Positions 1 through 64,000 of a stretch of DNA of 64,000 bases are shown one piece after another. The stretch spans positions 1-64,000 of IMG/VR virus record IMGVR_UViG_3300006735_000013. The stretch is one strand, 5' to 3'. Under the pieces are notes generated by a model. It did not search any database. It had not been told where the DNA came from and worked only from the letters and a program-made list of their open reading frames with translations. Source of the stretch: a virus. The position numbers were made by a program, and so were the translations under genes. Positions within the stretch are counted from its first letter, which is position 1. Each line of letters begins with the position of its first letter.

Positions 1-440
1 AAGCGAACATTGCCTTTTATGTATCCTTTTGAATTGTCGATACGGTCAAGTGAAGCGCGATAAACAGACCTGTCTTTTCTCACGGAAGATCCTTCCGGCA
101 ATAAAAGCTTCCACCCAGTAATCGGACATATTCCTCCCTGTTTCTCCCAAAGATATTTTAGATATTTTAAATCAACATCACTTTTGCCTTTTAGATATTC
201 CCTTCTTTTTATCGCCCTTAAGAAGTACCTAAAAGGAGTATATTCATCTGGTTTTCTTGTCGTTAAATTCTCTGCCTTACCTACTCCGAGATGTTCTCCC
301 AAGCTTTTTTGATTTGCTTTTCCAGAACATGTTCGCGAACAATAACTTGGCCTTCCAAATTTTTGACTTCTATTATATTCTTTCTTGTCTCTTGAAAATT
401 GTTTATTGCACACAGTGCAAACTAAATTGACTTTGGGCAT
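1..440 (-). CDS. HNH endonuclease, 3' end missing
   Basis: Homing-type HNH nuclease, expected to nick or cut DNA. 146 residues are visible; the C-terminus runs off the window. The N-terminus has a zinc-finger-like set C8, C11, C34, C38. The HNH part has CPITG at 105-109, then ASLDRID (129-135) and KGYIKGNV (138-145), the usual strand-helix signature of phage HNH proteins. The start is ATG at 440, preceded by GGGAGGTGGAG. It lies just downstream of the tmRNA, a common type of site for selfish endonucleases. The family call is firm; the target is unknown. Confidence 0.85.
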   Translation of the reverse strand, partial: MPKVNLVCTVCNKQFSRDKKEYNRSQKFGRPSYCSRTCSGKANQKSLGEHLGVGKAENLTTRKPDEYTPFRYFLRAIKRREYLKGKSDVDLKYLKYLWEKQGGICPITGWKLLLPEGSSVRKDRSVYRASLDRIDNSKGYIKGNVR

Positions 441-461
441 CTCCACCTCCCTTATCTATAT

Positions 462-469
462 TAAATAGT
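462..469 (-). promoter_or_regulatory. ACTATTTA box upstream of HNH gene
   Basis: Minus strand reads ACTATTTA 22 bases before the ATG at 440. The same octamer, in the same orientation, precedes at least six other genes here; it is inferred to be a phage late-type promoter element. Confidence 0.4.
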
Positions 470-507
470 ATCTAAAAGGTGGAAACGCCCAAAGTTTTGG
501 GTGGATT

Positions 508-815
508 TGGAGGCGAGGAGAATCGAACTCCTGTCCAGAACATCTCAAATAATACGTCGTTCACAAGGTTAGTCTTGTTCTAGCACAAGACGACTATTAA
601 GTATCAAATATATAGTCAAATAAATTAACAAATCCAGATGTTCGGTTAGGAAGGTATCTGGAAAACCTCCTCAAGTTTTATGCGGCAAGCGCATAATCCT
701 CGAAAATTTCAACGTCATCGTTGGCATTTATAGTTTTGAGTGTTTTTACTGTGACCTCACTCACACAGCCTTGCACGTATTATCATCCTTACCCTGTCGA
801 TACCTTTACACCCCC
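508..815 (-). ncRNA. ssrA: tmRNA (transfer-messenger RNA)
   Basis: Rescues stalled ribosomes and adds a degradation tag. The 5' end GGGGGUG (815-809) pairs with CGCCUCC (515-509), giving a 7-bp acceptor stem with two G-U pairs, followed by discriminator A at 508; CCA is not encoded. The T arm AGGAG-UUCGAUU-CUCCU and the 5' sequence GUAAAGGUAUCGACAGG are classic tmRNA. The tag frame at 725-678 reads ANDDVEIFEDYALAA then UAA, ending in the ALAA signal seen by ClpXP. It is about 308 nt, shorter than E. coli tmRNA (363), while the tag is longer (15 against 10 residues). Confidence 0.93.
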
Positions 816-835
816 ATTCAAATATGATTCCAGTA

Positions 836-1546
836 CTAAGATGCACTGAAATCAACCAGCGTAACAGTCTTTGTAACTCCGCCGGCCGTAATCTTCATTA
901 GAATGTCTCCATCATCCCCAGTACCATTGCCGTTAGACATCCACAAGACAGACTGACCTTCTGATGGGTCTGATGGGTCAGAAGATTTCTCACCTAATGT
1001 GAGAGCACCATTGATATGAAGTTCCGTTGCAGGAGTACCCACTCCATTAATGCCCAGCCTGTTGTTGGATGCATCAAATTTCATTCCGGGATTTCCTGCA
1101 TTGGATCCGTTACCCTTGACAACAAAGTCTATGTTGTTGCTTCCATCGTTGATAGTAACCTCATGAGGGGCGGATGATTTTTCCTCTAGAGTAACCATGG
1201 CTTTACCACCTGCCTTGAGGATTATTTTATCATCAGCAAAATTTATTAATGTATTAGCATCACCGTTGTGATAAATGTATTGGTCGACCCCTATATTTCC
1301 AGCTACGTCAAGAGTGTAATCCGGAGAGTCTGTTCCGATTCCTACTTTACCAGTTTCGTCAACGATCATTCTCTGCGTTCCAGCAGTATCGAACCTAATT
1401 TTGTCTTCATCGTTAGACTCTTCAACAGTAACCTTCGTATCGCCGTCCAAGTCTCTTATCTTAGTGACAACCAGGGTGTTTTCGTCCACATCATCGCCAG
1501 TGATGGTGTCATCTTTTATTTGGCCCCCTCTTATTTGTACTGTCAT
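836..1546 (-). CDS. Tail-fibre-like virion protein
   Basis: 236 residues. The middle holds the phrase KVGIGTDSPDYTLDVAG, followed by NTLINFADDKI, a repeat style common in tail fibres and receptor-binding proteins of marine phages and fibrous surface proteins. The N-terminus (GQIKDDTITGDDV) is also typical of this class. Glycine, serine and aspartate are abundant and no membrane segment is seen. It lies just upstream of the tmRNA in the same direction. Role in host contact is inferred from family style. Confidence 0.7.
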   Translation of the reverse strand: MTVQIRGGQIKDDTITGDDVDENTLVVTKIRDLDGDTKVTVEESNDEDKIRFDTAGTQRMIVDETGKVGIGTDSPDYTLDVAGNIGVDQYIYHNGDANTLINFADDKIILKAGGKAMVTLEEKSSAPHEVTINDGSNNIDFVVKGNGSNAGNPGMKFDASNNRLGINGVGTPATELHINGALTLGEKSSDPSDPSEGQSVLWMSNGNGTGDDGDILMKITAGGVTKTVTLVDFSAS

Positions 1547-1590
1547 CTTTTACCTTTTTGTACGTTATTGTGTTGAAAATCCAAAAAGTT

Positions 1591-1686
1591 TCAGCAACAA
1601 CCTGTTTCACAGGAACAGCAGCCGCAGCAACAGCAGCAGTGTTTTGGATCAAATAGTGTAACTAATTTATGTAAAAATTTCTTCAT
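1591..1686 (-). CDS. Ten-cysteine micropeptide
   Basis: 31 residues. The N-terminal half is basic/hydrophobic (MKKFLHKLVTLFDPKH); the second half is nearly all cysteine: five in a row, then GCC, SC and a final CC, ten Cys in 15 residues. ATG at 1686 is preceded by AAGGAGAGAAACC, a good ribosome-binding site. It is not explained by any gene on the other strand. Such a tail could bind metal or an Fe-S cluster, be lipidated or form disulfides; none of this is shown. Function unknown. Confidence 0.65.
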   Translation of the reverse strand: MKKFLHKLVTLFDPKHCCCCCGCCSCETGCC

Positions 1687-1713
1687 GGTTTCTCTCCTTG
1701 TGTCAAATTGTTT

Positions 1714-2013
1714 TTAAGATTTCATATCTCTTGTATCTAGCATTCTTGCTGTAAATTCTCCTGGCGACAAAGGCTCCCTATCACTAACAGGCGAATCATA
1801 ACCAGATTTGCTGGCTAACATTTGAAGAATTTCTTCAAGTTCTTCCATTTCCAGTTCCACTAGTTTATCAATATCTCCATAAGTGTCGCGACTGCCAGCT
1901 ATATCTTTTGATAATTCCCTAATGTCATCAATAATTTCTTCTCTCTTGACTGATTCATTGAGAAAGTATCTTGGATTTACATGTTTCTTTTTATTTTTAT
2001 AAACTTTTGGCAT
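1714..2013 (-). CDS. Small PRYFLNE-family protein
   Basis: 99 residues starting at ATG 2013 (AGGAGATT upstream); an open frame continues further upstream but would overlap the preceding gene. It begins MPKVYKNKKKHVNPRYFLNE, closely matching the start of the next gene upstream (MPKFHKQNRKRIDPRYFLNE), after which the two diverge. The rest is acidic and helical. The shared basic N-terminus ending in L-x-E resembles a cleavable targeting segment. Function unknown. Confidence 0.65.
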   Translation of the reverse strand: MPKVYKNKKKHVNPRYFLNESVKREEIIDDIRELSKDIAGSRDTYGDIDKLVELEMEELEEILQMLASKSGYDSPVSDREPLSPGEFTARMLDTRDMKS

Positions 2014-2027
2014 TGTCTCATAATCTC

Positions 2028-2603
2028 CTACTGATATTCTGAATCTTTGTGAACCCACTGGCCTTGACCCATATCTGCACGATACCCTAGGGTTTTTCTT
2101 AGCCATGAATAAAGTTGCTGCTCATCTGGTGGTAAAAAGATTTTGTCACCTTCTCCTCTTTCTTTTGCCATCTTGGCACCTTTCTCTAAAAGCACTTTTA
2201 GCAACATAGAGTAGTCGTTCTTCTCTCCAGAGAAGTCAGAAGGGTGCCAGTTGTTCCAACCATGTTGTGGATCGTTGAGAACCTTTTCTAGAACATCTCT
2301 CAAATCTTCTGGTCTTGATCCATATAATGAGTCTTTTGCGGCGCCTGAATACATACCCTGACCTGTGAGCCGGTCAATCATCTTATCTATACCACGAGTG
2401 TGAGCACTAGCGCTTCCTTGTTCTTGCGACTGTTCTGATTCTAGTTCATCAGCCATTCTTCTCAAACCGTCAGGACTTAGTTGACCATCATCATTAGCAT
2501 CTAAATCATATCCTTCTTCAAGATCCAGATCTCTATTGGTTGTTTCATTCAAAAAATATCTTGGATCAATTCTTTTTCTATTTTGTTTATGAAATTTTGG
2601 CAT
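2028..2603 (-). CDS. PRYFLNE-family protein
   Basis: 191 residues. The N-terminal 20 residues are shared with the gene downstream (PRYFLNE). Residues about 30-70 are acidic and Gln/Glu-rich, and the C-terminal half is a mixed charged domain of unknown family. Its start overlaps the stop of the next upstream gene, so the two are co-translated. A tag with L-x-E near residue 20 suggests a protease-processed virion protein; this is inference. Confidence 0.6.
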   Translation of the reverse strand: MPKFHKQNRKRIDPRYFLNETTNRDLDLEEGYDLDANDDGQLSPDGLRRMADELESEQSQEQGSASAHTRGIDKMIDRLTGQGMYSGAAKDSLYGSRPEDLRDVLEKVLNDPQHGWNNWHPSDFSGEKNDYSMLLKVLLEKGAKMAKERGEGDKIFLPPDEQQLYSWLRKTLGYRADMGQGQWVHKDSEYQ

Positions 2604-2983
2604 TACTGATTCTCCTCTTCTTGATCAACACCAGCTGTATCTAATATGTCTGTTTCATTTCCAGTGCAGACTGCGTCTAGAGCCACTTTCATTCCATCCT
2701 CCACCTCTTCTTTTCCAAACGCTTCCACAACTGTTACTAAATCTTTTACCACTTCTCTGAAGCTATTATCCAAACCCTTTAAAGCCAACAGATCATCTAT
2801 ATCATTTTCCTCATCACCCATTTGGTCTATTACGAACTCCAGATCGGCCCGGGCCCCGCAAATTTTATCTTTATTCCTCATCAAAAGTTCAGGCAAGGTT
2901 TCTAGATTTGTACCCATCTCAGGCATTGGTGACTCTTGCTGTTCTTTTACAAAACTCCTCCAGCTTTCCATAATAAGTTTCAT
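2603..2983 (-). CDS. Small protein with MESWRSFVKE leader
   Basis: 126 acidic residues. It begins MKLIMESWRSFVKEQQE, a short amphipathic helix ending in V-K-E, the pattern of T4 capsid-targeting propeptides (MKTYQEFIAEA). The rest is helical with no recognised domain. It sits between the HAD phosphatase gene and the PRYFLNE pair, with overlapping ends. Could be an internal head protein; function unknown. Confidence 0.55.
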   Translation of the reverse strand: MKLIMESWRSFVKEQQESPMPEMGTNLETLPELLMRNKDKICGARADLEFVIDQMGDEENDIDDLLALKGLDNSFREVVKDLVTVVEAFGKEEVEDGMKVALDAVCTGNETDILDTAGVDQEEENQ

Positions 2984-2986
2984 ATT

Positions 2987-3739
2987 TTAGTCTCCCGTAA
3001 AAACTTTATTCTTCTTAATTAGTCTAAAAGTATCCTTAACACTAGAAACGTTATACCATTCAAATGCTAGATCACTTTTTTTCAACTCTCTTATAATTCC
3101 ATAATCATTTCCACCTGGGGTGCACCGATCTCCGACGAATACTATTTTTTCTGCTCCTGATGAGCGAAGGAAAGATACCACCTGCCCTTTATCTCTTCCT
3201 TTTGGAATTATATCAATTGAGATTGATCCTCCAATTGTGGCTTCCAAGTCAGGGTAATCTTTATTTATTTTTTCAGCTATTACTAATCTTTCTTGGTTTT
3301 CTTGATCAAACTGTCTATATTCTTGTCTCTGCTTGTGAGAAGCATTTCTTCCTATAGTTGAAAAATTCAACATACCTGCACGAACTTCAAAATGATTCCC
3401 TGTTCTGTATGGGAACTTGCTTTTATTCATAAAGTCTTCTAATAATATATTCAAGTCTTCTGGTACTATAAAATTCACTCTTCTAATCAGACGCCCGCAG
3501 CTTTTGTAGGTTGTGTTGCCTAAACAACAGAATAGCAGGTTGAAATTATCTAAAACTTCTTGATCGATTTGTTCTTTGACTTTTACAAAATCAGAACCCG
3601 TGCAAATAAAACATTGTTTATCTTTTGACCATTCTAAAAATATTTTCTTGTTTTTTTCTAACATTTTCTGTCTTGGTTCGCACAGAGTGCCGTCGACATC
3701 AAATATGTAACAAATTTTATTTGGCTCTATTGTAATCAT
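2987..3739 (-). CDS. Phosphomannomutase-like HAD enzyme
   Basis: 250 residues, the size of eukaryotic-type phosphomannomutase (HAD type IIB), which turns mannose-6-P into mannose-1-P. Visible motifs: nucleophile loop DVDGTL (14-19), the cap phrase GMLNFSTIGRNAS, ISIDIIPKGRDKG, and the Mg site FVGDRCTPGGND. These match PMM phrase by phrase. The gene overlaps by 23 bases the 3' end of a mannose-6-phosphate-isomerase-like cupin gene, so a mannose-1-P route from fructose-6-P is likely. A plain HAD phosphatase is the alternative. Confidence 0.75.
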   Translation of the reverse strand: MITIEPNKICYIFDVDGTLCEPRQKMLEKNKKIFLEWSKDKQCFICTGSDFVKVKEQIDQEVLDNFNLLFCCLGNTTYKSCGRLIRRVNFIVPEDLNILLEDFMNKSKFPYRTGNHFEVRAGMLNFSTIGRNASHKQRQEYRQFDQENQERLVIAEKINKDYPDLEATIGGSISIDIIPKGRDKGQVVSFLRSSGAEKIVFVGDRCTPGGNDYGIIRELKKSDLAFEWYNVSSVKDTFRLIKKNKVFTGD

Positions 3740-4073
3740 CTTCTAATCTCACTACATCTTCAATTTCTGGAGTGCTCACCTCACACAGTAGAACATCTGT
3801 TTCTATTGCACAAAACCTATGAACCAGACCTGGATAGATATGAAAATTTTCGTTCTTTTCTAATTTTGTTGTTTCAACGTTGCTTTCGCTACCAATCTCT
3901 AAAGTTAGTATACCAGATTCCACTATTATTGTTTCATCCTTCTTTTCATGAAATTGCCTAGAAAGTCTATGTCCCTTTTTTATAAAAAGCTTTTTTCCTA
4001 CATATTTTTCTGTCTTGGCCCAGATTATTTCATGGCCCCACGGTTTTTCTATTTTTATTTTACTGCTTTTCAT
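3717..4073 (-). CDS. Mannose-6-phosphate isomerase-like cupin
   Basis: 118 residues, a single-cupin type II phosphomannose isomerase fold. The phrase KPWGHEIIW near the N-terminus is the family hallmark; metal ligands are likely in QFHEKKDE and in the PGLVHRF stretch. Expected reaction: fructose-6-P to mannose-6-P. I chose ATG 4073 because the longer frame only overlaps the upstream gene. Paired with the phosphomannomutase-like gene downstream. Product may feed sugar nucleotides for surface or DNA decoration. Confidence 0.75.
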   Translation of the reverse strand: MKSSKIKIEKPWGHEIIWAKTEKYVGKKLFIKKGHRLSRQFHEKKDETIIVESGILTLEIGSESNVETTKLEKNENFHIYPGLVHRFCAIETDVLLCEVSTPEIEDVVRLEDDYNRAK

Positions 4074-4434
4074 TATTGCTTCTCGTAAATTCAATATCAA
4101 ATCTTTTTATCATATTGTTTAAATTTTGCTTTGAGGTGCCTAACACTACGGACGCGTCTCTTTTGTTTTTGGTTACAGATAAAGCATATCGAACAAAGGC
4201 TTCAGTACATATTTCAGGAAAATATTTCAATATTGAGAAGCCTAACAATTTGCCTTTTAGTGATATAGACAAGCTATCTAATTTTAGATATATAAGATCC
4301 TCTAATGTTAGATGTTTTATTTTATTTATAAAATCTTTATCTATTTTATTTTTTTCTAGAAGCTCTTTTCTATAATTATAATTTTGATTATTTGATTTAT
4401 ATTTTGTTTTTCTCAATGAATTATTGAACAACAT
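4060..4434 (-). CDS. Fis-type helix-turn-helix protein
   Basis: 124 basic residues, Asn/Lys-rich at the start. The C-terminal part has RDASVVLGTSKQNLNNMIKR, a Fis/NtrC-type helix-turn-helix with recognition helix around SKQNLNNMIKR. The middle is helical. It is the first gene of the sugar-phosphate group and overlaps the cupin gene. Likely a DNA-binding regulator or nucleoid protein; targets are unknown. Confidence 0.55.
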   Translation of the reverse strand: MLFNNSLRKTKYKSNNQNYNYRKELLEKNKIDKDFINKIKHLTLEDLIYLKLDSLSISLKGKLLGFSILKYFPEICTEAFVRYALSVTKNKRDASVVLGTSKQNLNNMIKRFDIEFTRSNNEKQ

Positions 4435-4507
4435 TGTATTTCCTAACTGCCGAACCCAACCACCTCAACTAAAATAGCATATTCAAATTTATAAATCAAG
4501 GTTTTTT

Positions 4508-7500
4508 TTAGATTGCGTCTAGGCCGGCCTCTTCATCGGGGCTTTTTGCTTGCTCGTACTCATCGTTTGTTGGCTCTTCTGGTGGGATAGCTGATGTCTC
4601 ATTGTCCCATTTATCAAAATAAAGTTTTATGTTTGCTATAAGATAGTCGTAAAACATCTCTTGATCTTCTGGGTTATCCAACTCACCATAATAATCTATA
4701 ATAGACTTTTCAATAGTTGGGTAGACTCTTTCTGCTTTGTTGCGACCGGTCGTGTCAGCGCCAGAGATTGGCTTCATCTTCTCTTCTTCTGGGTCTGGCT
4801 CTTTAGGTTCATCTTTTTCAGATCCATCTCCAGCATCAATAAACTTTTCTTCATCGCCAGGCAGGGTCTCATCATTTACGCCCTCAACATCGATACCAAC
4901 CTGTTCTGCCAAACTATCTTTAGGTTTAGTATCATTCAATTTTACGGGGGCTAGAGTGTCCTGTATCCACTTTACAATATGTGCACGAAAAGATCTTTTT
5001 TGGTCTTCATTTGTTGTCAGTGTCTTGTAAACTTCTCTCAATGTTGAAAGAACGTTCGTGTTCTTAAGAAGATCTTTCAAGGTGTTAATACCAGTGCTGT
5101 CAGAAGAATCTACGGATGGGCCTTCTGCTGCTTGTTCTAGTATTATGTCTCTCAAAGATACTCTAAGCTGATGCTCTTGAATTATGTACTCGATAAGATC
5201 TTGTCTTTCTTTTTTCTTATTTTGTATAAATTCTTTAATTCCTATACGAATTGTTTTTCTTAGTATTTTTTCTTGTTCTTTCAAGTCCTCTTCTCCTATG
5301 TCAGCAGGTTCCGCTATAATAGGGCCCGCAAAACCACCTTTCTTTTTTCTTGGAGGGCCCCCAACGGTACCAGCAAATCCAGCCACTGCACCCCCAGCCA
5401 CTGCACTTGCTTCTTCGACTTCTTCTTCTGCTAAGAAAGCATTAGATATATCTTTTGGTCTACCTTTGTGAAACCCACCACCATGTTTGGTCAGATCTTG
5501 TCGACCCATATCTAAATAGGTTTTGTGAGCCTTTGAAAGCCTTTTTCTCATTCTTCTTTGAAATTTACCTTTTGAAGGGCCTGCTTTTGGAGCAGTTTGT
5601 TTGCGAAAGCTCTTTACAACCTCTCTTATCATCTCTTGTAGACCCTCTGCATCAATTTCTGGTTCCTGCACTTGATCTTCTTCTGGACGAGAAGCGTCAG
5701 CAGGGTTTAAACTTAAAATTCCCATTATAGCTAAAACATCTTCTGGCCTAGCTACAAAATCTTTTAGAAATTCTAATCCAATTGGGTCAATAGTTGCTAG
5801 ATCAATGAAATCTCTCATGTCTGAAGCGTGATACAGAGCCGCATCGCTCGGCCGGCCCTTACCCTTGTTTAGTGTCTGTTCAATAGTTGGATTGTCCGCG
5901 AGCAACGAAAGATACTCTGTAGAGTGTTGAAAAGGCCCAACTGCTTTGGTTTCAATAGTTAGGTCAGGTCGCTTCTCTTTGCTTTTTGCTAATACTTTTG
6001 GACCGTACCTACTAGCATCATCACCTTTCTGCCCAACACCCAAAATTACAGTAGACCCTTCAGGTGCTGAATATACATTTTCTGAATCCGCTGGATGTTG
6101 TATAAAATTGATTGCGGTCATCATAGATGAGGCTACTCCCGGAGGACCAATCATAACTTCGGCTTTGTCTTTTATAGACGATTTGTCTATCATCACTTGC
6201 CAACATTGCACCGCCTGTTCAGCGCTGATTGAGCTGCCAGACTTCATCGCCCGTCCTGAAAGTTGTGGAGCTGAGACGAAAATATAAATTATATCGGCGC
6301 CTTCAGCCAGTGCTTCTGCAGCCAGCAAATGTCCCTTATGCGGCGGTTTGAAAGACCCCGGAAATAGAGCTACAGTAGGGGGCCCAGAATCGCCCTCTAA
6401 AGGACTTTGTTGCTTATCTTGAGGCTCTATAGGTCCGAAGCGTTGAAAGCGTTCCATACCCAAAGTTTGGTTGGTTGGAGCAAAGTTTCCTGTAAACTTG
6501 TAGGTGACACCGTTATAGTCAAACACAAATCCCTCTGATGGGGTGTTTATATTTTTGACATCTTTCAATTTTATGAGTTGCTTTTCAAGCTCTTGTTTGG
6601 CTCTTTCATTTGACGAATCTTGTATATTGTTGATTGTATCTTTTACTTGATCCTGTAAGAATCTTATTTGTTTTGCGTTATCTTGTATAAAGGAGCTAGC
6701 AACGCCGTCTACCATTGCAACAGAAAAATCATGGAGCACCCTTTGCAAGTCAAGGGTGTAAGAAGCATATCGAAAGTTTTTTATCCAATTTCCCAATTCA
6801 GACTTCAAGTCAGTTGGCATACCTCTCGTAATGTCAGTAATACTGGGAACTTTTCCGTCTACTCCCGGCATCTTCATCACTCTTCGAAGTACTTTGCGAT
6901 TTAGATCATCATCAAGACCAAACTCTTCTATTTGCGGAACAGTCTGAGCTATAACATAATCGTTTACAGTATTGCTGTCGTTAGTGCCTATATCTTGCAT
7001 TAGATTGTTAACAGAATCTAGCGTGTCTCGAAGAATTGATTTGTTTTTTAGACCAGGCAATTTTACAACAGGATTAGTCTCAACAGAAAATATTGATACG
7101 TCATCAGTATCTTTTCCAACTAGATTTCTCTCTAAAGACTCAAAATTTTCAGTTGGATCGTATTCTAGTTTCTTGCCAGTTTCTTGATCAAATTTAGCAT
7201 GGCCAACTCTGTGAATAAGGATAGTCTTTTTATCATATGGTATAACATTTGTAGTACCAAAGCCCCTAGGGTCACCCTCTTCTAAATCAGGGGTACCAGG
7301 ATTCATTATTTCTGTGTTGAAATAGATATCAGTGTTTGGTCCAAAAATTCTTTCTTGTTCTTCTCTTTCTAGGTCTTTGACTGCGTTCTCAAAAGATTCT
7401 AGTGCTTCAACAAAGCTGTGCCTCAATGCTTGGCTTGGGTGGTTCGCAAAGAAAGAATCAAGCTCCTCTACATCAAGCCCACCCAGTTTTATTTGGCCCT

Positions 7501-7705
7501 TATTTCGTGCAGCCTTAGCTCTGCCGGTCAAAACATCAAAGGAGAGAAAGATGTTTTGACCATCAGTTTTTTCGGTTCCACGAAGCTTGCCATCGGCAGC
7601 TGCCTGAAGTAGTTGCTTGAGTTCGCCAAAAGTCATTTCCCCATTATCATAGATATGGTTCATGTGACCTGCGACAGCACCCTCTAAAAGAAGATCCTTA
7701 GACAC
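4508..7705 (-). CDS. Ligase-like / HxGH nucleotidyltransferase fusion
   Basis: 1065 residues. The N-terminal domain shows covalent nucleotidyltransferase (DNA/RNA ligase or capping enzyme) motifs: EKTDG at 45-49 with candidate Lys46, ARNKGQI at 66-72, FNTEIMNPG near 129-137, EGFVF at 391-395 and YKFTG at 402-406. A second domain begins FPGSFKPPHKGH at 448-459, the HxGH motif of NMN, phosphopantetheine and cytidylyl transferases. From about 690 on it is basic, then acidic and helical, with Ala/Gly-rich and tag-like stretches (IEYIIQEH, RDIILEQAAEG). Probably a virion-packaged enzyme. Substrates are unknown; ligase or NAD-linked chemistry is possible. Confidence 0.7.
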   Translation of the reverse strand: MSKDLLLEGAVAGHMNHIYDNGEMTFGELKQLLQAAADGKLRGTEKTDGQNIFLSFDVLTGRAKAARNKGQIKLGGLDVEELDSFFANHPSQALRHSFVEALESFENAVKDLEREEQERIFGPNTDIYFNTEIMNPGTPDLEEGDPRGFGTTNVIPYDKKTILIHRVGHAKFDQETGKKLEYDPTENFESLERNLVGKDTDDVSIFSVETNPVVKLPGLKNKSILRDTLDSVNNLMQDIGTNDSNTVNDYVIAQTVPQIEEFGLDDDLNRKVLRRVMKMPGVDGKVPSITDITRGMPTDLKSELGNWIKNFRYASYTLDLQRVLHDFSVAMVDGVASSFIQDNAKQIRFLQDQVKDTINNIQDSSNERAKQELEKQLIKLKDVKNINTPSEGFVFDYNGVTYKFTGNFAPTNQTLGMERFQRFGPIEPQDKQQSPLEGDSGPPTVALFPGSFKPPHKGHLLAAEALAEGADIIYIFVSAPQLSGRAMKSGSSISAEQAVQCWQVMIDKSSIKDKAEVMIGPPGVASSMMTAINFIQHPADSENVYSAPEGSTVILGVGQKGDDASRYGPKVLAKSKEKRPDLTIETKAVGPFQHSTEYLSLLADNPTIEQTLNKGKGRPSDAALYHASDMRDFIDLATIDPIGLEFLKDFVARPEDVLAIMGILSLNPADASRPEEDQVQEPEIDAEGLQEMIREVVKSFRKQTAPKAGPSKGKFQRRMRKRLSKAHKTYLDMGRQDLTKHGGGFHKGRPKDISNAFLAEEEVEEASAVAGGAVAGFAGTVGGPPRKKKGGFAGPIIAEPADIGEEDLKEQEKILRKTIRIGIKEFIQNKKKERQDLIEYIIQEHQLRVSLRDIILEQAAEGPSVDSSDSTGINTLKDLLKNTNVLSTLREVYKTLTTNEDQKRSFRAHIVKWIQDTLAPVKLNDTKPKDSLAEQVGIDVEGVNDETLPGDEEKFIDAGDGSEKDEPKEPDPEEEKMKPISGADTTGRNKAERVYPTIEKSIIDYYGELDNPEDQEMFYDYLIANIKLYFDKWDNETSAIPPEEPTNDEYEQAKSPDEEAGLDAI

Positions 7706-7717
7706 AATACTAAATCC

Positions 7718-9577
7718 TTATTTTATCCAGAGTTTCTTTAGTGTATCAAAGATTTGGTTGTTTCTATTGTTAAATCTTGATTCGTAAAGCTCTTGCTCTT
7801 TTTCTGGAGTGTAAACCTTTGACTCATTTGCAGGATCATCAGGATCCGCCCACTTTGGCTTTCCATCCTTATCTCCATCAAGAGAGTCATCATTTGCAAA
7901 CTGCTTTTCGTCTACTTTTTGAGTGCACTTGCAGTCTTTTGCTCCAGTTTCCCCTCTCTTGCATGCTGGACAATCGCAGTCTGCACCTTTTGGGCATTTC
8001 TTGCCTTCTTCAATTTCTTCATTTTCTTTGATTTTGACTGATAAGTTATCAGGATGTGGCTTACCTGATCCAGGGCAACCTTGCTCAGGTGTTAACCCAC
8101 AGCAAGAGCTTTCCTTTTCGTCTAATACTTTTTTGTCATCTTTTTTGTGACTTCCGCATCCGGTTTCGTCGAGGGTCATGGCCGCTGCGGCCGCCCCAGC
8201 CGCCCCAGCCGCAGCCGAGGCCTCGGCGTACGCCTCTTCGGTGATACAACTCCCATTAAACATCTTGCCTTGTGTACCATTCTGCAGAGTGCATACCTTA
8301 CCATTCTTCGTCCGTTTGGCGTCAAATTTACTAACCTTGTCTGAAACCCTGTTTTGCTCGCTTATCTCTTTTCTTACCATTTCTTCTAGTGTTGGTAAGG
8401 GCCTATATAGGGCCTGCATTGCTGGATCGTCTTCAACAGCAGACAGAGCCTTTAGTGCACCAGATCTTCTTGCTTTGTCTACGATTGCGCGATCTTGCGC
8501 TGGAAGCTTTGGATCCAGCTTTTTCGCTTTCTTTGCAAACTTGGTGGTAAAACTCTTTCCCTTATAGACAAAAATAGGCATGCGATTTCTGGTGGCTTCT
8601 CGATAAGCAATTCCTCTAGATTTTGCTTTACTAAAATCTGGAGCTTTTCTTCCCCTATAGTCTTTGCCCATGCTCCACTTCTTGCCCATTGCAAAAGCTT
8701 CTTCGCGCTGACTCAAGGCCGCCCCAACATCCTTCATCATGGCGCGCCCTTGTCGTTGCTGATCAAGCTCGACATTCGTTTGATTTCTTTGTCTCATGAT
8801 CTCCGCATCCTCATCCGCACCGGTCCGCTGGCCAGCTGCTGTTCTGGGGGATCTTGCTAGATCTAAGCCTGTTTTCATGCCCCTGGCCTCTCCAGTCTCT
8901 CCGTCCGGGCCCTGTTTATCGACAAACTTCTGAATACTTGAACCCAGGGCGCGCTCATCGTCGGCCGGCGCGTTTTGGAACACTTGAGATAATATCTCTT
9001 CTTCATATCCATCTCCACCCAGCCCCAATTCCTGATTTCTTCGAGCAATCATACGAGCGCGCTCGCGCGATGTCATCTGCTCATTTACTCTTTTTCTTTT
9101 TTTCAAAAGTTTTCCAATGAGATTTTTCAACTCATTTTTTGATATTTTTATAGCCATTTTTTTACTCTCCTTTAAAAACTTGACTTCTTCTAATTGTTTT
9201 TTACATTTATCTTCCCAATCACGAAAGCACATATTACCCTGTTCATAAGCTTGTCTTTCCATATCTCTCATGTGGGAGTCTTCTTGCGCATATCCGGGCC
9301 CTAGAGAACCACACTTTTCCGGCGCTAAATCTCCTCTAAGATTCTGAGTATGATGCACTAATTCGTGAGCGATAGATCTAAGTATATCTTTCGGGTGTCT
9401 ATCTGAAACAAAAATGGTAACACTTTCTCTTTCCGGATCGTAATATGCTGTTTTGCCTAATATATTTTTTGAGTTCTCAGCATCCTGCTTTAGAAAAAGC
9501 CTTGGTGGATGAGAAAACCCCATACGCTTTTGCGCGAAACCCATAAGATTTTTTATTAGTGTCTGCAGATCTTGCAC
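7718..9577 (-). CDS. Zinc-peptidase domain fused to virion protein
   Basis: 619 residues. The N-terminal part carries HELVHH (71-76), the HExxH zinc-protease motif, in a phrase common in marine phages (IAHELVHHTQNLRGD). From residue 141 a new tag-like segment begins (MAIKISKNELKNLI), and ATG 9157 there has AAAGGAG nine bases upstream, so a second 479-residue product may start inside the frame. The remainder is basic, then Ala-rich (AAAGAAGAAAAA) and finally Cys-rich (CPKGADCDCPACKRG). May be a virion-borne protease and structural protein in one. Confidence 0.7.
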   Translation of the reverse strand: MQDLQTLIKNLMGFAQKRMGFSHPPRLFLKQDAENSKNILGKTAYYDPERESVTIFVSDRHPKDILRSIAHELVHHTQNLRGDLAPEKCGSLGPGYAQEDSHMRDMERQAYEQGNMCFRDWEDKCKKQLEEVKFLKESKKMAIKISKNELKNLIGKLLKKRKRVNEQMTSRERARMIARRNQELGLGGDGYEEEILSQVFQNAPADDERALGSSIQKFVDKQGPDGETGEARGMKTGLDLARSPRTAAGQRTGADEDAEIMRQRNQTNVELDQQRQGRAMMKDVGAALSQREEAFAMGKKWSMGKDYRGRKAPDFSKAKSRGIAYREATRNRMPIFVYKGKSFTTKFAKKAKKLDPKLPAQDRAIVDKARRSGALKALSAVEDDPAMQALYRPLPTLEEMVRKEISEQNRVSDKVSKFDAKRTKNGKVCTLQNGTQGKMFNGSCITEEAYAEASAAAGAAGAAAAAMTLDETGCGSHKKDDKKVLDEKESSCCGLTPEQGCPGSGKPHPDNLSVKIKENEEIEEGKKCPKGADCDCPACKRGETGAKDCKCTQKVDEKQFANDDSLDGDKDGKPKWADPDDPANESKVYTPEKEQELYESRFNNRNNQIFDTLKKLWIK

Positions 9578-9611
9578 TTATAACCCTCTAAAAAAGAAAA
9601 ATAACTATAAA

Positions 9612-9619
9612 TAAATAGT
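9612..9619 (-). promoter_or_regulatory. ACTATTTA box upstream of peptidase fusion
   Basis: ACTATTTA on the minus strand, 35 bases before the ATG at 9577, in the intergenic gap after the tail-protein gene. Same box and orientation as at 462 and 22584. Confidence 0.45.
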
Positions 9620-9620
9620 T

Positions 9621-10223
9621 TTATAGCTTTTGTTCGCCGATAAAAGTTTGATAATGCCCTGAGATGGGCTGCAACCGAATATTTGCAGGCCCACGCAAGC
9701 CCACTCTAAATGGTCCAACACCCGGGTCATGATAAAAACTAGTAGATGTTATAGTGTCCGCGCCACTGGTAAAACTAACAGGAACGTTTACGCTGGTTGT
9801 GCTATTCCAGTGGACTGAATTATCAACAGATAAACCCTTGTTTCCAACTGTACCAGCAGTATCTTGGGTAAGCAAAATCTTACCACTACTAGGTGTGGCT
9901 GCAGTAATCCCAAAGCCTGATTGTGCATTGATTGTATTTTTTAGAGCAACTGCAGTGCCGGCGCCACCACCACCAGCAGCAGTAATTCCTGTGACTGCTA
10001 TCCTACCAACACCACTGGTACCATCTGCATTATCATCAATCTCAAAAGTTTTTGAAGTCCCAGCTGCATTGACAATGGTGATATGCGAGCCTTCGTTTGG
10101 CTTGCTAGAAAAAGTAAAAGTAGCCGTCGCCTGAACAGCAGATACATATGTTACTTTTTCTCTTTGCGCAAGAGAGGCAGAGTGATTTGTTATAGAGTAA
10201 TCTTCCGTAATGCTAATTGACAT
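9621..10223 (-). CDS. Virion/tail protein
   Basis: 200 residues, rich in Thr, Ser, Gly and Ala, with beta-repeat phrases (ITIVNAAGTSKTFEIDD, TAVALKNTINAQ, ITLTQD-like) typical of phage tail and fibre proteins. No signal peptide or membrane segment. Its start overlaps the end of the lysozyme-like gene upstream by about ten bases. The call rests on composition and neighbourhood rather than a named domain. Confidence 0.6.
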   Translation of the reverse strand: MSISITEDYSITNHSASLAQREKVTYVSAVQATATFTFSSKPNEGSHITIVNAAGTSKTFEIDDNADGTSGVGRIAVTGITAAGGGGAGTAVALKNTINAQSGFGITAATPSSGKILLTQDTAGTVGNKGLSVDNSVHWNSTTSVNVPVSFTSGADTITSTSFYHDPGVGPFRVGLRGPANIRLQPISGHYQTFIGEQKL

Positions 10224-12705
10224 CTATGTTTTCCCCTATCGTTCCCGGGCTACCTTCAATTACTCTTATATATTTAGCAGCGGCCGCGTTTGCTTTTCTT
10301 ACTGCCCTCTTGAACCATGTAGAGACAAGCATGTCGCGCGCACCACCACCACCAGCAATTGCAGCATGTAGGTATATACCTTGTTCTAGAGTCGTTGGAT
10401 TGTATGCGTCAAATCCAAATTGCGACTCCATGTTTCTTCTTCTCCTGTCGCTTCTGAGAACATTGCGGATAAAACCCGCGCTCATCATGGCGCCCACAGT
10501 CGGCTCTCTATATAGTAGGCCCGGGTCTTCTAAAATTTTAGCTACTGGTAAGCCTGCACGATCGGAAGTACTTGCATAGTTTTGCGCAAAGGTATTTTGT
10601 ATCGGGCCGCGGCCTCTATACTTGTAGCCTGGAAGATTAGCATCAAAAAGAGCAGGATTTATTTGGCCGGCCGTACTTGAGTCTCCGTTAACGATTACTG
10701 GCATAGTGATCTGTTTGATCCCGTACTTTGGAACATTCTGGTAAGGAGAATAACCATAAGCTATGTTGAACATTGCAATGCCGGCTTTTTTGCCAGATTT
10801 ATCTGATGAAAGCTGCGCCCATTCACTTTCAAAGGGCTCTCTCCCAAGTTGTCCCCGGAAGATCCTTGCAATCCGATTACCTACAGTTTGTCGTTTTGCA
10901 GTGGCTTGGTTCTTGATTTCTCCGGTTTTTCTATTCTTTATATATCCATGTACCAAAAAGTCATAGCCATACCACGAACTTTCCTCTATTCCCTCGAAAC
11001 CAGACTCTTTGCCCATTACTGCAAGAGCGCCTGCCAAAGAATATTTATTAGTTATACCTAAATTATAGAGCTGGTTTATAAACTTTTCTGCTGTGTCTTT
11101 TTTTGTTCCTTCGAGATTGTGCTGAATTCCAAACTTTTCTAAACTCACCACCTCACCTGATAGGTCTCCGCCTAAATCTGAAAGGCTATATCTTTGGCCA
11201 GAGTATTCTAAACTGCCGCTTGCATCGCTAAAATCCATATTTCCAAAGCTCCTTAAGAATTCTTGTAAACCACGGGGCTTACCTAAAACATCTAACTCTT
11301 GATCGGCCTGTTCCCTGAATACGTCTATATCCATAGGGTTCCATCCGAAAGGATCTTCCATAAACAATTTTACCATATATATAGCGTATAGAAGACTGCT
11401 CACTTGGCCATCGTCAGGCACGAGGCCCACCTTGTCAACAACAGACTTTGCTGTCTCTTCTATGCTGCTCTCAGTCGATTGATCTGAATTCATTGAAAAG
11501 GACCCTAAAATCTCTAGCAAAGGAAATTGCGTTTCTACATTCTCTCTGCGTATCCCTGGCCGCCTTCCTGGCCTCTGGATCCGCGGCTTCTTCTTCGGCT
11601 TCTTCTTCGCGGCGTTTGCTACTGCCTTTGGGTTTTTGGCTGCAGCTCGTGCAGCTTTCCTACCAGCTAGTTTGTTTTTTACAGCCCAGCCTAGGGCGCC
11701 CGCGCCCGCCGCCAGTGCGGTAAATAAACCACTCAGCGCTGCCCCGCCAACTCTTTGAAGAAGATTGAGAAGAAGGTCTCCACCAGTATCTATATTAGTT
11801 TTGGCAATGTCATACGCCAAGTAGGGCGCGAGACCTCTTATAAAGTCCATTCCTCTTACAGACCCATCTTTCGATATGTGCGAGTGATTTTTGTCCCAGA
11901 GTTTTTGGATATCTTTGACACAGTCTTTTATTATTTCTTTTCCGTCGTCAGTCAATTTCAGGTTATTATTACAACTTGCGTCGCAGCCGGCCGCTTTGAG
12001 GTCTGATTGTGTGACCTTATAGTTACGAATCTTCTTTAGGCCTCCGTCCTTCTCTTTTTCAAACTTCTTGTATATATGCTTTGTTAGCTTTTCGTAACAC
12101 GTCAATACGGACTTTGCATAGTCTTTTTCAACTGCAGTTTCAGGCGTGCCAAAGACTTCATCCCACAGTCCACTCAAGGCATTGATGCAGCCTTGCCCGC
12201 CGGCGATGACACCGCTAAGGAAGCCGTACGCAGGATTTTCAGCTGCTGGCGCGTCAGAGGCCCCTTTATAGCATGCATACGCCGCTCCAAACGCAACGAC
12301 CCCTCCTGCAGCTTTTGTAATTCGACCAGCTGCTGCAGCACGATCAGCGAATGTCTTTTTTGGCTTGGGAGTTTTAGGTTTCTTGGGGTCTAGCCTTGTC
12401 TTTCTCTTGGTGACCTTAGCCGGCTTCGTCTTGCTCTTTCGCGTGAACGTTCTCTTGTTGCTTCCTGTTTTTCCAGTCGTAGACGTTCTCTTTTTGAATG
12501 TTCTCGGCTTTTTGCCTGGCCTGCGCGGAATGCGCAGCTGTTCAGAGAGCAAAGATTCTATGAAGTCTTCATACGCGTTGGTGTCGCCCTCATTCTGATC
12601 CTGCTGTTCGAGCATTCGAACTATATCGGGAAGTTTATCTTCATCTTCTTCTGGCTCTGCAAGAAAACCTTTCGGACGATTCCAGTATTTATTGTTATCA
12701 CTCAT
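10213..12705 (-). CDS. Large virion protein with GH19-type lysozyme domain
   Basis: 830 residues. The N-terminus is acidic, followed by a very basic Lys/Thr/Pro stretch (about 60-120) and two Ala/Gly-rich hydrophobic segments (near 130-145 and 325-345). The C-terminal domain (about 550-800) looks like a GH19 chitinase/lysozyme: Glu567 in VMGKESGFE and the phrase YKYRGRGPIQNTFAQNYA near 694, close to the family's GRGPIQLT signature. It probably cuts peptidoglycan during entry or lysis. The basic region could bind DNA or membranes. Fusion to a long N-terminal part points to a virion-associated rather than free endolysin. Confidence 0.7.
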   Translation of the reverse strand: MSDNNKYWNRPKGFLAEPEEDEDKLPDIVRMLEQQDQNEGDTNAYEDFIESLLSEQLRIPRRPGKKPRTFKKRTSTTGKTGSNKRTFTRKSKTKPAKVTKRKTRLDPKKPKTPKPKKTFADRAAAAGRITKAAGGVVAFGAAYACYKGASDAPAAENPAYGFLSGVIAGGQGCINALSGLWDEVFGTPETAVEKDYAKSVLTCYEKLTKHIYKKFEKEKDGGLKKIRNYKVTQSDLKAAGCDASCNNNLKLTDDGKEIIKDCVKDIQKLWDKNHSHISKDGSVRGMDFIRGLAPYLAYDIAKTNIDTGGDLLLNLLQRVGGAALSGLFTALAAGAGALGWAVKNKLAGRKAARAAAKNPKAVANAAKKKPKKKPRIQRPGRRPGIRRENVETQFPLLEILGSFSMNSDQSTESSIEETAKSVVDKVGLVPDDGQVSSLLYAIYMVKLFMEDPFGWNPMDIDVFREQADQELDVLGKPRGLQEFLRSFGNMDFSDASGSLEYSGQRYSLSDLGGDLSGEVVSLEKFGIQHNLEGTKKDTAEKFINQLYNLGITNKYSLAGALAVMGKESGFEGIEESSWYGYDFLVHGYIKNRKTGEIKNQATAKRQTVGNRIARIFRGQLGREPFESEWAQLSSDKSGKKAGIAMFNIAYGYSPYQNVPKYGIKQITMPVIVNGDSSTAGQINPALFDANLPGYKYRGRGPIQNTFAQNYASTSDRAGLPVAKILEDPGLLYREPTVGAMMSAGFIRNVLRSDRRRRNMESQFGFDAYNPTTLEQGIYLHAAIAGGGGARDMLVSTWFKRAVRKANAAAAKYIRVIEGSPGTIGENIDVN

Positions 12706-12718
12706 AATAGTAATTAGG

Positions 12719-13726
12719 CTAGATGTATTCTTTGTCTCCAGAAAAATACGTTTCTAGATCTTCGTTTACATCCATTTGTAATTTGGTTTGAATCCAGAAT
12801 TCCATATCATTTCTGGTTTCAAATTCTAGCATGTGCGGACCATGATAGGCCTTCCACACACCAACTTCATCAAGTATATCCATTTTATTGATTACTAGCT
12901 TATCTATGCCATTTATTCTTGCAGCCATCCTTAACATATCAAAATCCATCCAATTTATTTGCCTGGATCTGCCAGTTGTGGCGCCATATTCTTTGCCTAA
13001 ATCTCTTATTGTTTCAAAGACATCATCCGGACCTTCAAAGTCCTTTGCGCCAACATAAGTTTCGTAAATTTTTGCAACGCCCCACACATCTCTTATAGAT
13101 TTAGGTGGAACTCCGTTCAATATTGCAGATCCCACAGTGCAATGAGAAGAAGTAACGTACGGATAATCGCCCCAATCGATATCTAGGCCAAATCCTTGCG
13201 CTCCTTCAAAAAGGATCTCTAATTCATCGAATTCTTCATTTTCATGAAGCTCATGGTACAGGCTAACTATATATTTACTCAATCTAGGGTCTTCTAGGGC
13301 CCTAACGCCCCTTCTACCGTACTTATCGCGGTAGGCCGGCCCATTACCCCTCTTTGTGGTGCCAATGTCCTCATCCTTTGAATCTTCGGCTTTGTGAAAA
13401 TCTGTTATTATATGTGCATTGGATGCAACCCTCACCAAGCTGCCGGCTGGCACACCGGATTTCTCAAGTTCTTCTATTTCTTTTAGGAAAGTGTCGACAT
13501 GTATGACACATCCAGGTCCAATAATCGATTTTATGCCAAAAAAAACACCACAAGGGATGTGGTGGGTTACAAACTTTACACCGTCATGATAGATGGTGTG
13601 ACCAGCGTTGCATCCGCCGTTATATCTTATGACATGTGTATAATCGTTTTGCCTACATAAGGCGTGGGCGATTTTACCCTTACCGCAATCTCCATATTGA
13701 AGATCAACCACAACATCCGCTATCAT
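12719..13726 (-). CDS. purA: Adenylosuccinate synthetase (PurA family)
   Basis: 335 residues, the short archaeal/phage form (bacterial PurA is about 430). It joins IMP and aspartate using GTP. The P-loop-like start YGDCGKGK (11-18) keeps the catalytic Asp13, as in E. coli numbering; NAGHT gives His43; YPYVTSSHCT and GATTGRSRQINW are nucleotide and IMP loops. Phage PurZ enzymes that make 2-aminoadenine have Ser or Gly at position 13, so this copy looks canonical or PurZ0-like. With the IMPDH/GMPR-family gene at 59.2 kb it could shift purines between G and A pools. Confidence 0.85.
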   Translation of the reverse strand: MIADVVVDLQYGDCGKGKIAHALCRQNDYTHVIRYNGGCNAGHTIYHDGVKFVTHHIPCGVFFGIKSIIGPGCVIHVDTFLKEIEELEKSGVPAGSLVRVASNAHIITDFHKAEDSKDEDIGTTKRGNGPAYRDKYGRRGVRALEDPRLSKYIVSLYHELHENEEFDELEILFEGAQGFGLDIDWGDYPYVTSSHCTVGSAILNGVPPKSIRDVWGVAKIYETYVGAKDFEGPDDVFETIRDLGKEYGATTGRSRQINWMDFDMLRMAARINGIDKLVINKMDILDEVGVWKAYHGPHMLEFETRNDMEFWIQTKLQMDVNEDLETYFSGDKEYI

Positions 13727-13740
13727 ATCGCATCCTTTTG

Positions 13741-13923
13741 TTATTTGTCTTTTGTTTTGTAAGAATTTAAGATTCTTTTTCCTAATTTTGGGTTTCTTAT
13801 GTTAGAAATAAGTAAACTTTCTATTTTTGACTGCTTTTCTTCTATTCTGTTTTGCCTGGATAACAAAAATCCACAAAGCAGTAAGTTTATAAAAATAAAT
13901 ATTAGATCAATGTATTCATGCAT
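13741..13923 (-). CDS. Small single-pass membrane protein
   Basis: 60 residues: a hydrophobic segment at about 5-22 (IDLIFIFINLLLCGFLL) followed by a charged, helical tail. It begins within the last codons of the NTase gene upstream (8-base overlap). No family recognised; could be a spanin- or holin-accessory-type protein, but nothing specific shows this. Confidence 0.55.
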   Translation of the reverse strand: MHEYIDLIFIFINLLLCGFLLSRQNRIEEKQSKIESLLISNIRNPKLGKRILNSYKTKDK

Positions 13924-14794
13924 CCTGTTTTTCCGTGTCTCCCCATGGAGCGTCTGCCTCTAGGTCCAATAGAGACTCTATTCCTCCGCCGTCGCCATAT
14001 TCTAGATAATCTGAGTCCATGTTGCTATCTTTTTCTATAAAGTAATCTTTTATGTAGGCTTCATTTAGAGACATCTTTTTGTCATATGATGATATCTTTA
14101 AATTTGATAACTTTTCAAGGTATTTTGAATTTCTCAGCATCTTGAAGGCCAAGTTTTCTGGAGAGTATATACCTTCCTCTTCTAGTCCTGCTTTTCTCAT
14201 TCGCGAGACCTTCTTTTTTACTTTATTAGATAAATTGTAGGCTTCTTCATATTTGCCTTCTTCAAAAAGCTGCTCTGCGTGATCAATTGTTTTTGCGATC
14301 ATCTCGGCTTTCTTTTCTGTTGTATAGAGATCATAGAAAGATTCCATTTGATTGGGCTCCTTAACCCAGGTCTTCTTAGTAAGTGACCACACGCCGTCAG
14401 ACTCGTGAGTTTCGTTTGTATCCTGGAAGTATATCTCTACTTCATGCCCTCTTATAAAGATATCATGCGTCTTATTCCAGTTTATTCTACTCTGATCCAG
14501 TGCGCGCTTCACTAATTCAAAATCATTGCTTATCTTCGAGAAGTCAATTAGGATGTGGAGATCAATATCAGAGTCTTTATGCCAGCTCAAGCTAGCAATT
14601 GAACCTGTAATAGTGATATCATCATAAGGAACTCCCAAATCCATTGAATCATACACATCTTTAGCTATTTTTAGTAATGTTTCTTCTACTTCAGGCAGTA
14701 AGACCTTCTCATCCCAGAAGTCCCTATGAAGGTAAGGCTTCATTTTTATAAAATTACTATCAAAATTATAGCCTTTATCTACTTTTACTTTCAT
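13916..14794 (-). CDS. Nucleotidyltransferase-fold protein
   Basis: 292 residues. The N-terminal half has the Pol-beta-type nucleotidyltransferase motif GS(64-65)...DSDIDLH (74-80), with the DxD metal pair at 76 and 78, and a third acidic site likely in EVEIYFQD. The C-terminal half is helical and charged. Such phage proteins transfer nucleotides to RNA, protein or small molecules; the substrate here is unknown. It overlaps the Nudix gene upstream by 20 bases, so both are made together. Confidence 0.7.
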   Translation of the reverse strand: MKVKVDKGYNFDSNFIKMKPYLHRDFWDEKVLLPEVEETLLKIAKDVYDSMDLGVPYDDITITGSIASLSWHKDSDIDLHILIDFSKISNDFELVKRALDQSRINWNKTHDIFIRGHEVEIYFQDTNETHESDGVWSLTKKTWVKEPNQMESFYDLYTTEKKAEMIAKTIDHAEQLFEEGKYEEAYNLSNKVKKKVSRMRKAGLEEEGIYSPENLAFKMLRNSKYLEKLSNLKISSYDKKMSLNEAYIKDYFIEKDSNMDSDYLEYGDGGGIESLLDLEADAPWGDTEKQDA

Positions 14795-15185
14795 TTTTAC
14801 TCACCTTATTTAGGATTTTTATTGCTATATTCTCGAATTTTTTGCTTTTATTTAGCTTATTTTTGCCTATAAAAGCAAATTCTGTGTGTTCTTTACTTAG
14901 AGTTATCTTTTGTTTCTTGTATTTTGCATAAAAAAAGTACTTATTTTCCTGTTTTTTGTAAAATTTTGCTTTTTTTATTGTTATCCCGGTCTCTTCCTCT
15001 ATTTCTCGGGCTAAACCTGCTAGCATTGACTCTCCAACATGCACATGCCCCCCCGGGAGGTCATATTCGCCTGGGTATTTGTTGTGATTTTCTGATCTTT
15101 TTAGCATTAGTACTCTTTTTTTGTCATCATACAACACTATCTTTGCCACAAACTTAGAATCTTTGCTTATTTTTACTTTTATCAT
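14775..15185 (-). CDS. Nudix hydrolase
   Basis: 136 residues. A complete Nudix box is visible at about 46-68: GHVHVGE, then REIEEETGI, fitting Gx5Ex7REUxEExGU. Expected to hydrolyse a nucleoside diphosphate linked to another moiety (oxidised dNTPs, ADP-ribose, NAD-like or cap structures). It is co-transcribed with the nucleotidyltransferase-fold gene, a pairing that could act on the same nucleotide derivative. Substrate unknown. Confidence 0.85.
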   Translation of the reverse strand: MIKVKISKDSKFVAKIVLYDDKKRVLMLKRSENHNKYPGEYDLPGGHVHVGESMLAGLAREIEEETGITIKKAKFYKKQENKYFFYAKYKKQKITLSKEHTEFAFIGKNKLNKSKKFENIAIKILNKVSKNESKSR

Positions 15186-15189
15186 ACTG

Positions 15190-15197
15190 TAAATAGT
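15190..15197 (-). promoter_or_regulatory. ACTATTTA box before Nudix gene
   Basis: ACTATTTA on the minus strand ends only five bases before ATG 15185. If it acts as a promoter the transcript would have almost no leader; it could also be chance. Confidence 0.3.
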
Positions 15198-15202
15198 GTT
15201 TT

Positions 15203-15529
15203 TTATCTTAAGTTTTCGATATTATCAGTTAGCAGCTTGCCCTCTTGGTATATCTGGATATAGGGGTGTTCTTCATGGGCAGATACAACATCGGATATGT
15301 AAAAACAGTCTCGTACATCTTCAACAACTATTGTCAACACCTTATTATTATAAAATGCAGCGGTATTTAGTACAAATCCAGCCTTTTCTAACAATTTTAT
15401 ATGGTTTCTGGCATCCCAAACGGCCACAACGTTCTCTGCAGGGTGTAAAGTCTCAATCCACAAGTCTAAAAGATCCTGATAGGACACACTGTACATACTT
15501 GGCTTCAAAACTCGTCTAGTAGCAGTCAT
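15203..15529 (-). CDS. Hypothetical protein
   Basis: 108 residues, mixed alpha/beta composition, with no motif I recognise. The start overlaps the stop of the YkuK-like gene upstream (4 bases), so it is translationally coupled to it. No signal peptide or membrane segment. Confidence 0.55.
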   Translation of the reverse strand: MTATRRVLKPSMYSVSYQDLLDLWIETLHPAENVVAVWDARNHIKLLEKAGFVLNTAAFYNNKVLTIVVEDVRDCFYISDVVSAHEEHPYIQIYQEGKLLTDNIENLR

Positions 15530-16014
15530 TTGGAGTGCCTATCTGCAACAGACTGGCTTGCCCATGCATCTGGCTTTAGGACACACCCAAAACCATAGCC
15601 TTGTACGTAGCCTTTGAGCATTTCTGACAGTTTTGAGGTGCCATTCTTGGCCGAAAGAGGAGAAACGTCTAAGTGAAGTTCTATCGAGTTTGAAGAAACA
15701 TTGTAGTTTTTTGTAATATACTCTGCAAGCTCTATAGAACGCCTAACTTCTTCAGTAATTCTTACTGGCATCGCTGAAAACGCATTATAAGCTTCATTTT
15801 CTTTATAAAAAAAGTATTTTCCACCTTTTCTATCGGAAAGTAGGCACACGGTTGTCACAAAACATACTTTCTTTTTTGTCATATGAGAATCAGACCCGAT
15901 AAATATTTTTTTGTCTTTATTTTTTAGATGATCTGAAATTTTTCTTAGGACTTCTTGTAAAGTTAGTGAATTTCCGGAACCCGTTGACCACTTCTTATTG
16001 TCAAGGGTGGACAT
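15526..16014 (-). CDS. YkuK-like (DUF458) RNase H-fold protein
   Basis: 162 residues. The phrase FIGSDSHMTKKKVCFVTTVCL near 38-58 gives the first acidic site of an RNase H fold; LHLDVSPLSAKNGTSK and KPDAWASQSVADRHSK near the C-terminus match the DUF458/YkuK family. A ribonuclease or junction-type nuclease role is predicted for the family but not proven. It lies directly before a small tagged protein and the hypothetical gene downstream. Confidence 0.75.
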   Translation of the reverse strand: MSTLDNKKWSTGSGNSLTLQEVLRKISDHLKNKDKKIFIGSDSHMTKKKVCFVTTVCLLSDRKGGKYFFYKENEAYNAFSAMPVRITEEVRRSIELAEYITKNYNVSSNSIELHLDVSPLSAKNGTSKLSEMLKGYVQGYGFGCVLKPDAWASQSVADRHSK

Positions 16015-16015
16015 T

Positions 16016-16327
16016 TTACACCAGATTATCTTGATTTTGTAGATCTTGCATTTTTTTTAGGATTTCTGACCCTAAAGACTGGTTTTGTCCTGCTGCGTCT
16101 AGAATGTCTTCAAACAACTCAAGATCTTTCACTAAAATTTTTGCCAACTCTATTGCTTGTTGGCGGCTTTGGTCCCGAACTAGGTGTAAACAAAAGCTTT
16201 TCCATTCTTCTTCATAGTCGGCTTTAGGCTCCTCATCGTCACCGGGCATGTGAGAGTAGGGGTATTTTCCGTAAACCTTGTCTATAAACGCTTCTTTTAC
16301 TAAATTTTTGATTTCTTTTCTATTCAA
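16016..16327 (-). CDS. Small acidic protein with KEIKNLVKE leader
   Basis: 103 residues. It begins MNRKEIKNLVKEAF followed by DKVYGKYPYSHMPGDDEEP, a start seen repeatedly in marine phage small proteins. The amphipathic leader ending in V-K-E matches the other candidate capsid-targeting segments here. The rest is helical and acidic. Function unknown. Confidence 0.55.
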   Translation of the reverse strand: MNRKEIKNLVKEAFIDKVYGKYPYSHMPGDDEEPKADYEEEWKSFCLHLVRDQSRQQAIELAKILVKDLELFEDILDAAGQNQSLGSEILKKMQDLQNQDNLV

Positions 16328-16388
16328 CGTCTAAAATCTCCTTATAATAAAAGATTACAACAAAATAATTAGTTTTTTTACTAAAATA

Positions 16389-16715
16389 TTACCTCAATGT
16401 CGGATCGTTTGCTGTATTTTTTAATTTTGGTAGCAAATTTTTCTTCAATTTCAACAATCTTTCAAATCTTACTTTTTGTTTTGCGTCAGTATATAACATT
16501 TGTGGTTTCTTGTACTGGCCATTTATTAAAAGATCATCAAAATTGTAAAATTTTATTTTTGCAGAGTCGAGTTTAGTTGATTTTTCTTGAATTTTAAGAT
16601 ATTTTTGTAAGACAGTTTTGTCAAAATGTGGATAGTCTTGAAACTTTTTCGTTTTTATGCTGCTCCCGCACCCAACGAATACAAAAAGTGCTAGAAAGCA
16701 CAATATATTTTTCAT
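16389..16715 (-). CDS. Lipoprotein
   Basis: 108 residues. A signal peptide with Lys3 and hydrophobic core is followed by a lipobox FVGC (Cys16), so it should be lipidated and attached to a membrane. The mature part is Lys-rich, with no domain recognised. Phage lipoproteins of this sort can block superinfection or serve as outer-membrane spanins; neither is shown. Confidence 0.7.
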   Translation of the reverse strand: MKNILCFLALFVFVGCGSSIKTKKFQDYPHFDKTVLQKYLKIQEKSTKLDSAKIKFYNFDDLLINGQYKKPQMLYTDAKQKVRFERLLKLKKNLLPKLKNTANDPTLR

Positions 16716-16719
16716 TTTA

Positions 16720-18318
16720 CTAAACTTTTGCTCCTTCTTTTTGAGTCTCTAACCATACTTTGTGAGTATCACTATCATATATTCCAGTAATTGGCTTCCT
16801 GACGCCCATCTCTTTTAGTTTTTCTTGATTCTTTTTTTGAAAATCTGAAATTGCATAATATAAGTCTGGTGTATAAGCTCCTGTTGGTCTGGATCCCGTG
16901 TTTTTTGGAAAATAATCTTTCATATTTTTACTAATCTGCATCATTGTCAGTTTTGTTTTTCTTGCAGCTAGCCTTTGCTTTCTTTCCAGACCATGGCCTT
17001 TGATTTTACGAAGTATAACCCTTCGGGCCGCGGCTATGGCCTTAGCACCGCCAACCATTCCGGCTGCTCCAAGCGCTGCTAATGCCGCTGCAGTTTTCTT
17101 ATCAGTGGAAAGGTTCTTGACCCCGGTCTCTTCTTCAGGTTTTAAGCTAACCGGGTTTTCAGCTTCCTCTTCTGCAGGTCTCTGACCTTCTAGAGCAGCA
17201 ACCATGTCATCTAATTTATTTTCAGAAAACAAATCTACGTTCTGAACTGCTTTATTGAATGCAATCTCGGACATGTCCAGCCCTTCCTTATTGAATGAAA
17301 GGTGAGGAAAATCTCTTTCCATATCTTTTTGTGCTTGAGTTGTGCCTAAAACATCTGCTATCATATCGAACTCTGCTTGTATTGCCGGAAAACTTATTGA
17401 TAAGCTAGCAAAGCTTTCCTTCACCTCACTACAGTCAGGACCGTCTGCTTGAACACCTTTATCTCTTCTTATGTAGGGCTTTTCTCCTTTATTTTTATCA
17501 CACCATCTATTTTGTACTGGTATTGGCCAAATATCCCAAGCATCAGCTTCATAATTCTTACCAACTGGAGCATAATACCTCTTGTTCGCCGCACGAATAG
17601 CGTCAAGCTCTTTTTCAAACTTTTGACGATGAGGGTTAGCTACGGCTAATCCCCCTCGGACCCCAAAAATATCTTTCTCGACTATTAGCCATTCTAATGC
17701 AACATCAAGAACAATCGGGCCCACAATTCCAATTACTAAGGGTCCAAGGAATCCGGCTCCTAGACCCAACATCGTCGCAGTCCCACCTAAGAATCCTCTG
17801 AAGCCTGCGGACATTGCACCTTTGACTAATACGTTTTTGACACCATTCTTGGCCATATAGCCTACTGCCGCCGCGGCCAATCTTTTTCCTTGTCTTGAAC
17901 CCGCCTCTTTTATAAATTTTGGAGCTAAAAGAGAATAGGTATCTTTCGCTATGTCCGCATAGAACATTGCATTATACACATCGTACTGAAGGTCAATAAC
18001 AGATTCTGAAAATCCAGAACCTGTGATACCTGTTGCATTTCTATCGGTTTTGAATTTTATTCTTTCCCTTTCCAAATCTTCAAGTTCTTTAGCGGAAAGG
18101 CCTGCCTCTTCAGCTGAAAAGGCCTGCCCTTTATCATCGACAAACTCAGTGTCAAGTTCTTTCTTTTGTTGGGTTCTCCAATCTTCGGGTTTGGGTTTAG
18201 GGTCCTTTTTCGGATCTGCTTGTTCAAGAAGGTTGTTATAAATCTTTCTTTCAATTTCGAGTTGTTCTCGAATAAATTTATAAAACTTATGCTTTTGTTC
18301 TTTTGTTAGTACAGACAT
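16720..18318 (-). CDS. Virion protein with IWP/Cys domain and peptidoglycan-binding-like end
   Basis: 532 residues. The N-terminus has two tag-like helices (FYKFIREQLE and IYNNLLEQ). A hydrophobic Gly/Ala segment at about 171-213 could span or enter a membrane. At 261-296 is a domain with WDIWPIPVQNRWC and GPDC, shared with the gene at 22.6-24.2 kb. The C-terminus (YAISDFQKKNQEKL...ITGIYDSDT) looks like a peptidoglycan-binding repeat. Possibly an ejected or membrane-penetrating virion protein. Confidence 0.6.
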   Translation of the reverse strand: MSVLTKEQKHKFYKFIREQLEIERKIYNNLLEQADPKKDPKPKPEDWRTQQKKELDTEFVDDKGQAFSAEEAGLSAKELEDLERERIKFKTDRNATGITGSGFSESVIDLQYDVYNAMFYADIAKDTYSLLAPKFIKEAGSRQGKRLAAAAVGYMAKNGVKNVLVKGAMSAGFRGFLGGTATMLGLGAGFLGPLVIGIVGPIVLDVALEWLIVEKDIFGVRGGLAVANPHRQKFEKELDAIRAANKRYYAPVGKNYEADAWDIWPIPVQNRWCDKNKGEKPYIRRDKGVQADGPDCSEVKESFASLSISFPAIQAEFDMIADVLGTTQAQKDMERDFPHLSFNKEGLDMSEIAFNKAVQNVDLFSENKLDDMVAALEGQRPAEEEAENPVSLKPEEETGVKNLSTDKKTAAALAALGAAGMVGGAKAIAAARRVILRKIKGHGLERKQRLAARKTKLTMMQISKNMKDYFPKNTGSRPTGAYTPDLYYAISDFQKKNQEKLKEMGVRKPITGIYDSDTHKVWLETQKEGAKV

Positions 18319-18327
18319 ATTAGTCTC

Positions 18328-19083
18328 CTATTTCTCTTTTTTCTTTTTAGTTAATTCTTTAAATATCGCATCTTCTTTTTTATACTCTGCATCTGCAGCC
18401 TGCCAAGCCATGGCTATTTTTCCGATTTCTGCTTCAGGTTTTTTAGCTTTTTGTGCAGCTCGATACTTTTTCAGCAAATCATTTTTTTTCCCTGCCGCGG
18501 CCCTTCTCTTGGCTGTGACATCTAAGTAGGCCGGCGCGCCCACTTTACCAGCCAACTGAGCGTTACCACTCTGTTGAGCTAGCCTACTTTTTTCAGCCTT
18601 AGCCATGGCATCTTTGTTTTTGTCCAGGACTTTTTGAACCGGGTCTTCTTCTGTGTTCATTGGAACACCCAGTGCTTTTCTTAGTTTTTCTTTATCAGCA
18701 TCAGGAATTCTTGACTCTCCATCAATCCATTGCATGAAAGTCTCACCCTCTTTTGTCCCATAAGCTTTGTTTATTCTCTGCAGTACCATTTCACCACCGT
18801 CTGTGCCATATAAAAGCTTTTTGAGGATCTTGCCAGCCTTACCTGAGCCTATACCCTTCATTTCTTTATAAAAGCCTGCAGCGTACGCAGCGATCAACTT
18901 GTCCGAAAAGCCAGAAAATCCCTCGCCTTTTTTACCTGTCTGATCAGTTGACTTTCGGGCATTCTCAACAGCTCGGTTGTAAAGGCGCATTGTAATTTGT
19001 TGGTCAGCCCCTTGAGGCATTGATCTAACAAGTTTCAAGATCTTCCCGTACCACGACATATCGTTTTTGGCCTTTTGAAACAT
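18328..19083 (-). CDS. Basic helical protein, possible frameshift extension
   Basis: 251 residues if read from ATG 19083; ATG 19059 (MSWYGKILKL) with AAAAGG upstream is a better separate start. Lys/Ala-rich and helical, no named domain. It overlaps the 3' end of the 1170-residue gene upstream by 49 bases in the -1 frame, and an A5 run in the overlap would let ribosomes slip and append this sequence to the larger protein. No strong ribosome-binding site precedes 19083. Confidence 0.5.
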   Translation of the reverse strand: MFQKAKNDMSWYGKILKLVRSMPQGADQQITMRLYNRAVENARKSTDQTGKKGEGFSGFSDKLIAAYAAGFYKEMKGIGSGKAGKILKKLLYGTDGGEMVLQRINKAYGTKEGETFMQWIDGESRIPDADKEKLRKALGVPMNTEEDPVQKVLDKNKDAMAKAEKSRLAQQSGNAQLAGKVGAPAYLDVTAKRRAAAGKKNDLLKKYRAAQKAKKPEAEIGKIAMAWQAADAEYKKEDAIFKELTKKKKEK

Positions 19084-22000
19084 AAGTCTACAGCCATGTA
19101 ATATGCTTTTACTAGGGCACTGAAATACTCATCACGTTTTCGTGTCGATCTTGCATTAGCCGTCTCTCTTGCCGGGTCGAATTTCTGCTTTGTGTCAGCC
19201 GCGGCACTAGCTATATCCTGCATCAGTGGCGTATTTTGTTCATTCGTTGCCTTTATAGCAGCCAATTCTCTCTCATCTGCCTCGGGGCTCTTCTCAAGAT
19301 CCCAGACCTCTTGCCGCTCTGCGTCTGTTGCTTTTGTATACTTTTTGCGCTCTTTACTTAGTTGCACATAGATCTTATAAAATTGCTTAGGATTATCCAT
19401 AACCATCTTCATATAAGCCTGCAGGCGCGCCTTACCAGGCTTTGCCCCACCAATCTTATCGAGAGCATCCAGCACTGATTTGTCATCAGAAACTGTCATA
19501 CCTTTCTGGTCTCCAAGTTTTCTTAGTTTAGGGAAAACTTTTGTCATGACACCGAAAGTGTTTGGGCCAACTAGGCCATCAATCTTGGCCCCACCCTTTG
19601 GATTGAACTTGCTCTTCTGTCCAAGCTGCTTTCTGTATTCTTTTTGGAATTTCATAATAGCTCGCATTGTTAGCCTATTGTAGTCACCTAGTCCACCTTT
19701 CTTTTTTAGGGCGGCCTCAAATTTTGGATATTTTTTTGCCAAAGCAAACTGTATATCCGTCATAGTAATCTCTTCGCCGCTGCCTCTATTTATGCTTTTG
19801 AGCAACACCTGTTGTCTCTGAATTCTTCCTTTGAATCCGCGAGCATACTTTCTTCTCTTCTTCCCTCTTTTTTGCTCAAACAAAATATTATCGATTTCTT
19901 GGTTGATAATGTTTATAAGATTGTTCACTTGTTTGCTTTCTTTTGTAACTGAGTGTTCGCCGGCTTGCTTAAGCAAGTAGAGCTTGTGGGCCATATCACT
20001 GGTGCCGGGGTATTTTCCAATATGATTGTAGTCGATATAAGGCTCATCCCTACCAGGTACAGCGTATAGCCAGTATTTCTTGCCCATTGAATCGAATTTT
20101 TTAAAGGTACCTTCTACTTCGTTCTTTCTGATCTTATCAATCATTGGCTGCATAGCCTTTTTGTTTGCCTTATAATCTATCTCTGCTTTCTTATAATTGG
20201 CACTCGCTTGGACCATTGCTCTTGCTTGATCGACAGGGTTATCTGAAACTTTTGCTTTAGCATCCTGAAAGAATATCCCAACTTTCGCTTTGCGTGAGGC
20301 TTCGTGTGTTTTTTCTCCGTATAAACCATCAACAGAAGATCTTTTAGTGTCAGGGTCTATTTTTGGTAAAGCGTTCATGGTAACCAATTGTTTTTGCAAT
20401 TGCTTAATGGCAGTCTTTGTTTCACCGCCGACCTTACCATCAGGCTCTCCAGCCTTGTTGAATGTTAATTCAGATTTTAGAAAGTATTGTTTTAGGCCGG
20501 CCTGAAGGTCTTTGATTGTCTTAGGTCCATCCTTTAGCCCTTGGAGCAACTTTTGCTGGTAACGGGTATTGCCCCCCACGCCGCGGCCCCCGGAACTTCT
20601 GCGGCTGCCTGAACGGCCTCCAGATCTGGATCCACTGCGAGATCTCCCTGTAGCGGACTTCTTGCCACCGGATGTGACCTGTGGCCACACCTCTTCTTCT
20701 AACTTTGTAATGTAAGTCATAAGGTATCGAAATACCGTAGGTCTGTCCATTGGATCCAGATTGGCCTTACCCCTGTTAAACTCCTTATTAGCTGCCAGTA
20801 CCGATTTCGGGATCCCATAAGATCTCATTGCTTTAAAGAGTTGATTGTGCCTTGCATCAAGCGCTTTCAGTTTTTCATCCTTGCACACTTCTTTGCCAAA
20901 TGGTGTGTCCTTCGACCCACCTTTACATTGAAATGTAAGATTGACAAGTTCGCTGCCAGTAGGCTTGGGAGGCAAGGGCACTTTCTCACCTTTGCTGCTG
21001 CCAAGCCCAAGTGCACTCCCCATTCTTTTGAAAGCGCTTTTTGCTGTGCTCCCAAACGCTTTTAAGGATAATCCGGAATATCCCCTTGCTTTTGCATCGC
21101 CAGCCACCGGCAGGTCAGTATAAGCACTCTCTACATCGATTTTTTTTCTTTTGGCTAAGTTATTAAAAAATTCGATTCTCTGGTCTAAAAGTTCTTCTTG
21201 TTTGGCCACATTATCACCGGCCTTTTTGCGCTGCTGCAGGTATGCTCTAATATTGGCCCGTAAGTCATCCTGTGTATTGATATCTTTTTGCTCGTTGATT
21301 GAAGTCCTATGTTCTTCTAAAGTTTTAGGAAGCTGGTTGAGGATTTTCTTATATAAGCTGCGATTTAGTTCTTCCTTTGCCCACAGTGTGTTATTACTGC
21401 AAAAGGCTTTTTCGTGACCTTTCTTCGGATTACTCGGGCACCAAAATGGTTTCTTTGTAAAACCCTTTAGCTGATCCATTGGCAAGCGTGTAACGGTGTC
21501 GTTAGGTGCCTCTTCTTGCGGTGCTTTCTTGGGCTCTGTACCCGTACCCTTTACTATGGCTGATGTAACTTCTGGTGGTAGATCTGTGCCCTTTGTACCA
21601 GGTGCTTTTGCAGCCGGCGCATTCAACGCGTTCCAAGTGTCTTGCTTGAGACTAACTGGACTCCTAAGGGAGTCCCAGAGCGCTTTCAATATAATTCTGC
21701 GGCCGTTGTTTGCTCGGTTTGGCATCCGGTCATCGCCTAAAGATCCAGCAATTGCTGGCCAGAAGGCCTGGTTAAATACTTGCTTTGGCATGCCAGCTTT
21801 TAGAAAAGCTTCCTTGTCTAAAGCATATAGCTTTTTATCGCCTTGCTCTTGGACTGCCGCTGCAGCGATGGTGAGGAGACTGTTGAAGAATTTATGCCAA
21901 AAGTTGATGTTCAAGGCACGTTTTTCCACCTTGGAGCGATATCTTGAGAACTTGTATTGGCCGTTATTATTTTTTCTAAGATAGCGTAGCACTGTCTGCG

Positions 22001-22547
22001 TGCTGCCGGTGTTGCCGGGGCCACTCGGTTTGGCGATCATGCTCGCAAGTTTATCATATCTGTCGCCCTGACCCGGTTTTGCAACAGTTACCTCATCAGG
22101 CTTTTCGAGCCACAAGCCGGTTTCTTTCCAAAATCCATTCGCCGCGAAGAATTTTTCTTCAATCTTTGCGACGAAATTTCTTTTCATTTTGTGAATTATG
22201 AGTGCACTTATCCTCGAGTATCCTTCTTTTTGGCTATATTTTTCTATATGCTCAAAATCTCCTTCAAGCTGTTGTGCAATAGTAAGAGGAGCTAGCCTCA
22301 GGGGATCTGTATAAAAAAGATAGGTTTTACCAAGAGTTTTGAATAATTTTGAAATTTGAAGATTATTATTCGGGTCGAATCTGGCGTTTTTATGAAAAAT
22401 ATCTTCGGCGCCTGCAGACTTCAATGCGTCAAGATGGTGATCAACTATCTTCACTGGTTCCTCGCCCGGATTTTCTTTCAGCAGGATTTTGTCTATTTCT
22501 TCTAAAATTACTGATTCTATATAGGTGTTGGATTTTGGTGCGGACAT
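19035..22547 (-). CDS. Very large virion protein with peptidoglycan-binding repeats
   Basis: 1170 residues. It begins with a tag-like helix pair (YIESVILEEIDKILLKE). Basic, Lys/Gly-rich linkers (for example a Ser/Gly/Arg stretch SGRSRSGSRSGG-like near 650) separate domains. Two regions look like peptidoglycan-binding type 1 repeats: TIKDLQAGLKQYFL ... DGKVGGETKTAIKQLQ, and MTDIQFALAKKYP ... DGLVGPNTFGVMT. An internal tag-like phrase INQEIDNILFEQ precedes the second. Probably part of the tail or an ejected wall-penetration machine. May be extended by frameshifting into the gene downstream. Confidence 0.6.
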   Translation of the reverse strand: MSAPKSNTYIESVILEEIDKILLKENPGEEPVKIVDHHLDALKSAGAEDIFHKNARFDPNNNLQISKLFKTLGKTYLFYTDPLRLAPLTIAQQLEGDFEHIEKYSQKEGYSRISALIIHKMKRNFVAKIEEKFFAANGFWKETGLWLEKPDEVTVAKPGQGDRYDKLASMIAKPSGPGNTGSTQTVLRYLRKNNNGQYKFSRYRSKVEKRALNINFWHKFFNSLLTIAAAAVQEQGDKKLYALDKEAFLKAGMPKQVFNQAFWPAIAGSLGDDRMPNRANNGRRIILKALWDSLRSPVSLKQDTWNALNAPAAKAPGTKGTDLPPEVTSAIVKGTGTEPKKAPQEEAPNDTVTRLPMDQLKGFTKKPFWCPSNPKKGHEKAFCSNNTLWAKEELNRSLYKKILNQLPKTLEEHRTSINEQKDINTQDDLRANIRAYLQQRKKAGDNVAKQEELLDQRIEFFNNLAKRKKIDVESAYTDLPVAGDAKARGYSGLSLKAFGSTAKSAFKRMGSALGLGSSKGEKVPLPPKPTGSELVNLTFQCKGGSKDTPFGKEVCKDEKLKALDARHNQLFKAMRSYGIPKSVLAANKEFNRGKANLDPMDRPTVFRYLMTYITKLEEEVWPQVTSGGKKSATGRSRSGSRSGGRSGSRRSSGGRGVGGNTRYQQKLLQGLKDGPKTIKDLQAGLKQYFLKSELTFNKAGEPDGKVGGETKTAIKQLQKQLVTMNALPKIDPDTKRSSVDGLYGEKTHEASRKAKVGIFFQDAKAKVSDNPVDQARAMVQASANYKKAEIDYKANKKAMQPMIDKIRKNEVEGTFKKFDSMGKKYWLYAVPGRDEPYIDYNHIGKYPGTSDMAHKLYLLKQAGEHSVTKESKQVNNLINIINQEIDNILFEQKRGKKRRKYARGFKGRIQRQQVLLKSINRGSGEEITMTDIQFALAKKYPKFEAALKKKGGLGDYNRLTMRAIMKFQKEYRKQLGQKSKFNPKGGAKIDGLVGPNTFGVMTKVFPKLRKLGDQKGMTVSDDKSVLDALDKIGGAKPGKARLQAYMKMVMDNPKQFYKIYVQLSKERKKYTKATDAERQEVWDLEKSPEADERELAAIKATNEQNTPLMQDIASAAADTKQKFDPARETANARSTRKRDEYFSALVKAYYMAVDLCFKRPKTICRGTGRS

Positions 22548-22583
22548 GTGGGGTCTCCCTACTTACAAAACATTATTATACAA

Positions 22584-22591
22584 TAAATAGT
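22584..22591 (-). promoter_or_regulatory. ACTATTTA box upstream of large virion gene
   Basis: ACTATTTA on the minus strand, 37 bases before ATG 22547, in the gap after the DUF192 fusion gene. Confidence 0.45.
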
Positions 22592-22619
22592 AGAAAGTTT
22601 TTAACAAAGCCAAGGTTTA

Positions 22620-24182
22620 TTAGAGCAGTTTCCCGTGGTTAAGTCTAGATAATATTCCTTTGGCTGCATTGGCCATGATACTCTCTCTCATTCCCATTCC
22701 ATTTGGCACTTTCCCACCGTGGGTTACAATTTCCCATAATTTTCTTTGAATCTTCTTTTGGTGAACGCGGTCTTGGGTTATTTGTTGTGTAATCTCTCGA
22801 ATCTTTGCTTTGAGTTTGTCGCGATGAATAAACGTATCTTTTTCAAATAAAGATTCGGCCATGCTTTTGCTTTCTATCTCTTCAGAATCAGAATAATTTA
22901 TAGCAAAGGATTCCCCTTCTTCAGTTGATTTTAGAATAGGAGGAGCATCTCCAGGGTAGGAAGCCGTCTTGAGCATTTCTGGGTTTCTTATTTCAAGATC
23001 CTCACAAGTAGGGCCTTGTGATGGAAAATTGCCATCTTTTAGTTTTGGCTGCCTATTGTTCTGTTGGCAGAAGGCAATTTGTATATCTTCTGGCCATATC
23101 TCCCATTCAGAGGCATAATATATGCCATCATAATCTTTGCGAGCCATGGTTTGCATTCTTTGTCCAGGGCTCCTTGCAGGGTTAGAGGTTGCCTTTGCAG
23201 GATTTGTCCAAGCTAAGAAAAAATCACCTCTTGAATCGAATATATCAACTCCGCCGTACTTACCACTCGATGTAAATGGCTTAATGATGGAGTCCCATAT
23301 AGTCCAACCAATCCACGCCCATGGAACAAATTTCATCAAATGTTTAGCAAAAAACCTTGCTCCAGCCTCTCGAAAAACTGTCAAAAAGGCCCGGGTACCA
23401 ATTCTTTCTAGAACTTTTGCTGCAGCATTATATAATTTAGATACTATTGCGCCGATCGATTGCTTTTTTGCAGGTGAATTCAAAATTCGAGCGACTACAG
23501 ACTTCTTTGCGTTATCTGATGCTGCCTTACGAAAAGCGACGTTGTAAAATACTTCATTTTTTAGGGTATGTTCGAGAAAAGAGGCAATTTGTTTCCACAT
23601 TTTCACAACAAGTGGGGCAGCCATCGCTGCCACTTTAGCTTGATTTTGATTTTCGAGCCCGCGCCCAACGCCAACGGCCGTCTTTTCAGCCCTTACCGCT
23701 GCCTCTGGTGCCGACTTCATAAGTTTAGACACCAAACTTAGCTTCCGCTCTTGCATCAGATTCTGTTCTATATAATTATTCAAAAATGATGTATTGCTCA
23801 TATCTTTCTTCTTCCTAATTTCCATCATATTAAATAGAGGCAAATCAACAGAATCTCCAGCACGGATATCATTTTTGGCAAACCACCCCTTGTTTGCCTC
23901 AAGAGCGTATTGACAGGGGGTGGCTGATTGGGCGCCATTTCCTTCTCCTGGTTCCATATCTTCTATTTGAGATATCTTGCCGTCAGAGGAGATAAATGCT
24001 ATAGAGAGAGGAATATAAGTGTCCTTCATCCAATAACTCATCTTTTGTGGCTTCTCATAGCAAAACAACATGCCTTGATCTTGGGGAAGGTGGTCTCTAA
24101 ATGAAAGCCCTTTTAGATGATCGAGATGAGTTTTCGCCAATTCGACGTTAATTTTTTTATTTTTTATTTTTATCGGCAGCAT
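22620..24182 (-). CDS. DUF192 domain fused to IWP/Cys virion protein
   Basis: 520 residues. Residues 1-115 match DUF192 (PF02643): LAKTHLDHLKGLSFRDHLP, DQGMLF, SYWMKDTYIPLSIAF, DMEPG. Residue 128 starts a new tag-like segment (MSNTSFLNNYIEQNLMQE), and ATG 23801 there has AGGAAG upstream, so a separate 393-residue product is possible. The remainder is basic with hydrophobic stretches and ends with EWEIWPEDIQIAFC and GPTC, the same domain as in the 16.7-18.3 kb gene. Role unknown; a virion or ejected protein is likely. Confidence 0.65.
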   Translation of the reverse strand: MLPIKIKNKKINVELAKTHLDHLKGLSFRDHLPQDQGMLFCYEKPQKMSYWMKDTYIPLSIAFISSDGKISQIEDMEPGEGNGAQSATPCQYALEANKGWFAKNDIRAGDSVDLPLFNMMEIRKKKDMSNTSFLNNYIEQNLMQERKLSLVSKLMKSAPEAAVRAEKTAVGVGRGLENQNQAKVAAMAAPLVVKMWKQIASFLEHTLKNEVFYNVAFRKAASDNAKKSVVARILNSPAKKQSIGAIVSKLYNAAAKVLERIGTRAFLTVFREAGARFFAKHLMKFVPWAWIGWTIWDSIIKPFTSSGKYGGVDIFDSRGDFFLAWTNPAKATSNPARSPGQRMQTMARKDYDGIYYASEWEIWPEDIQIAFCQQNNRQPKLKDGNFPSQGPTCEDLEIRNPEMLKTASYPGDAPPILKSTEEGESFAINYSDSEEIESKSMAESLFEKDTFIHRDKLKAKIREITQQITQDRVHQKKIQRKLWEIVTHGGKVPNGMGMRESIMANAAKGILSRLNHGKLL

Positions 24183-24225
24183 TTTTTTCTTCGGTATTTT
24201 TTTTCTACAGTAAAGGTGTAATAAC

Positions 24226-24651
24226 CTAATACCTTACTAATAAATAGACAACAATAGCTCCAGGACCCACTCTACTATCAACAACATTGCCATTCTTATC
24301 TAAATGTAGCATGGTAGGGACTTGCTTTATACCTGCTACTGAGGCTAGTCTCTGCACCCAAGGCTCGTCAATGTTTAGATAATAAACCTTTGTTTTGAGT
24401 TTAGCTCTCTGAAGGGCCCCACGGGTTAGGGTGCATCCATCACACCAGTCAGCTGAAAAAATCACCACAAAAGGCTTTCCTCGATCTATAAGAGCTCTTA
24501 TTTGGTATTCGCCAATATACTTAGAGTTCTTTCGATAGACTTCCTTGCCTTCATAGTGGACAACGACTTGAGTATTGCCGGTCTGAGTTGGTGGTCCAGC
24601 GGCGCAAGAGAGCATGAATAAGGAAAGCAGAGAAAATATTAGTGATCGCAT
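24226..24651 (-). CDS. Thioredoxin-fold lipoprotein
   Basis: 141 residues. Signal peptide with MLSC (Cys16) lipobox, then a thioredoxin fold with WCDGC active site (Cys70, Cys73) and the cis-proline phrase QVPTML. Expected to sit in the periplasm and reduce or shuffle disulfides, perhaps of spanin, fibre or host proteins. The start overlaps the small gene upstream by 13 bases. Confidence 0.8.
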   Translation of the reverse strand: MRSLIFSLLSLFMLSCAAGPPTQTGNTQVVVHYEGKEVYRKNSKYIGEYQIRALIDRGKPFVVIFSADWCDGCTLTRGALQRAKLKTKVYYLNIDEPWVQRLASVAGIKQVPTMLHLDKNGNVVDSRVGPGAIVVYLLVRY

Positions 24652-24833
24652 ATTCCAAGCTCTTCAAATCGACACTTAAGGTCTTCTAAATATTCAGTCA
24701 AACTAGCCGTTATTTTTTTGTCCAAATCATCAAGATGCTCTTTATCGAGAATATCGACCATTTCTCGACGGTTTTTGGCAGCTTCCCATGGGGTAAGCTT
24801 GCCTTTATCTAAATCTACACATATTATGCACAT
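24639..24833 (-). CDS. Small conserved phage protein (MCIICVD start)
   Basis: 64 residues: MCIICVDLDKGKLTPWEAAK then an acidic helix. This N-terminus recurs in marine phage genomes to my knowledge, with no assigned role. CxxC at 2-5 and C at 56 and 62 could bind metal. Coupled to the thioredoxin lipoprotein gene. Confidence 0.6.
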   Translation of the reverse strand: MCIICVDLDKGKLTPWEAAKNRREMVDILDKEHLDDLDKKITASLTEYLEDLKCRFEELGICDH

Positions 24834-24842
24834 ATTACTTCC

Positions 24843-25106
24843 TTATGCCGGCGCAATCATTTTACGAATGTCTTGGGCCATACCAAGGTATGGCCCAAAA
24901 GTATAATTGCCGCCCCCATCTTGGGGGTGAGCATCGCCATAGGCCTTGCCCAACTCACCCAGCATAACTATAACCCTTTCGGCCAGTTCATGATATCTTT
25001 GGACCGATTCAATGTCACCTTCTGTGCCGCCCATTATTTGCTCTTGCAAAGCTTTTTGCAATTCTTCCTTTATAATTTGTTGTAGATATTTTTTTGAAAT
25101 CTTCAT
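24843..25106 (-). CDS. MKISKK-family small protein
   Basis: 87 residues. Leader MKISKKYLQQIIKEELQKAL, then an unrelated helical body with Gly-rich turns. GAAGGAGAATCAT precedes the ATG. First member, by position, of a tandem group of four open frames (five leaders) with near-identical starts and unlike bodies, as expected if the leader is a shared targeting or propeptide signal. Confidence 0.6.
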   Translation of the reverse strand: MKISKKYLQQIIKEELQKALQEQIMGGTEGDIESVQRYHELAERVIVMLGELGKAYGDAHPQDGGGNYTFGPYLGMAQDIRKMIAPA

Positions 25107-25138
25107 ATGATTCTCCTTCTACTTTTTATGATTTATGA

Positions 25139-25777
25139 TCAACCGGGCGCCTTGTTGACAAGCTCTCCAAGCTGACTCGCGAGGGTTTCAACCTGGCGGC
25201 CGATCAGGCCCTCACCAACCGCAGGGCCTGCACCGGTGTCAGGGCTCACTATCTCCTCGTAGTCAACAAGACTAGCACCAATCTGGCTCAACTCACGGAC
25301 TATCTGTGCAAGTCGATTGACCAGGCGGCCGCGGTTTGGCTGTTTGATTGGGTACCCCGTCGAGCCCACAGTGCGTTTGTTCGTTTTGCGCCTTCGAAGC
25401 GCGCTGCGCGCCGAGAAAGACGGCTGCTCTTGCAAAGTTTTTTGCAATTCTTCCTTTATAAGCCTTTGCAATTTTTTCTTGGAAATTTTCATGTTGTCTT
25501 TTTCTCCTGTTTCTTCAAGCCGCGGCATAAGCTCTGCCGCTGCATCTACTTTGTTCATTGTATTGTTTTTTAGCTTTTTTAGCTCTTGATCTAAGTATTG
25601 TACTTTTACATCTAATTTCATAAGGCGACTGAGCGCCGCGCGACTTCCATTTGGATTTTTCTTGCTCAAGAGGTTTGTATACGCGAGTTCGCTGGTTGTC
25701 CCCGATTCATTACTGATGTTAACATCGCTTACTTCTTCTTTTATGATCTCCAATATTTTTTTTTTGGAAATTTTCAT
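25139..25777 (-). CDS. MKISKK-family protein with two leaders in one frame
   Basis: 212 residues. Leader one (MKISKKKILEIIKEEV) starts the protein; leader two (MKISKKKLQRLIKEELQKTL) starts at residue 96, ATG 25492, with ACAGGAGAAAAAGACAAC just before it. This looks like two neighbouring genes fused by loss of a stop codon, with the old ribosome-binding site kept as linker codons. Either a polyprotein or two nested products. Bodies are unrelated to each other. Confidence 0.6.
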   Translation of the reverse strand: MKISKKKILEIIKEEVSDVNISNESGTTSELAYTNLLSKKNPNGSRAALSRLMKLDVKVQYLDQELKKLKNNTMNKVDAAAELMPRLEETGEKDNMKISKKKLQRLIKEELQKTLQEQPSFSARSALRRRKTNKRTVGSTGYPIKQPNRGRLVNRLAQIVRELSQIGASLVDYEEIVSPDTGAGPAVGEGLIGRQVETLASQLGELVNKAPG

Positions 25778-25804
25778 GCTGTCTTGCTTCTCCTCTTTTA
25801 TGCT

Positions 25805-26437
25805 TTATGGGCCCTTTCTTTTTGCGACTAGAGTCTTCACGTCCACAGTGAATGCACCAGTACCTTGTGTTTTTGTTATGATCTTGTCTGTGTACTGCTG
25901 AGTATATTGGGGCAGCGTTAGGTTTGCCTTTTCGGCGGCTTTTCTCCTAGCACCTTGGAGTGGGTCATCTCCACGAAGAAGTCCTTGCCTTGAAAGAACA
26001 ACCTCAATCTTTTTTGGTCTAGAAGACTCTCGATCCTGCGCGCTCATAGCGGCTTGATCCATGTCAGCCTGTGTTGGAACATCCCCAACCCGGCTCCGAG
26101 CTGCAGCATCTTCCTTCTCTTGACTGGTCTTAACATCTTTTACATAGTTTAGGAACCCTGATCGCTCGTTCTCATATGAATATAGAAAGGAGTTTGCTAG
26201 TCTTTTTCTGTTTCCAGTTACTACCAACCCTGACTTCCCAGCTAAAAAGTCTGCTATAGCCTGATGATCATCACTATTAGAGAACCCAAGCTTTTCTCTG
26301 TTCTTGTACACAAGCTGCACAGCTTGTGGGTACTTTGTTAGCCATTCCATCGCTGCAGGCGACTTTCCTTGCTCTAGAATTGCAGCCTGTACTTCTTCTT
26401 TTATCACTTCTTGTAAATATTTTTTTGAAATTTTCAT
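25805..26437 (-). CDS. MKISKK-family protein
   Basis: 210 residues. Leader MKISKKYLQEVIKEEVQAAI, then a body with no named domain, basic C-terminal half. AAAGGAAGTAAGACACTC precedes the ATG. Part of the tandem tag family at 24.8-26.9 kb. Confidence 0.6.
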   Translation of the reverse strand: MKISKKYLQEVIKEEVQAAILEQGKSPAAMEWLTKYPQAVQLVYKNREKLGFSNSDDHQAIADFLAGKSGLVVTGNRKRLANSFLYSYENERSGFLNYVKDVKTSQEKEDAAARSRVGDVPTQADMDQAAMSAQDRESSRPKKIEVVLSRQGLLRGDDPLQGARRKAAEKANLTLPQYTQQYTDKIITKTQGTGAFTVDVKTLVAKRKGP

Positions 26438-26460
26438 GAGTGTCTTACTTCCTTTATTGT

Positions 26461-26877
26461 TTATCCTTCTCTCAAAGCTTCGAACTCATCTCTGAAAGCT
26501 TTTAGGAGTTGCCAGGTGGCTTTTTCTGACGTCATTCCCAGCCAGACAGACCAATTGGTCTGTGCTTCGGGTCCTTGTGGCTGCAAATGCCACTCTTCCC
26601 AGTCTTGCACCCACCGTTGAAGGCTAGCATCATTAGGAAGAACGCCCGATACAATCTTCTTTGCTCCTCCAAACAGTCTCTCAATTTTTTTCCGATGGAA
26701 ATTAGGGTTTAGGGCCCTGTTATCTGAATGGCCACTGAAGTCGTTAAAAACGCTTCGAAACGCAGCGTTAAGTTTGTGGGCCTTCGAGCTGATTTTCCCC
26801 CGTACGGCGCGCGGCATGTCGTATCTCGACACTTCCTCTTTTATAATTTTTTGTAAATATTTTTTAGAAATTTTCAT
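26461..26877 (-). CDS. MKISKK-family protein, first in cluster
   Basis: 138 residues. Leader MKISKKYLQKIIKEEVSRYD, then a basic helical body with several Trp near the C-terminus. It is the promoter-proximal gene of the tag family, 27 bases after an ACTATTTA box. Function unknown; an internal head protein is the working idea. Confidence 0.6.
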   Translation of the reverse strand: MKISKKYLQKIIKEEVSRYDMPRAVRGKISSKAHKLNAAFRSVFNDFSGHSDNRALNPNFHRKKIERLFGGAKKIVSGVLPNDASLQRWVQDWEEWHLQPQGPEAQTNWSVWLGMTSEKATWQLLKAFRDEFEALREG

Positions 26878-26903
26878 GGGGTACCTCGTAACTGTTTACC
26901 TAA

Positions 26904-26911
26904 TAAATAGT
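26904..26911 (-). promoter_or_regulatory. ACTATTTA box upstream of MKISKK cluster
   Basis: ACTATTTA on the minus strand, 27 bases before ATG 26877, at the edge of the large intergenic region. Confidence 0.45.
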
Positions 26912-27410
26912 GTAGTATAGTAAGTAGTACCAAAATCTCGAAATTTTCCGTGTGTGTAGCGCGTGTATCAGGGCGCACATCACCCTACATGTACGTATGG
27001 GACTTACATTCGGCTACACTGTAGGGGGGCGGGGGGGGAGGTAGCACCCTGTCGCACATGTAAGTCTGTTGTTTATATTTGTTTACCTTTGCCTACATTG
27101 TAAGTTATGTGTACACCTTTGTCTACTAGTAGCACCTATTAGCACACTATAATACATTGGCACCTATGTCGTTAGGTGTAGGTAGATGTAGTACAAAATA
27201 AAATAAAAATAAAATGAAAAAAAAAGAAAAAAAAAGAAAAAAAGTTGAGATACATGTAGGCATGTGTAGGTATAGCGTCCACCTTTACCTACGTTTCATG
27301 ACGTGTAGGTATTCTAAGTATTTAGAATCATTAGGGTTTTCACGGTCACGTTTTGATTTCTATGGTCGAACGGATTTCCTCAATGATTTCAAGGACATGC
27401 AACAAGAAAG
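26912..27410. other. Intergenic control region, possible origin (left half)
   Basis: About 500 bases without a convincing gene. It holds many CCTAC/GTAGG and CACCTA/TAGGTG words on both strands, a run of 18 bases that are all G except two (27024-27041), and an A-rich tract at 27189-27246. A G-run, short repeats and an easily melted tract together resemble replication-origin layouts, but no known initiator box was recognised. Confidence 0.45.
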
Positions 27411-27439
27411 TGGACTGTTCGCGGATCTTATGGTATAAT
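27411..27439 (+). promoter_or_regulatory. Rightward sigma70-type promoter
   Basis: TGGACT, 17 bases, TATAAT. The only clear promoter pointing right with genes behind it; it would drive 27530-28356. Confidence 0.6.
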
Positions 27440-27529
27440 ATATACATATCAAGGGGCGAGAGAAATGGTTTTCTCGCCGCCGATTTACTAGGGCGCTGGA
27501 TTCAGGCCCACAATACAGGAGTGTCTATC

Positions 27530-27766
27530 ATGGCATTGAAGCGACAAAAGAATAATATTATTAACTTGGCAATGATGGTTACGACCGAGGATAATAAGGC
27601 CGGGGTCACAATCGACCAGACCATTCTCAATGGCAAGTCTGCAACCGTATCGGTGAGGCTGATCAATGGCGGCCGCAAGTCTGCCGCTGTCAAGCTGGAT
27701 CGAGGCGCTATCCTCGACCTCGCTGAAGCACTAGGTGAAGTCCTAAAGACCGATGGGGACTTCTAG
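27530..27766 (+). CDS. Small protein, paralogue of the 29235 gene
   Basis: 78 residues starting at ATG 27530 (ACAGGAG upstream). Core phrase TIDQTILNGKSATVSVRLINGGRKSAAVKLDR is about half identical to the minus-strand gene at 29235-29480. Beta-strand-like first half, helical end. The two copies point away from the same intergenic region. No family recognised; a small regulator or DNA-region-binding protein would fit but is speculation. Confidence 0.65.
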   Translation: MALKRQKNNIINLAMMVTTEDNKAGVTIDQTILNGKSATVSVRLINGGRKSAAVKLDRGAILDLAEALGEVLKTDGDF

Positions 27767-27862
27767 TCCCTAGGCCTACGGGCCCGTTAACAAAACAGGA
27801 AGCCGGGCGGACTCTGATCCGTTGGATTATTTTAGCCACACGCGACCGAAAAAGGATAGAAC

Positions 27863-27949
27863 GTGGATTTTATTATTGTACCCTTACTTATACTTTATAT
27901 AACTGAATATATGCCAGTCTCGTACGATTGGTCATGCTTAGAAGATTAG
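27863..27949 (+). CDS. Membrane micropeptide
   Basis: 28 residues from GTG 27863 with AAGGA upstream. The first half is a hydrophobic segment (FIIVPLLILYI). Lies in the rightward unit between the paralogue gene and the lipoprotein. Coding status rests on the ribosome-binding site and tight spacing. Confidence 0.4.
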   Translation: MDFIIVPLLILYITEYMPVSYDWSCLED

Positions 27950-27959
27950 GATCTTATAT

Positions 27960-28034
27960 ATGTCACGCGTCACGACACGTACCAGAAAACCTTGTGTTAA
28001 CCGTTCATGGGCCAAAACCAAAAAGAAGGGATAA
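27960..28034 (+). CDS. Basic micropeptide
   Basis: 24 residues, strongly basic (SRVTTRTRK and KTKKKG). It ends five bases before the lipoprotein start, so it may act as a coupled leader. No ribosome-binding site of note. Confidence 0.3.
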   Translation: MSRVTTRTRKPCVNRSWAKTKKKG

Positions 28035-28038
28035 CCCG

Positions 28039-28278
28039 GTGAACTGGATATTTCTTATTATAGCAGCCCTTGCCGTCGGTTGTGGTCATGAGCTAGATGA
28101 CCCTAGCCGATGCTGGGCTAGTAGTCCTGGATATATCAAGACGGAATTCGTCTGCTTTGATTATTCAGTCGAGCATAGGCTATGCCCCAGTCATGAGGAT
28201 AGCTCAGATTGTGTTCAGTCTTATGATATACCTGAAGCCCATTTGACCCATTGCCGGTCATATAACTATTGCGAGTAA
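28039..28278 (+). CDS. Cys-rich lipoprotein
   Basis: 79 residues from GTG 28039 (AAGGG upstream). Signal segment NWIFLIIAALAVGC with lipobox AVGC, then a mature part with six further Cys, likely disulfide-bonded outside the cytoplasm. The longer upstream frame lacks a sensible start. Resembles in style the Cys-rich lipoprotein at 33228. Confidence 0.6.
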   Translation: MNWIFLIIAALAVGCGHELDDPSRCWASSPGYIKTEFVCFDYSVEHRLCPSHEDSSDCVQSYDIPEAHLTHCRSYNYCE

Positions 28279-28281
28279 GCT

Positions 28282-28356
28282 ATGAATGATTTAGAGCGAG
28301 GGTTCACCGTTGGTGTAGTCCTGTGCTTATTAGTCTATATCGTCCTACCTTTTTAA
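28282..28356 (+). CDS. Membrane micropeptide
   Basis: 24 residues: short polar start then one membrane segment (FTVGVVLCLLVYIVLPF). It follows the lipoprotein by three bases and precedes a terminator, so it closes the rightward unit. Confidence 0.4.
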   Translation: MNDLERGFTVGVVLCLLVYIVLPF

Positions 28357-28360
28357 TCAG

Positions 28361-28384
28361 GGCCCTTCAAAGGGCCTTTTCATT
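28361..28384 (+). terminator. Rho-independent terminator
   Basis: GGCCCT-TCAA-AGGGCC stem-loop followed by TTTT, directly after the rightward gene set. Confidence 0.7.
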
Positions 28385-28925
28385 TACCTTCTCCGCCTAC
28401 ATTTCCCTACATGTCCTACATCCACCCACAGGTAAGAGTTTGTAAGAAGGGTAGGCAGCTGGTTTTCACCTCGGACCTACACTCGACTACCTTATCTTAC
28501 CTGTGGGTATACCTACTACCTTGCCCTACTCTGCAAGGCCGTTAGAAAATGCACACTTGCTAGGCTAAGATCACGCAAGTATAATACATATGGATCATAT
28601 CACCGGACCAAGTCATATATCCTTCTCGAATAAGCGGAATAATATCAAGTAGATAGCCGCATGACATAGTGTGCTTTTCCTAACTGTTAGCTTTTTTACA
28701 TTGACAATACGTTGTGTATGTACTAAGTCTAACCCCACTCAATAGCATTTTCTCCCACCGTATAACACTTTTTTGCATTATGGGTGTTAGGTAAGAGAGC
28801 ATTTTTTTAGGGGCTACGACTTTTTTGCTAACCTTTCTTCTTTGTTTTATACCAACTGCTACTTACGGTCTTCTTCTTCCTAGCCATTGGGTGCACCAAG
28901 AACAACCTTAAGGTAATGACCCTTT
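28385..28925. other. Intergenic control region (right half)
   Basis: About 540 bases with no convincing gene. The first 150 bases repeat CCTAC/GTAGG words (GCCTACATT, CCCTACATG, TCCTACATC, ACCTACACT) like the left half. Later there are T-runs near 28692, 28804 and 28829, and rightward promoter-like sequences at 28557 and 28701 (TTGACA, N17, TAAGTC) with no gene behind them. Confidence 0.45.
28557..28585 (+). promoter_or_regulatory. Rightward promoter without a gene
   Basis: TTGCTA, 17 bases, TATAAT. The next 100 bases encode only a 20-codon frame and end near CTAACTGTTAGCTTTTTT, a weak terminator-like sequence, so a small RNA is possible. Confidence 0.4.
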
Positions 28926-29111
28926 CTAATAGTCACTGTGTGATACTCCTTCACCGATTAGTTTTACCTCTCCCTGTAAGTCAGTAGTGTGCACCCAGTG
29001 CTGTCTACCGTTCTCCCATTGAACAAGTGTTTCATTGCCACCACGACGTTGCTGAATAGCTACACCATTCTTATTGTTGTGAACTGTCTCTACTTTACTC
29101 TGAACAAACAT
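28926..29111 (-). CDS. Small SH3/KOW-like barrel protein
   Basis: 61 residues. The core GVAIQQRRGGNETLVQWENGRQHWVHTTDL has the G-[IV]-hydrophobic...V-x-W-x-x-G-x-x-x-W pattern of the MKVGDLV proteins found further right, though the N-terminus differs. CGGAGG precedes the start. Confidence 0.55.
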   Translation of the reverse strand: MFVQSKVETVHNNKNGVAIQQRRGGNETLVQWENGRQHWVHTTDLQGEVKLIGEGVSHSDY

Positions 29112-29234
29112 ATTTACTTTCTATCCTCCGAGTACTTTCTGTTTAGCTTGGCCTTGGTCAAGCGGCTTGTGGCTCTGTTAGCCAAATAACTTATCTCTCT
29201 TGTTCTCCGCAACGGTTGGATGCTAAACAAGTGT

Positions 29235-29480
29235 CTATGCCTCCTCGGATGCTAGGATCTCATTGACCGCCGTCAGCAGGTCGCGCAAGGCTGGCTTGTC
29301 CAACTTGATGGCGGCTGTCTTCTTAGACCCGTTGATAAGGCGAATGGACACACCTTCCGATTGGCCATTGACAAGCGTCTGATCGATCATCACGCCGCCA
29401 GAACGAACCTTCTTATCGTTCGATGGTGCATTCATAATGGTGAAACCAAGGTTTTGGATATTGCTTACTACGCGCTTCAT
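29235..29480 (-). CDS. Small protein, paralogue of the 27530 gene
   Basis: 81 residues. MIDQTLVNGQSEGVSIRLI and KKTAAIKLDKPALRDLLTA align with the plus-strand copy at 27530-27766. It has a near-perfect sigma70 promoter (29547-29575), so it is probably strongly expressed early. Function unknown. Confidence 0.65.
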   Translation of the reverse strand: MKRVVSNIQNLGFTIMNAPSNDKKVRSGGVMIDQTLVNGQSEGVSIRLINGSKKTAAIKLDKPALRDLLTAVNEILASEEA

Positions 29481-29546
29481 GTTTGAACCCTTTCAAGGTT
29501 ACTCGTTTATTGGAATAAAGGGCCTTCCCTCATTCTCAATATATAT

Positions 29547-29575
29547 ATTATACCCTAAATCTTGGGGTATGTCAA
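29547..29575 (-). promoter_or_regulatory. Consensus early promoter
   Basis: TTGACA, 17 bases, TATAAT: full consensus at both hexamers; T-run TTTTTTC just before the -35. Drives 29235. Confidence 0.85.
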
Positions 29576-29605
29576 GAAAAAAGTGACCTAAATCACAAAA
29601 TAAAT

Positions 29606-29698
29606 TCAACCAAACAGGCCGACAACTCTGGTGCCAATGTCCATGATTCCAGTGATACCAATAGCATCACCCAACACGAAACCTACTGCAACTAACAC
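29606..29698 (-). CDS. Membrane micropeptide, possible frameshifted start
   Basis: 30 residues from GTG 29698, mostly a hydrophobic helix (LVAVGFVLGDAIGITGI). A better start, ATG 29711 behind AAAGGACTATA, is out of frame by one base at a TTTT run (29700-29703). Either GTG is used, a slip occurs, or the run has an extra base in this sequence. Confidence 0.35.
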   Translation of the reverse strand: MLVAVGFVLGDAIGITGIMDIGTRVVGLFG

Positions 29699-29798
29699 AA
29701 ACTCTCTCATTATAGTCCTTTACTGAAAAAAAATACCGGCGATTAGCATCGTCAAAGCTCCGCGATTGCCCAAAGTGCAATCCAAATACTGATGATTA

Positions 29799-30005
29799 CT
29801 AGAACCAATCTATCGCTCTCGACTTAGGTCGAATGAAGAACTCGAATGGGCCCATGTGCAAGATGCTGTAGGGCGTTGTCGTGTCACTCGACAAAACCAG
29901 ACTATACTTCCTATAGGAACAACCCCATTCCCGAGATTGACCCAAAAACACGAGGTATGGAAATGTCATCATTAGTTTACCCTTCAATGTTCTCCACAAC
30001 TTCAT
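29799..30005 (-). CDS. Hypothetical protein
   Basis: 68 residues, aromatic-rich, basic N-terminus. Starts on an ATGA overlap with the stop of the gene upstream, so the pair is translationally coupled. No family recognised. Confidence 0.5.
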   Translation of the reverse strand: MKLWRTLKGKLMMTFPYLVFLGQSREWGCSYRKYSLVLSSDTTTPYSILHMGPFEFFIRPKSRAIDWF

Positions 30006-30310
30006 CGCTTCAATCCAAACTTCTTGAGTAAGTCATTGGCTTGGTCGAAAGTCATACCAACATCTTCGAAGGCCTTTACCTGCTTAGGTGCTGGGCGTTG
30101 TGCGGCTTGTCTACGCAACTTGCGTGGGGATTTGCCCGCTACAATGTCCGCTTGTGTAGTAACAAGCGTATTGGTTGGCATCATATCCACGTTCAGCTTT
30201 GCTAAAATAGCCTTATGTGCTTCATTCTTATTGTCAGCCATGACAAAACCAGACCATGCAGTCGGCATTCCTAATTCAACATCGCGCTCTAACTTGAACA
30301 ACCACTTCAT
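30002..30310 (-). CDS. Hypothetical early protein
   Basis: 102 residues. Beta-like N-terminus (MKWLFKLERDVE...TAWSGFVMADNKNEA), basic central part, helical end. GAAAGGATCTCATT precedes ATG 30310, and a promoter lies at 30357-30385. Function unknown. Confidence 0.6.
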   Translation of the reverse strand: MKWLFKLERDVELGMPTAWSGFVMADNKNEAHKAILAKLNVDMMPTNTLVTTQADIVAGKSPRKLRRQAAQRPAPKQVKAFEDVGMTFDQANDLLKKFGLKR

Positions 30311-30356
30311 AATGAGATCCTTTCGTTTTGGTTAATCCCTCATTGTTTGTATATAC

Positions 30357-30385
30357 ATTCTATCAAGGTTTTAACCAAAAGTCAA
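30357..30385 (-). promoter_or_regulatory. Early promoter
   Basis: TTGACT, 17 bases, TAGAAT; drives 30002 and 29799. Confidence 0.8.
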
Positions 30386-30397
30386 GAACTTTCTTCA

Positions 30398-31009
30398 CTA
30401 AGAGTACATTTTTTTTTCATCATATTTCTCGAAGAAAGTGTCGTTCTTGTATACAATGGAATACAAGTTTTTAAGATCTAATGGAATTTCTACTTTGTTG
30501 AGATTGGTCGTTCCACCCCGGAGTTGCTGCCTGACAAAACCCTCCGTTAATTGGCTGATTACCTCATTTGTCTTCGGCTTTATGATAAGTATACACTGTT
30601 CTTTGTAAAACAAGCCAAAATAGTGATCTATGCCACTATATGAATCTATAGCTTCTTGTGTATAGGCCCCGTTGTATATTCCTCGGACCTTGAATGTCGC
30701 AGTCCTAGCTCTGCCACTCTTGGTTGGTCTCTGAAATAGCACGTCAAGGTCTTTATCATCAAGGGCCCTGGTCTTGTACTCAGCATATATGTTTGCTTTG
30801 AGATCATGGGCGTCTGAACCATACTTTTCACTATCTTTGCCAGCAGAAATCTTTTTATGCGCGATGTGACCGAGTTTTTCGGCAATGACTGGTTCGCGCC
30901 ACTTAGTCTTATCTGTCACTTTCGGATAGCCATCTGTCTCGCCCTTCAAATATAGTGCGCCGGCTAGCTCCTCATAAGTATATTTTTCGGCTAGGGTTTC
31001 TAGGTTCAT
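30398..31009 (-). CDS. PD-(D/E)XK-type restriction-like nuclease (tentative)
   Basis: 203 residues. A possible catalytic core is SDAHDLKANIYAEYKTR: Asp66/Asp69 followed by Glu77-x-Lys79, as in PD-(D/E)XK nucleases. Upstream KWREPVIAEKLGH and downstream FKVRGIYNG...IDSYSGIDHYFGLFYKEQCILII look like the supporting strands and helix of type II restriction enzymes. It has its own early promoter. It may cut host DNA; a lone methyltransferase lies at 43.7 kb but is not adjacent. Motif-level evidence only. Confidence 0.5.
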   Translation of the reverse strand: MNLETLAEKYTYEELAGALYLKGETDGYPKVTDKTKWREPVIAEKLGHIAHKKISAGKDSEKYGSDAHDLKANIYAEYKTRALDDKDLDVLFQRPTKSGRARTATFKVRGIYNGAYTQEAIDSYSGIDHYFGLFYKEQCILIIKPKTNEVISQLTEGFVRQQLRGGTTNLNKVEIPLDLKNLYSIVYKNDTFFEKYDEKKMYS

Positions 31010-31042
31010 AGTTTGTCCTCCATCTCCACTATCTATACAAGT

Positions 31043-31071
31043 ATTATGTCAAATTTTGAGGCATTTGTCAA
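31043..31071 (-). promoter_or_regulatory. Early promoter
   Basis: TTGACA, 17 bases, CATAAT; drives the nuclease-like gene. Confidence 0.8.
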
Positions 31072-31097
31072 GAACTTTCTTAGGGGTCAGTGCATTT

Positions 31098-31352
31098 TTA
31101 TTTCAACGGTCTCAAATGTGATTCGTGCCAATGGTGGACTAATCCATCGGATGTCAATATTTTCCACACTTCACCAGGTGTGATATTCGCCAACGAGCAT
31201 GTGCGGCCGCTGGTGCTGACGAATGAATCCGTTCTTTTAGATGCTCTCAATATCAAACCGAATAGGCCGTTGGGATGGTGAGGTTTTCTACCTCCCAAAT
31301 TACTGAATGATATGCGGCACCACTCATGCTTCGCTGGCCTCCATGGTTCCAT
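31098..31352 (-). CDS. Possible barrel-type small protein
   Basis: 84 residues from ATG 31352, which overlaps the stop of the gene upstream (TAATG). The end GEVWKILTSDGLVHHWHESHLRPL resembles the last strands of the GDLV-barrel family; the N-terminus is basic and less typical. Confidence 0.4.
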   Translation of the reverse strand: MEPWRPAKHEWCRISFSNLGGRKPHHPNGLFGLILRASKRTDSFVSTSGRTCSLANITPGEVWKILTSDGLVHHWHESHLRPLK

Positions 31353-31564
31353 TACATTGGGTCCGCACTGTAAACCAAGTCCAAGTCGATGTTCTCGCCG
31401 TCCCAATCGTCAAGTGCCGCTTCGCGAAGTAACTCTGTTGATTCATCATCATAGCAGGCGGTTCCTCGCATCTCCAGAAATTCGACAAGCTGGTGCCGGC
31501 GTGCGTTTTCCAAATATGTTCTTGTGACATCAACGTAGTCGCCTGTAAGTGTTTCTAGCATCAT
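31352..31564 (-). CDS. Small acidic protein
   Basis: 70 residues, very acidic in the second half (DDESTELL, DDWDGENIDLD). GAGGAT precedes ATG 31564. Sits in a three-gene early unit behind the promoter at 31772. Acidic small phage proteins sometimes mimic DNA, but nothing proves it here. Confidence 0.5.
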   Translation of the reverse strand: MMLETLTGDYVDVTRTYLENARRHQLVEFLEMRGTACYDDESTELLREAALDDWDGENIDLDLVYSADPM

Positions 31565-31568
31565 TTTT

Positions 31569-31742
31569 TTATCCTCGTCCTGTTCCTGGTTTATGGTTGG
31601 GGATTGTTAGGTCATGAAATTCGCCTGATAGTCTCTCTGCTTTTGCCAAACTTACAAATGGCCGCAAGCACCAGAACACTACCTCACTCAAAGGGTGCCC
31701 AACAAGATTGTGGACTACCCAATTTCTATACAAGATGCTCAT
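31569..31742 (-). CDS. Small conserved phage protein (NWxVHN...HPLSE)
   Basis: 57 residues from ATG 31742 (AAAGGCAAGAT upstream). The phrase NWVVHNLVGHPLSEVVFW and a later FHDLTIP belong to a small protein type that recurs in phages, role unknown. First gene after the promoter at 31772-31800. Confidence 0.65.
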   Translation of the reverse strand: MSILYRNWVVHNLVGHPLSEVVFWCLRPFVSLAKAERLSGEFHDLTIPNHKPGTGRG

Positions 31743-31771
31743 ATCTTGCCTTTCTCAATTGTTGTATATAC

Positions 31772-31800
31772 ATTATATCCTATCTTGACCGTCAGGTCAA
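31772..31800 (-). promoter_or_regulatory. Early promoter
   Basis: TTGACC, 17 bases, TATAAT, preceded by a T-run. Confidence 0.8.
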
Positions 31801-31825
31801 GAAAAAAATACCGCGAGATGGTCGA

Positions 31826-32071
31826 TTATTTCTCCAACAATCGTATCATATGAGGTGCTGGCGAGTTATCATTTAGTAGTCTTGTCTCATAGTCTGTTGA
31901 GAGATAGATACCTGTGGTTGAGTTTGAATTCTGGAATCTGACTTTCAACAAATTGAGCGCCGGTGCGGGTCCGGCGTCGAAATTGCGCTGTGCAATAACA
32001 ACTCCAACAAGGTGTTTGCGGTCCAGACCGGAGATCTCACCAATGACTGTTTGTCCGACCTGAAATTTCAT
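31826..32071 (-). CDS. Small barrel protein (VGQTV start)
   Basis: 81 residues: MKFQVGQTVIGEISG, then GVVIAQRNFD and LKVRFQN, a variant of the SH3/KOW-like pattern. ATGA overlap with the gene upstream. Confidence 0.5.
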   Translation of the reverse strand: MKFQVGQTVIGEISGLDRKHLVGVVIAQRNFDAGPAPALNLLKVRFQNSNSTTGIYLSTDYETRLLNDNSPAPHMIRLLEK

Positions 32072-32403
32072 AACTCAATGCTCCTGTTTACATACATGTC
32101 AAACTCGTATGGGGTACCTTTGGTTTCAACGTCATCAACCTCTTCGCCCAGGCGAATTAGACCATACTCCTCATACAGCTCGCTATTATCAAGAACTATC
32201 ATTAGGTTCTCCATAATTTGGACGTCAGGATGGCTTTCGTACCATTTGACGTCAGCCCAAAACCAGCGGCCCGTATCGTCGCCTGAGTGGTCGTGCGCAT
32301 AACTAATCAATTCTTTGAATTCTGAATTCCACTCACACACTTGTTCAATAATTTGTTTTACCATTGGTGAGCAGGCAAAGCCCACATCGCTACGATAACC
32401 CAC
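32068..32403 (-). CDS. MGYRSDV-family phage protein
   Basis: 111 residues from GTG 32403 (TAGTG overlap with the zinc-ribbon gene). The start MGYRSDVGF and a C-terminal half with repeated acidic residues recur in unrelated phages as a small protein of unknown role. Alpha/beta composition. Confidence 0.6.
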   Translation of the reverse strand: MGYRSDVGFACSPMVKQIIEQVCEWNSEFKELISYAHDHSGDDTGRWFWADVKWYESHPDVQIMENLMIVLDNSELYEEYGLIRLGEEVDDVETKGTPYEFDMYVNRSIEL

Positions 32404-32582
32404 TACTTACAACTCCTACACACATGACCACCAAACTCTGGCTTCTTTACATTGGGGAAATAGTCGTGACAATAGATACAGTCAACACCATAAATAGCTT
32501 GTCCTGCATAGTGTCCACTGTCACGATCGAAGCGAAGCCGGTTGGACCTCGCGATAAATCTCATTCTTGCTTTACCAGCCAT
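32403..32582 (-). CDS. Small zinc-ribbon protein
   Basis: 59 residues from ATG 32582. Basic N-terminus (KARMRFIARSNRLRF), then DCIYC and HVCRSC about 20 residues apart, a four-Cys zinc knuckle. First gene behind promoter 32618-32646. Nucleic-acid or protein binding is likely for such knuckles. Confidence 0.6.
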   Translation of the reverse strand: MAGKARMRFIARSNRLRFDRDSGHYAGQAIYGVDCIYCHDYFPNVKKPEFGGHVCRSCK

Positions 32583-32617
32583 AGAAAATAACCTTTCTTG
32601 ATTGTTTCTACTCTTAT

Positions 32618-32646
32618 AGTATAGCAGCTAAACTACTGAAAGTCAA
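32618..32646 (-). promoter_or_regulatory. Early promoter
   Basis: TTGACT, 17 bases, TATACT. Its -35 overlaps the last codons of the barrel gene at 32643. Confidence 0.8.
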
Positions 32647-32840
32647 GGACTTTTTATGATTTTTAGGTCATAATCCCAAACATTATTTCCAACGGTACCG
32701 TTGCGCCACAAGACCTTGAATACCTTATTAGTGCAACCCAAGCCCCTGTTGTGTCCGACATTCTCAACAAGCACACCAATTCTTTCAGCACACTTGCGGC
32801 GGCTTGGATGATTGTCTCTTACCAAATCACCGACTTTCAC
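32643..32840 (-). CDS. MKVGDLV barrel protein
   Basis: 65 residues: MKVGDLVRD, RIGVLVENV, FKVLWRNG and a closing LKII. Starts at GTG 32840 within a 14-base overlap with the gene upstream. SH3/KOW-like small beta barrel by pattern; function unknown. Confidence 0.6.
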   Translation of the reverse strand: MKVGDLVRDNHPSRRKCAERIGVLVENVGHNRGLGCTNKVFKVLWRNGTVGNNVWDYDLKIIKSP

Positions 32841-33054
32841 TGATAACCTCCACTGTCATTTCACCCTGTTCTGGATCGAAAGAATCTTTGTGGTAGGACT
32901 CGTGCGCCCCGTCGTTGTATAGTATACTCCAGTGTCCGTAGGCTAGTGGTCCATATTCTGTGCCGCCTGCTAGGGGGTCAAAGGGAAGCAGGACTCCGTA
33001 GTGGTCTCCTTCAAAACCATAGAAACTAACCTTCACCAAATCACCGACTTTCAC
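32827..33054 (-). CDS. MKVGDLV barrel protein
   Basis: 75 residues from GTG 33054. VKVGDLVKVSF, YGVLLPFDP, WSILYNDG; ends EVISESR, the last codons being shared with the start of the next gene (32827-32840). Confidence 0.6.
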   Translation of the reverse strand: MKVGDLVKVSFYGFEGDHYGVLLPFDPLAGGTEYGPLAYGHWSILYNDGAHESYHKDSFDPEQGEMTVEVISESR

Positions 33055-33241
33055 TGATAACCTCACAATAACTTGTTACGAACCAATCAGTTTTGCCGTG
33101 CTGGTCCAAAACCTTAAGTGTCCCTCCAGCTTCATTCACATATATTATTGTCCCGTATACTGGAGAATCTTCATCATGGCGGAACTGGGATCCATCGGGA
33201 TTTTTCGTGTAGCCATACTTTACCAAGTCACCCTTCTTCAT
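33041..33241 (-). CDS. MKKGDLV barrel protein
   Basis: 66 residues from ATG 33241. MKKGDLVKYGY, YGTIIYVNE, LKVLDQHGKTDWF; ends EVISESR through a 14-base overlap. Its own start overlaps the lipoprotein gene by 14 bases (ATGAAGAAGGGTGA). Confidence 0.6.
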   Translation of the reverse strand: MKKGDLVKYGYTKNPDGSQFRHDEDSPVYGTIIYVNEAGGTLKVLDQHGKTDWFVTSYCEVISESR

Positions 33242-33425
33242 TTCTACACTCCTCCCAGCACCATTCTGTGCGATAATAATTGCATGTTTCTCCGCACTCG
33301 TTTTTTTGGCAGTCGCTCTCTAGTTGGTCTTCACACACCATCGCCTTTTGACAATTAGGGCTGTCCTCTATTGGGCAGCCAGTCAGCAAGAGTAAACTAA
33401 AAACTACAACAAAAATCAATCTCAT
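33228..33425 (-). CDS. Cys-rich lipoprotein
   Basis: 65 residues from ATG 33425. Signal peptide RLIFVVVFSLLLLTGC with lipobox LTGC, then nine further Cys in 48 residues, suggesting a disulfide-rich periplasmic knot. Its last codons (NEEG stop) are read from the start of the downstream barrel gene. Possible superinfection-exclusion or host-envelope protein; unproven. Confidence 0.65.
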   Translation of the reverse strand: MRLIFVVVFSLLLLTGCPIEDSPNCQKAMVCEDQLESDCQKNECGETCNYYRTEWCWEECRNEEG

Positions 33426-33426
33426 A

Positions 33427-33666
33427 TTATCTTCTCTTTCTGTAGGCAAACTTCAAATCTCTTCTTTCAAAGAGAGTGCTAAAGTATATCCAGTGGTCGG
33501 TTGGGTGCCCCTTGGTGTTTGCGCGGCTTTTCATCCACGCGACCTTATATTTATGAGGTAGACTTCCAAAGCTTTTGACAATTCCAATATCGCCGGCCTC
33601 AACCCACTTGCACCTTTTCAGTTTTTTTCCTGATGCAGAAAGCATAACCAGATCACCAACCTTCAT
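33427..33666 (-). CDS. MKVGDLV barrel protein
   Basis: 79 residues from ATG 33666 (ATGA overlap upstream). MKVGDLVMLSASG, DIGIVKSFGSL, YKVAWMKS, then a basic tail (KFAYRKRR). A longer variant of the family with an extra C-terminal strand and basic end. Confidence 0.6.
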   Translation of the reverse strand: MKVGDLVMLSASGKKLKRCKWVEAGDIGIVKSFGSLPHKYKVAWMKSRANTKGHPTDHWIYFSTLFERRDLKFAYRKRR

Positions 33667-33863
33667 CGGCCTACGCTCCTCGCTGTCTGCACCGTGCCAA
33701 TATACTGGTATGCACCCTTGTTGTAAGCAGGCGCAGAGCATCTTGCTTTGCGTGCAACCTCAATGTCTGCAATCTTGCCTCCGCAATCTAAGCAGGTTCG
33801 ATAGCCAAGCTCTGCTCTCTTTGGGCTGTAATCTTCGCTGCATTCAATACAGGTGGGACTCAT
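33663..33863 (-). CDS. Zinc-ribbon protein
   Basis: 66 residues. CIEC and CLDC about 18 residues apart around DYSPKRAELGYRT form a clear four-Cys zinc ribbon, a form I know from marine phages. The basic C-terminus may bind nucleic acid. Overlaps its neighbours by 1 and 4 bases. Confidence 0.65.
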   Translation of the reverse strand: MSPTCIECSEDYSPKRAELGYRTCLDCGGKIADIEVARKARCSAPAYNKGAYQYIGTVQTARSVGR

Positions 33864-34045
33864 TAGTGTATCTCCGCATTTGCCGTTGGTGTTAGTAGTA
33901 GTTTAACATCATTTAGAACTTCTGTCAAGACTTCTGCCTTATCATGGTTGTCACAGTTTACAGCGAACTTGTGATTGAGAAGTACAATGATTGCGTTTAT
34001 GTTTAGCACTTCTGCGATAGTTTCATCAATATTGACTTGCTTCAT
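33863..34045 (-). CDS. Hypothetical protein
   Basis: 60 residues, helical, Asn/Val/Leu-rich; no motif recognised. ATGA-type overlap with the gene upstream and one-base contact with the zinc-ribbon gene. Confidence 0.5.
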   Translation of the reverse strand: MKQVNIDETIAEVLNINAIIVLLNHKFAVNCDNHDKAEVLTEVLNDVKLLLTPTANAEIH

Positions 34046-34248
34046 AGTGTATTATCCACTCTGTATGTGTCGAAAAGACTGTATGCCTCGAACTCTTCAT
34101 CCTCGATGACAAACATGGCGCGCCGAATAAGATGTGCTGCTAATTCAGACAGGCCCTTCTTCGTTCTCATGTATTCGTAGTATTCATCTGTTGTGAGGTC
34201 GCTCTCAAGAGAGAAGCCGATTGAGAAGGCGTGATTATATTTGGGCAT
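34042..34248 (-). CDS. Hypothetical early protein
   Basis: 68 residues, acidic middle (ESDLTTDEYYEYMRTKKG), helical. First gene behind promoter 34278-34306. No family recognised. Confidence 0.55.
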   Translation of the reverse strand: MPKYNHAFSIGFSLESDLTTDEYYEYMRTKKGLSELAAHLIRRAMFVIEDEEFEAYSLFDTYRVDNTL

Positions 34249-34277
34249 CTAGATGTTCCTCGATTGTCTATATTATA

Positions 34278-34306
34278 ATAATATCAAACATTTAGAGGAT
34301 TGTCAA
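34278..34306 (-). promoter_or_regulatory. Early promoter
   Basis: TTGACA, 17 bases, TATTAT. Its -35 directly follows the U-tract of the hsp20 terminator. Confidence 0.8.
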
Positions 34307-34307
34307 G

Positions 34308-34345
34308 AAAAAACTGGCACGTCTGAAGCTTTTTTCAGACGTGCC
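34308..34345 (-). terminator. Rho-independent terminator of hsp20
   Basis: Minus strand GGCACGTCTGAA-AAAAGC-TTCAGACGTGCC, a 12-bp stem, followed by AGTTTTTT. It ends seven bases after the hsp20 stop region. Confidence 0.85.
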
Positions 34346-34351
34346 TTTGGC

Positions 34352-34777
34352 CTAGTCAATACTGATTGAGAGTGGCTGGACTTCTGGGCGTTGGGGGACG
34401 CGTACGGCAAGAAGGCCGTCTTCAAACGAGGCCTTGGCATTTGATAGGTCGAGGTTGTCATCATAATTCACATAGGTCTTGCTGAAGTTTCTTCTGGCGA
34501 TACGAGATCGTTTTGTGTTTTCCTCATTGGCAGTACCCGTGATTGTGATCGTTCTCTTGGCTGTTTGAACATCTATATTCAGCTCGCCTCGCTTGAAACC
34601 CGCAAGGGCAAATTCAAGCACCGTGGAACCATCGTCGTCTCGATAGATGTCGGCGACGGGATAGCCCTGTGTCGATGCTTTTAAGTGATTCGGAAAATCA
34701 CTGAAAAAGTTATCGAAAACTTCGTTTATTACTTTGTGACCCAATAGTCCGGGTCGATGGATTGCAATTGCGTTCAT
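34352..34777 (-). CDS. Small heat-shock protein Hsp20
   Basis: 141 residues, the normal Hsp20/IbpA length. Alpha-crystallin core from about 42 to 130: YPVADIYRDDDG, LEFALAGFKRGELNIDV, ITITGTANEE, FSKTYVNYDD and the A-x-x-x-x-G-L-L motif AKASFEDGLLAVRVP. Holds unfolding proteins in a soluble state for other chaperones, here likely GroEL of the phage or host. It has its own promoter, a 5' hairpin and a terminator, so it is a single-gene unit. Confidence 0.9.
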   Translation of the reverse strand: MNAIAIHRPGLLGHKVINEVFDNFFSDFPNHLKASTQGYPVADIYRDDDGSTVLEFALAGFKRGELNIDVQTAKRTITITGTANEENTKRSRIARRNFSKTYVNYDDNLDLSNAKASFEDGLLAVRVPQRPEVQPLSISID

Positions 34778-34811
34778 TGTTATTTCCTCCTATTATAGCA
34801 AGTTGCGTTTA

Positions 34812-34838
34812 GTGGTAAGTCCCGAAGCGACTTACCAC
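34812..34838 (-). promoter_or_regulatory. Hairpin in hsp20 5' leader
   Basis: Perfect 10-bp stem GTGGTAAGTC/GACTTACCAC with loop GCTTCGG, between the promoter and the ribosome-binding site, and no U-tract. May stabilise the mRNA or sense temperature. Confidence 0.6.
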
Positions 34839-34844
34839 ATAGAT

Positions 34845-34872
34845 ATAATAAACACGCCTTGATACGTGTCAA
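34845..34872 (-). promoter_or_regulatory. hsp20 promoter
   Basis: TTGACA, 16 bases, TATTAT. Confidence 0.7.
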
Positions 34873-34877
34873 GTATA

Positions 34878-35129
34878 TTAATCAATAATGTCTGCAAAAA
34901 CACGAGATCTCCCCACATGCACACTTGTGGTCTGTGAGCTGTAACCCCACTTGCCTCTGGCTGTATGGTCGCGGAGAACTTTCATACCCGTTTTTTGACA
35001 AGTGTCACCAATCATTAGCTTGTAAGAGTACAGCTTCTGTCCATCTGTCCAGAATGTGCCCGCGTGGTTGCTGACCGGATTTCCGGCACTCCAAAAATCA
35101 GGTACTAGACTGTTCACTACTTTTTCCAT
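34878..35129 (-). CDS. Hypothetical protein
   Basis: 83 residues from ATG 35129 (AAAGGAAC upstream; TAATG overlap). Contains FWSAGNPVSNHAGTFWTDGQKLYSYKLMIGDT, beta-rich, then a basic Lys/Arg/Ser part. Resembles small phage proteins of unknown role. Confidence 0.55.
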   Translation of the reverse strand: MEKVVNSLVPDFWSAGNPVSNHAGTFWTDGQKLYSYKLMIGDTCQKTGMKVLRDHTARGKWGYSSQTTSVHVGRSRVFADIID

Positions 35130-35230
35130 TACTTTGTTCCTTTCACGAACAAGGGTGCAGCATAGACAGCTGCGATAAGTGCCGCTCCTGCGGCAATACA
35201 AACAATGTCAAGAACTCTTTTTCTTAGCAT
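35129..35230 (-). CDS. Membrane micropeptide
   Basis: 33 residues: basic start (MLRKR), one hydrophobic segment (IVCIAAGAALIAAVYAAPLFV), basic end. Stop overlaps the next start (TAATG). Confidence 0.5.
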   Translation of the reverse strand: MLRKRVLDIVCIAAGAALIAAVYAAPLFVKGTK

Positions 35231-35372
35231 CTTTTAGTCTCTTGATTTCTTCTAACACCTTTATTCTATCATCACTTGGTAAAGATGTCAAGATTTTTGT
35301 TGTCTCCGGTTTCGGAAATTCCACAAGGTGACGAGCGATGCGGCGGATGTGCGCCATTGATTTAATTTCCAT
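35208..35372 (-). CDS. Small basic helical protein
   Basis: 54 residues from ATG 35372 behind GGGAGTATAAC, two bases after the previous stop. Basic (HIRRIARHLVEF, EEIKRLKDAKKK). A full promoter (TTGACA, N17, TAGAAT at 35263-35291) lies inside the frame, so the DNA may serve both roles. Confidence 0.5.
   Translation of the reverse strand: MEIKSMAHIRRIARHLVEFPKPETTKILTSLPSDDRIKVLEEIKRLKDAKKKSS
35263..35291 (-). promoter_or_regulatory. Promoter inside a small gene
   Basis: TTGACA, 17 bases, TAGAAT; would drive the membrane micropeptide and the 34878 gene. Confidence 0.65.
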
Positions 35373-35373
35373 G

Positions 35374-35538
35374 TTATACTCCCATGTCTCTAATCGAGAC
35401 TATTCTATATTCAAAGCCAAGTTTACTCTTTTCGAGGTAGGCGGATTGGGCGGCCTCCTCGAATGTTAGCTTGTCAACAGTCAAAGTAAATGTTTTTGCA
35501 AGTGACTCAGCTCGGAAAACAATTTTATATGTGCTCAT
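35374..35538 (-). CDS. Hypothetical protein
   Basis: 54 residues from ATG 35538: MSTYKIVFRAESLAKTFTLTV then FEEAAQSAYLEKSKLG, a strand-strand-helix layout. No family recognised. Confidence 0.5.
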   Translation of the reverse strand: MSTYKIVFRAESLAKTFTLTVDKLTFEEAAQSAYLEKSKLGFEYRIVSIRDMGV

Positions 35539-35542
35539 GTTC

Positions 35543-35806
35543 TCAACCATTGTTGTAGTGGCCGGGGTAGGTCGGACTAGATGTTGGGGTACAGTCTGCA
35601 ACATCCACCTTTGAAGGGAACCTCTTGGTGTTATCCATCAGTCTAAGATTAGCATATACCTTTTTATTTTTCACATCCAGGTCCAGGCCGACGACTCGGG
35701 CTTGGTATGAAACTTCATGCAGCCTCACTCTCACTCTGTCGCCGGCTCGGATGTTATTTGGGTTCCATTGCTCAAAAAGCTTTTCAATATCTCTGTTGGA
35801 AGTCAT
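35543..35806 (-). CDS. Barrel-type small protein (RAGDRV)
   Basis: 87 residues from ATG 35806; the open frame further upstream runs through tRNA genes and is ignored. IRAGDRVRVRLHEVSYQARVVGLDL is an SH3-like start similar to the GDLV family. Confidence 0.5.
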   Translation of the reverse strand: MTSNRDIEKLFEQWNPNNIRAGDRVRVRLHEVSYQARVVGLDLDVKNKKVYANLRLMDNTKRFPSKVDVADCTPTSSPTYPGHYNNG

Positions 35807-35837
35807 TATCTCTCTCTTTCTTGATTGTGATATATAT

Positions 35838-35866
35838 ATCTTATCACAAGCATAGACAAATGTCAA
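35838..35866 (-). promoter_or_regulatory. Early promoter
   Basis: TTGACA, 17 bases, TAAGAT, starting 11 bases past the tRNA-Pro 3' end; drives 35543 and following genes. Confidence 0.8.
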
Positions 35867-35876
35867 ATAAAAAATA

Positions 35877-35950
35877 TCGGGGTGGGAGGATTTGAACCCC
35901 CGACCCTTTGGTCCCAAACCAAATGCGCTACCAGGCTGCGCTACACCCCG
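35877..35950 (-). tRNA. tRNA-Pro (UGG)
   Basis: CGGGGTG/CACCCCG acceptor stem, T loop TTCAAAT, anticodon loop TTTGGGA with UGG. Discriminator A; CCA not encoded. Confidence 0.95.
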
Positions 35951-35956
35951 AAATTG

Positions 35957-36029
35957 AGCGAGAAATGGGACTCGAACCCACAACCTCGACGTTGGCAACG
36001 TCGCGCTCTACCAGTTGAGCTATTCTCGC
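35957..36029 (-). tRNA. tRNA-Gly (GCC)
   Basis: GCGAGAA/TTCTCGC acceptor stem, anticodon stem CGACG/CGTCG around TTGCCAA (GCC), T loop TTCGAGT, discriminator U as usual for Gly. Confidence 0.95.
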
Positions 36030-36033
36030 ATAG

Positions 36034-36105
36034 TGGGTCGCCCGAGACTCGAACTCGGAACCAGCGGATTAAAAGTCCGATGCGCTACCATTGCGCCAGC
36101 GACCC
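36034..36105 (-). tRNA. tRNA-Lys (UUU)
   Basis: GGGTCGC/GCGACCC acceptor stem, anticodon loop CTTTTAA with UUU, T loop TTCGAGT, discriminator A. Confidence 0.95.
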
Positions 36106-36112
36106 AGGTGCC

Positions 36113-36259
36113 CTATGGTGCTGAAATCCTTGAGAATTTTATTCTTTCGCCATATTCTTGCTCTAAGTTTTTCTTCTTTTTGGCGCAGATCTTCTTCAGT
36201 GCATAGATATGCTGTTGCGGGCCTTTGTCAATCCTGTAGGATAATTTGTATATTGTCAC
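36113..36259 (-). CDS. Small basic protein
   Basis: 48 residues from GTG 36259 in a GTGA overlap with the barrel gene upstream. Lys-rich (LKKICAKKKKNLEQEYGERIKF). It ends eight bases before tRNA-Lys, so the three tRNAs are probably processed from the same transcript. Confidence 0.5.
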   Translation of the reverse strand: MTIYKLSYRIDKGPQQHIYALKKICAKKKKNLEQEYGERIKFSRISAP

Positions 36260-36456
36260 GCTTTACTCACTATTTCTAAACTATCTGAGGTGGTCCAAAA
36301 TGTGCCATAATCACCCGGCCATTGGACTCTAACAGATGGGGTCTCGAACGTTCCGTCTACTCGTTGCCAAGTGTTTGCGTACACCACGACACCAACCAGA
36401 CCTTCGGTTACAATACCTGGTTTATACTTCTTCTTCACCAAATCACCTATTTTCAT
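36256..36456 (-). CDS. MKIGDLV barrel protein
   Basis: 66 residues from ATG 36456. MKIGDLVKKKY, LVGVVVYANTW, VRVQWPGDYGTFW, LEIV. The first 14 bases (ATGAAAATAGGTGA) also end the cytidylyltransferase gene. Confidence 0.6.
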   Translation of the reverse strand: MKIGDLVKKKYKPGIVTEGLVGVVVYANTWQRVDGTFETPSVRVQWPGDYGTFWTTSDSLEIVSKA

Positions 36457-36868
36457 GCTCGGCTATCCTTTTTCTCAATTCTGAGGAAGACCATTTATGA
36501 TTCCTACTATTAAAGTATAACTCAATTTCTAGATCATGTCCAGTAAATTCTTTTCCCTCATGGTCTGCGCCGAGAATTCTGATGTCAGGCTTGAGGTCGG
36601 ATAGTAGCTTGTAAAGCTCCTCCTCAGTCTCATAAACCATGACTTCATCAACGTACTTCACTGCACTAATTTGAATCATTCGCTCGCGGATGGACTGGAT
36701 GGGCCTATTCTTATAGTCTCTGTCCATTGAGGGGTCAGTCTGTAATCCAACAATTAAGTAATCACACACAGACTTAGCCTCCTTAAGCATTAGTATATGG
36801 CCTGCGTGAAGCAGATCAAATGAACCACAAGTAAAGCCGCGGCTCATGGCAATGCGCGCTTCTGTCAT
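36443..36868 (-). CDS. TagD-like cytidylyltransferase
   Basis: 141 residues, typical for glycerol-3-phosphate cytidylyltransferase relatives. HAGH motif in GFTCGSFDLLHAGHILML (near 12-29), DYLIVGLQTD, and the late motif RNHKWSSSELRKRI. Transfers a nucleotide to a small phosphate, perhaps for wall, DNA or tRNA modification; substrate unknown. Its C-terminus EHENR is fixed by the overlap with the next barrel gene. Confidence 0.75.
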   Translation of the reverse strand: MTEARIAMSRGFTCGSFDLLHAGHILMLKEAKSVCDYLIVGLQTDPSMDRDYKNRPIQSIRERMIQISAVKYVDEVMVYETEEELYKLLSDLKPDIRILGADHEGKEFTGHDLEIELYFNSRNHKWSSSELRKRIAEHENR

Positions 36869-36872
36869 TTTG

Positions 36873-37109
36873 TCACCGGTATTTGTTGAGACCGTATTGT
36901 GTTGGTCTAATATCTTTGTCGTTGAAGCGATAGATGCACTGCTCGTTGTGCAGCTCTTTTATCGCATTTCTAAAAACTGGGTCGGTCAACATGAACCCCA
37001 ATTCATCACAATAACTGCTAACGTGCCCAAACAAAGTGTCACCATCTGTAGGTCTTCCTGGTTCATAAGGCACGGATTCCATGATTAATCTCTTTACTCT
37101 TAGAATCAT
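36873..37109 (-). CDS. Hypothetical protein (winged-helix-like)
   Basis: 78 residues from ATG 37109 in an ATGA overlap. DGDTLFGHVSSYCDELGF...FRNAIKELHNEQCIYRFNDKDIRPTQYGL has helix-helix-strand order that could be a small winged helix. Family not certain. Confidence 0.5.
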   Translation of the reverse strand: MILRVKRLIMESVPYEPGRPTDGDTLFGHVSSYCDELGFMLTDPVFRNAIKELHNEQCIYRFNDKDIRPTQYGLNKYR

Positions 37110-37198
37110 AAATTCTTCTTTCTCCAGCAATCATATGCAACCGATCCTACAAAAATGGCTATTGATAATGACGCTACATTTACAATAAAATCTATCAC
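37106..37198 (-). CDS. Membrane micropeptide
   Basis: 30 residues from GTG 37198; hydrophobic core (FIVNVASLSIAIFVGSVAY) and basic end. GTGA overlap upstream and ATGA overlap downstream. Confidence 0.5.
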   Translation of the reverse strand: MIDFIVNVASLSIAIFVGSVAYDCWRKKNL

Positions 37199-37380
37199 TG
37201 CTGTCTCCTATCTCTACCGTAGAGTTCATCTATCTTTCTTTTCTGTTTTGCCTCTCTGATTGATTCTCTCAGAGCGTCTTCAATTCTTATCTGTATGACG
37301 GCTGCTCGGATCCGGTTTCTCATATAGAGACTTGCCGATACAATCAACACGATATACAAAATTGCCTCAAAGCTAATCAT
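37195..37380 (-). CDS. Small single-pass membrane protein
   Basis: 61 residues: one N-terminal membrane helix (EAILYIVLIVSASLYM) and a long basic helix, a layout also seen in i-spanins. Overlaps the genes on both sides. Spanin role is only a possibility. Confidence 0.5.
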   Translation of the reverse strand: MISFEAILYIVLIVSASLYMRNRIRAAVIQIRIEDALRESIREAKQKRKIDELYGRDRRQQ

Positions 37381-37516
37381 CGTCCAGCTCCTTACACGCC
37401 CTTTTCCACGCCTTGTATCCTAGTCTATATTTTTCGGTAATGAGGAACCCATTGATCGTCGATACAACGATTGGAGATATAAAACAATACAATAAAAATA
37501 ATGTAAACCAATCCAT
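37373..37516 (-). CDS. Membrane micropeptide
   Basis: 47 residues from ATG 37516; hydrophobic start (WFTLFLLYCFISPIVVS) and basic tail. First gene behind promoter 37542-37570. Confidence 0.5.
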   Translation of the reverse strand: MDWFTLFLLYCFISPIVVSTINGFLITEKYRLGYKAWKRACKELDDD

Positions 37517-37541
37517 ACTTTTCTCTCTAAGTTATAATACT

Positions 37542-37570
37542 ATATTACGCTAATTTGATCTCAATGTCAA
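37542..37570 (-). promoter_or_regulatory. Early promoter
   Basis: TTGACA, 17 bases, TAATAT, inside the last codons of the 37545 gene. Heads the unit running through the membrane peptides, cytidylyltransferase and three tRNAs. Confidence 0.8.
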
Positions 37571-37769
37571 GGTTTTTTATGTTTTTTTTTGAAGAGATGG
37601 TGCGCCAGCGTTTCTGTGGCCACCATCGTGAATTGCCACTATTATCCAAAATGAGGACATCCCCAAGATTTTCATTGATCTCCAGCACTAGACCCCAAGC
37701 CATTAGTGACTGCCATTCGCTTGTATTTGATATATAACAGGCTACCAAATCGCCTCTTTTGATTTCCAT
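37545..37769 (-). CDS. KRGDLV barrel protein
   Basis: 74 residues: MEIKRGDLVACYI, WGLVLEINENLGDVLIL, NSRWWPQKRW. GDLV family with an extended C-terminus. Confidence 0.55.
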   Translation of the reverse strand: MEIKRGDLVACYISNTSEWQSLMAWGLVLEINENLGDVLILDNSGNSRWWPQKRWRTISSKKNIKNLDIEIKLA

Positions 37770-37779
37770 AGTGTAATAA

Positions 37780-38205
37780 CTATGTTTTATCTAGCCATTT
37801 TTCCCTCGTACCCATTAAATGATCCATAAGGGGGCAAACAACGCACCAATTAGTATTCTGGTTGCGGCCCATATGGTGTTCGTAGTGCCATGGCATCCAC
37901 TTCTTAAAGAATTCAACATGCTGATGCGTCTTTCTGTGTAACACCATATAGCACATAGCGTATACTATTGTTGTGGAGGCAAAGGGAAGGCAAACATATA
38001 GCAGCGGTAAATGCATTGCAATTCCCAACAAGGTGAGCCAAGTTTCGTTATGAAAAAGTTTTTGGCAATAATCCTTATCGTAATTGGCACCCCTACGAGC
38101 TACTGCGTGATGCTTCCAGTGAAATCGGAATTTAGATCTACCTTTCGGCTTATGCAATAGGATATGGACGCCCCAATCTAGGAAGTTTGCGTAAAGAAAA
38201 CCCAA
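37780..38205 (-). CDS. Fatty-acid-hydroxylase-superfamily protein
   Basis: 141 residues. Histidine boxes HWKHHAV, HRKTHQH and HYEHHMG match the di-iron membrane hydroxylase/desaturase group, with hydrophobic segments between them. It would oxidise a lipid in the host membrane. The apparent start is TTG 38205 with GGA upstream; no ATG is in frame before a stop. Substrate unknown; unusual cargo for a phage. Confidence 0.65.
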   Translation of the reverse strand: MGFLYANFLDWGVHILLHKPKGRSKFRFHWKHHAVARRGANYDKDYCQKLFHNETWLTLLGIAMHLPLLYVCLPFASTTIVYAMCYMVLHRKTHQHVEFFKKWMPWHYEHHMGRNQNTNWCVVCPLMDHLMGTREKWLDKT

Positions 38206-38284
38206 TAAAATTCCTATTGTTACCCCAAGTCAAGACCCTCAATATGTGGAAATAGGTGCGAAAAAGATTATACACCTATATTAA

Positions 38285-38380
38285 TTACTCCTTCGTTGAG
38301 TAAATGACTAGAAAAAACATGAATGCCAAACTGAGGCCTGCCATACCTTTCCATAGAATAATCCACATCAAATCAGACAT
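38285..38380 (-). CDS. Membrane micropeptide
   Basis: 31 residues from ATG 38380 (GGTGGA upstream), mostly hydrophobic (LAFMFFLVIY). Overlaps the preceding frame by eight bases. Confidence 0.4.
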   Translation of the reverse strand: MSDLMWIILWKGMAGLSLAFMFFLVIYSTKE

Positions 38381-38606
38381 AAGGAATCCACCAGGGAGGC
38401 TGTCCTTGTCGCCTTCCCCTCACCAGCCTACTTCTAACTTTGTTTTCTTTCATCCTCTGGCAACGCTCCGGTGTGCTGCTAAGGTCCAGTTGAGCGCGGT
38501 TGTAGACATTCGCGCTGGATCTATGTTTATATCCTGGTGGATCCGCCCGATGAATGTATATAGCAGGTGATAACCCTACGCCTACATCGTTGACCATCGG
38601 ACACAT
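38373..38606 (-). CDS. Possible small basic protein
   Basis: 77 residues from ATG 38606, right after the VWA gene stop. Basic and Pro-rich; no ribosome-binding site and no family. Kept because the stretch is otherwise empty and it abuts its neighbours. Confidence 0.35.
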   Translation of the reverse strand: MCPMVNDVGVGLSPAIYIHRADPPGYKHRSSANVYNRAQLDLSSTPERCQRMKENKVRSRLVRGRRQGQPPWWIPYV

Positions 38607-38607
38607 A

Positions 38608-39804
38608 TCAGTCAACTACTACAACTCTTTCTTTAGTCTCAAAATAGGGCCGCGAAGCATGTGCCTCCGTGGTCATCCACATACGCTGACATTTACTGGG
38701 TCGTGGCTTTGGTGCCATCATATCCGTAACAATAATATGACCGTCAAATGACTTGTTGTTCACGTACTCTGTTGGTGCGTCAAAACATGTTCCGCCTTTC
38801 ATAACTCGTTGGACTTGGACTTTCTTGCCCTTCTTCCAATCCCAAACCAAACTCTCGTCAACACGAGTATCGAAAGGAATAACCGTAAACTCTGCGATTT
38901 CTGCAAGTTTGTTAAGCTCTGCAAAAAACTTGGCTAACATATCATCGGTCACCGATCCAGACTGGTCAATGCTGATTGCTACCTTAGCCACACGGTTGGC
39001 CTTGCGGCCTGGGTGAACGTATGCGTACCTACGATTGATTCGCTTGATCGAACTGGACCTGTTCGCCTTCTGGCTAGCCTTTACAAAGTACCTGAGAACC
39101 TTCTTCCAGTCAACCTTAGTCTCCAAGACTTTCATAATCTTTTCGCGACAATCTCGTGAAACGGTACCCCAACTATTGTTCTTGGCGCAGTCCTCTCCGG
39201 CCTTGCGGATGATGTCCTTCAGGCGTTCTTTGGCCATGTCTTTAACCTCTTGGTTACATTTGCCCCAACCACTGTGATCATCAAGAGTTTCAATATCTGC
39301 TTCATCAAACTCAGAAGGACTGTCGGCTGGCGCGCCTCCTTCGCCCTCTTCATAGACGTCTTGCTCCTCCTTGGTAGTTTTCTTCTTAGGGAGATTAGCC
39401 AGATACCATTCAGCACTCATCCCTCTTGGTAGATCCTTGAACGGACCCACGCCAGGAATCAGACCACCTTCTGGTAGGTTCTCCAAGTGAGAGTTGATAG
39501 CAAGATCTGCGGCAATGTTCCAGCGCTTTATGTTTTCGCCTTCAGGCATTCTATCCGTCACATGCAAAAATGTGATGTGATAAAATTCATGTTTAAGCAC
39601 ATCACGGCGCTCTGCATCTGTAAGTCCTTCAAAGAAGTCTGGATTGTATAACATCTCGAATTGAGCGGTGCTTGGATTGACCAGGACACCCGCCGTTGGA
39701 ATGCTGTAAGTCGCCCTCTTGTCGATGCGTCTGGATACGGCGGCAAAGAATGGCTCGTCCATGAGAAGGCGCGCGGTGTGAATGTTGAGGTCGAAATTAG
39801 ACAT
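38608..39804 (-). CDS. DUF2201-type metallopeptidase/VWA protein
   Basis: 398 residues from ATG 39804 (AGGAG upstream). The N-terminal part has HEFYH (72-76), an HExxH motif in the style of DUF2201. The C-terminal VWA-like domain has SIDQSGSV, a DxSxS metal site, with further sites in IPFDTRVD and KGGTCF. Such proteins work with MoxR AAA+ ATPases, encoded next door, to remodel or mature a protein complex. The target is not known. Confidence 0.8.
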   Translation of the reverse strand: MSNFDLNIHTARLLMDEPFFAAVSRRIDKRATYSIPTAGVLVNPSTAQFEMLYNPDFFEGLTDAERRDVLKHEFYHITFLHVTDRMPEGENIKRWNIAADLAINSHLENLPEGGLIPGVGPFKDLPRGMSAEWYLANLPKKKTTKEEQDVYEEGEGGAPADSPSEFDEADIETLDDHSGWGKCNQEVKDMAKERLKDIIRKAGEDCAKNNSWGTVSRDCREKIMKVLETKVDWKKVLRYFVKASQKANRSSSIKRINRRYAYVHPGRKANRVAKVAISIDQSGSVTDDMLAKFFAELNKLAEIAEFTVIPFDTRVDESLVWDWKKGKKVQVQRVMKGGTCFDAPTEYVNNKSFDGHIIVTDMMAPKPRPSKCQRMWMTTEAHASRPYFETKERVVVVD

Positions 39805-39814
39805 CTTAGTTCTC

Positions 39815-40870
39815 CTACTTATCTCCGGCAAGGATCTTTACCAAATAGTCTGAGACGGAGTCGCCGTCCACATTTGATTGGTGAAGCTTGATTGTATTGT
39901 TGATTTCCCCACTGCCAAGCACTGACCACAGTTTCATTGCAACTTCTGAAGGTAGAGAGATGAAGTACCTTGCAAGATTGTCTACCTTGTTCTGATCGAG
40001 TTCAGCCTTGAAAACCTCGGACGCTTCAAACTTGTCAATTAGAGCGGTGTGGTCGTTGATACCAAAGTCAGCAACCTTGTGCAAGTTGCCATGGTCGAGA
40101 ATATCCTCAATCGTTACCTGCCTATCGTAATTCTGAACGAAATCGTTGAACGCGACGGCAGCCTCGAAGCCAACAAATGCGGACGTCAAGGAGTAGAGTG
40201 TTGGTGACGCCTCCTTCAAAAGCTCAGCCTTCTGTAGACATTCGTCTAGACGCTCCCACGAACGGCGCGAAGGATAAACCTTGTTAGGCTCAAAGTCGTC
40301 TGAGTGTTCAAGGTGGGCGCGGTTGGTGTTGATAAAGTTCCAAGTAACCTCAGAAACCTCCGAGTCCTTAGCCCACGACAACCAGTCCTCGACGCTGGGC
40401 TCAACGTCAAACACCGTCCAACGGTCAAGCTCGGCTGGGTCCATCTCGCCAACCTGATATTGTGCCCCATGCTCGCCGCCATTGACAGCGGCGAAGACTA
40501 GGGTGTCAGGGTGAAGTGTGTGGCCGTTAAGCTTGCGTGAGTCTGTAAGCTCAAAGATGCCCTGGCGGACCTCAAGAGTGGCACGATCAACCTCGTCAAG
40601 GAACAAAACGACAGGTCGGTCACAAGCAGCCTTGAACCAGTCCGGCGGGTTGAAGCGCGTTGAGTTACTCTCAATACTAGGAAGGCCAACCAAGTCGCCC
40701 TCGGTCATTTGAGATGCGCGCCGCTCCACAACCTCCATGCTCTGCTGGGCGGCGTACTGATAGACAACTGTAGACTTGCCGATGCCATGACGTCCACGTA
40801 GCAAAACTGGTTTGCGTACGTTAGTTACGTGGTGAACGATATTTGAGAATGTTGCGAAATCAACTGCCAT
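39815..40870 (-). CDS. MoxR-type AAA+ ATPase
   Basis: 351 residues. Walker A GRHGIGKST (26-34), Walker B VLFLDEVDRA (about 88-97), sensor phrase FAAVNGG and a C-terminal helical lid. Forms a pair with the VWA gene downstream, as MoxR/VWA chaperone systems do. Has its own strong promoter. Likely remodels a host or phage complex; not a replication clamp loader by motif. Confidence 0.85.
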   Translation of the reverse strand: MAVDFATFSNIVHHVTNVRKPVLLRGRHGIGKSTVVYQYAAQQSMEVVERRASQMTEGDLVGLPSIESNSTRFNPPDWFKAACDRPVVLFLDEVDRATLEVRQGIFELTDSRKLNGHTLHPDTLVFAAVNGGEHGAQYQVGEMDPAELDRWTVFDVEPSVEDWLSWAKDSEVSEVTWNFINTNRAHLEHSDDFEPNKVYPSRRSWERLDECLQKAELLKEASPTLYSLTSAFVGFEAAVAFNDFVQNYDRQVTIEDILDHGNLHKVADFGINDHTALIDKFEASEVFKAELDQNKVDNLARYFISLPSEVAMKLWSVLGSGEINNTIKLHQSNVDGDSVSDYLVKILAGDK

Positions 40871-40925
40871 GATAGATCTCCTTAGTAGTTAGCAGTTATT
40901 GGTTACTCTCTCACTGTATATAAAT

Positions 40926-40954
40926 AGTATAGCACAGCTGGCTATTGGAGTCAA
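40926..40954 (-). promoter_or_regulatory. Promoter of the MoxR/VWA pair
   Basis: TTGACT, 17 bases, TATACT; an ACTATTTA box overlaps the -10 (40921-40928). Confidence 0.8.
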
Positions 40955-40963
40955 GAAGTATTT

Positions 40964-41539
40964 TTATGAAAGTTGCACAATCTTTTTGAATGCCAGTTGC
41001 TCGGTTTTACTAATGCCACATGTAGATAATTTGATTGCCAACTTCAGGTCACAATTGGGGTGCTCGGCTAACTTTGCAAGCGCGTGGCGACGACTATAAG
41101 ACGAATAGTCAGCAGGCGGGTGTTTCTTTGGGTCTAGGTGGTCGTCATACGCCCTGTTCAATAGGGGAGTCGGACTATGGTTGGCTCCTTGGCCATACCA
41201 AGAGTATCCGCCGATAAAGGTCGCCGTCGCCCTGTAATGACTGTTGTTCCAAATTTGGGGGTACCTTTCATATAGTTCAATATATTTTTCAGGTTCATCC
41301 TTGTAGTGTCCCGCTTGAATCATTGTTGCCTTCACAACATAGGCGCGTGGTTGGTCATTCCACAAGTAGTCCCTAACTGTTTCATCCAAACCTGCATTGT
41401 AAGATAAGTGGTCTCTTGCAACCTTGTAGCCGGTTTTGGCAATAGCCATTTGCAGGTCTGCGGGTAGGAAACGATTCTTGGCTAAACCGTTCAATTCTGA
41501 GTTAGTCATCTGTAAGACGTGTCTAGTTAGTTTGTTCAC
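40964..41539 (-). CDS. Hypothetical protein
   Basis: 191 residues from GTG 41539 (TAGTG overlap). Helical repeats rich in Ala, Leu and aromatic residues, His-containing phrases near the middle (GQGANHSPTP, HLDPKKHPP). The end LAKLAEHPNCDLKLAIKLS resembles a variant leucine-rich/HEAT-like helix pair. No named family. Confidence 0.55.
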   Translation of the reverse strand: MNKLTRHVLQMTNSELNGLAKNRFLPADLQMAIAKTGYKVARDHLSYNAGLDETVRDYLWNDQPRAYVVKATMIQAGHYKDEPEKYIELYERYPQIWNNSHYRATATFIGGYSWYGQGANHSPTPLLNRAYDDHLDPKKHPPADYSSYSRRHALAKLAEHPNCDLKLAIKLSTCGISKTEQLAFKKIVQLS

Positions 41540-41625
41540 TATTGTAATCTTTCAATCTCATTCGAAATGTTTTCTGCGACTTCAAAAAGGTCAAACCTCT
41601 CAAAGCCCCAAGTTGGAATGTCCAT
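41539..41625 (-). CDS. Small leader peptide
   Basis: 28 residues from ATG 41625, acidic (FDLFEVAENISNEIERL). First frame behind promoter 41654-41682; its stop overlaps the next GTG start. A longer frame upstream overlaps another gene and is ignored. Confidence 0.4.
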   Translation of the reverse strand: MDIPTWGFERFDLFEVAENISNEIERLQ

Positions 41626-41653
41626 CTTTTCGATTCTCTTGATTTCTATATCT

Positions 41654-41682
41654 ATAATATCAAAGATTTGCTTGAAAGTCAA
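41654..41682 (-). promoter_or_regulatory. Early promoter
   Basis: TTGACT, 17 bases, TATTAT, overlapping the end of the 41660 gene. Confidence 0.8.
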
Positions 41683-41980
41683 GCTTTTCTTGTGGGTTTC
41701 TTTGTTCTTTGGGGCTTGTGGGTAGTTCTCGAAGGGGTCTGATTTCATTTGTTTTCTTGTCTTTCTCCAGGTGCTCCAACCACCTGGCTCTGACCCAGCG
41801 GTCATCGCCATTGACAAAATGTACTCGGCAATGATATTCATCAATGTGCCAAATCCATTCATCAGGGTTTGTCATATGGTTGTTTATTAGTGATTTCTGT
41901 ACTACGAGTCCTGGCACTTGGTCTTCTTGTCTTAAGCGAGGACAGTAAACTAAATCTCCTACATCAAATCTTTGTCTCAT
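41660..41980 (-). CDS. DVGDLV barrel protein
   Basis: 106 residues from ATG 41980. FDVGDLVYCPR, VPGLVVQKS, CRVHFVNGDDRWVRARWL: full barrel pattern with a basic tail. The promoter -10 ends seven bases before the ATG, so this mRNA may have no leader. Confidence 0.6.
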   Translation of the reverse strand: MRQRFDVGDLVYCPRLRQEDQVPGLVVQKSLINNHMTNPDEWIWHIDEYHCRVHFVNGDDRWVRARWLEHLEKDKKTNEIRPLRELPTSPKEQRNPQEKLDFQANL

Positions 41981-41987
41981 ATATACT

Positions 41988-42016
41988 ATGTTAGTATAAA
42001 ACAACTAAAAAGTCAA
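41988..42016 (-). promoter_or_regulatory. Promoter placed for a leaderless mRNA
   Basis: TTGACT, 17 bases, TAACAT; predicted start within a base or two of ATG 41980. Confidence 0.55.
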
Positions 42017-42026
42017 GTCTTTTTTG

Positions 42027-42233
42027 TTAATAAGCATACTTTATTTCTTTTCTTGAGTGGTTAGGGTTCTGGCCAACGATCTGCACTGGCCACTGAACCG
42101 TGTAACCGTAAGCCCTGTTAGGATGACACTCTATTACCAGCCCGACCAGGTTTGGATCTTCCCTGGCAATCGGGATGTTCCATTGTCTTTTTTTTCCGTA
42201 AGCGGAAAGCTTTACCAAATCACCGACTTTCAC
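42027..42233 (-). CDS. MKVGDLV barrel protein (array copy 9)
   Basis: 68 residues: MKVGDLVKLSAYGKK, LVGLVIECH, YGYTVQWP. Last copy; its tail KEIKYAY differs because no barrel gene overlaps its end. Confidence 0.65.
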   Translation of the reverse strand: MKVGDLVKLSAYGKKRQWNIPIAREDPNLVGLVIECHPNRAYGYTVQWPVQIVGQNPNHSRKEIKYAY

Positions 42234-42390
42234 TGACTAGCTCCAGATTTTCTTTTAGAGCTGGTACCGATGTGCCGGTATCAACAAACACTATTTTGAC
42301 CATACCCGGAGGTCCATCAAACAAGACCAGGGCGGGTCTGCGTCTGGCCCGGCAAAAATTCTTAAGAACCACCAAATCACCGACTTTCAC
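42220..42390 (-). CDS. MKVGDLV barrel protein (array copy 8)
   Basis: 56 residues from GTG 42390: MKVGDLVVLKN, RPALVLFDG, VKIVFVDTG, ends LELVSESR via the 14-base overlap. Confidence 0.65.
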   Translation of the reverse strand: MKVGDLVVLKNFCRARRRPALVLFDGPPGMVKIVFVDTGTSVPALKENLELVSESR

Positions 42391-42577
42391 TGACTAGCTC
42401 CAAATCTTCCTCTTCATAACTTTCTAGACCACCGCTCTGTGATACTACGTCAACAAGATAGTAATGCTCGTATGGATAAGCCTCACCACCGGGTTTGCAG
42501 TCTTCAGAGAGCCTAGCTTCTGATACAACAACACCAACCTCATACCCGTCTACAAAGACCAAATCACCGACTTTCAC
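42377..42577 (-). CDS. MKVGDLV barrel protein (array copy 7)
   Basis: 66 residues: MKVGDLVFVDGYEVGVVVSE, HYYLVDVVSQ, LELVSESR. Acidic; 14-base overlaps at both ends. Confidence 0.65.
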   Translation of the reverse strand: MKVGDLVFVDGYEVGVVVSEARLSEDCKPGGEAYPYEHYYLVDVVSQSGGLESYEEEDLELVSESR

Positions 42578-42746
42578 TGATTAGCTCCAATTCTTCGTGG
42601 TCGTCAGGTATTGGGCCCGTAGGAGGGCCTTCGAACCACATAACATATACCACGCTATCTCCACCGATAAGTGAACCTTTCCTTACAGACAGCACGATAC
42701 CCGTATCGCCATCGACTCTCCATCTTACCAAGTCGCCGGCTTTCAT
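42564..42746 (-). CDS. MKAGDLV barrel protein (array copy 6)
   Basis: 60 residues from ATG 42746: MKAGDLVRWRVDGDTGIVLSV, YVMWFEG, LELISESR. Start overlaps copy 5 by ATGA only. Confidence 0.65.
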   Translation of the reverse strand: MKAGDLVRWRVDGDTGIVLSVRKGSLIGGDSVVYVMWFEGPPTGPIPDDHEELELISESR

Positions 42747-42928
42747 GAAATTCTCCTTAGATATTTCTCCTGAACATTTTCACTGATATGTCCAGTCTTT
42801 TGCCATAAGACTCTGTATTCATTTGCATCATACCTATGAATCAAAAAGTCGATGCTGAAACCCAAAATAACACCAATATTTTTCAGACCCTTTCTGCGAG
42901 TTGAGTACACCAAATCACCGACTTTCAC
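42743..42928 (-). CDS. MKVGDLV barrel protein (array copy 5)
   Basis: 61 residues: MKVGDLVYSTRRKG, IGVILGFS, YRVLWQKTG. Ends KYLRRIS without the SESR tail, since copy 6 follows through a 4-base overlap. Confidence 0.65.
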   Translation of the reverse strand: MKVGDLVYSTRRKGLKNIGVILGFSIDFLIHRYDANEYRVLWQKTGHISENVQEKYLRRIS

Positions 42929-43103
42929 TGATTACCACCAGTGCTTTATAGCTCCATAATCTTTTGCCGTGTGCTGTGACGACGTGAACGTCAGGATTCA
43001 AGAACGCACTCTCATCATAACTCGGACACTTGCCAGCATAACCTAGGCCCGTCACGATTCCTGTGTGGCCTTGTCCATTTTTTACTAAATCACCGACTTT
43101 CAC
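42915..43103 (-). CDS. MKVGDLV barrel protein (array copy 4)
   Basis: 62 residues: MKVGDLVKNGQGHTGIVTGLG, VHVVTAHGKRLW, VVISESR. Confidence 0.65.
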   Translation of the reverse strand: MKVGDLVKNGQGHTGIVTGLGYAGKCPSYDESAFLNPDVHVVTAHGKRLWSYKALVVISESR

Positions 43104-43284
43104 TGATTACCTCCGCTTGTGATTCCCATAGTGGACCTGTCAAAGTGGGGAATGTTGGAGAGTGTTTGTCCCACAAGACTTTGAACAGCCTCCTGCGAGA
43201 TGACAGTGGGCGAGGAACTTCTGCCGTGACAATGCCAACTCTTTCCAGTCCCCAACTCTCTTTTACTAAATCACCGACCTTCAC
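43090..43284 (-). CDS. MKVGDLV barrel protein (array copy 3)
   Basis: 64 residues from GTG 43284: MKVGDLVKESWGLERVGIVTAE, FKVLWDKH, AEVISESR. A longer open frame upstream runs through copy 2 in another frame and is ignored. Confidence 0.65.
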   Translation of the reverse strand: MKVGDLVKESWGLERVGIVTAEVPRPLSSRRRLFKVLWDKHSPTFPTLTGPLWESQAEVISESR

Positions 43285-43420
43285 TGAGCAACTCCGTATC
43301 ATCCCTGTGGATACGATATTCTCCGTCAGGAAAGAGAACATAAAATCCGAACGGAACAACCCTGGTGATAATGCCAAGACCATCGGAACTAACCTGTTTT
43401 ACTAAATCACCGACTTTCAC
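43271..43420 (-). CDS. MKVGDLV barrel protein (array copy 2)
   Basis: 49 residues, the shortest copy: MKVGDLVKQVSSDGLGIITRV, FYVLFPDGEYRIH, ELLSEGR. Close to a minimal barrel. Confidence 0.65.
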   Translation of the reverse strand: MKVGDLVKQVSSDGLGIITRVVPFGFYVLFPDGEYRIHRDDTELLSEGR

Positions 43421-43574
43421 TTATCACCTCCAGATACATTTCCGTCAACCATTCTTTACCGTGGCCGCTCCACACAACCTTGAACATCCCCTCGGGTTCG
43501 TCTACCTCGATAACGATTCCATATTGCGCATCTCGAATCCAATCTTTGTCCCTTACCAAGTCACCGACTTTCAT
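43407..43574 (-). CDS. MKVGDLV barrel protein (array copy 1)
   Basis: 55 residues from ATG 43574: MKVGDLVRDKDW, YGIVIEVDEPEGMFKVVWSGHGKEW, LEVISESR. First protein gene after tRNA-Arg, 22 bases from it. Confidence 0.65.
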   Translation of the reverse strand: MKVGDLVRDKDWIRDAQYGIVIEVDEPEGMFKVVWSGHGKEWLTEMYLEVISESR

Positions 43575-43595
43575 TTGATAACTCCAACAAGTTTG

Positions 43596-43669
43596 CACCC
43601 TGGATAGGACTCGAACCTATAACCTACGGCTTAGAAGGCCGTTGCTCTATCCAATTGAGCTACCAGGGC
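43596..43669 (-). tRNA. tRNA-Arg (UCU)
   Basis: GCCCTGG/CCAGGGT acceptor stem, anticodon loop CTTCTAA with UCU, T loop TTCGAGT, discriminator G. Leads the transcript of the barrel array. Confidence 0.95.
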
Positions 43670-43684
43670 ATTGTTCATATTTAT

Positions 43685-43713
43685 ATAATATCACAGTACA
43701 ATCATCATGTCAA
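43685..43713 (-). promoter_or_regulatory. Promoter of tRNA-Arg and barrel array
   Basis: TTGACA, 17 bases, TATTAT, overlapping the stop of the methyltransferase gene. Confidence 0.8.
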
Positions 43714-44592
43714 CAAATTTTTGGCTCTGTGGAGGGACTTTTTTACAAACTCTTCTTTGTATTCACAGCCTTTGAACTTTCGCCCTGTTCTGAGTGCAGA
43801 GATCATGGTGGAAGCTGAGCCTGCAAAGCAGTCTAAAACAGTGTCTCCGGGCTTTGTGTGGGCCAGAATTATTCTATCCATAATTTCTAGCGGTTTCTGC
43901 GTTGGGTGCCAGCCGGCATACTCTTTGCTAGTTGTGTGGTTGTTCTTCATCCACACATCTGTTGGGATCTTCCCTTTTTTAAACTTTATATCCTTTTGCT
44001 TTAGATTTTCTAACTCGGAGATTAGCTCATCTTCATTCTTTTTATCGAACCTGTAAGTTTCCCAACTCCTCCAGTCTTTTTCTTTGGTGATTCCTTCTGA
44101 AAAATACTTTTGTATCAGATTTATTTTGCGAGTGATGGCCATATTGGATTTTACGGCGCGCGGGACTAAAACATTGTCAGCATAAAAATCAAAATTTTTG
44201 CCTTTGGAATACATAACTAGGTCTTCATGTTTTCTTGCAAAGTTACTTTTGGTTCTTCCACCCCAATCGTAGTGCCAGATTATCCAACTTTGATAGTGGG
44301 CGTTTTCGACATTATTTAGAACATCGAGCTTATACCTCAAGAATGTATCGTGCTTGGTTGTGCCCCAGACATAGAAGCAGCCTCCCGGCTTCAACACCCT
44401 GAAGCATTCGTCTGTCCACTCTTTGCACCAATCAATGTATCCTTGCTCAGACTTCCATTGGTTGTCCCAATCATCCTTTATGATGCTACAGTATGGAGGG
44501 TCTACACACACCAAATCAATACTGTTGTCATCTAATTTTTCTAAGTACTCCAGGCAGTCGCTAGTCACAAGTTCTGCATTGTGTAAAGACAT
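43705..44592 (-). CDS. DNA methyltransferase (DPPY type)
   Basis: 295 residues. DPPY (31-34) comes before the AdoMet motif FAGSAST near 259-265, the beta-class order, so N6-adenine or N4-cytosine methylation. GWHPTQKPLEIMDRII is motif X of the class. No restriction partner is adjacent, so it is an orphan enzyme, likely protecting phage DNA or marking it. Own promoter upstream. Confidence 0.88.
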   Translation of the reverse strand: MSLHNAELVTSDCLEYLEKLDDNSIDLVCVDPPYCSIIKDDWDNQWKSEQGYIDWCKEWTDECFRVLKPGGCFYVWGTTKHDTFLRYKLDVLNNVENAHYQSWIIWHYDWGGRTKSNFARKHEDLVMYSKGKNFDFYADNVLVPRAVKSNMAITRKINLIQKYFSEGITKEKDWRSWETYRFDKKNEDELISELENLKQKDIKFKKGKIPTDVWMKNNHTTSKEYAGWHPTQKPLEIMDRIILAHTKPGDTVLDCFAGSASTMISALRTGRKFKGCEYKEEFVKKSLHRAKNLLT

Positions 44593-44618
44593 GCTTTCTC
44601 CTATTTTGTTTATGTTAT

Positions 44619-44647
44619 ATAATATCAGAAAGTGACAGGCTAGTCAA
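44619..44647 (-). promoter_or_regulatory. Methyltransferase promoter
   Basis: TTGACT, 17 bases, TATTAT. Confidence 0.8.
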
Positions 44648-44834
44648 GACTTTTTGTTATTTTTTGCAGCATCCATCTTGGAAAATCTTGGTACTTGCTT
44701 TTCTGTTCCCAGCTGATGTAGACCCTAAACCAGTCTTCATCTATTTGAGAAAACACTATTCCTTTTATTGAGTTTGGAAGGGGGCTTGTTTGCTTTGAGG
44801 CGATTATATGTACGAGGTCTCCTACTTTTACCAT
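44640..44834 (-). CDS. MVKVGDLV barrel protein
   Basis: 64 residues from ATG 44834, overlapping the stop of the gene upstream by seven bases. VKVGDLVHIIAS, IKGIVFSQI, FRVYISWEQ. Confidence 0.6.
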   Translation of the reverse strand: MVKVGDLVHIIASKQTSPLPNSIKGIVFSQIDEDWFRVYISWEQKSKYQDFPRWMLQKITKSLD

Positions 44835-45214
44835 CCGCACAAGTCCTCGAAAATATCAATATCTCCAAGCGTGTTAGATTGATTGCAAGTTTTGGTTTGT
44901 GGTTCTTTCTTTTTTCTTTTTTGCGCTGCCTCGGAATCATGGACTTCAATTATTGATTGCGTCTCAACAACCATATAAAAAGGGTCACCGCCCAAATAGA
45001 CTCTCATCTTGTTGCCATTGTGTAGGGTTATTACAGGATCGCTTTCAGAAATAACTGGAAGTGTGACAAATTCAAACGCTGTCAACGCCTTGGCACGGGC
45101 AGAAGAAGTGCCAAAATATTTACTTTTAGCCAAGAACCTTCCACTAATTGAACATTTGGATATTGATCTTTCGTTGTTTTCTAGAAATGAGATATGTTTA
45201 ATTCTAAATTTCAC
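44828..45214 (-). CDS. Hypothetical protein
   Basis: 128 residues from GTG 45214 (GTGA overlap). Beta-rich middle (VITLHNGNKMRVYLGG, YMVVETQSIIEV), then a basic and Gln/Asn-rich linker (KKKEPQTKTCNQSN). The C-terminus DIFEDLCGW is acidic. No family recognised. Confidence 0.5.
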   Translation of the reverse strand: MKFRIKHISFLENNERSISKCSISGRFLAKSKYFGTSSARAKALTAFEFVTLPVISESDPVITLHNGNKMRVYLGGDPFYMVVETQSIIEVHDSEAAQKRKKKEPQTKTCNQSNTLGDIDIFEDLCGW

Positions 45215-45885
45215 CCTCTTTTCCTCTTCAGGTCTGATTCGTGTGCGTAAACAGGACTTGCCTCACCAGTAAATAGTACCTTGTATATCCTAGAGCCCTT
45301 CGCGGCTCTAGTAACCGGCTTTGCATCAGCTTCAAGTACAAAGCCAATCTTTTGTTCCATTTTATAGCGAGCGGATCGGTTAGGATAACTATCAGGGCCT
45401 GCGTTTGCTATATCAATTTTGTTATTAGACCTGACCTGAACACAATCCGACACCTTAAACTTTAAAGGTTGCTCGTAATTATTTCTAATCTTGAGAGCAT
45501 ATTTGTTCTCGCAAAACTTATCCCAATCTTTTTTTGAGAGAACAAAATTTTCAGGGTCGGATAGTACAGCGTTGACGTGAATAGCATAGTACTGGGTTGT
45601 CTTATAGTATAGAGCCACCTTAGTTGCAATGTTCCTATGGCCATCTGAGAAGTTTTTATCCCAGAGTGACATCTCTTTTAGTTTATCTTCGCTGTATTTG
45701 TCCTCAATTTTTCTTAGCCACTGTTCCTGGCTGTAACTGAGTTGGTCTCTGGTATTCGCCTGCGACACTAGAGAATTCAGAAAGTCACTCTCCCTGTAGG
45801 TAAGGTAGCCCTTTGCGCTATTTATAAGACTTTTGAGTTCTGATTTGCTTATTTTTCTTGGGGTAAAATATTCTTCATTTCTCAT
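45211..45885 (-). CDS. Protein with C-terminal barrel domain
   Basis: 224 residues from ATG 45885 (11-base overlap). N-terminal helical region begins RKISKSELKSLINSAKG, similar to the KISK tags. C-terminal 75 residues have VQVRSNNK, KIGFVLEAD, YKVLFTGE, the barrel pattern joined to another domain. Function unknown. Confidence 0.5.
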   Translation of the reverse strand: MRNEEYFTPRKISKSELKSLINSAKGYLTYRESDFLNSLVSQANTRDQLSYSQEQWLRKIEDKYSEDKLKEMSLWDKNFSDGHRNIATKVALYYKTTQYYAIHVNAVLSDPENFVLSKKDWDKFCENKYALKIRNNYEQPLKFKVSDCVQVRSNNKIDIANAGPDSYPNRSARYKMEQKIGFVLEADAKPVTRAAKGSRIYKVLFTGEASPVYAHESDLKRKRG

Positions 45886-46075
45886 TGTGTGACTCTCTGA
45901 TTTCTTCAAGGGGTTTAAGATTGCTAGAAATAGTGTAATATGCCTTCGATTCTTTTTGAAAGTAGACTTTGTAAATATCTTCCGAACCTTCAAATATACT
46001 TGAATCAAATTCTTCGATTATGACGCCACGAGCGTAGTCATGCCTTACGTCTACTACTAAATCTCCGACCTTCAT
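45875..46075 (-). CDS. MKVGDLV barrel protein
   Basis: 66 residues: MKVGDLVVDVRHDYARGVIIEEF, YKVYFQKES. First gene behind promoter 46103-46131. Confidence 0.6.
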   Translation of the reverse strand: MKVGDLVVDVRHDYARGVIIEEFDSSIFEGSEDIYKVYFQKESKAYYTISSNLKPLEEIRESHNEK

Positions 46076-46102
46076 TTGGCGCTCCTCAATTGTTGTATTA
46101 TA

Positions 46103-46131
46103 ATAATATCAGATAGTTGCAAGAATGTCAA
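46103..46131 (-). promoter_or_regulatory. Early promoter
   Basis: TTGACA, 17 bases, TATTAT; the -35 overlaps the end of the gene upstream. Confidence 0.8.
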
Positions 46132-46307
46132 GATTTTATTTCATGAATATCGTAAATCAATTCCGAACAAGGATACCAGCCGGGTTGTGCTGTTGGGGAC
46201 ACCCATATCATGTAAGCCATGAAATCTCTCTTTTTGAGGCATTGCCCCCAGCACTTGTAGCGTGTTGAATAGTAAACGGTGTTAGATTTTAGTTGCTCTT
46301 TCTTCAT
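46128..46307 (-). CDS. Hypothetical protein
   Basis: 59 residues from ATG 46307 (ATGA overlap). Aromatic-rich (STRYKCWGQCLKKR, AYMIWVSPTAQPGWYP); possibly another small barrel, not clear. Confidence 0.5.
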   Translation of the reverse strand: MKKEQLKSNTVYYSTRYKCWGQCLKKRDFMAYMIWVSPTAQPGWYPCSELIYDIHEIKS

Positions 46308-46555
46308 GTTCCATAGGTCACCGTCATTGTTCGGACATTCGATGACCATTCTTTGTTTTTCTTGGAAACTTTTCCTGGCTTCAGCCTCTTGATTTGTTCA
46401 TCAGTGAACTCGGCCCACTCCTCATTTGCAGAGAAATAAACCAAATGTTTGCCAGTTTCTTCTGAAGTTTTTATATAAATTCCGACTTCATCTTTTACAT
46501 TGAAGTCAAAGAGATCATAATCAATCAGCACACGGACTTCTTCGCCCTTTTTCAT
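46304..46555 (-). CDS. KKGEEV barrel protein
   Basis: 83 residues from ATG 46555 (TGATG overlap; AAGGATC upstream). MKKGEEVRVLI, DEVGIYIKTSEETGKHLVYFSANEEWAEF is the barrel pattern. Confidence 0.55.
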   Translation of the reverse strand: MKKGEEVRVLIDYDLFDFNVKDEVGIYIKTSEETGKHLVYFSANEEWAEFTDEQIKRLKPGKVSKKNKEWSSNVRTMTVTYGT

Positions 46556-46830
46556 CACAGATCCTTACGAATTAACAAATTTTCTCTTAAATTGTCAGAT
46601 ACAGCTTGACAAATAGACAAGACGTCTTCTCTGCTGTCGCAGCACCAGGGCTTGTCTACAAGTAATTCTCTAACTCTAATAAAAACCTCTTCATAATGGC
46701 CAGTCGCATCTGTGACGTTTTTTGTGTCTAAATTGTCAACAATGAAGCCGGAGGCTGAGCGTAACGATCCTTCGGGCCCGTGGGCCTGTTCTGACCAAGC
46801 ATACCCTTTACCTTTTCTAGTATTTTTCAC
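46555..46830 (-). CDS. Hypothetical protein
   Basis: 91 residues from GTG 46830 (GTGA overlap). Basic start then helical acidic body with two adjacent Cys (WCCDS). No family recognised. Confidence 0.5.
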   Translation of the reverse strand: MKNTRKGKGYAWSEQAHGPEGSLRSASGFIVDNLDTKNVTDATGHYEEVFIRVRELLVDKPWCCDSREDVLSICQAVSDNLRENLLIRKDL

Positions 46831-47024
46831 TTTGAGTATTCGCTTTCATTTGCTAATAACAGCAGAGAATCTGCCAGCTCAAATGCGGAATCTGTATCCA
46901 AATCAATCCTATATTCATCTCCAATGAGAAGCGTAACACATCTGTTTTCTTGAAAAATTTCTGCCAAGATTACATCTCCATCCGGTGTATTTATATAAAA
47001 ATTTTTTCTATTATGTAAGCTCAT
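46827..47024 (-). CDS. Hypothetical protein
   Basis: 65 residues, beta-strands then helix (DVILAEIFQENRCVTLLIGDEYRIDL, AFELADSLLLLA). TAATG overlap with the gene upstream. No family recognised. Confidence 0.5.
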   Translation of the reverse strand: MSLHNRKNFYINTPDGDVILAEIFQENRCVTLLIGDEYRIDLDTDSAFELADSLLLLANESEYSK

Positions 47025-47227
47025 TATAACACAACCTTGTCCTCTCCGTCAACGGAAAAGAGTCTCCAATATTTATATTTAACTATGCTTCCTTCTAATA
47101 GACCCTGGTCTATGAGAACATTATAATGGTCTTCGCCCACTCTTCCGACAATCGTACCACTAATACCTAGTGGCCGGCCAAAGGGAAAGTCAAGAATCAA
47201 AACCTTGTCATCTTTCTTGAAGTCCAT
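47024..47227 (-). CDS. Barrel-type small protein (KKDDKV)
   Basis: 67 residues: MDFKKDDKVLILDFP, ISGTIVGRVGEDHYNVLIDQ. GDLV-like with Asp for Gly. An ACTATTTA box lies five bases upstream. Confidence 0.55.
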   Translation of the reverse strand: MDFKKDDKVLILDFPFGRPLGISGTIVGRVGEDHYNVLIDQGLLEGSIVKYKYWRLFSVDGEDKVVL

Positions 47228-47231
47228 ACAT

Positions 47232-47239
47232 TAAATAGT
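47232..47239 (-). promoter_or_regulatory. ACTATTTA box
   Basis: ACTATTTA on the minus strand, five bases before ATG 47227 and after the UvdE gene. Confidence 0.3.
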
Positions 47240-47254
47240 ATGGAACAAGATATA

Positions 47255-48178
47255 TCATTGCTGCAAGATTTTACGGTATCTAATAAGTGCCTGTTCTTTC
47301 ATCTTACACTCAAGCATCATATCATATTGAACACCGTGGCGCAGCACGGGGTTGTATATCCAATCTGAGTGGGCTTGCACTCTGATCTTGTTGTCTCCCT
47401 GTTCTTCTCGGCGAGACTCAGAAAGGTGAACGACTGGCTTGATACCGGATGGCCAGGTTGATGCAGCCATTTGAACTGCCTCTTCCTGCGTCTGGGCGCC
47501 AGTGCAGAACCGAAAATGGTGATAGTCAAAGACAATTGGCACACCAACCCTCTGATAGATTAGCTCATAGAGGCGCCTTACGGACCACATGGAGGCTTTA
47601 TCGTCATTCTCTAGGGTAAGCCTAGAGCGAGTGTTTTCGTCCAGCCTGTAGAAGTTTTTGACCCATCTAGATGCTGTTCCTTCAAAGTCTCCACCGTATG
47701 TTCCTCCGACATGGATATTGATCTTGTTGTAATGACTAGGGAAGAATCCCATAAGGTCCATCATTTGTGAATGCTGATTCAATTCCTTGATAGTCTTATC
47801 CACAACTTTGTCATTTGGCGAGCCAAGTACATTGAAAGGTCCAGGATGAAAAGTTAGGCGATGGTTATTGAGTGTCGCATATTCACCAGCATCATCGAGC
47901 AAATAGCAAATCTCATTATAGTTTGGTAACTCCCTGAATTCATACTCACTCATCCAGGGGAATATATCTGATGACATTCTATAGAACTTGATGTCGTTTT
48001 GCTCATTCCACTCAAGAATTTTCTTGAGATCCTTGATGTTCTGCACTGCAAGTTCTGAAGCGTATGCGATGCCCTTATCTTTGAAGGTTCTCTTGATCAT
48101 GGATCGATTAGTGGTGATTCTCTTTGATTTTGGACCTGACGAAAGATCCATGTTTATGCAAGCGTATCCTAGTTGCAT
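47255..48178 (-). CDS. uvdE: UV damage endonuclease UvdE
   Basis: 307 residues, usual UvdE/UVSE length. LGYACINMDL at the start, IKFYRMSSDIFPW, HPGPFNVL, NIHVGGTYGG, LTLENDD and FDYHHF supply the His/Asp/Glu metal ligands of this TIM-barrel enzyme. It nicks DNA 5' of UV photoproducts without a glycosylase. Useful to a sunlit-water phage for repairing its own genome. Starts inside the end of the small gene upstream. Confidence 0.9.
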   Translation of the reverse strand: MQLGYACINMDLSSGPKSKRITTNRSMIKRTFKDKGIAYASELAVQNIKDLKKILEWNEQNDIKFYRMSSDIFPWMSEYEFRELPNYNEICYLLDDAGEYATLNNHRLTFHPGPFNVLGSPNDKVVDKTIKELNQHSQMMDLMGFFPSHYNKINIHVGGTYGGDFEGTASRWVKNFYRLDENTRSRLTLENDDKASMWSVRRLYELIYQRVGVPIVFDYHHFRFCTGAQTQEEAVQMAASTWPSGIKPVVHLSESRREEQGDNKIRVQAHSDWIYNPVLRHGVQYDMMLECKMKEQALIRYRKILQQ

Positions 48179-48330
48179 TGTTTTCTACTTCTTTCTTTCT
48201 CTACTTCTAGTCTAATTTCTTCCGCGATGATATGCACAAGCACTTTACGTGCGGAATCGGAAAACAAGTTTACACCACTGTGTTTGAACTTGTCAAGTGT
48301 CTTGCTTATAGTTTTTTCTAATTTTCCCAT
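48169..48330 (-). CDS. Small basic protein
   Basis: 53 residues from ATG 48330, helical and basic at the end (EEIRLEVEKERSRK). First gene behind promoter 48358-48386; its stop overlaps the uvdE start by ten bases. Confidence 0.5.
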   Translation of the reverse strand: MGKLEKTISKTLDKFKHSGVNLFSDSARKVLVHIIAEEIRLEVEKERSRKQCN

Positions 48331-48357
48331 GGGAACCCTTTTGGTCTATCTTTTAAT

Positions 48358-48386
48358 ATAGTACACCAGTGGGCTGGAAAAGTCAA
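48358..48386 (-). promoter_or_regulatory. Promoter of uvdE unit
   Basis: TTGACT, 17 bases, TACTAT. Confidence 0.75.
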
Positions 48387-48643
48387 TCAAATAAAGGACA
48401 AACTTCTTTTTGCCACTCTAGTTCATTAGGAGTGTAACAATCCTTTTCTTGTAAGAGCCAGCAAAAGGGTGTTCCTGATGCACTAGGTTCAAAGCAACCC
48501 GGTGAACATACTTCATTATGAAGCTCACTATTTGGATTATGGCAAACATAAATAGAGGTTTGCCGTGGTGCTTCATCTTGGTCCAGTGAAGGTACAACTT
48601 CACCGCAAGAAAAGAAAAAAAGAAACAAGCAGCCCAGAGTCAA
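48383..48643 (-). CDS. Cys-rich lipoprotein
   Basis: 86 residues if started at TTG 48643. Hydrophobic segment TLGCLFLFFFSC with FFSC lipobox, then a mature part with six more Cys. The start codon is uncertain; there is no ATG in the right place. Third Cys-rich lipoprotein of the window. Confidence 0.5.
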   Translation of the reverse strand: MTLGCLFLFFFSCGEVVPSLDQDEAPRQTSIYVCHNPNSELHNEVCSPGCFEPSASGTPFCWLLQEKDCYTPNELEWQKEVCPLFD

Positions 48644-48648
48644 ACCAA

Positions 48649-49056
48649 CTAAGGATCTGTAACCACAAAAGTTCCTGTGTTGTAGTCGTCTAAAATTCTG
48701 CAATCCCAACCATACTCACTGACAATGTCACCAACAATAAGCTTCATCTTGTCAGAGTTTCCTACAATTATCTTACAAGGTAATTCAACAAAGTTTAAGA
48801 ACTTTCTTACTTTTTCATCAACTTTATCATGGCGCGTGCCATGAAGATCGAGTGATCTCATTTTTCTTTGCTTTCTTCTATTTTTTGTTTTTCCGAACTT
48901 TATTGTAACTTCGGGTGTTACATCATAGTGGTGCCATACATCTTCTTTTTTAGTGCGCGCAACATGACCGTCGAGGTAGTAGTAGATATATCGAGGTGTC
49001 GTCTTTGTGACGATGCCGGCGCGTGTTTGGGAGATTATCAGGTCTCCTTTTCTCAT
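48649..49056 (-). CDS. GDL barrel fused to Smr domain
   Basis: 135 residues from ATG 49056 (GAGGG upstream). N-terminal barrel MRKGDLIISQTRAGIVTK and YYYLDGHV; a basic linker (KTKNRRKQRK); then an Smr-like domain with LDLHG at 69-73 and IIVGNSDKMK. Smr domains nick DNA or RNA. The fusion suggests that the many free GDLV barrels may also work on nucleic acids or ribosomes. Confidence 0.7.
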   Translation of the reverse strand: MRKGDLIISQTRAGIVTKTTPRYIYYYLDGHVARTKKEDVWHHYDVTPEVTIKFGKTKNRRKQRKMRSLDLHGTRHDKVDEKVRKFLNFVELPCKIIVGNSDKMKLIVGDIVSEYGWDCRILDDYNTGTFVVTDP

Positions 49057-49075
49057 TTTATAGCCCTCAAGCATA

Positions 49076-49360
49076 CTAGCGTTTCCTTTCTTCTAACCTA
49101 AATAACCAGTTTATCGAAACCATACCCATCGAATCTGTGATCCTATTCTTTTTTGAGACCATATCGCGGAAAAAGAATTCAAAGTTTGATCCGGGCTGCA
49201 TTCTCACTACAGCCAATTCGTTACGTGTGGATGAGGAATTCCTATCCTGATAGATGTCCACTATCTCTAAAAGGACTCCGACCCACTCCCTGCCATACAG
49301 AACATGGTAAACCAGATCTCCCTTCCTTAGTCCTCTGCTTTTCGATACTTCTTTCCACAT
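49076..49360 (-). CDS. RKGDLV barrel protein
   Basis: 94 residues from ATG 49360: GLRKGDLVYHVLYGREWVGVLLEI, ELAVVRMQPG, basic end. GDLV family, longest insert between strands. Confidence 0.55.
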   Translation of the reverse strand: MWKEVSKSRGLRKGDLVYHVLYGREWVGVLLEIVDIYQDRNSSSTRNELAVVRMQPGSNFEFFFRDMVSKKNRITDSMGMVSINWLFRLEERKR

Positions 49361-49425
49361 AATGAGATACAACCCCTAATGTAACTAAGGACAGTATCCA
49401 GAGAATGATAATAAAAATTCTTGTT

Positions 49426-49512
49426 TTATTTGTAAAATTGAATATAAATCACCAAAGACGTCGCTATTATCAGAGATATCGCAGCAACGATCGGGTGCTT
49501 AACTTTGAACAT
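49426..49512 (-). CDS. Membrane micropeptide
   Basis: 28 residues from ATG 49512; one hydrophobic helix (IVAAISLIIATSLVIYI). Starts within the last codons of the gene upstream (14-base overlap). Between 49361 and 49425 nothing convincing is seen. Confidence 0.45.
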   Translation of the reverse strand: MFKVKHPIVAAISLIIATSLVIYIQFYK

Positions 49513-50098
49513 AAGCGTTGACAGTCGCCAAGGCAGACAAATCAGAAATGCAGGAATTTGTAATGTCTTGCCTGTTTCTAGATTTAGAGTCTTCCAAAAC
49601 AAACTGGAGTTTTTTGAAGGTTTTATCACAATTTATGTAAAACTGAAAAGCGCTCAGCATAGCTTGAAAACTAGAGTATATAATCGAATTTGACCTTGCT
49701 GAAAATTCTGCCATAGCATGTCTCTTGGGCTTCAACCTGAGAGAAACATCCGCTTTAGCATCTGTCTTGGAACACGTCCTGGACATTTCAAAAATTGGCC
49801 TAACTGACAAGTCGACCAAACTAATGTTCTTTAGTGACTGGTGATTATTTATAAATTCTGTGTAGCAGGCCTTATAAATGGCATCAACAAAGCCCTCTCC
49901 AGGACACTCCAACAACCTGTATGACGAAGTTTTCCCAGATTCAATCTTCGAAAAAGACAAATCCACTAATGTTACGGGACTTTGCACAGACTCTTGTATC
50001 TTGATAGACTCTGGGCATAGAACTACCAAGTCATCCTTTAGTCTTTTTGTGAAAATCTCTTTAATATTGTCGCGGCGGAAATCCTCTGGTCTCCTCAC
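49499..50098 (-). CDS. LeuA-dimer-domain-like protein (tentative)
   Basis: 199 residues from GTG 50098 (TAGTG overlap). The phrase CPGEGFVDAIYKACYTEF, then LKNISLVDLSVRPI, AKADVSLRLKPKRHAMAEFSARSNSIIYSSFQAML, follows the order of the allosteric domain of isopropylmalate synthase (LeuA). No catalytic barrel is present, so it would be a stand-alone regulatory-fold protein. Possible function: binding a small ligand, or a capsid decoration fold; only weakly supported. Confidence 0.4.
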   Translation of the reverse strand: MRRPEDFRRDNIKEIFTKRLKDDLVVLCPESIKIQESVQSPVTLVDLSFSKIESGKTSSYRLLECPGEGFVDAIYKACYTEFINNHQSLKNISLVDLSVRPIFEMSRTCSKTDAKADVSLRLKPKRHAMAEFSARSNSIIYSSFQAMLSAFQFYINCDKTFKKLQFVLEDSKSRNRQDITNSCISDLSALATVNAYVQS

Positions 50099-51915
50099 TA
50101 CTCCAACCTTTCAAGCCCTGCGGACACTTTGAAGATATTTTGAACATTTCCCAGCCTTTTTATATCTCTGAGAATTTTGACCTTTACATCCTCCGGTGCG
50201 TTGAATTGACCGGGGACAGAAGGTATAAACTTTACGGATAGGCCGGCGATATATCTACCCTCTGTTACCTTTTGGTTTTTTACCACAACAGTGACGATTG
50301 TTACATTTGGCAACGCTCGAAGGTCAGCAAGAATATCATCTAGACCTCTCGATTTGTTCTCTTCAAGAGTGAGGCCATAGGTCAGCATACAGTAAAATTT
50401 ATATATACCTCTCTGTCTGCTGCGCCCCTTCTCTTCTTTTATTATATCTTTCTCTATACTATCATAAAAGCTCTGCTTTGTCAAGTGGTTGTGGCTGAAA
50501 TACTTTTGTATATCTTCTTCTATGCCCGGAAGCTGTAGCTGCTGTCCTGAAGGTGCCGCATATCCCTCTTGAGCCAGCACTGCCTTTATTATCTCTATGA
50601 TGTCATCTATTTCTTTGTCTGCCGCGGAAGCAGTGAAAGCACAGAATTCTCTGAAGCCTTCGACGTTCATTGCTTCTTCTGGTGCCATTCTCAATTGGAC
50701 ATGCATGTCCTCTCCGTCTGCGTCGATGTCTAGCTCCTCATAACCATAGATGCCACTCTCAGACATCCTATCCTCTATCATGCGCTCAAGAGTTCGGACG
50801 TCCGAATAATCAATGTCTTCTAGGTCTTTTTCTGCTTTCCGATACTCTTCTCCTGTTGTGTCGATAGAAAATTCTACGGCGGCTCCATAATAGACCTCAA
50901 CACCGTGGTCATATTCGTTATCACCAATATCGTAATAGACCGAAATATGTTCTAAGTCTGAGTTTGCCTCATTTTTTATAACTTCGCAAGCTCTCTCTGC
51001 TACTTCGGCGGGGTTTGGTGGCGGATTGTCTATAATCCATTCTCGTGCTTCCCTGGTTATGTCTTCAAATATTTGACTGATCAGATCCTCTAGGTCGTCT
51101 TCATCTTCATTTTTGTATTCGGGCATACCATCGAGGTGCTCTCTTATGATACTCCACAAGTCATCGGCGTCTTGAGCTTCGTTTGGTGCATCCCAAAGCA
51201 TAGTCAAATCGCCTTCGTGGTCAAACTGCAAAGTAATCAGATGATTATCGGAGCCTTCAGGTATTCCTGAAAATTTCGTTATGACGAAAACTTTTCCTTC
51301 CTCTTCAGTATACTGCACAAAGTAGTTTCTCTTTTCTTTCGTCGAGATACACCAACTTGTAAGCCTAGGGTTTTGCCCATAGTAGCAGCTTGCCTCAGTT
51401 GTCAGTGGTCGTACTGCAAAAATGCCATGGTCGCTATAAACAACCTCAGAGTTCTCTTCTGCGTGCTTTTTTTCTGCTGCGGCTTTCTGCGCCTTAGCCG
51501 ATGTCGTGACACCTAGCTTATCTAGCATTCTCTTGAGTTCTTCGTCGTGGTATTTGTATATATCTTTTTCTTCAAACTTGTGTTGGTGCCATTGAAAGAG
51601 CTGCACGATGTCCATAAGTTCTTCTGAAAATCTCAAAATGTTATCTTGGTTTAGCTCAAACGCGCCTGGATATTCTAGATATTCCTCAAAATCTTCACTG
51701 TACTTTCTGTGTAACTCTCGGGCATACCACATAAGGTATTTTGATACCCCCTTGGTGCCGAGAGCATTCTCTATTTGGCGCCGACCCCAGTTAATCCAGC
51801 CCATTTTATCCGCGGCAGGATATTTTGCCTTGACATCTTTTACTCTTGCTTCCAGAAGGAGGTCAGGGTACCTCTCTTCCATAAGAAATTCTTTCCATTG
51901 TCTGTTAAATTGCAT
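50098..51915 (-). CDS. Virion-type protein with WCIS motif
   Basis: 605 residues, acidic. Leader QFNRQWKEFLMEE ends in L-M-E, like the other candidate propeptides. A domain near 180-230 has RLTSWCISTKEKRNYFVQYTEEEGKVFVITKF, a phrase type I know from marine phage proteins of unknown function. The long acidic helical middle and the C-terminal alpha/beta part have no named family. An ACTATTTA box lies 22 bases upstream. Confidence 0.55.
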   Translation of the reverse strand: MQFNRQWKEFLMEERYPDLLLEARVKDVKAKYPAADKMGWINWGRRQIENALGTKGVSKYLMWYARELHRKYSEDFEEYLEYPGAFELNQDNILRFSEELMDIVQLFQWHQHKFEEKDIYKYHDEELKRMLDKLGVTTSAKAQKAAAEKKHAEENSEVVYSDHGIFAVRPLTTEASCYYGQNPRLTSWCISTKEKRNYFVQYTEEEGKVFVITKFSGIPEGSDNHLITLQFDHEGDLTMLWDAPNEAQDADDLWSIIREHLDGMPEYKNEDEDDLEDLISQIFEDITREAREWIIDNPPPNPAEVAERACEVIKNEANSDLEHISVYYDIGDNEYDHGVEVYYGAAVEFSIDTTGEEYRKAEKDLEDIDYSDVRTLERMIEDRMSESGIYGYEELDIDADGEDMHVQLRMAPEEAMNVEGFREFCAFTASAADKEIDDIIEIIKAVLAQEGYAAPSGQQLQLPGIEEDIQKYFSHNHLTKQSFYDSIEKDIIKEEKGRSRQRGIYKFYCMLTYGLTLEENKSRGLDDILADLRALPNVTIVTVVVKNQKVTEGRYIAGLSVKFIPSVPGQFNAPEDVKVKILRDIKRLGNVQNIFKVSAGLERLE

Positions 51916-51936
51916 AAAGAAAACACCTTTTTAATA

Positions 51937-51944
51937 TAAATAGT
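51937..51944 (-). promoter_or_regulatory. ACTATTTA box upstream of WCIS gene
   Basis: ACTATTTA on the minus strand, 22 bases before ATG 51915. Confidence 0.45.
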
Positions 51945-51959
51945 TATAAATTATAGTGT

Positions 51960-52295
51960 CTAATAAAAAATCTGTATCAGAATCACTAGAAAGCACAAGC
52001 TCAGGCAAAGCATTGTTTTTGTGGTGAACATTGATTCGCCCAGCATTGTCCACGTCAAGACAGAAAATATAGTGTAGCCAGTGCATGTGCCTATGAATCT
52101 TGCTGACCACGCAGATTCTAGCTCTGTGGATATTATTTTCCAAGCATACCAAAAAAGTATGCTTGTTGGTACACCTATTAGAACGGCAGAAAGTATTGGT
52201 TTATCTGACCACCAGTGGTACATCTTCTGTAAGTTGAGTTGGTACCAGCCTAGGACCTGGCCTAAAGCAAAAAGTGCAATACCCCACCATAACAT
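51960..52295 (-). CDS. Multi-pass membrane protein
   Basis: 111 residues with about four hydrophobic segments. Phrases MLWWGIALFALGQVLGWYQ, GVPTSILFWYAW and LGESMFTTKT recur in marine phage membrane proteins of unknown role, and the small size fits a transporter-like or holin-like protein. Ends 45 bases before the WCIS gene. Confidence 0.65.
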   Translation of the reverse strand: MLWWGIALFALGQVLGWYQLNLQKMYHWWSDKPILSAVLIGVPTSILFWYAWKIISTELESAWSARFIGTCTGYTIFSVLTWTMLGESMFTTKTMLCLSLCFLVILIQIFY

Positions 52296-52640
52296 CTAGT
52301 GCTCCCTCAGTGAAAAGTTAGTAAATTTAGTTATCTCAGCAGCATTTATAGATTTAGCGAGTGATGCTATTAGTGCAACCTCTTCGGGCGGTATCGTAAG
52401 CTTATCAACTGAGTGCTCTTCTGCTTGCAAGATAAGTTCTTCCAAATAACCAAGAAGAATATCTGCCGAGAGCTTTACTTCTAATAAGGAGGTAAGCTCC
52501 GTTGTGGACACTTCAAAACCCCCCTTGTAATGGTCCTCTATTGTTGATTCTATTCTAGAAACCAAGGGAAGGCTGGCGCTATGGATCATTGAGATTGCCT
52601 TTACACTTATCTCTACGGCTGTTTCTGGCTTTTTTCCCAC
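52296..52640 (-). CDS. Hypothetical helical protein
   Basis: 114 residues from GTG 52640 (AGGGC upstream). Helical, Ala/Leu/Glu-rich. No motif recognised. Adjacent to the membrane protein gene. Confidence 0.5.
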   Translation of the reverse strand: MGKKPETAVEISVKAISMIHSASLPLVSRIESTIEDHYKGGFEVSTTELTSLLEVKLSADILLGYLEELILQAEEHSVDKLTIPPEEVALIASLAKSINAAEITKFTNFSLREH

Positions 52641-52904
52641 CTATTTGCCCTCTTTTTCTGAGTTGTGGTCAATCAAGTCCGTATATCCACCTAACTTTAC
52701 TGTCAATCCAGACTCAATATTGTTAGCCAAAATAATTGGCACCGTCGGATGATTGTAAAACTTTTTATAGTCTTCTAATATATCTTCTTTTCCCTCAAAG
52801 TCAAGATAAGTGTAGTTTGCCGATATTGCTTGACAATAATCGGACGCCATTGCACAAAAGGGACAACTCGATCGGCCAAAAATAAAGTATCTGGTATTAG
52901 TCAT
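52641..52904 (-). CDS. Glutaredoxin
   Basis: 87 residues from ATG 52904 (AAAGGATCCTTA upstream). Active site CPFC (14-17), cis-Pro phrase TVPIIL, then GGYTD. It probably supplies electrons to ribonucleotide reductase or keeps virion thiols reduced. A second redox protein, the thioredoxin-fold lipoprotein, is at 24.2 kb. Confidence 0.85.
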   Translation of the reverse strand: MTNTRYFIFGRSSCPFCAMASDYCQAISANYTYLDFEGKEDILEDYKKFYNHPTVPIILANNIESGLTVKLGGYTDLIDHNSEKEGK

Positions 52905-53184
52905 TAAGGATCCTTTTGCCCAGTTGCCTCTCATTCATCTTGGAATATATCTGCTGCGCTGATCCGAACGTGATTATATCTTCTACAGTATTTCCGTGGC
53001 TAATCTTCACTATTGAAAATTTTTCTGACGAATAGCTTGATTGCTCAGACAGTAGAAAGTTATCTAAATTTTCATAGTCTACAATGGAAACTACATGGTC
53101 TGTATTTATAAAAATATTTTTTGAATATATATCCCTTTTGTATCCATTATTCTCAATCATGAGAGTTCTTATCTGTAGTAGCAC
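52897..53184 (-). CDS. Hypothetical protein
   Basis: 95 residues from GTG 53184 with TAGGAGG upstream (TAGTG overlap). Beta strands (IFINTDHVVSIVDYE, FSIVKISHGNTVEDI) then a helix; no family recognised. Confidence 0.5.
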   Translation of the reverse strand: MLLQIRTLMIENNGYKRDIYSKNIFINTDHVVSIVDYENLDNFLLSEQSSYSSEKFSIVKISHGNTVEDIITFGSAQQIYSKMNERQLGKRILND

Positions 53185-53459
53185 TAACTACCTCCTATGC
53201 TCTTAAGGATAAAGGCACCGATGAGACCTATAACGGATGTGAAAAGCGTCCAAATCATTCTTGATGATGTTCTCTTCCACGCCTCTAATTCTCTGAGCCT
53301 TGCATAAAGGCCCTGGTCTGGGTTATAAACTGCTTCTTTTATTTTTGCAATGTCTTGTGACATCTCTTCTTGCTTATCTTGCATAACATCAATACCATTA
53401 CAAACCTTATCAAGCTTGCTCTGCATTTCTAGCATGCACACTCTGTTGTCGTCAACCAT
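53184..53459 (-). CDS. Coiled-coil protein with C-terminal membrane anchor
   Basis: 91 residues from ATG 53459 (GGAGGG upstream). A heptad-rich first half (LEMQSKLDKVCNGIDVMQDKQ), the phrase YNPDQGLYARLRELEAWK, and a C-terminal membrane helix (WTLFTSVIGLIGAFIL). The layout resembles XhlA/hemolysin-type phage proteins tied to holins. Lysis role is inferred. Confidence 0.6.
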   Translation of the reverse strand: MVDDNRVCMLEMQSKLDKVCNGIDVMQDKQEEMSQDIAKIKEAVYNPDQGLYARLRELEAWKRTSSRMIWTLFTSVIGLIGAFILKSIGGS

Positions 53460-53498
53460 GGTAAAACCCTCCAACTATTTACTAGTAAGTAGTAAATG

Positions 53499-55064
53499 CT
53501 AGTGGACAATGCTGTGATTAGTCAACAAAAGAGTGCCTGCGACCGAGATAGCATTCCTGACCGCACACTTAGTGACCTTGGCAGGGTCGATGACCCCTGT
53601 TTTGTAAAGGTCCTCTTTCTTGTTTGTCAAGAAATTGTAACCTTCAAACTTCTCACAGGCACCGAGTGTGTGCAGCAATAATTCAGAATTGATGCCGGCA
53701 TTTTCTGACATTACACAGAATGGCGCCTTGAGTGACTTTTTGATAATTGGCAATGCTGTGCCCTGTTCTTCGTTTTCAAAGTCTACGTCGATGGCGTCAG
53801 AAATCTTAAGGAGAGTCATACCTCCACCGATTACAATTCCATCCTGCTGGGCTGAGTTGACGGCCTCCATGGCATCTTCTATCCTATGTTTCTTCTCTAT
53901 TACCTCTACCTCAGAGCTTCCACCAACACGTATAATCCCAACACCAGAAGAGAGACGAGTAATTCTGTCTTGAAGACGTTGAGCTGCATGCATATCTTCT
54001 GTTTGTTCAATTTCATTTTTGATCTCCTCTATTCGATTTTCAATTGAAGAATAATCACCCTCACCATCGACAATGATCGTATGAGACTTGCCAATCTCAA
54101 TTGAGCTAGCTTGGCCAAAGTCAACCAAAGAAACTTCTGTGGTCTTATGCCCTAAATTTTGCTGGAAGAATTTTGCACCTGTGGCAATGGCGAGGTCGCT
54201 CATAATCCCTCTTCTGTCTTCTCCATAGGAAGGAGCTTTCACGGCTGCAACTTTCATTGAGCCCCTCACTGTGTTCATGATCAGTGCGGCCAAGGCCTGA
54301 CCTTCAAGCTCTTCGGCCACGATAATAAATGGGCGATTTTCTCTAGCAGCAATCTCTAGCGCCGGGAGGATATCTGCTACTTGCTCTATTTTACTATCAG
54401 TAATCAAAAACATTGGATTATCATATTTTGCCAGGCCGCGGCGTTCATCCGTGATGAAGGCTCGAGCGGTATAACCTGAAGAGAACCTGAATCCTTCCAC
54501 CAGGTCTAAGGTTGTTTCATGTGAGTTGGCTTCCTCAATGGAGATGGAGCCATTTTTACCTACCTTGTCAACTGCGGTAGCTACCAACTCACCAATCATC
54601 TTGTCATTGTTTGATGAAATAGTGGCAATATGTCTGATATCCTCGATAGATGAAACCGGTTTAGCCAAATCAGTAATACCTTCGCAGATCACGTCACAAC
54701 ACCGATCAAGGCCGCGCTTGATCTCAATAGGGCTAACACCTGCTTCAATATGCTTGTTAGCTTGCACGAGGATCTCTCGGGCCAGAATGGTACTTGTAGT
54801 TGTACCATCGCCTGCTTGGGAGTTGGTCATCGCAGAAACCTGCTTTACGACTTCGGCTCCAGCATTCATGTGTGGATCTTCAAAGTTGATATTCTGAGCG
54901 ACGGTTACTCCGTCTTTTGTAATGAAAGGTCTTTTATCTTTCTGGTGAATGAGAACATTCTGGCCTTTCGGGCCGAGGGTGGTTGCAACATAATTAGCCA
55001 GGGTATTGACACCCTCCAAGACCTTGTTGCGAAGGGTCTGGCCGTGTTCTAACTTAGTAGTCAT
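53499..55064 (-). CDS. groEL: GroEL chaperonin
   Basis: 521 residues, near full length (E. coli 548). ATP site TTLGPKGQNV (28-37) and GDGTTT (85-90), apical phrase EGQALAALIMNT, and VGGSSEVEV...DAMEAV of the lower equatorial domain. The C-terminus lacks the GGM repeat tail that lines bacterial rings. No groES is seen in the window, so it may use the host's or one elsewhere. Strong own promoter. Likely folds abundant virion proteins. Confidence 0.93.
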   Translation of the reverse strand: MTTKLEHGQTLRNKVLEGVNTLANYVATTLGPKGQNVLIHQKDKRPFITKDGVTVAQNINFEDPHMNAGAEVVKQVSAMTNSQAGDGTTTSTILAREILVQANKHIEAGVSPIEIKRGLDRCCDVICEGITDLAKPVSSIEDIRHIATISSNNDKMIGELVATAVDKVGKNGSISIEEANSHETTLDLVEGFRFSSGYTARAFITDERRGLAKYDNPMFLITDSKIEQVADILPALEIAARENRPFIIVAEELEGQALAALIMNTVRGSMKVAAVKAPSYGEDRRGIMSDLAIATGAKFFQQNLGHKTTEVSLVDFGQASSIEIGKSHTIIVDGEGDYSSIENRIEEIKNEIEQTEDMHAAQRLQDRITRLSSGVGIIRVGGSSEVEVIEKKHRIEDAMEAVNSAQQDGIVIGGGMTLLKISDAIDVDFENEEQGTALPIIKKSLKAPFCVMSENAGINSELLLHTLGACEKFEGYNFLTNKKEDLYKTGVIDPAKVTKCAVRNAISVAGTLLLTNHSIVH

Positions 55065-55091
55065 GAAACCTCACTTTATTGTTATACTACT

Positions 55092-55119
55092 ATTATAATG
55101 TATTTTGAGAAAATGTCAA
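55092..55119 (-). promoter_or_regulatory. groEL promoter
   Basis: TTGACA, 16 bases, TATAAT. Confidence 0.8.
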
Positions 55120-55133
55120 GCAGTTTTTTTACT

Positions 55134-56882
55134 TTATTCGGTGGCGGCCTCGGGGCGAAGCTCTTCTGTTTTGTATGCAATTGCGTTAGCAGCCTTGATG
55201 CTAGCCGTGGCCTTTTCATCTTCCTGCAAACCGCCGGCCATGAAAGAATAAGTGTTGTCCTGTATCGCCTTCACATTCATAAAAATATCGAAAATCGCTT
55301 CGTTCAAGTCGGTTGTCATCTTATTCAGCATTTCTTGGACTATTCTTGCTCCAATCTTAATTGTGCCTAAGTCCTGAGATATTTCAAGAACCTGCCTCCT
55401 GTTAACGTCAAACTGATATGTTTCCAACATACCCTTAGTATTCAAGAGAGCACGCTTTTTCATTTGAGAGTCTTTTAAGCTGTTGTAGAAATTCACAGAA
55501 TCTTCTAGTGATGCATAGAAACCAGGTTGGCGAAGGGATTGTTCTCTTTCTGACTTGACCCTTGCGGTAGCAAAGAGTGCACGGATTTGTTCGTTAGCTA
55601 CTACGGTAGATACTGCGAAAGCTTTGGCCAAAGCTGTGACTGTGGCGCGAAACACTCTTGGATTTTCTGTGGGTGTCCCAAATACTCCGTCTTCGGCTAG
55701 TGCCAAGACCATAGCCTTTGCTTGTGGATTTCCATTCGATGGGCCACCCTTAATCTTAGATTGGCCGCGGACAACTTTCTTTTGTACGTCGCCTTTTCCA
55801 ACAGGAGTAAACAAAGAATCGTTGCTAGCCCAATCTAACTCTTCAAGAAACCTTCCAATTTCTCCTTCCCCAACTTCAGCTATACCATCCAATCGAGCCA
55901 CAACATCTTCCATGAAGAACTCAACAAACTTAGTTTCTAACTCCTCGGGTGATGGCAAATTGGCACCGGGTAACTCGCTTGCCACATCCCTCTTGCCCTT
56001 AGAGGCGATAAAGGCTGCTGGTAGCTGAATGCAGATTTTTGACTTATCCATAGAGCGAGCAATTATATCTGCAATATTATCAAGCGTGAAGTCAAATTGA
56101 AAGAACTTTATATCGCCTTCGATATCCAAGCCGGCGCCTTGCTTCTCACCTGTCTCAGATGATGTAAACGACTTCATGCAAACAACATATCGCATTCCGT
56201 CAAAGCCGGAGAATTGTGGCTCTACTAAGTCTCCCACCAGGTCATTAAAGGAACCACCAACAACAACAGACTTTTCATTGTAGAGTTTCAAGCTGATTGG
56301 GATTTGGTCTCCTGTAGTAAAGTCAGCAATAGTGCCTGTATTCGCTGGCACTTGTCTGCCATCTAATAGTACAGCAAGAAAAGCTTCGAAGTTAAATCCG
56401 GCAGAGGCAGCATTGAAATTTGATACAACCTTTGTAAGAGCCTTGAAGAATACAAGATAAGATAAAACCTTTGCTATCTTTCGACCCACAGGAAGATTGT
56501 CATAATCCTCTGATGGCCCATTCGTATAGAAAGCGGATAGACTTGCCACCTTCTCCTGGAGGCTAGCCCCTTCAATTTGCTCAAGAAACTGTCTAAGCTG
56601 CTGTCGTTCTGGGCCTGAGACTTTTTGACCGCCAGTTGTACGAACATCGGTCCACCCCAATTCTGTAACACTTATCTCAGGGATAGCCTGCAGGGTGAGC
56701 GACATATCCTTTCGTTCGTTGATAAACTGCTCTCTGAGGAGCTCCATTTCAGTCTTGTGTGTCTCCACAAGTCTGTCCTTACTGACCTCGTAAACTTCAG
56801 CTATAAGGCTGTAAAGGTCGTCCATAGATGATATGGAGGGTTTCTTGTTGTTCTCTGATAAGAATTCTTTGTGCCAGCTCAT
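55134..56882 (-). CDS. Virion-type protein, possible nuclease fold
   Basis: 582 residues. Leader SWHKEFLSENNKKP ends in L-S-E, matching the propeptide pattern. Around 165-215, FNFEAFLAVLLDGRQVP, TIADFTTGDQIPISLKLYN has the Glu, Asp and SxK order of a PD-(D/E)XK nuclease. The rest is helical and acidic/basic mixed. It could be a DNA-handling protein carried in the head. The fold assignment is tentative. Confidence 0.5.
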   Translation of the reverse strand: MSWHKEFLSENNKKPSISSMDDLYSLIAEVYEVSKDRLVETHKTEMELLREQFINERKDMSLTLQAIPEISVTELGWTDVRTTGGQKVSGPERQQLRQFLEQIEGASLQEKVASLSAFYTNGPSEDYDNLPVGRKIAKVLSYLVFFKALTKVVSNFNAASAGFNFEAFLAVLLDGRQVPANTGTIADFTTGDQIPISLKLYNEKSVVVGGSFNDLVGDLVEPQFSGFDGMRYVVCMKSFTSSETGEKQGAGLDIEGDIKFFQFDFTLDNIADIIARSMDKSKICIQLPAAFIASKGKRDVASELPGANLPSPEELETKFVEFFMEDVVARLDGIAEVGEGEIGRFLEELDWASNDSLFTPVGKGDVQKKVVRGQSKIKGGPSNGNPQAKAMVLALAEDGVFGTPTENPRVFRATVTALAKAFAVSTVVANEQIRALFATARVKSEREQSLRQPGFYASLEDSVNFYNSLKDSQMKKRALLNTKGMLETYQFDVNRRQVLEISQDLGTIKIGARIVQEMLNKMTTDLNEAIFDIFMNVKAIQDNTYSFMAGGLQEDEKATASIKAANAIAYKTEELRPEAATE

Positions 56883-56902
56883 TCTTTATCTCCTTTGTAT
56901 AA

Positions 56903-57580
56903 TTAGACAATTTCGTCAGCAATTCCCAAGTTAATTGCCTCCTCCGCTGAGATGTAGACATCTCTTTGCGTCTTTAACATCTTCTTGATCTTAGATTTTG
57001 TCATCTTGGTATTTGCAGCCAAGACTTCAATATACTTTTCTTGGATCCACTTGATCTCTTCTAAATCGTTTTCCATGTTGAAAATCGTGCCACCGGTACC
57101 GGCCATGACATTGTGAAGCATAATACGGCAATGGCGAGCGACTTTGCGCTTGCCGGGTGTGCCGGCGGCGAGAATGGGAACACCTGCTGACATCACTTTG
57201 CCAATACCATAAGTGGAAATATCACAACAGCTTTTCTTGATCATCTCCATAATATCTAGTATTGAGAACATGTCACTTGCAGAGCCGCCATGTGTCGAGA
57301 CATATATATTGATTGGGCGCGACACAGTAATTATCTCAGAGTCTGGATCCGTTGGATCTTTTAGGGCCGGGGTTAATGCTGTGCTCTCAAGATATAAGAG
57401 TGCTGCGACGACCTCTGACCCTTTCTGTTCAGTTATATCACCATATAAACTTATTGTTCTGAGTTCTGGAGCTTGATCTTGCTGTGTCTGTATATTATTT
57501 ATGACAACAATCTGCTTGTCGTCTTCTAGAAGATCCTTGTTCTTCTTTTTCTTCTGCTCTTTGTTTTTCTTTTTGGTCAT
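56903..57580 (-). CDS. clpP: ClpP-like serine protease
   Basis: 225 residues. Catalytic triad fits ClpP: Ser131 in GKVMSAGVPILAAGT, His156 in RIMLHNVMAG, Asp207 in QRDVYISAEEA. The STHGGS loop (95-100) forms the oxyanion site. The first 20 residues are very basic. Degrades unfolded proteins with a Clp ATPase (host's, if none is encoded elsewhere), or could be a prohead maturation protease, since some phages use ClpP folds for that. With the tmRNA it could form a tag-and-degrade pair. Confidence 0.85.
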   Translation of the reverse strand: MTKKKNKEQKKKKNKDLLEDDKQIVVINNIQTQQDQAPELRTISLYGDITEQKGSEVVAALLYLESTALTPALKDPTDPDSEIITVSRPINIYVSTHGGSASDMFSILDIMEMIKKSCCDISTYGIGKVMSAGVPILAAGTPGKRKVARHCRIMLHNVMAGTGGTIFNMENDLEEIKWIQEKYIEVLAANTKMTKSKIKKMLKTQRDVYISAEEAINLGIADEIV

Positions 57581-57831
57581 TTCGCCTCTTGTAAATTTAT
57601 GATAATTTTTTGATTATGGATTTTCTTTCTCTCTACGAGATATATCACATTTTCTAGCCTTTCTTCAAACAAAAGTATTGTTTCGTTTGCGTCTGGATGA
57701 AACCCTGTTCCGACCCTTTTCCAACCTTCGAGTAATGTGACAACCTCCTTTCTAAGGTCAGGCCTAAAAGATAGTTGAAGTCTAAGTTTCCCATTTGCTG
57801 CCCAGTATATTCCTGTAATTTGCTCTTGCAT
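57577..57831 (-). CDS. Hypothetical protein
   Basis: 84 residues from ATG 57831 (GGAGGGTG upstream); the longer frame would start before the promoter. Strand-rich start (ITGIYWAANGKLRLQLSF), then helical and basic. ATGA overlap with clpP; same unit. Confidence 0.55.
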   Translation of the reverse strand: MQEQITGIYWAANGKLRLQLSFRPDLRKEVVTLLEGWKRVGTGFHPDANETILLFEERLENVIYLVERKKIHNQKIIINLQEAK

Positions 57832-57870
57832 GACAAACACCCTCCGTGAGCGATAGTGTTTGTTATAACT

Positions 57871-57899
57871 ATTATACCAAACAAGCTTTAGCTTGTCCA
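57871..57899 (-). promoter_or_regulatory. Promoter of the clpP unit
   Basis: TGGACA, 17 bases, TATAAT, immediately after the terminator. Confidence 0.8.
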
Positions 57900-57900
57900 T

Positions 57901-57929
57901 AAAAAAAACCCCAAAGATATTCTTTGGGG
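57901..57929 (-). terminator. Rho-independent terminator
   Basis: Minus strand CCCCAAAGA-ATA-TCTTTGGGG followed by eight T; ends the acidic-protein transcript. Confidence 0.88.
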
Positions 57930-57961
57930 CTTTATGTATAAATGAGTTTTATTACAGGGGC

Positions 57962-58642
57962 TTAGCCTCTTGCTCTTTCCCTGACTATTCTTTTAGTCAC
58001 TCTGCGGAGAATCTCTTGGACCAGTTCTTCGTCTTCCTCTTCTCCGGCAGGTTCAGCGTCCATCTCAACATCCATCTCATCGTCACCGCCCATGTCACCC
58101 ATGTCACCCATGTCACCGCCCATGTCACCCATGTCGCCTTCGGCTTCCATAGCTTCCTTTAATCTCTCTCCGAGATCAATTAGAAGTTGTGCTTCTTCTT
58201 CTGTGAGGCTGATGTCTGCCTCACCCATCTCTTCAGGGCCTGCGTCTTCCATGTCCATCCCCATGTCCATGTCATCCTCGCCCTCGTCATCCATTCCAGG
58301 ATCATCGCCGGCATCGTCCGGTGCGTCTAGTTCTTCTTCCCCTTGTTCGAAAAGCTCATCAACGTCTTCGTCAATCTCTTCTACCTCTTCTTTCGTTAGG
58401 TGGTCAATATTTCTAAGGGCGGTCTTGAGGCCTTTGGGGTCGTAGTTTTTGGAATTCTTCTTGGGCTTCTTCTTGGCCGTGGCTTCTTTGTCGTCTTTGG
58501 CTTTTCTTTCGGCTTCGGCTTTTTTTTCGGCTTCGGCTTTGGCATTGGACTCTCGGACGAAGTTATCGGTAAGCGAATCCATGTTCGCCAATTTCATAAA
58601 GCGTCGTACTGTGTTTTCGCTTAGCAATTTCTTGTCACTCAT
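57962..58642 (-). CDS. Acidic Met/Asp-rich virion-type protein
   Basis: 226 residues. Leader DKKLLSENTVRRFMKLANM (L-S-E near residue 8), a basic Lys/Ala/Glu helix, then a very acidic region with GDMGDMGG-type repeats, and a basic helical end. The repeats come from DNA repeats of GACATGGG. The make-up recalls scaffold or core proteins of T4-type heads, which are acidic and helical. Scaffolding role is inference. Own ACTATTTA box and terminator: a single-gene unit. Confidence 0.6.
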   Translation of the reverse strand: MSDKKLLSENTVRRFMKLANMDSLTDNFVRESNAKAEAEKKAEAERKAKDDKEATAKKKPKKNSKNYDPKGLKTALRNIDHLTKEEVEEIDEDVDELFEQGEEELDAPDDAGDDPGMDDEGEDDMDMGMDMEDAGPEEMGEADISLTEEEAQLLIDLGERLKEAMEAEGDMGDMGGDMGDMGDMGGDDEMDVEMDAEPAGEEEDEELVQEILRRVTKRIVRERARG

Positions 58643-58687
58643 TTATAAAATCTCCTTTGCGTACAAAAATGGTGTAAAATACAATAA

Positions 58688-58695
58688 TAAATAGT
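58688..58695 (-). promoter_or_regulatory. ACTATTTA box upstream of acidic protein
   Basis: ACTATTTA on the minus strand, 46 bases before ATG 58642. Confidence 0.45.
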
Positions 58696-58712
58696 GTAAA
58701 ATTTATATAAAA

Positions 58713-58916
58713 TCATTTTTTTATTCTCTTGGAAAGTTTCTTTAGGGCCAACTTTTCAATCTGTGAAACTCTCACCAAAGATATACCCAATCTTTTGGAA
58801 ACCTCATCTAAGGTCATAGCTCCGTGTTTTTCAATAGCAGTGTAGATACAATTGTTGTCCTCCGGGTAGTCTATCCAACACCTACTGTCCTCTTCTTCAC
58901 AACATTTCTTTTTCAT
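58713..58916 (-). CDS. Sigma-region-4-like small protein
   Basis: 67 residues. The C-terminal half, MTLDEVSKRLGISLVRVSQI, then EKLALKKLSKRI, matches sigma70 region 4.2, which reads the -35 box. Regions 2 and 3 are absent. The N-terminus has CC and one later Cys that might bind metal. Could be a late-gene activator or sigma mimic that redirects host polymerase to phage promoters. Confidence 0.7.
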   Translation of the reverse strand: MKKKCCEEEDSRCWIDYPEDNNCIYTAIEKHGAMTLDEVSKRLGISLVRVSQIEKLALKKLSKRIKK

Positions 58917-58919
58917 ATT

Positions 58920-59234
58920 TTATTCAAAATCTCCTTCTAGTATATCATAAATGTTTTGTTTGTCTTCGTCACTTAGTGCAAAATCACTTGCAATCTCATG
59001 TCCTGCTAAGATTTCTTTTTGCGATCTTTCTATCTTTTGCTTACCCATGGTGCGAAGCTTGCTCTTAATTTTAGCTATCACTTTAGCGAAATCTTTATCA
59101 TTATCAACATAAAGGCAAACCAGCTCCCTAAAAAAATTACCTTGCGTAATCTTATCGTACCTCAGTCTAGTAACAAGCCTGGCATATTGGTCTTCCTTGT
59201 CAACAAAGACAACTTTCTTTTGTTGCACTTTCAC
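58920..59234 (-). CDS. Hypothetical protein
   Basis: 104 residues from GTG 59234 (GTGA overlap with the purine gene). Starts with a strand (KVVFVDKED), then a helical body with FFRELVCLYVDNDKDFAKVIAKIKSKL and a basic stretch. No firm family. Co-transcribed with the sigma-like gene. Confidence 0.5.
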   Translation of the reverse strand: MKVQQKKVVFVDKEDQYARLVTRLRYDKITQGNFFRELVCLYVDNDKDFAKVIAKIKSKLRTMGKQKIERSQKEILAGHEIASDFALSDEDKQNIYDILEGDFE

Positions 59235-60268
59235 CTCTTCAAGATATGAGTACTGCTTTCAAGCTGACCTGCATGCGTCTGGTGTATAAAATTAGACTTT
59301 GCTTGTAGCTGAGATATGCTTCTAGCACCAGAATAAGAAAGTCCAGATTTTATATTCCTTTCAAGGTTTTCAATGATAGCACTCACGTTTCCTCTGTGAG
59401 GGATTGTTGTAGAGATACCCTCCAATGAGCGCGCTTTGCCTCTCCAGTCCATTTGTGCCTCTACGCTGGCCATGCCCCTATAGACCTTGTATTTCCTGTC
59501 GTCTGTGCCACTAAGGACCTCTCCTGGTGTCTCGTCTGTGCCTGCCAACATTGAGCCCAGCATAACAAAGTCAGCGCCGGCTGCCAGTGCTTTCACGATG
59601 TCGCCTGCGGTCCTAATCCCGCCGTCAGCGATAATAGTTGCTCCATCAATGGCTGCGCAATCCAAAACAGATTGAAATGTAGGCATGCCATGGCCGGTTT
59701 GGATTCTTGTAGAACAGATGGATCCTCCGCCGATTCCAATCCTAACTGCATCAGCACCCCAAGCTGATAGATCGTGGTATGCTTCAGGCGTGGCAATATT
59801 TCCTGCCATCACCAAAACATTGTCCGCAAAAGTATCTTTCAGCTTTTTGATTGCCGACTCTGCCATAGTGTGGTGACCATGAGCAACGTCCAAACAAAGA
59901 ACCCTAACTCCATTTTCGACTAGCAATCTAGCTCTTTTTTCAAAGTCTTCCGAAGAGCCAATGGCGACGGCTAACTTTGAAGAATAACTATTGCCCTCCT
60001 CCTCTAAGCGCATTCGAGCATCGGCAAAAACGCTAGCCTGATGAACTACTGAGTTGTACCTGTGCAGCACTCCTAAGCCTCCTAGTTTAGCCATGGCGCA
60101 CATCATCTCGCATTCTGTAACTGTGTCCATGGGACTAGAGATGATAGGTATCCTGAATTCTGTACTTCCAATTTTTGAGGTAATGTCAACCTCCTCTCTG
60201 CTTTTGATGTCACTCTTGGCCGGAACCAAGAGTACATCGTCAAAGCAATAAGTCTGCCTAAGTTTCAT
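59231..60268 (-). CDS. IMP dehydrogenase / GMP reductase family enzyme
   Basis: 345 residues, the GMP-reductase length, with no CBS domains. Catalytic Cys185 in [16 protein letters not shown], substrate loops [28 protein letters not shown], and [12 protein letters not shown]. The DRYFQ flap phrase common in IMPDH is not seen, so GMP reductase (GMP to IMP) is as likely as IMPDH (IMP to XMP). With PurA, a reductase would give a GMP-to-AMP route. Overlaps its neighbours by 4 and 11 bases. Confidence 0.85.
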
Positions 60269-60500
60269 CTTCTAATGCCTCCTGACCTTCCTCGTAACAC
60301 TCGGTACACAGAAGGTCTATGTTTTCACTTTCCTGGTTGATCTTCCAATTATCAATATTCTGGCCGGCCTCTGGGCGTTTGCCGCATGCAGAACAAGCAA
60401 CCATCATCTTGAACTGTTTCATTTTAGACCTAAAGTCTTTCATGAATTGCTTTTTTGCGGCGTTCATTTGCTTTCTTTTTAGTTTCCTTGCAAATCCCAT
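60258..60500 (-). CDS. Small zinc-binding protein
   Basis: 80 residues from ATG 60500 (TGATG overlap, CCGGAG upstream). Basic N-terminal helix (ARKLKRKQMNAAKKQ), then CSAC and CTEC about 30 residues apart, a zinc knuckle. Acidic end. Nucleic-acid binding likely. Confidence 0.65.
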   Translation of the reverse strand: MGFARKLKRKQMNAAKKQFMKDFRSKMKQFKMMVACSACGKRPEAGQNIDNWKINQESENIDLLCTECYEEGQEALEDET

Positions 60501-60970
60501 CACGTATCTCCGGTGGAACCAAGAGATCCGGAACCTCTGGATGTTTTGCCGCCATAGACACTATCTTCTTCAATAAGCTTGAGGTCTGGTTTTTCAATTC
60601 TGACAAAAACTCCTTGGGCGATTTTTTGGCCAGGTGAAATATACTGTGGCTCGTTTCCTATGTTCTGAAGGTTTACAAAAATCTCCCCATTGTAACCTTC
60701 GTCTACTACACATGCACCGGTGACGAGCTGCTTCTTACTCGCAACACCAGACTTGTTCATAATCTGTAACATGCAGCCGCGAGGGACCTCCATCTTGACA
60801 CCGGTTTCTAACAGAGCGCTTGAGCCTGGCTCAACAGTCATAAGCTCTGGGGTCGATGGGCAGAAGAAAAAATCCATACCTGCATCCGTAGAGTGGGCCC
60901 TTACAGGCAGTTTTGCCATAGGTCTAGTCTTGTACACTCTTACTCTATCGTTTGTTTCATCAAAGATCAT
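60500..60970 (-). CDS. dut: dUTP diphosphatase
   Basis: 156 residues from ATG 60970 (AAAGGAG at proper spacing; the ATG six bases earlier is too close). All five trimeric dUTPase motifs: STDAGMDFF, NKSGVASK, GACVVDEGYNGEIFVNL, GQKIAQGVFV, RGSGSLGSTG. Converts dUTP to dUMP, feeding thymidylate synthesis and keeping uracil out of DNA. In the replication operon next to DnaE. Confidence 0.95.
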   Translation of the reverse strand: MIFDETNDRVRVYKTRPMAKLPVRAHSTDAGMDFFFCPSTPELMTVEPGSSALLETGVKMEVPRGCMLQIMNKSGVASKKQLVTGACVVDEGYNGEIFVNLQNIGNEPQYISPGQKIAQGVFVRIEKPDLKLIEEDSVYGGKTSRGSGSLGSTGDT

Positions 60971-61614
60971 TAACATACTCCTTTTTCTAATAAATCGTTT
61001 TCTTCAATAAGTGTATAGGTAAAGCTGTTTCCCCATTTATCTGCGGATTCTTGACATGTATCCATAAACTCATAAAAATCTTTGCTACTTTGGAAAACTT
61101 GACAACCCGCGGAGACGCCTCCGGTATTCACTCTAGCATCCGACCCCCAATGGCGATGGATGTTGATCCCAAACCAGCCCTGCTCCTCTGGGTTGTGATA
61201 GTCAGGCTTAGAGTCTCTGTTGTTGTCTCTGACCACTCTGACTTGGGCGCCACGTTGAATCAGAGCTGTGTAGCTCCTTTTGCCACCGTGAGTACCTATT
61301 CTGTAGGTGGAACGGTACTGGTCCGGAACAAGGATAGCAGTGCCTTTGTGTTGCACTGATCTTAGAGGCCTTTTGAGAATACTTGGGCCCGGCTCGGTAG
61401 TGGCTGGATACACATCACACACCCACTCTCCGTCGGTTTTGTAAAGTATGTTCAGAAAGTCATCAAACTTCGAAGCATCTCCTGAATCGTTTCTTACACC
61501 CACAATATTCAAATTGTAGTCTCCCTTTTCGAAGAAGGTGTATTTCTTTTCTGTAAATACCTTCTTATATTGTTCTACCATAACTTTGGCAGAAAGTCCA
61601 GTTAATCTTGACAT
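60970..61614 (-). CDS. Putative L,D-transpeptidase-like protein
   Basis: 214 residues. The C-terminal half has GINIHRHWGSDARVNTGGVSAGCQVF, the H...S-x-G-C order of the YkuD/L,D-transpeptidase site (Cys as nucleophile). The N-terminal half (NIVGVRND, YPATTEPGP, GTAILVPDQYR) is a phrase set found in phage and bacterial cell-wall-related proteins. Could cleave or bind peptidoglycan in lysis; not certain. Between DnaE and dUTPase, overlapping the latter. Confidence 0.55.
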   Translation of the reverse strand: MSRLTGLSAKVMVEQYKKVFTEKKYTFFEKGDYNLNIVGVRNDSGDASKFDDFLNILYKTDGEWVCDVYPATTEPGPSILKRPLRSVQHKGTAILVPDQYRSTYRIGTHGGKRSYTALIQRGAQVRVVRDNNRDSKPDYHNPEEQGWFGINIHRHWGSDARVNTGGVSAGCQVFQSSKDFYEFMDTCQESADKWGNSFTYTLIEENDLLEKGVC

Positions 61615-61624
61615 ATTTATTCTC

Positions 61625-64000
61625 CTATGCTAAAAGCTTGAACATTTTTCTTACACTAAAAGTTGAAAATCCCCAATTGGGATCATACTTCAGTCTAGCC
61701 ATATATGGCCTGTTGATGTGAACCACATCCTTGTCCGGGTCAACACCCCAACATCTAATGGTTGTTGTCTCGTTGTTATCATCAATCACCTTTACTACAT
61801 AGAAGTTCTTTCCATTCTTTGACTTTTTTAGCTTGCACTCACGCGGAATAAACCAGGTGACTCCTAGGTCTGGGTCGAATTCTGAGATGGGTGGAACATA
61901 AAGCTCATCTAGCTTATTTCTCACTCTCGGTGTGACCACTGCATTGATCGGAAATACACCAGTCAAATTGACCAAATACTCAAGCTTTTCCTCTTCCGAA
62001 AAGTCACCTTCTGGTTCGTACTTGTCTATATTTTCTAGCAGATTCTTTTCTTTCCTTGGTCTATCCACGCAAACCGCGGACCAAAAGTGCTTGAGGCCGG
62101 TGAACCTTTCGTCGATCAACTCACTCAGTGCCTGGGCCCTGCATAGAGCATCCAAGGCTTTCTTGTTTAGTTTGGAATATCTAACTTCAGGATGAAATAA
62201 AAATTCTTCAACGTTGTTGAACGGGCGGTGCTCGATGATCTGCTGAATTGCAACCTCGCCTAGTCCCTTGATCGAAGTTAGTGGCTGAACTAGGGTCTTA
62301 CCTGCATCGCTAACTTCCCAGACTGTGCCACTAGTGTTGACGTTAAGTGGCTCTACCTTATAGCCCATTGACTTTGCAGTGGAAATGGCTCTTTCTTTTC
62401 TCTTTTCTGGCTCTTTATCCAGAAATGCGGCCAGCCACTCAGCTGGATAGTAGTTGAGCAGCCAAGCACATTGAAAGGACAGAATGCAGTAAGATACCGC
62501 ATGAGACTTGTTGAAGCCGTAACCTGAAAAGTATTCAAACTTGTTCCACAGCTCTCTTGCTTCGTGAGATGGTATACCCTTCTCTAGACAACCCTTATGA
62601 AACTTGTCAAAGATCTTATCCTTCTCCTCCACTGCAGCGCCTGTTCCCTTCTTGGTCAAAAGCTTGCGGAGCTTGTTGCCCTCGTCAAGAGTCAAGTCCT
62701 TACCCAGCTTGTGAGCGAGCATCGCGATTTGTTCTTGGAAGATTAGAAAGCCGTATGTCTCTTCCGTGACCTCTCTAACAATATCATTTAGATAGTCAAC
62801 GTCGTCGGGGTTCTGCTTTGCCCCAATAAACATCTTATCCACACCAGCTGACAGTGGGCCCGGGCGATAGATACTTGTAATAGAAGCAAGGTCTGTAATG
62901 TTATCAGGTTGTGCATTCTTACAGAATGATTGGGCGCCGCCTTCTGTGAACTGAAAGATGCCGGCCCACTTGCCTTTGTGGAAGACATTCTCCCATACTT
63001 GCGTATCTTCTAGGTCAATCTTGTCTGGGTGAAGATGTTCGTTGTAAAATGCTCTAACGTCTTCGAAGCTTGGGTTCTCCACATTATGGTGCCTTTTCAG
63101 GATTCTTTCCACGGCGCCTTCCATCATGCGCAAGGAAGCTAGGCCGAGGATATCAAACTTGATAAAACCCATAGGTTCAAGATGGCGTACGTTTTGGCCT
63201 TCGCTCCAAGGTGTCTGCCTTACGCCGCCGCTATTAATTAGCGGCATCCACTTATCTAGTTGCTCACCAACAACCACACCTCCAGCATGTCGACTAGCTG
63301 ACCTGGTTTGGCCATATAGAGTTTCTACGTGTGTTTTGATGTGTGGGTATTTTTGCAAAAACTTCTGCAGTGTTTCCGAATACTGCATCAGCTCTTCAAA
63401 TGTTGGTGCATAAACCCCAGCAGTGATCCCGTGTGCTTTCTTGGCAAGAGGTGTCGCCTCGTGGACCATCTTACTGGTTACGTTGTTAACTTCGGTAAAC
63501 TCGATACCATAAAACTTTGAGATATCTTTGATCAGAGATCTTAGCTGCAACGTGTTCCAATTGGTGATCGGCACCACAACATTATCCCCCCATTCATCAA
63601 TGAGGTGTTCTTTCAGCAACATAGGGTCAGAAACATCATAATCGATATCTGGGTATCCAGATCCTCCTTTTGTCAAGAATCTCTCGAATTGCAAACCATA
63701 CTTGATTGGATCAACTTGGGTAATGCCTAACACGTAGGACACTAGAGATCCGGCCGCTGAGCCGCGGCCAGGACCAACAAGTTGTCTGTTGACGGCCATA
63801 TCCGCGATGGCCTTCATAGTCAAGAAGTATTTGGAGAAGCCTCGCTTCTCAATAACATCGACTTCGTACCTTAGTCGATTAACATAGTCCTGCCTTTCAT
63901 GTAGATCTAGAGACCTAAGACCCTCGACAGACAATGCAGCCAAGGTTTGGCCGGCTGTACTTCCTTCAGGAACCACAAACTCTGGCAGGCGTACTGTGTT
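61625..64000 (-). CDS. dnaE: DNA polymerase III alpha subunit, 5' end beyond window
   Basis: C-family replicative polymerase; at least 790 C-terminal residues are visible and the frame stays open to the edge. Palm motifs: GPGRGSAAGSLVSY, catalytic Asp pair in YPDIDYDVSD, third Asp in FIKFDILGLASLR, plus RHAGGVVV, IYRPGPLSAG, KSHAVSYC and the helix-hairpin-helix phrase IKGLGEVAIQQI. Ends with an OB-like domain. A phage carrying its own DnaE replicates independently of host PolIII alpha. Confidence 0.93.
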   Translation of the reverse strand, partial: NTVRLPEFVVPEGSTAGQTLAALSVEGLRSLDLHERQDYVNRLRYEVDVIEKRGFSKYFLTMKAIADMAVNRQLVGPGRGSAAGSLVSYVLGITQVDPIKYGLQFERFLTKGGSGYPDIDYDVSDPMLLKEHLIDEWGDNVVVPITNWNTLQLRSLIKDISKFYGIEFTEVNNVTSKMVHEATPLAKKAHGITAGVYAPTFEELMQYSETLQKFLQKYPHIKTHVETLYGQTRSASRHAGGVVVGEQLDKWMPLINSGGVRQTPWSEGQNVRHLEPMGFIKFDILGLASLRMMEGAVERILKRHHNVENPSFEDVRAFYNEHLHPDKIDLEDTQVWENVFHKGKWAGIFQFTEGGAQSFCKNAQPDNITDLASITSIYRPGPLSAGVDKMFIGAKQNPDDVDYLNDIVREVTEETYGFLIFQEQIAMLAHKLGKDLTLDEGNKLRKLLTKKGTGAAVEEKDKIFDKFHKGCLEKGIPSHEARELWNKFEYFSGYGFNKSHAVSYCILSFQCAWLLNYYPAEWLAAFLDKEPEKRKERAISTAKSMGYKVEPLNVNTSGTVWEVSDAGKTLVQPLTSIKGLGEVAIQQIIEHRPFNNVEEFLFHPEVRYSKLNKKALDALCRAQALSELIDERFTGLKHFWSAVCVDRPRKEKNLLENIDKYEPEGDFSEEEKLEYLVNLTGVFPINAVVTPRVRNKLDELYVPPISEFDPDLGVTWFIPRECKLKKSKNGKNFYVVKVIDDNNETTTIRCWGVDPDKDVVHINRPYMARLKYDPNWGFSTFSVRKMFKLLA

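What the first reader, a model, noticed from the sequence alone, without database searches (positions are those of the whole stretch)
42027..43574. Tandem gene array in which one 14-base segment ends each gene and starts the next
Nine short MKVGDLV genes run head to tail. At seven junctions GTGAAAGTCGGTGA lies at 42220, 42377, 42564, 42915, 43090, 43271 and 43407 (first or third base varies slightly), coding MKVGD in one frame and SES/SEG-R-stop in another. The same geometry occurs at 32827, 33041, 33228 and 36443, where the upstream gene may be unrelated (a lipoprotein; a cytidylyltransferase). So the C-terminus of whatever precedes is dictated by the barrel gene. This gives tight translational coupling, and recombination between junctions would add or drop whole genes with both frames intact: a cassette system for gene gain.
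Basis: partly seen in the sequence, partly recalled or inferred. Interest (0 to 1): 0.88.

Follow-up and report, generated by a model that had tools for sequence, protein, structure and literature searches.

The report
Phage gene cassettes joined by shared ends
In T4-type phages known only from metagenomes, small genes lie head to tail so that a 14-base stretch ends one gene and starts the next, and comparison of related phages shows that whole genes have been swapped, gained or lost by crossovers inside that shared stretch.

Summary
The array is real. Nine MKVGDLV genes run head to tail (42027-43574, minus strand); seven of eight junctions overlap by exactly 14 nt, the eighth by 4. The geometry is widespread in IMG/VR: 558 of 712 successive barrel-gene pairs in 157 non-redundant loci overlap by exactly 14 nt. 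Of 26 long records carrying it, 23 encode a T4-type portal.

The cassette idea is strongly supported by comparison. Homologous cassettes mostly have different neighbours. Where a 75-100% identical cassette has a new neighbour, identity falls from about 90% to about 25% at the junction, on either side. Informative bases place the crossovers at about 0 to +15 from the start codon, essentially the overlap itself. Two contigs otherwise 99.5-100% identical over 11 kb differ by one 176-bp cassette bounded by 20-bp junction repeats. A collinear relative carries four shared cassette types in reversed order.

Unrelated upstream genes also end in -ESR through the same overlap. The start segment stops translation in both other frames, so it fits most upstream genes.

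Best reading: a coding boundary sequence for general (UvsX/RecA-type) recombination, like PeSLs but inside overlapping reading frames. The recombination enzyme, translational coupling and barrel function were not tested.

The parts
43407..43574 (-). cassette 1, ATG start, ends ...LEVISESR
   Evidence: ORF; in-frame extension to 43598 lies upstream of the MKVGD start
43271..43420 (-). cassette 2, GTG start, ends ...LLSEGR
   Evidence: ORF; 14-nt overlap with cassette 1 at 43407-43420
43090..43284 (-). cassette 3, GTG start, ends ...EVISESR
   Evidence: ORF; 14-nt overlap at 43271-43284 (GTGAAGGTCGGTGA)
42915..43103 (-). cassette 4 (SH3-like by AlphaFold2; 84% identical homologue in G005, 94% in L091)
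   Evidence: ORF; overlap at 43090-43103; homologues; fold
42743..42928 (-). cassette 5, ends ...YLRRIS with its own stop
   Evidence: ORF; overlap at 42915-42928
42564..42746 (-). cassette 6, ATG start (MKAGD), preceded by a 4-nt ATGA overlap
   Evidence: ORF
42377..42577 (-). cassette 7, ends ...LELVSESR
   Evidence: ORF; overlap at 42564-42577
42220..42390 (-). cassette 8, ends ...LELVSESR
   Evidence: ORF; overlap at 42377-42390
42027..42233 (-). cassette 9, last of the array; no SESR tail because no barrel start follows
   Evidence: ORF; overlap at 42220-42233
33041..33241 (-). second array, cassette a (MKKGD); overlaps an unrelated lipoprotein-like ORF (33228-33449) by 14 nt
32827..33054 (-). 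second array, cassette b; absent at the equivalent place in L019
   Evidence: indel
32643..32840 (-). second array, cassette c (last; ends ...KIIKSP)
   Evidence: its best homologue in G005 lies in the main array there
36256..36456 (-). single cassette; overlaps a cytidylyltransferase-like gene (36443-36868) by 14 nt, which ends HENR
33427..33666 (-). single cassette (ATGAAGGTTGGTGA), 4-nt overlap with the upstream ORF 33663-33863
45875..46075 (-). relative with a diverged start (GGA codon, so no built-in stop in the second upstream frame)

Best explanation
The array is a set of interchangeable gene cassettes. Each encodes a small SH3-like (five-strand) protein. It starts with RTG-AAA-GTC-GGT-GAY (MKVGD), and its last beta strand (codons for E-V-I) carries the Shine-Dalgarno sequence for whatever follows. 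The start segment holds a TGA in each of the two other frames (bases 2-4 and 12-14), so an upstream gene in either of those frames is closed by it with a 4-nt or 14-nt overlap. Because about 15-20 bp are shared by most cassettes of many phages, homologous crossovers within the overlap exchange, add or drop whole genes and leave a complete upstream end, ribosome site and start. Shown by comparison: the geometry, its spread, reshuffled neighbours, junction breakpoints, clean one-cassette differences, and reuse with unrelated upstream genes. Inferred: that the phage's general recombination machinery (UvsX/RecA-like, gp32-like) does it, that translation is coupled, and that the proteins act as a variable, perhaps host-facing, accessory set.
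For: Geometry: 558 of 712 non-redundant barrel pairs overlap by exactly 14 nt. Shuffling: homologous cassettes with barrel neighbours have different neighbours in 95/85/26% of comparisons (50-70/70-90/90-100% aa identity) against 67/45/10% for ordinary genes of the same contigs. 562 distinct adjacencies occur among 632 pairs, and only 3 of 632 are same-cluster, so local duplication is not the main source. Breakpoints: identity drops to about 25% at the junction on either side; linkage of informative bases places crossovers at about 0 to +15. Indels: 15 of 21 indels that carry barrel genes have both ends at a barrel start (about 5% expected; events partly redundant). L016/L018 differ by exactly one 176-bp cassette between 20-bp repeats. 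Collinear relative G005 has the four shared clusters in reversed order. DNA-level conservation: GTC at codon 3 is 78% in overlaps and 56% outside, against 19% in gene bodies and 6% at codon 7; GTC exceeds GTA 138:23 although both give Ser-Arg upstream and AGG is commoner than CGG in bodies. SD: GAG at the E codon in 478 of 493 overlapping genes, 216 of 283 array-end genes, 44% in bodies. Enzymes: RecA family in 13 of 14 records; no tyrosine or serine recombinase in 7; gp32-like SSB next to RecA in this phage.
Against: All comparative data are metagenome contigs; no cultured phage with the junction was found. 20 bp is short for RecA-type exchange, and no rate is known. The 14-nt geometry also follows partly from the codons themselves (GGT-GAY forces the stop), and GTA/GTG variants exist, so dual-coding and ribosome-site constraint explain part of the conservation. 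Three of 21 barrel-carrying indels have neither end at a barrel start and three only one. Some array neighbours are joined by other overlaps (4, 10, 1 nt).
Confidence: 0.82

Rival explanations
1. Ordinary tandem duplication followed by divergence: the overlap is inherited from an ancestral pair and kept by dual-coding and ribosome-site constraint; no special exchange occurs at the junction.
For: All genes share one N-terminus and probably one fold; the constraint is visible: GTT, which would put Trp in the upstream C-terminus, is 1 of 178 in overlaps against 18 of 81 elsewhere.
Against: Adjacent genes are almost never close relatives (3 of 632 same cluster), whereas close relatives sit in other phages with other neighbours. 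Identity breaks at the junction in recent pairs. Unrelated upstream genes carry the same overlap. The GTC over GTA excess is not explained by either protein.
Confidence: 0.1
2. A dedicated site-specific or nuclease-driven system (integron-like integrase, invertase or homing-type nuclease) recognises the junction and moves cassettes.
For: Long conserved core, cassette-sized indels, cassettes in one orientation; a GIY-YIG nuclease-like gene recurs next to barrel genes (5 loci adjacent, 5 with the 14-nt overlap, 7 members in all).
Against: No tyrosine or serine recombinase in 7 records. Crossover points appear spread over about 15 bp rather than at one phosphodiester. The core tolerates variants (MQ, MKI, MKA starts). 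The GIY-YIG gene is in few loci.
Confidence: 0.08
3. Assembly artefact: short-read assemblers joined or collapsed cassettes at the 20-bp repeats, creating false orders.
For: All contigs are from metagenomes and the repeats lie exactly at the breakpoints.
Against: A 20-bp repeat is shorter than the larger k-mers such assemblers commonly use (own knowledge). 64 adjacencies recur in two or more loci. The 14-nt overlap itself cannot be created by misjoining. The window's own collinear relative differs in cassette content, not only in order.
Confidence: 0.05

Closest known systems
PeSLs (promoter early stem-loops), the mobile regulatory cassettes of T4-type phages (Arbiol 2010; Comeau 2014; not held in the library, cited through PMC4503421 and PMC3950731)
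   Same: Short repeated sequences at borders of small variable genes of T4-type phages that mediate gene shuffling (as reported in PMC4503421).
   Different: PeSLs are early-promoter plus stem-loop motifs. Here the repeat is coding in two frames and carries a ribosome site; no promoter or terminator enrichment and no consistent hairpin was found.
Conserved boundary sequences in phage mosaicism, including the Island3/Brujita case (PMC3029335)
   Same: Homologous recombination at short conserved sequences near gene ends explains presence or absence of a whole small gene; in Island3 a ~50-bp repeat codes shared C-termini.
   Different: [quoted passage not shown] Here one boundary recurs at hundreds of junctions in many phages and is also the start of the next gene.
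Start-Associated Sequences of Cluster K mycobacteriophages (PMC3203893)
   Same: A short repeated motif at the starts of many genes with a proposed translation role, scattered through phage genomes.
   Different: In the passages read, SAS are motifs at translation starts with a proposed translation role, not overlapping codons of two genes and not exchange points.
Integron gene cassettes
   Same: Single-gene units of one orientation in arrays that differ between relatives.
   Different: No integrase found in 7 records; attC sites were not searched; the boundary is coding and overlapping.

Membership tests
PeSL-type modular shuffling of T4-type phages | host genome is a T4-type phage | tested here: met
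   T4 portal in 23 of 26 records, E 3.5e-74 or better; T4-type terminase in this phage
PeSL-type modular shuffling of T4-type phages | repeated motif at gene borders associated with gene shuffling | tested here: met
PeSL-type modular shuffling of T4-type phages | motif contains an early promoter and a stem-loop terminator | tested here: not met
   promoter-like sites 2 (2.5 expected), terminator-like 1 (1.1 expected) in the array; four of five junction RNAs fold no better than shuffles; host promoter consensus unknown
Boundary-sequence homologous recombination (general phage mosaicism) | homology breaks coincide with a short conserved sequence | tested here: met
Boundary-sequence homologous recombination (general phage mosaicism) | general recombination enzymes carry it out | tested here: inconclusive
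   RecA family in 13 of 14 records; activity not testable here
Integron | tyrosine recombinase integrase | tested here: not met
   PF00589 absent in 7 records, controls ring; records may be fragments
Integron | attC folded recombination sites between cassettes | not tested
   no specific attC search was run; only junction RNA folds
SH3-like small barrel fold | five-strand barrel with a short turn before the last strand | tested here: met
   AlphaFold2 of cassette 4 only, pLDDT 78, pTM 0.64, five strands; best PDB matches include Tudor, KOW and CAP-Gly domains but none at E <= 0.001
Any named Pfam or PHROGs family | match above the curated cut-off (Pfam) or at a convincing E-value (PHROGs) | tested here: not met
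   nothing for ten cassettes

The most novel reading that the evidence does not exclude
The junction is a shared exchange port: a dual-coding sequence maintained across many phage lineages because it lets any cassette be accepted from any co-infecting phage, i.e. an integrase-free, integron-like gene-sharing system under selection for exchange itself, possibly helped by a dedicated phage protein.
Probability: 0.15. Interest if true: 0.93.

Novelty: new variant of a known kind. Interest (0 to 1): 0.8.

Why it matters
Whether phage mosaicism arises by homologous exchange at short boundary sequences or by illegitimate recombination has long been argued, mostly from single cases; PMC3029335 notes that boundary sequences cannot be found at most borders. 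Here is one sequence at hundreds of borders with mapped breakpoints and clean one-gene differences, so the question can be tested directly. It also shows how a gene's start can end almost any upstream gene, a simple rule that makes operons open to gene insertion, and it exposes a large unnamed family of small phage proteins (865 clusters at 50% identity among 1,437 genes).

Tried and rejected
Pfam and PHROGs scans of ten cassettes gave nothing convincing. A junction search in 50,697 phage records gave only matches of 25 nt or less; the Det7 19-nt match lies inside a gene on the other strand. tblastn of three cassettes against the same records found nothing. The junction in 257 Gb of bacterial and archaeal genomes gave 10 stretches, of which three have the array geometry (L282, L285, L289); L289 lies beyond a run of N in a WOR-3 scaffold and looks like a misjoined phage contig, so no host is claimed. 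Exact DNA identity as the sole constraint was rejected because the dual-synonymous GTA variant occurs. Hairpin or promoter at the junction was rejected. Literature searches for the motif and for tandem barrel arrays found no description; the library lacks most subscription papers, and the two PeSL papers were not held.

Full report
What is there. On the minus strand of 42027-43574 nine ORFs start M/V-K-V/A-G-D-L-V. Seven of the eight junctions share GTGAAAGTCGGTGA (one variant base at 43271), read as start-KVGD in the downstream frame and (S)-ESR-stop in the upstream frame; the eighth (42743/42746) is an ATGA overlap. A second array of three lies at 32643-33241, and single copies lie at 33427, 36256 and, diverged, 44640 and 45875. 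The record is a 159,578-bp virus contig and all MKVGD-type starts fall within 32-46 kb. Most of the overlaps are preceded by GGAG or GGAGG a few bases before the start, in codons for the upstream protein's last strand (contexts).

How general it is. Two further scans used only the protein start, ATG or GTG. Among 1,437 barrel ORFs, 632 of 796 successive pairs overlap by exactly 14 nt; 558 of 712 without near-duplicate loci, 238 of 327 in loci found by the protein-start scans, and 89 of 159 in loci the exact pattern scan never listed. 23 of 26 long records with the array have a T4-type portal; this phage also has a T4-type terminase, a RecA/UvsX-like protein and a gp32-like protein.

A start that ends most upstream genes. 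RTGAAR gives TGA at bases 2-4 in one other frame, and GGTGAY gives TGA at bases 12-14 in the second. So an upstream gene in either non-matching frame is closed within 14 nt, as the two commonest overlaps, 14 and 4 nt, show. Unrelated upstream genes also end in -ESR this way: GIY-YIG, SWIM-like zinc, MazG-like, thioredoxin-like and Smr-like proteins, named here from sequence motifs by eye and not by profile search. Homologous GIY-YIG genes in L194, L121, L053 and L087 are each followed by a different barrel gene.

Shuffling. Grouped at 50% identity, cluster 2 has 13 occurrences with 12 different successors. For cassettes 70-90% identical, barrel neighbours differ in 85% of comparisons, against 45% for ordinary genes of the same contigs. 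In pairs at least 75% identical with different upstream genes, identity is about 25% beyond -12 and mostly 80-100% inside the gene, lower at third codon positions; in the converse set it stays near 85% through the upstream gene's end and falls to about 25% after +20. Informative bases show linkage to the upstream gene fading between +8 and +17 and linkage to the downstream gene rising between 0 and +15 (25 and 32 pairs). Crossovers therefore lie within the shared core.

Single events. L016 and L018 (two metagenomes; 99.5-100% identical over 11 kb) differ by a 176-bp cassette between two copies of ATGAAAGTCGGTGATTTGGT; with the cassette the last overlap is 4 nt, without it 14 nt, and both states read correctly. 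L111/L115, L014/L016/L018/L118 and L054/L115 show similar cases. Of 21 indels carrying barrel genes, 15 have both ends at a barrel start, where about 5% is expected from a per-position value of 0.23 (events partly redundant). Record G005 is collinear with this phage over the core; the four clusters shared by the main arrays run 59-3-0-98 here and 98-0-3-59 there, all in the same orientation.

What the DNA conserves. Codon 3 is GTC in 138 of 178 overlapped starts and 45 of 81 others, while GTC is 19% of Val codons in bodies and 6% at codon 7. GTC and GTA both leave Ser-Arg upstream, and AGG is commoner than CGG in bodies, yet GTC:GTA is 138:23. So neither protein explains the preference; shared descent through exchange does. 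GTT, which would give Trp, is 1 of 178 in overlaps against 18 of 81 elsewhere, so the upstream frame is also constrained. The Glu codon in the Shine-Dalgarno is GAG in 478 of 493 overlapped genes, against 216 of 283 array-end genes and 44% in bodies.

The protein. AlphaFold2 of cassette 4 gives five strands in SH3 order (pLDDT 78, pTM 0.64); the last strand (55-59) is the E-V-I segment and the ESR tail is outside the fold. PDB matches include Tudor, KOW and CAP-Gly domains, none at E <= 0.001; one unnamed viral model matches at 7e-4. Function is unknown; many divergent, shuffled small genes suggest an accessory set, for example against host functions (inference).

Mechanism. The simplest account is homologous exchange or deletion at the shared core by the phage's own recombination system. 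RecA-family genes are in 13 of 14 records and no tyrosine or serine recombinase in 7. This step is inferred. Translational coupling is inferred from the anatomy.

Comparison. PeSLs do a similar job in T4-type phages with a promoter and stem-loop (PMC4503421, PMC3950731); neither was found at these junctions. Boundary-sequence recombination is an old proposal with few cases (PMC3029335). Cluster K SAS mark gene starts with a proposed translation role (PMC3203893). This is a new variant of boundary-mediated shuffling, in which the boundary is itself protein-coding in two frames and supplies the stop, ribosome site and start.

Limits.

Noticed in passing
24843-26877, minus strand: A second N-terminally conserved run of genes: four ORFs (one with the motif twice) begin MKISKKYLQ-x-IIKEE or similar but differ in the rest.
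   Followed up: no
L194, L121, L053, L087: A small GIY-YIG nuclease-like gene recurs immediately upstream of different barrel genes, with the 14-nt overlap.
   Followed up: partly
L289 (CP070664.1, WOR-3 MAG): Phage-like sequence with a barrel array lies beyond a run of N in a scaffold called a chromosome; probably a misjoined phage contig.
   Followed up: partly
12-64 kb of the window and L290: The phage carries GroEL-, ClpP-, IMP dehydrogenase-, adenylosuccinate synthetase-, dUTPase- and DnaE-like genes (by eye), and ThyX and a B12-type ribonucleotide reductase (Pfam).
   Followed up: partly
38608-40870, minus strand: A conserved AAA ATPase and VWA/DUF2201 metallopeptidase-like pair beside the array; the DUF2201-like gene family has 48 members in the fetched loci.
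   Followed up: no
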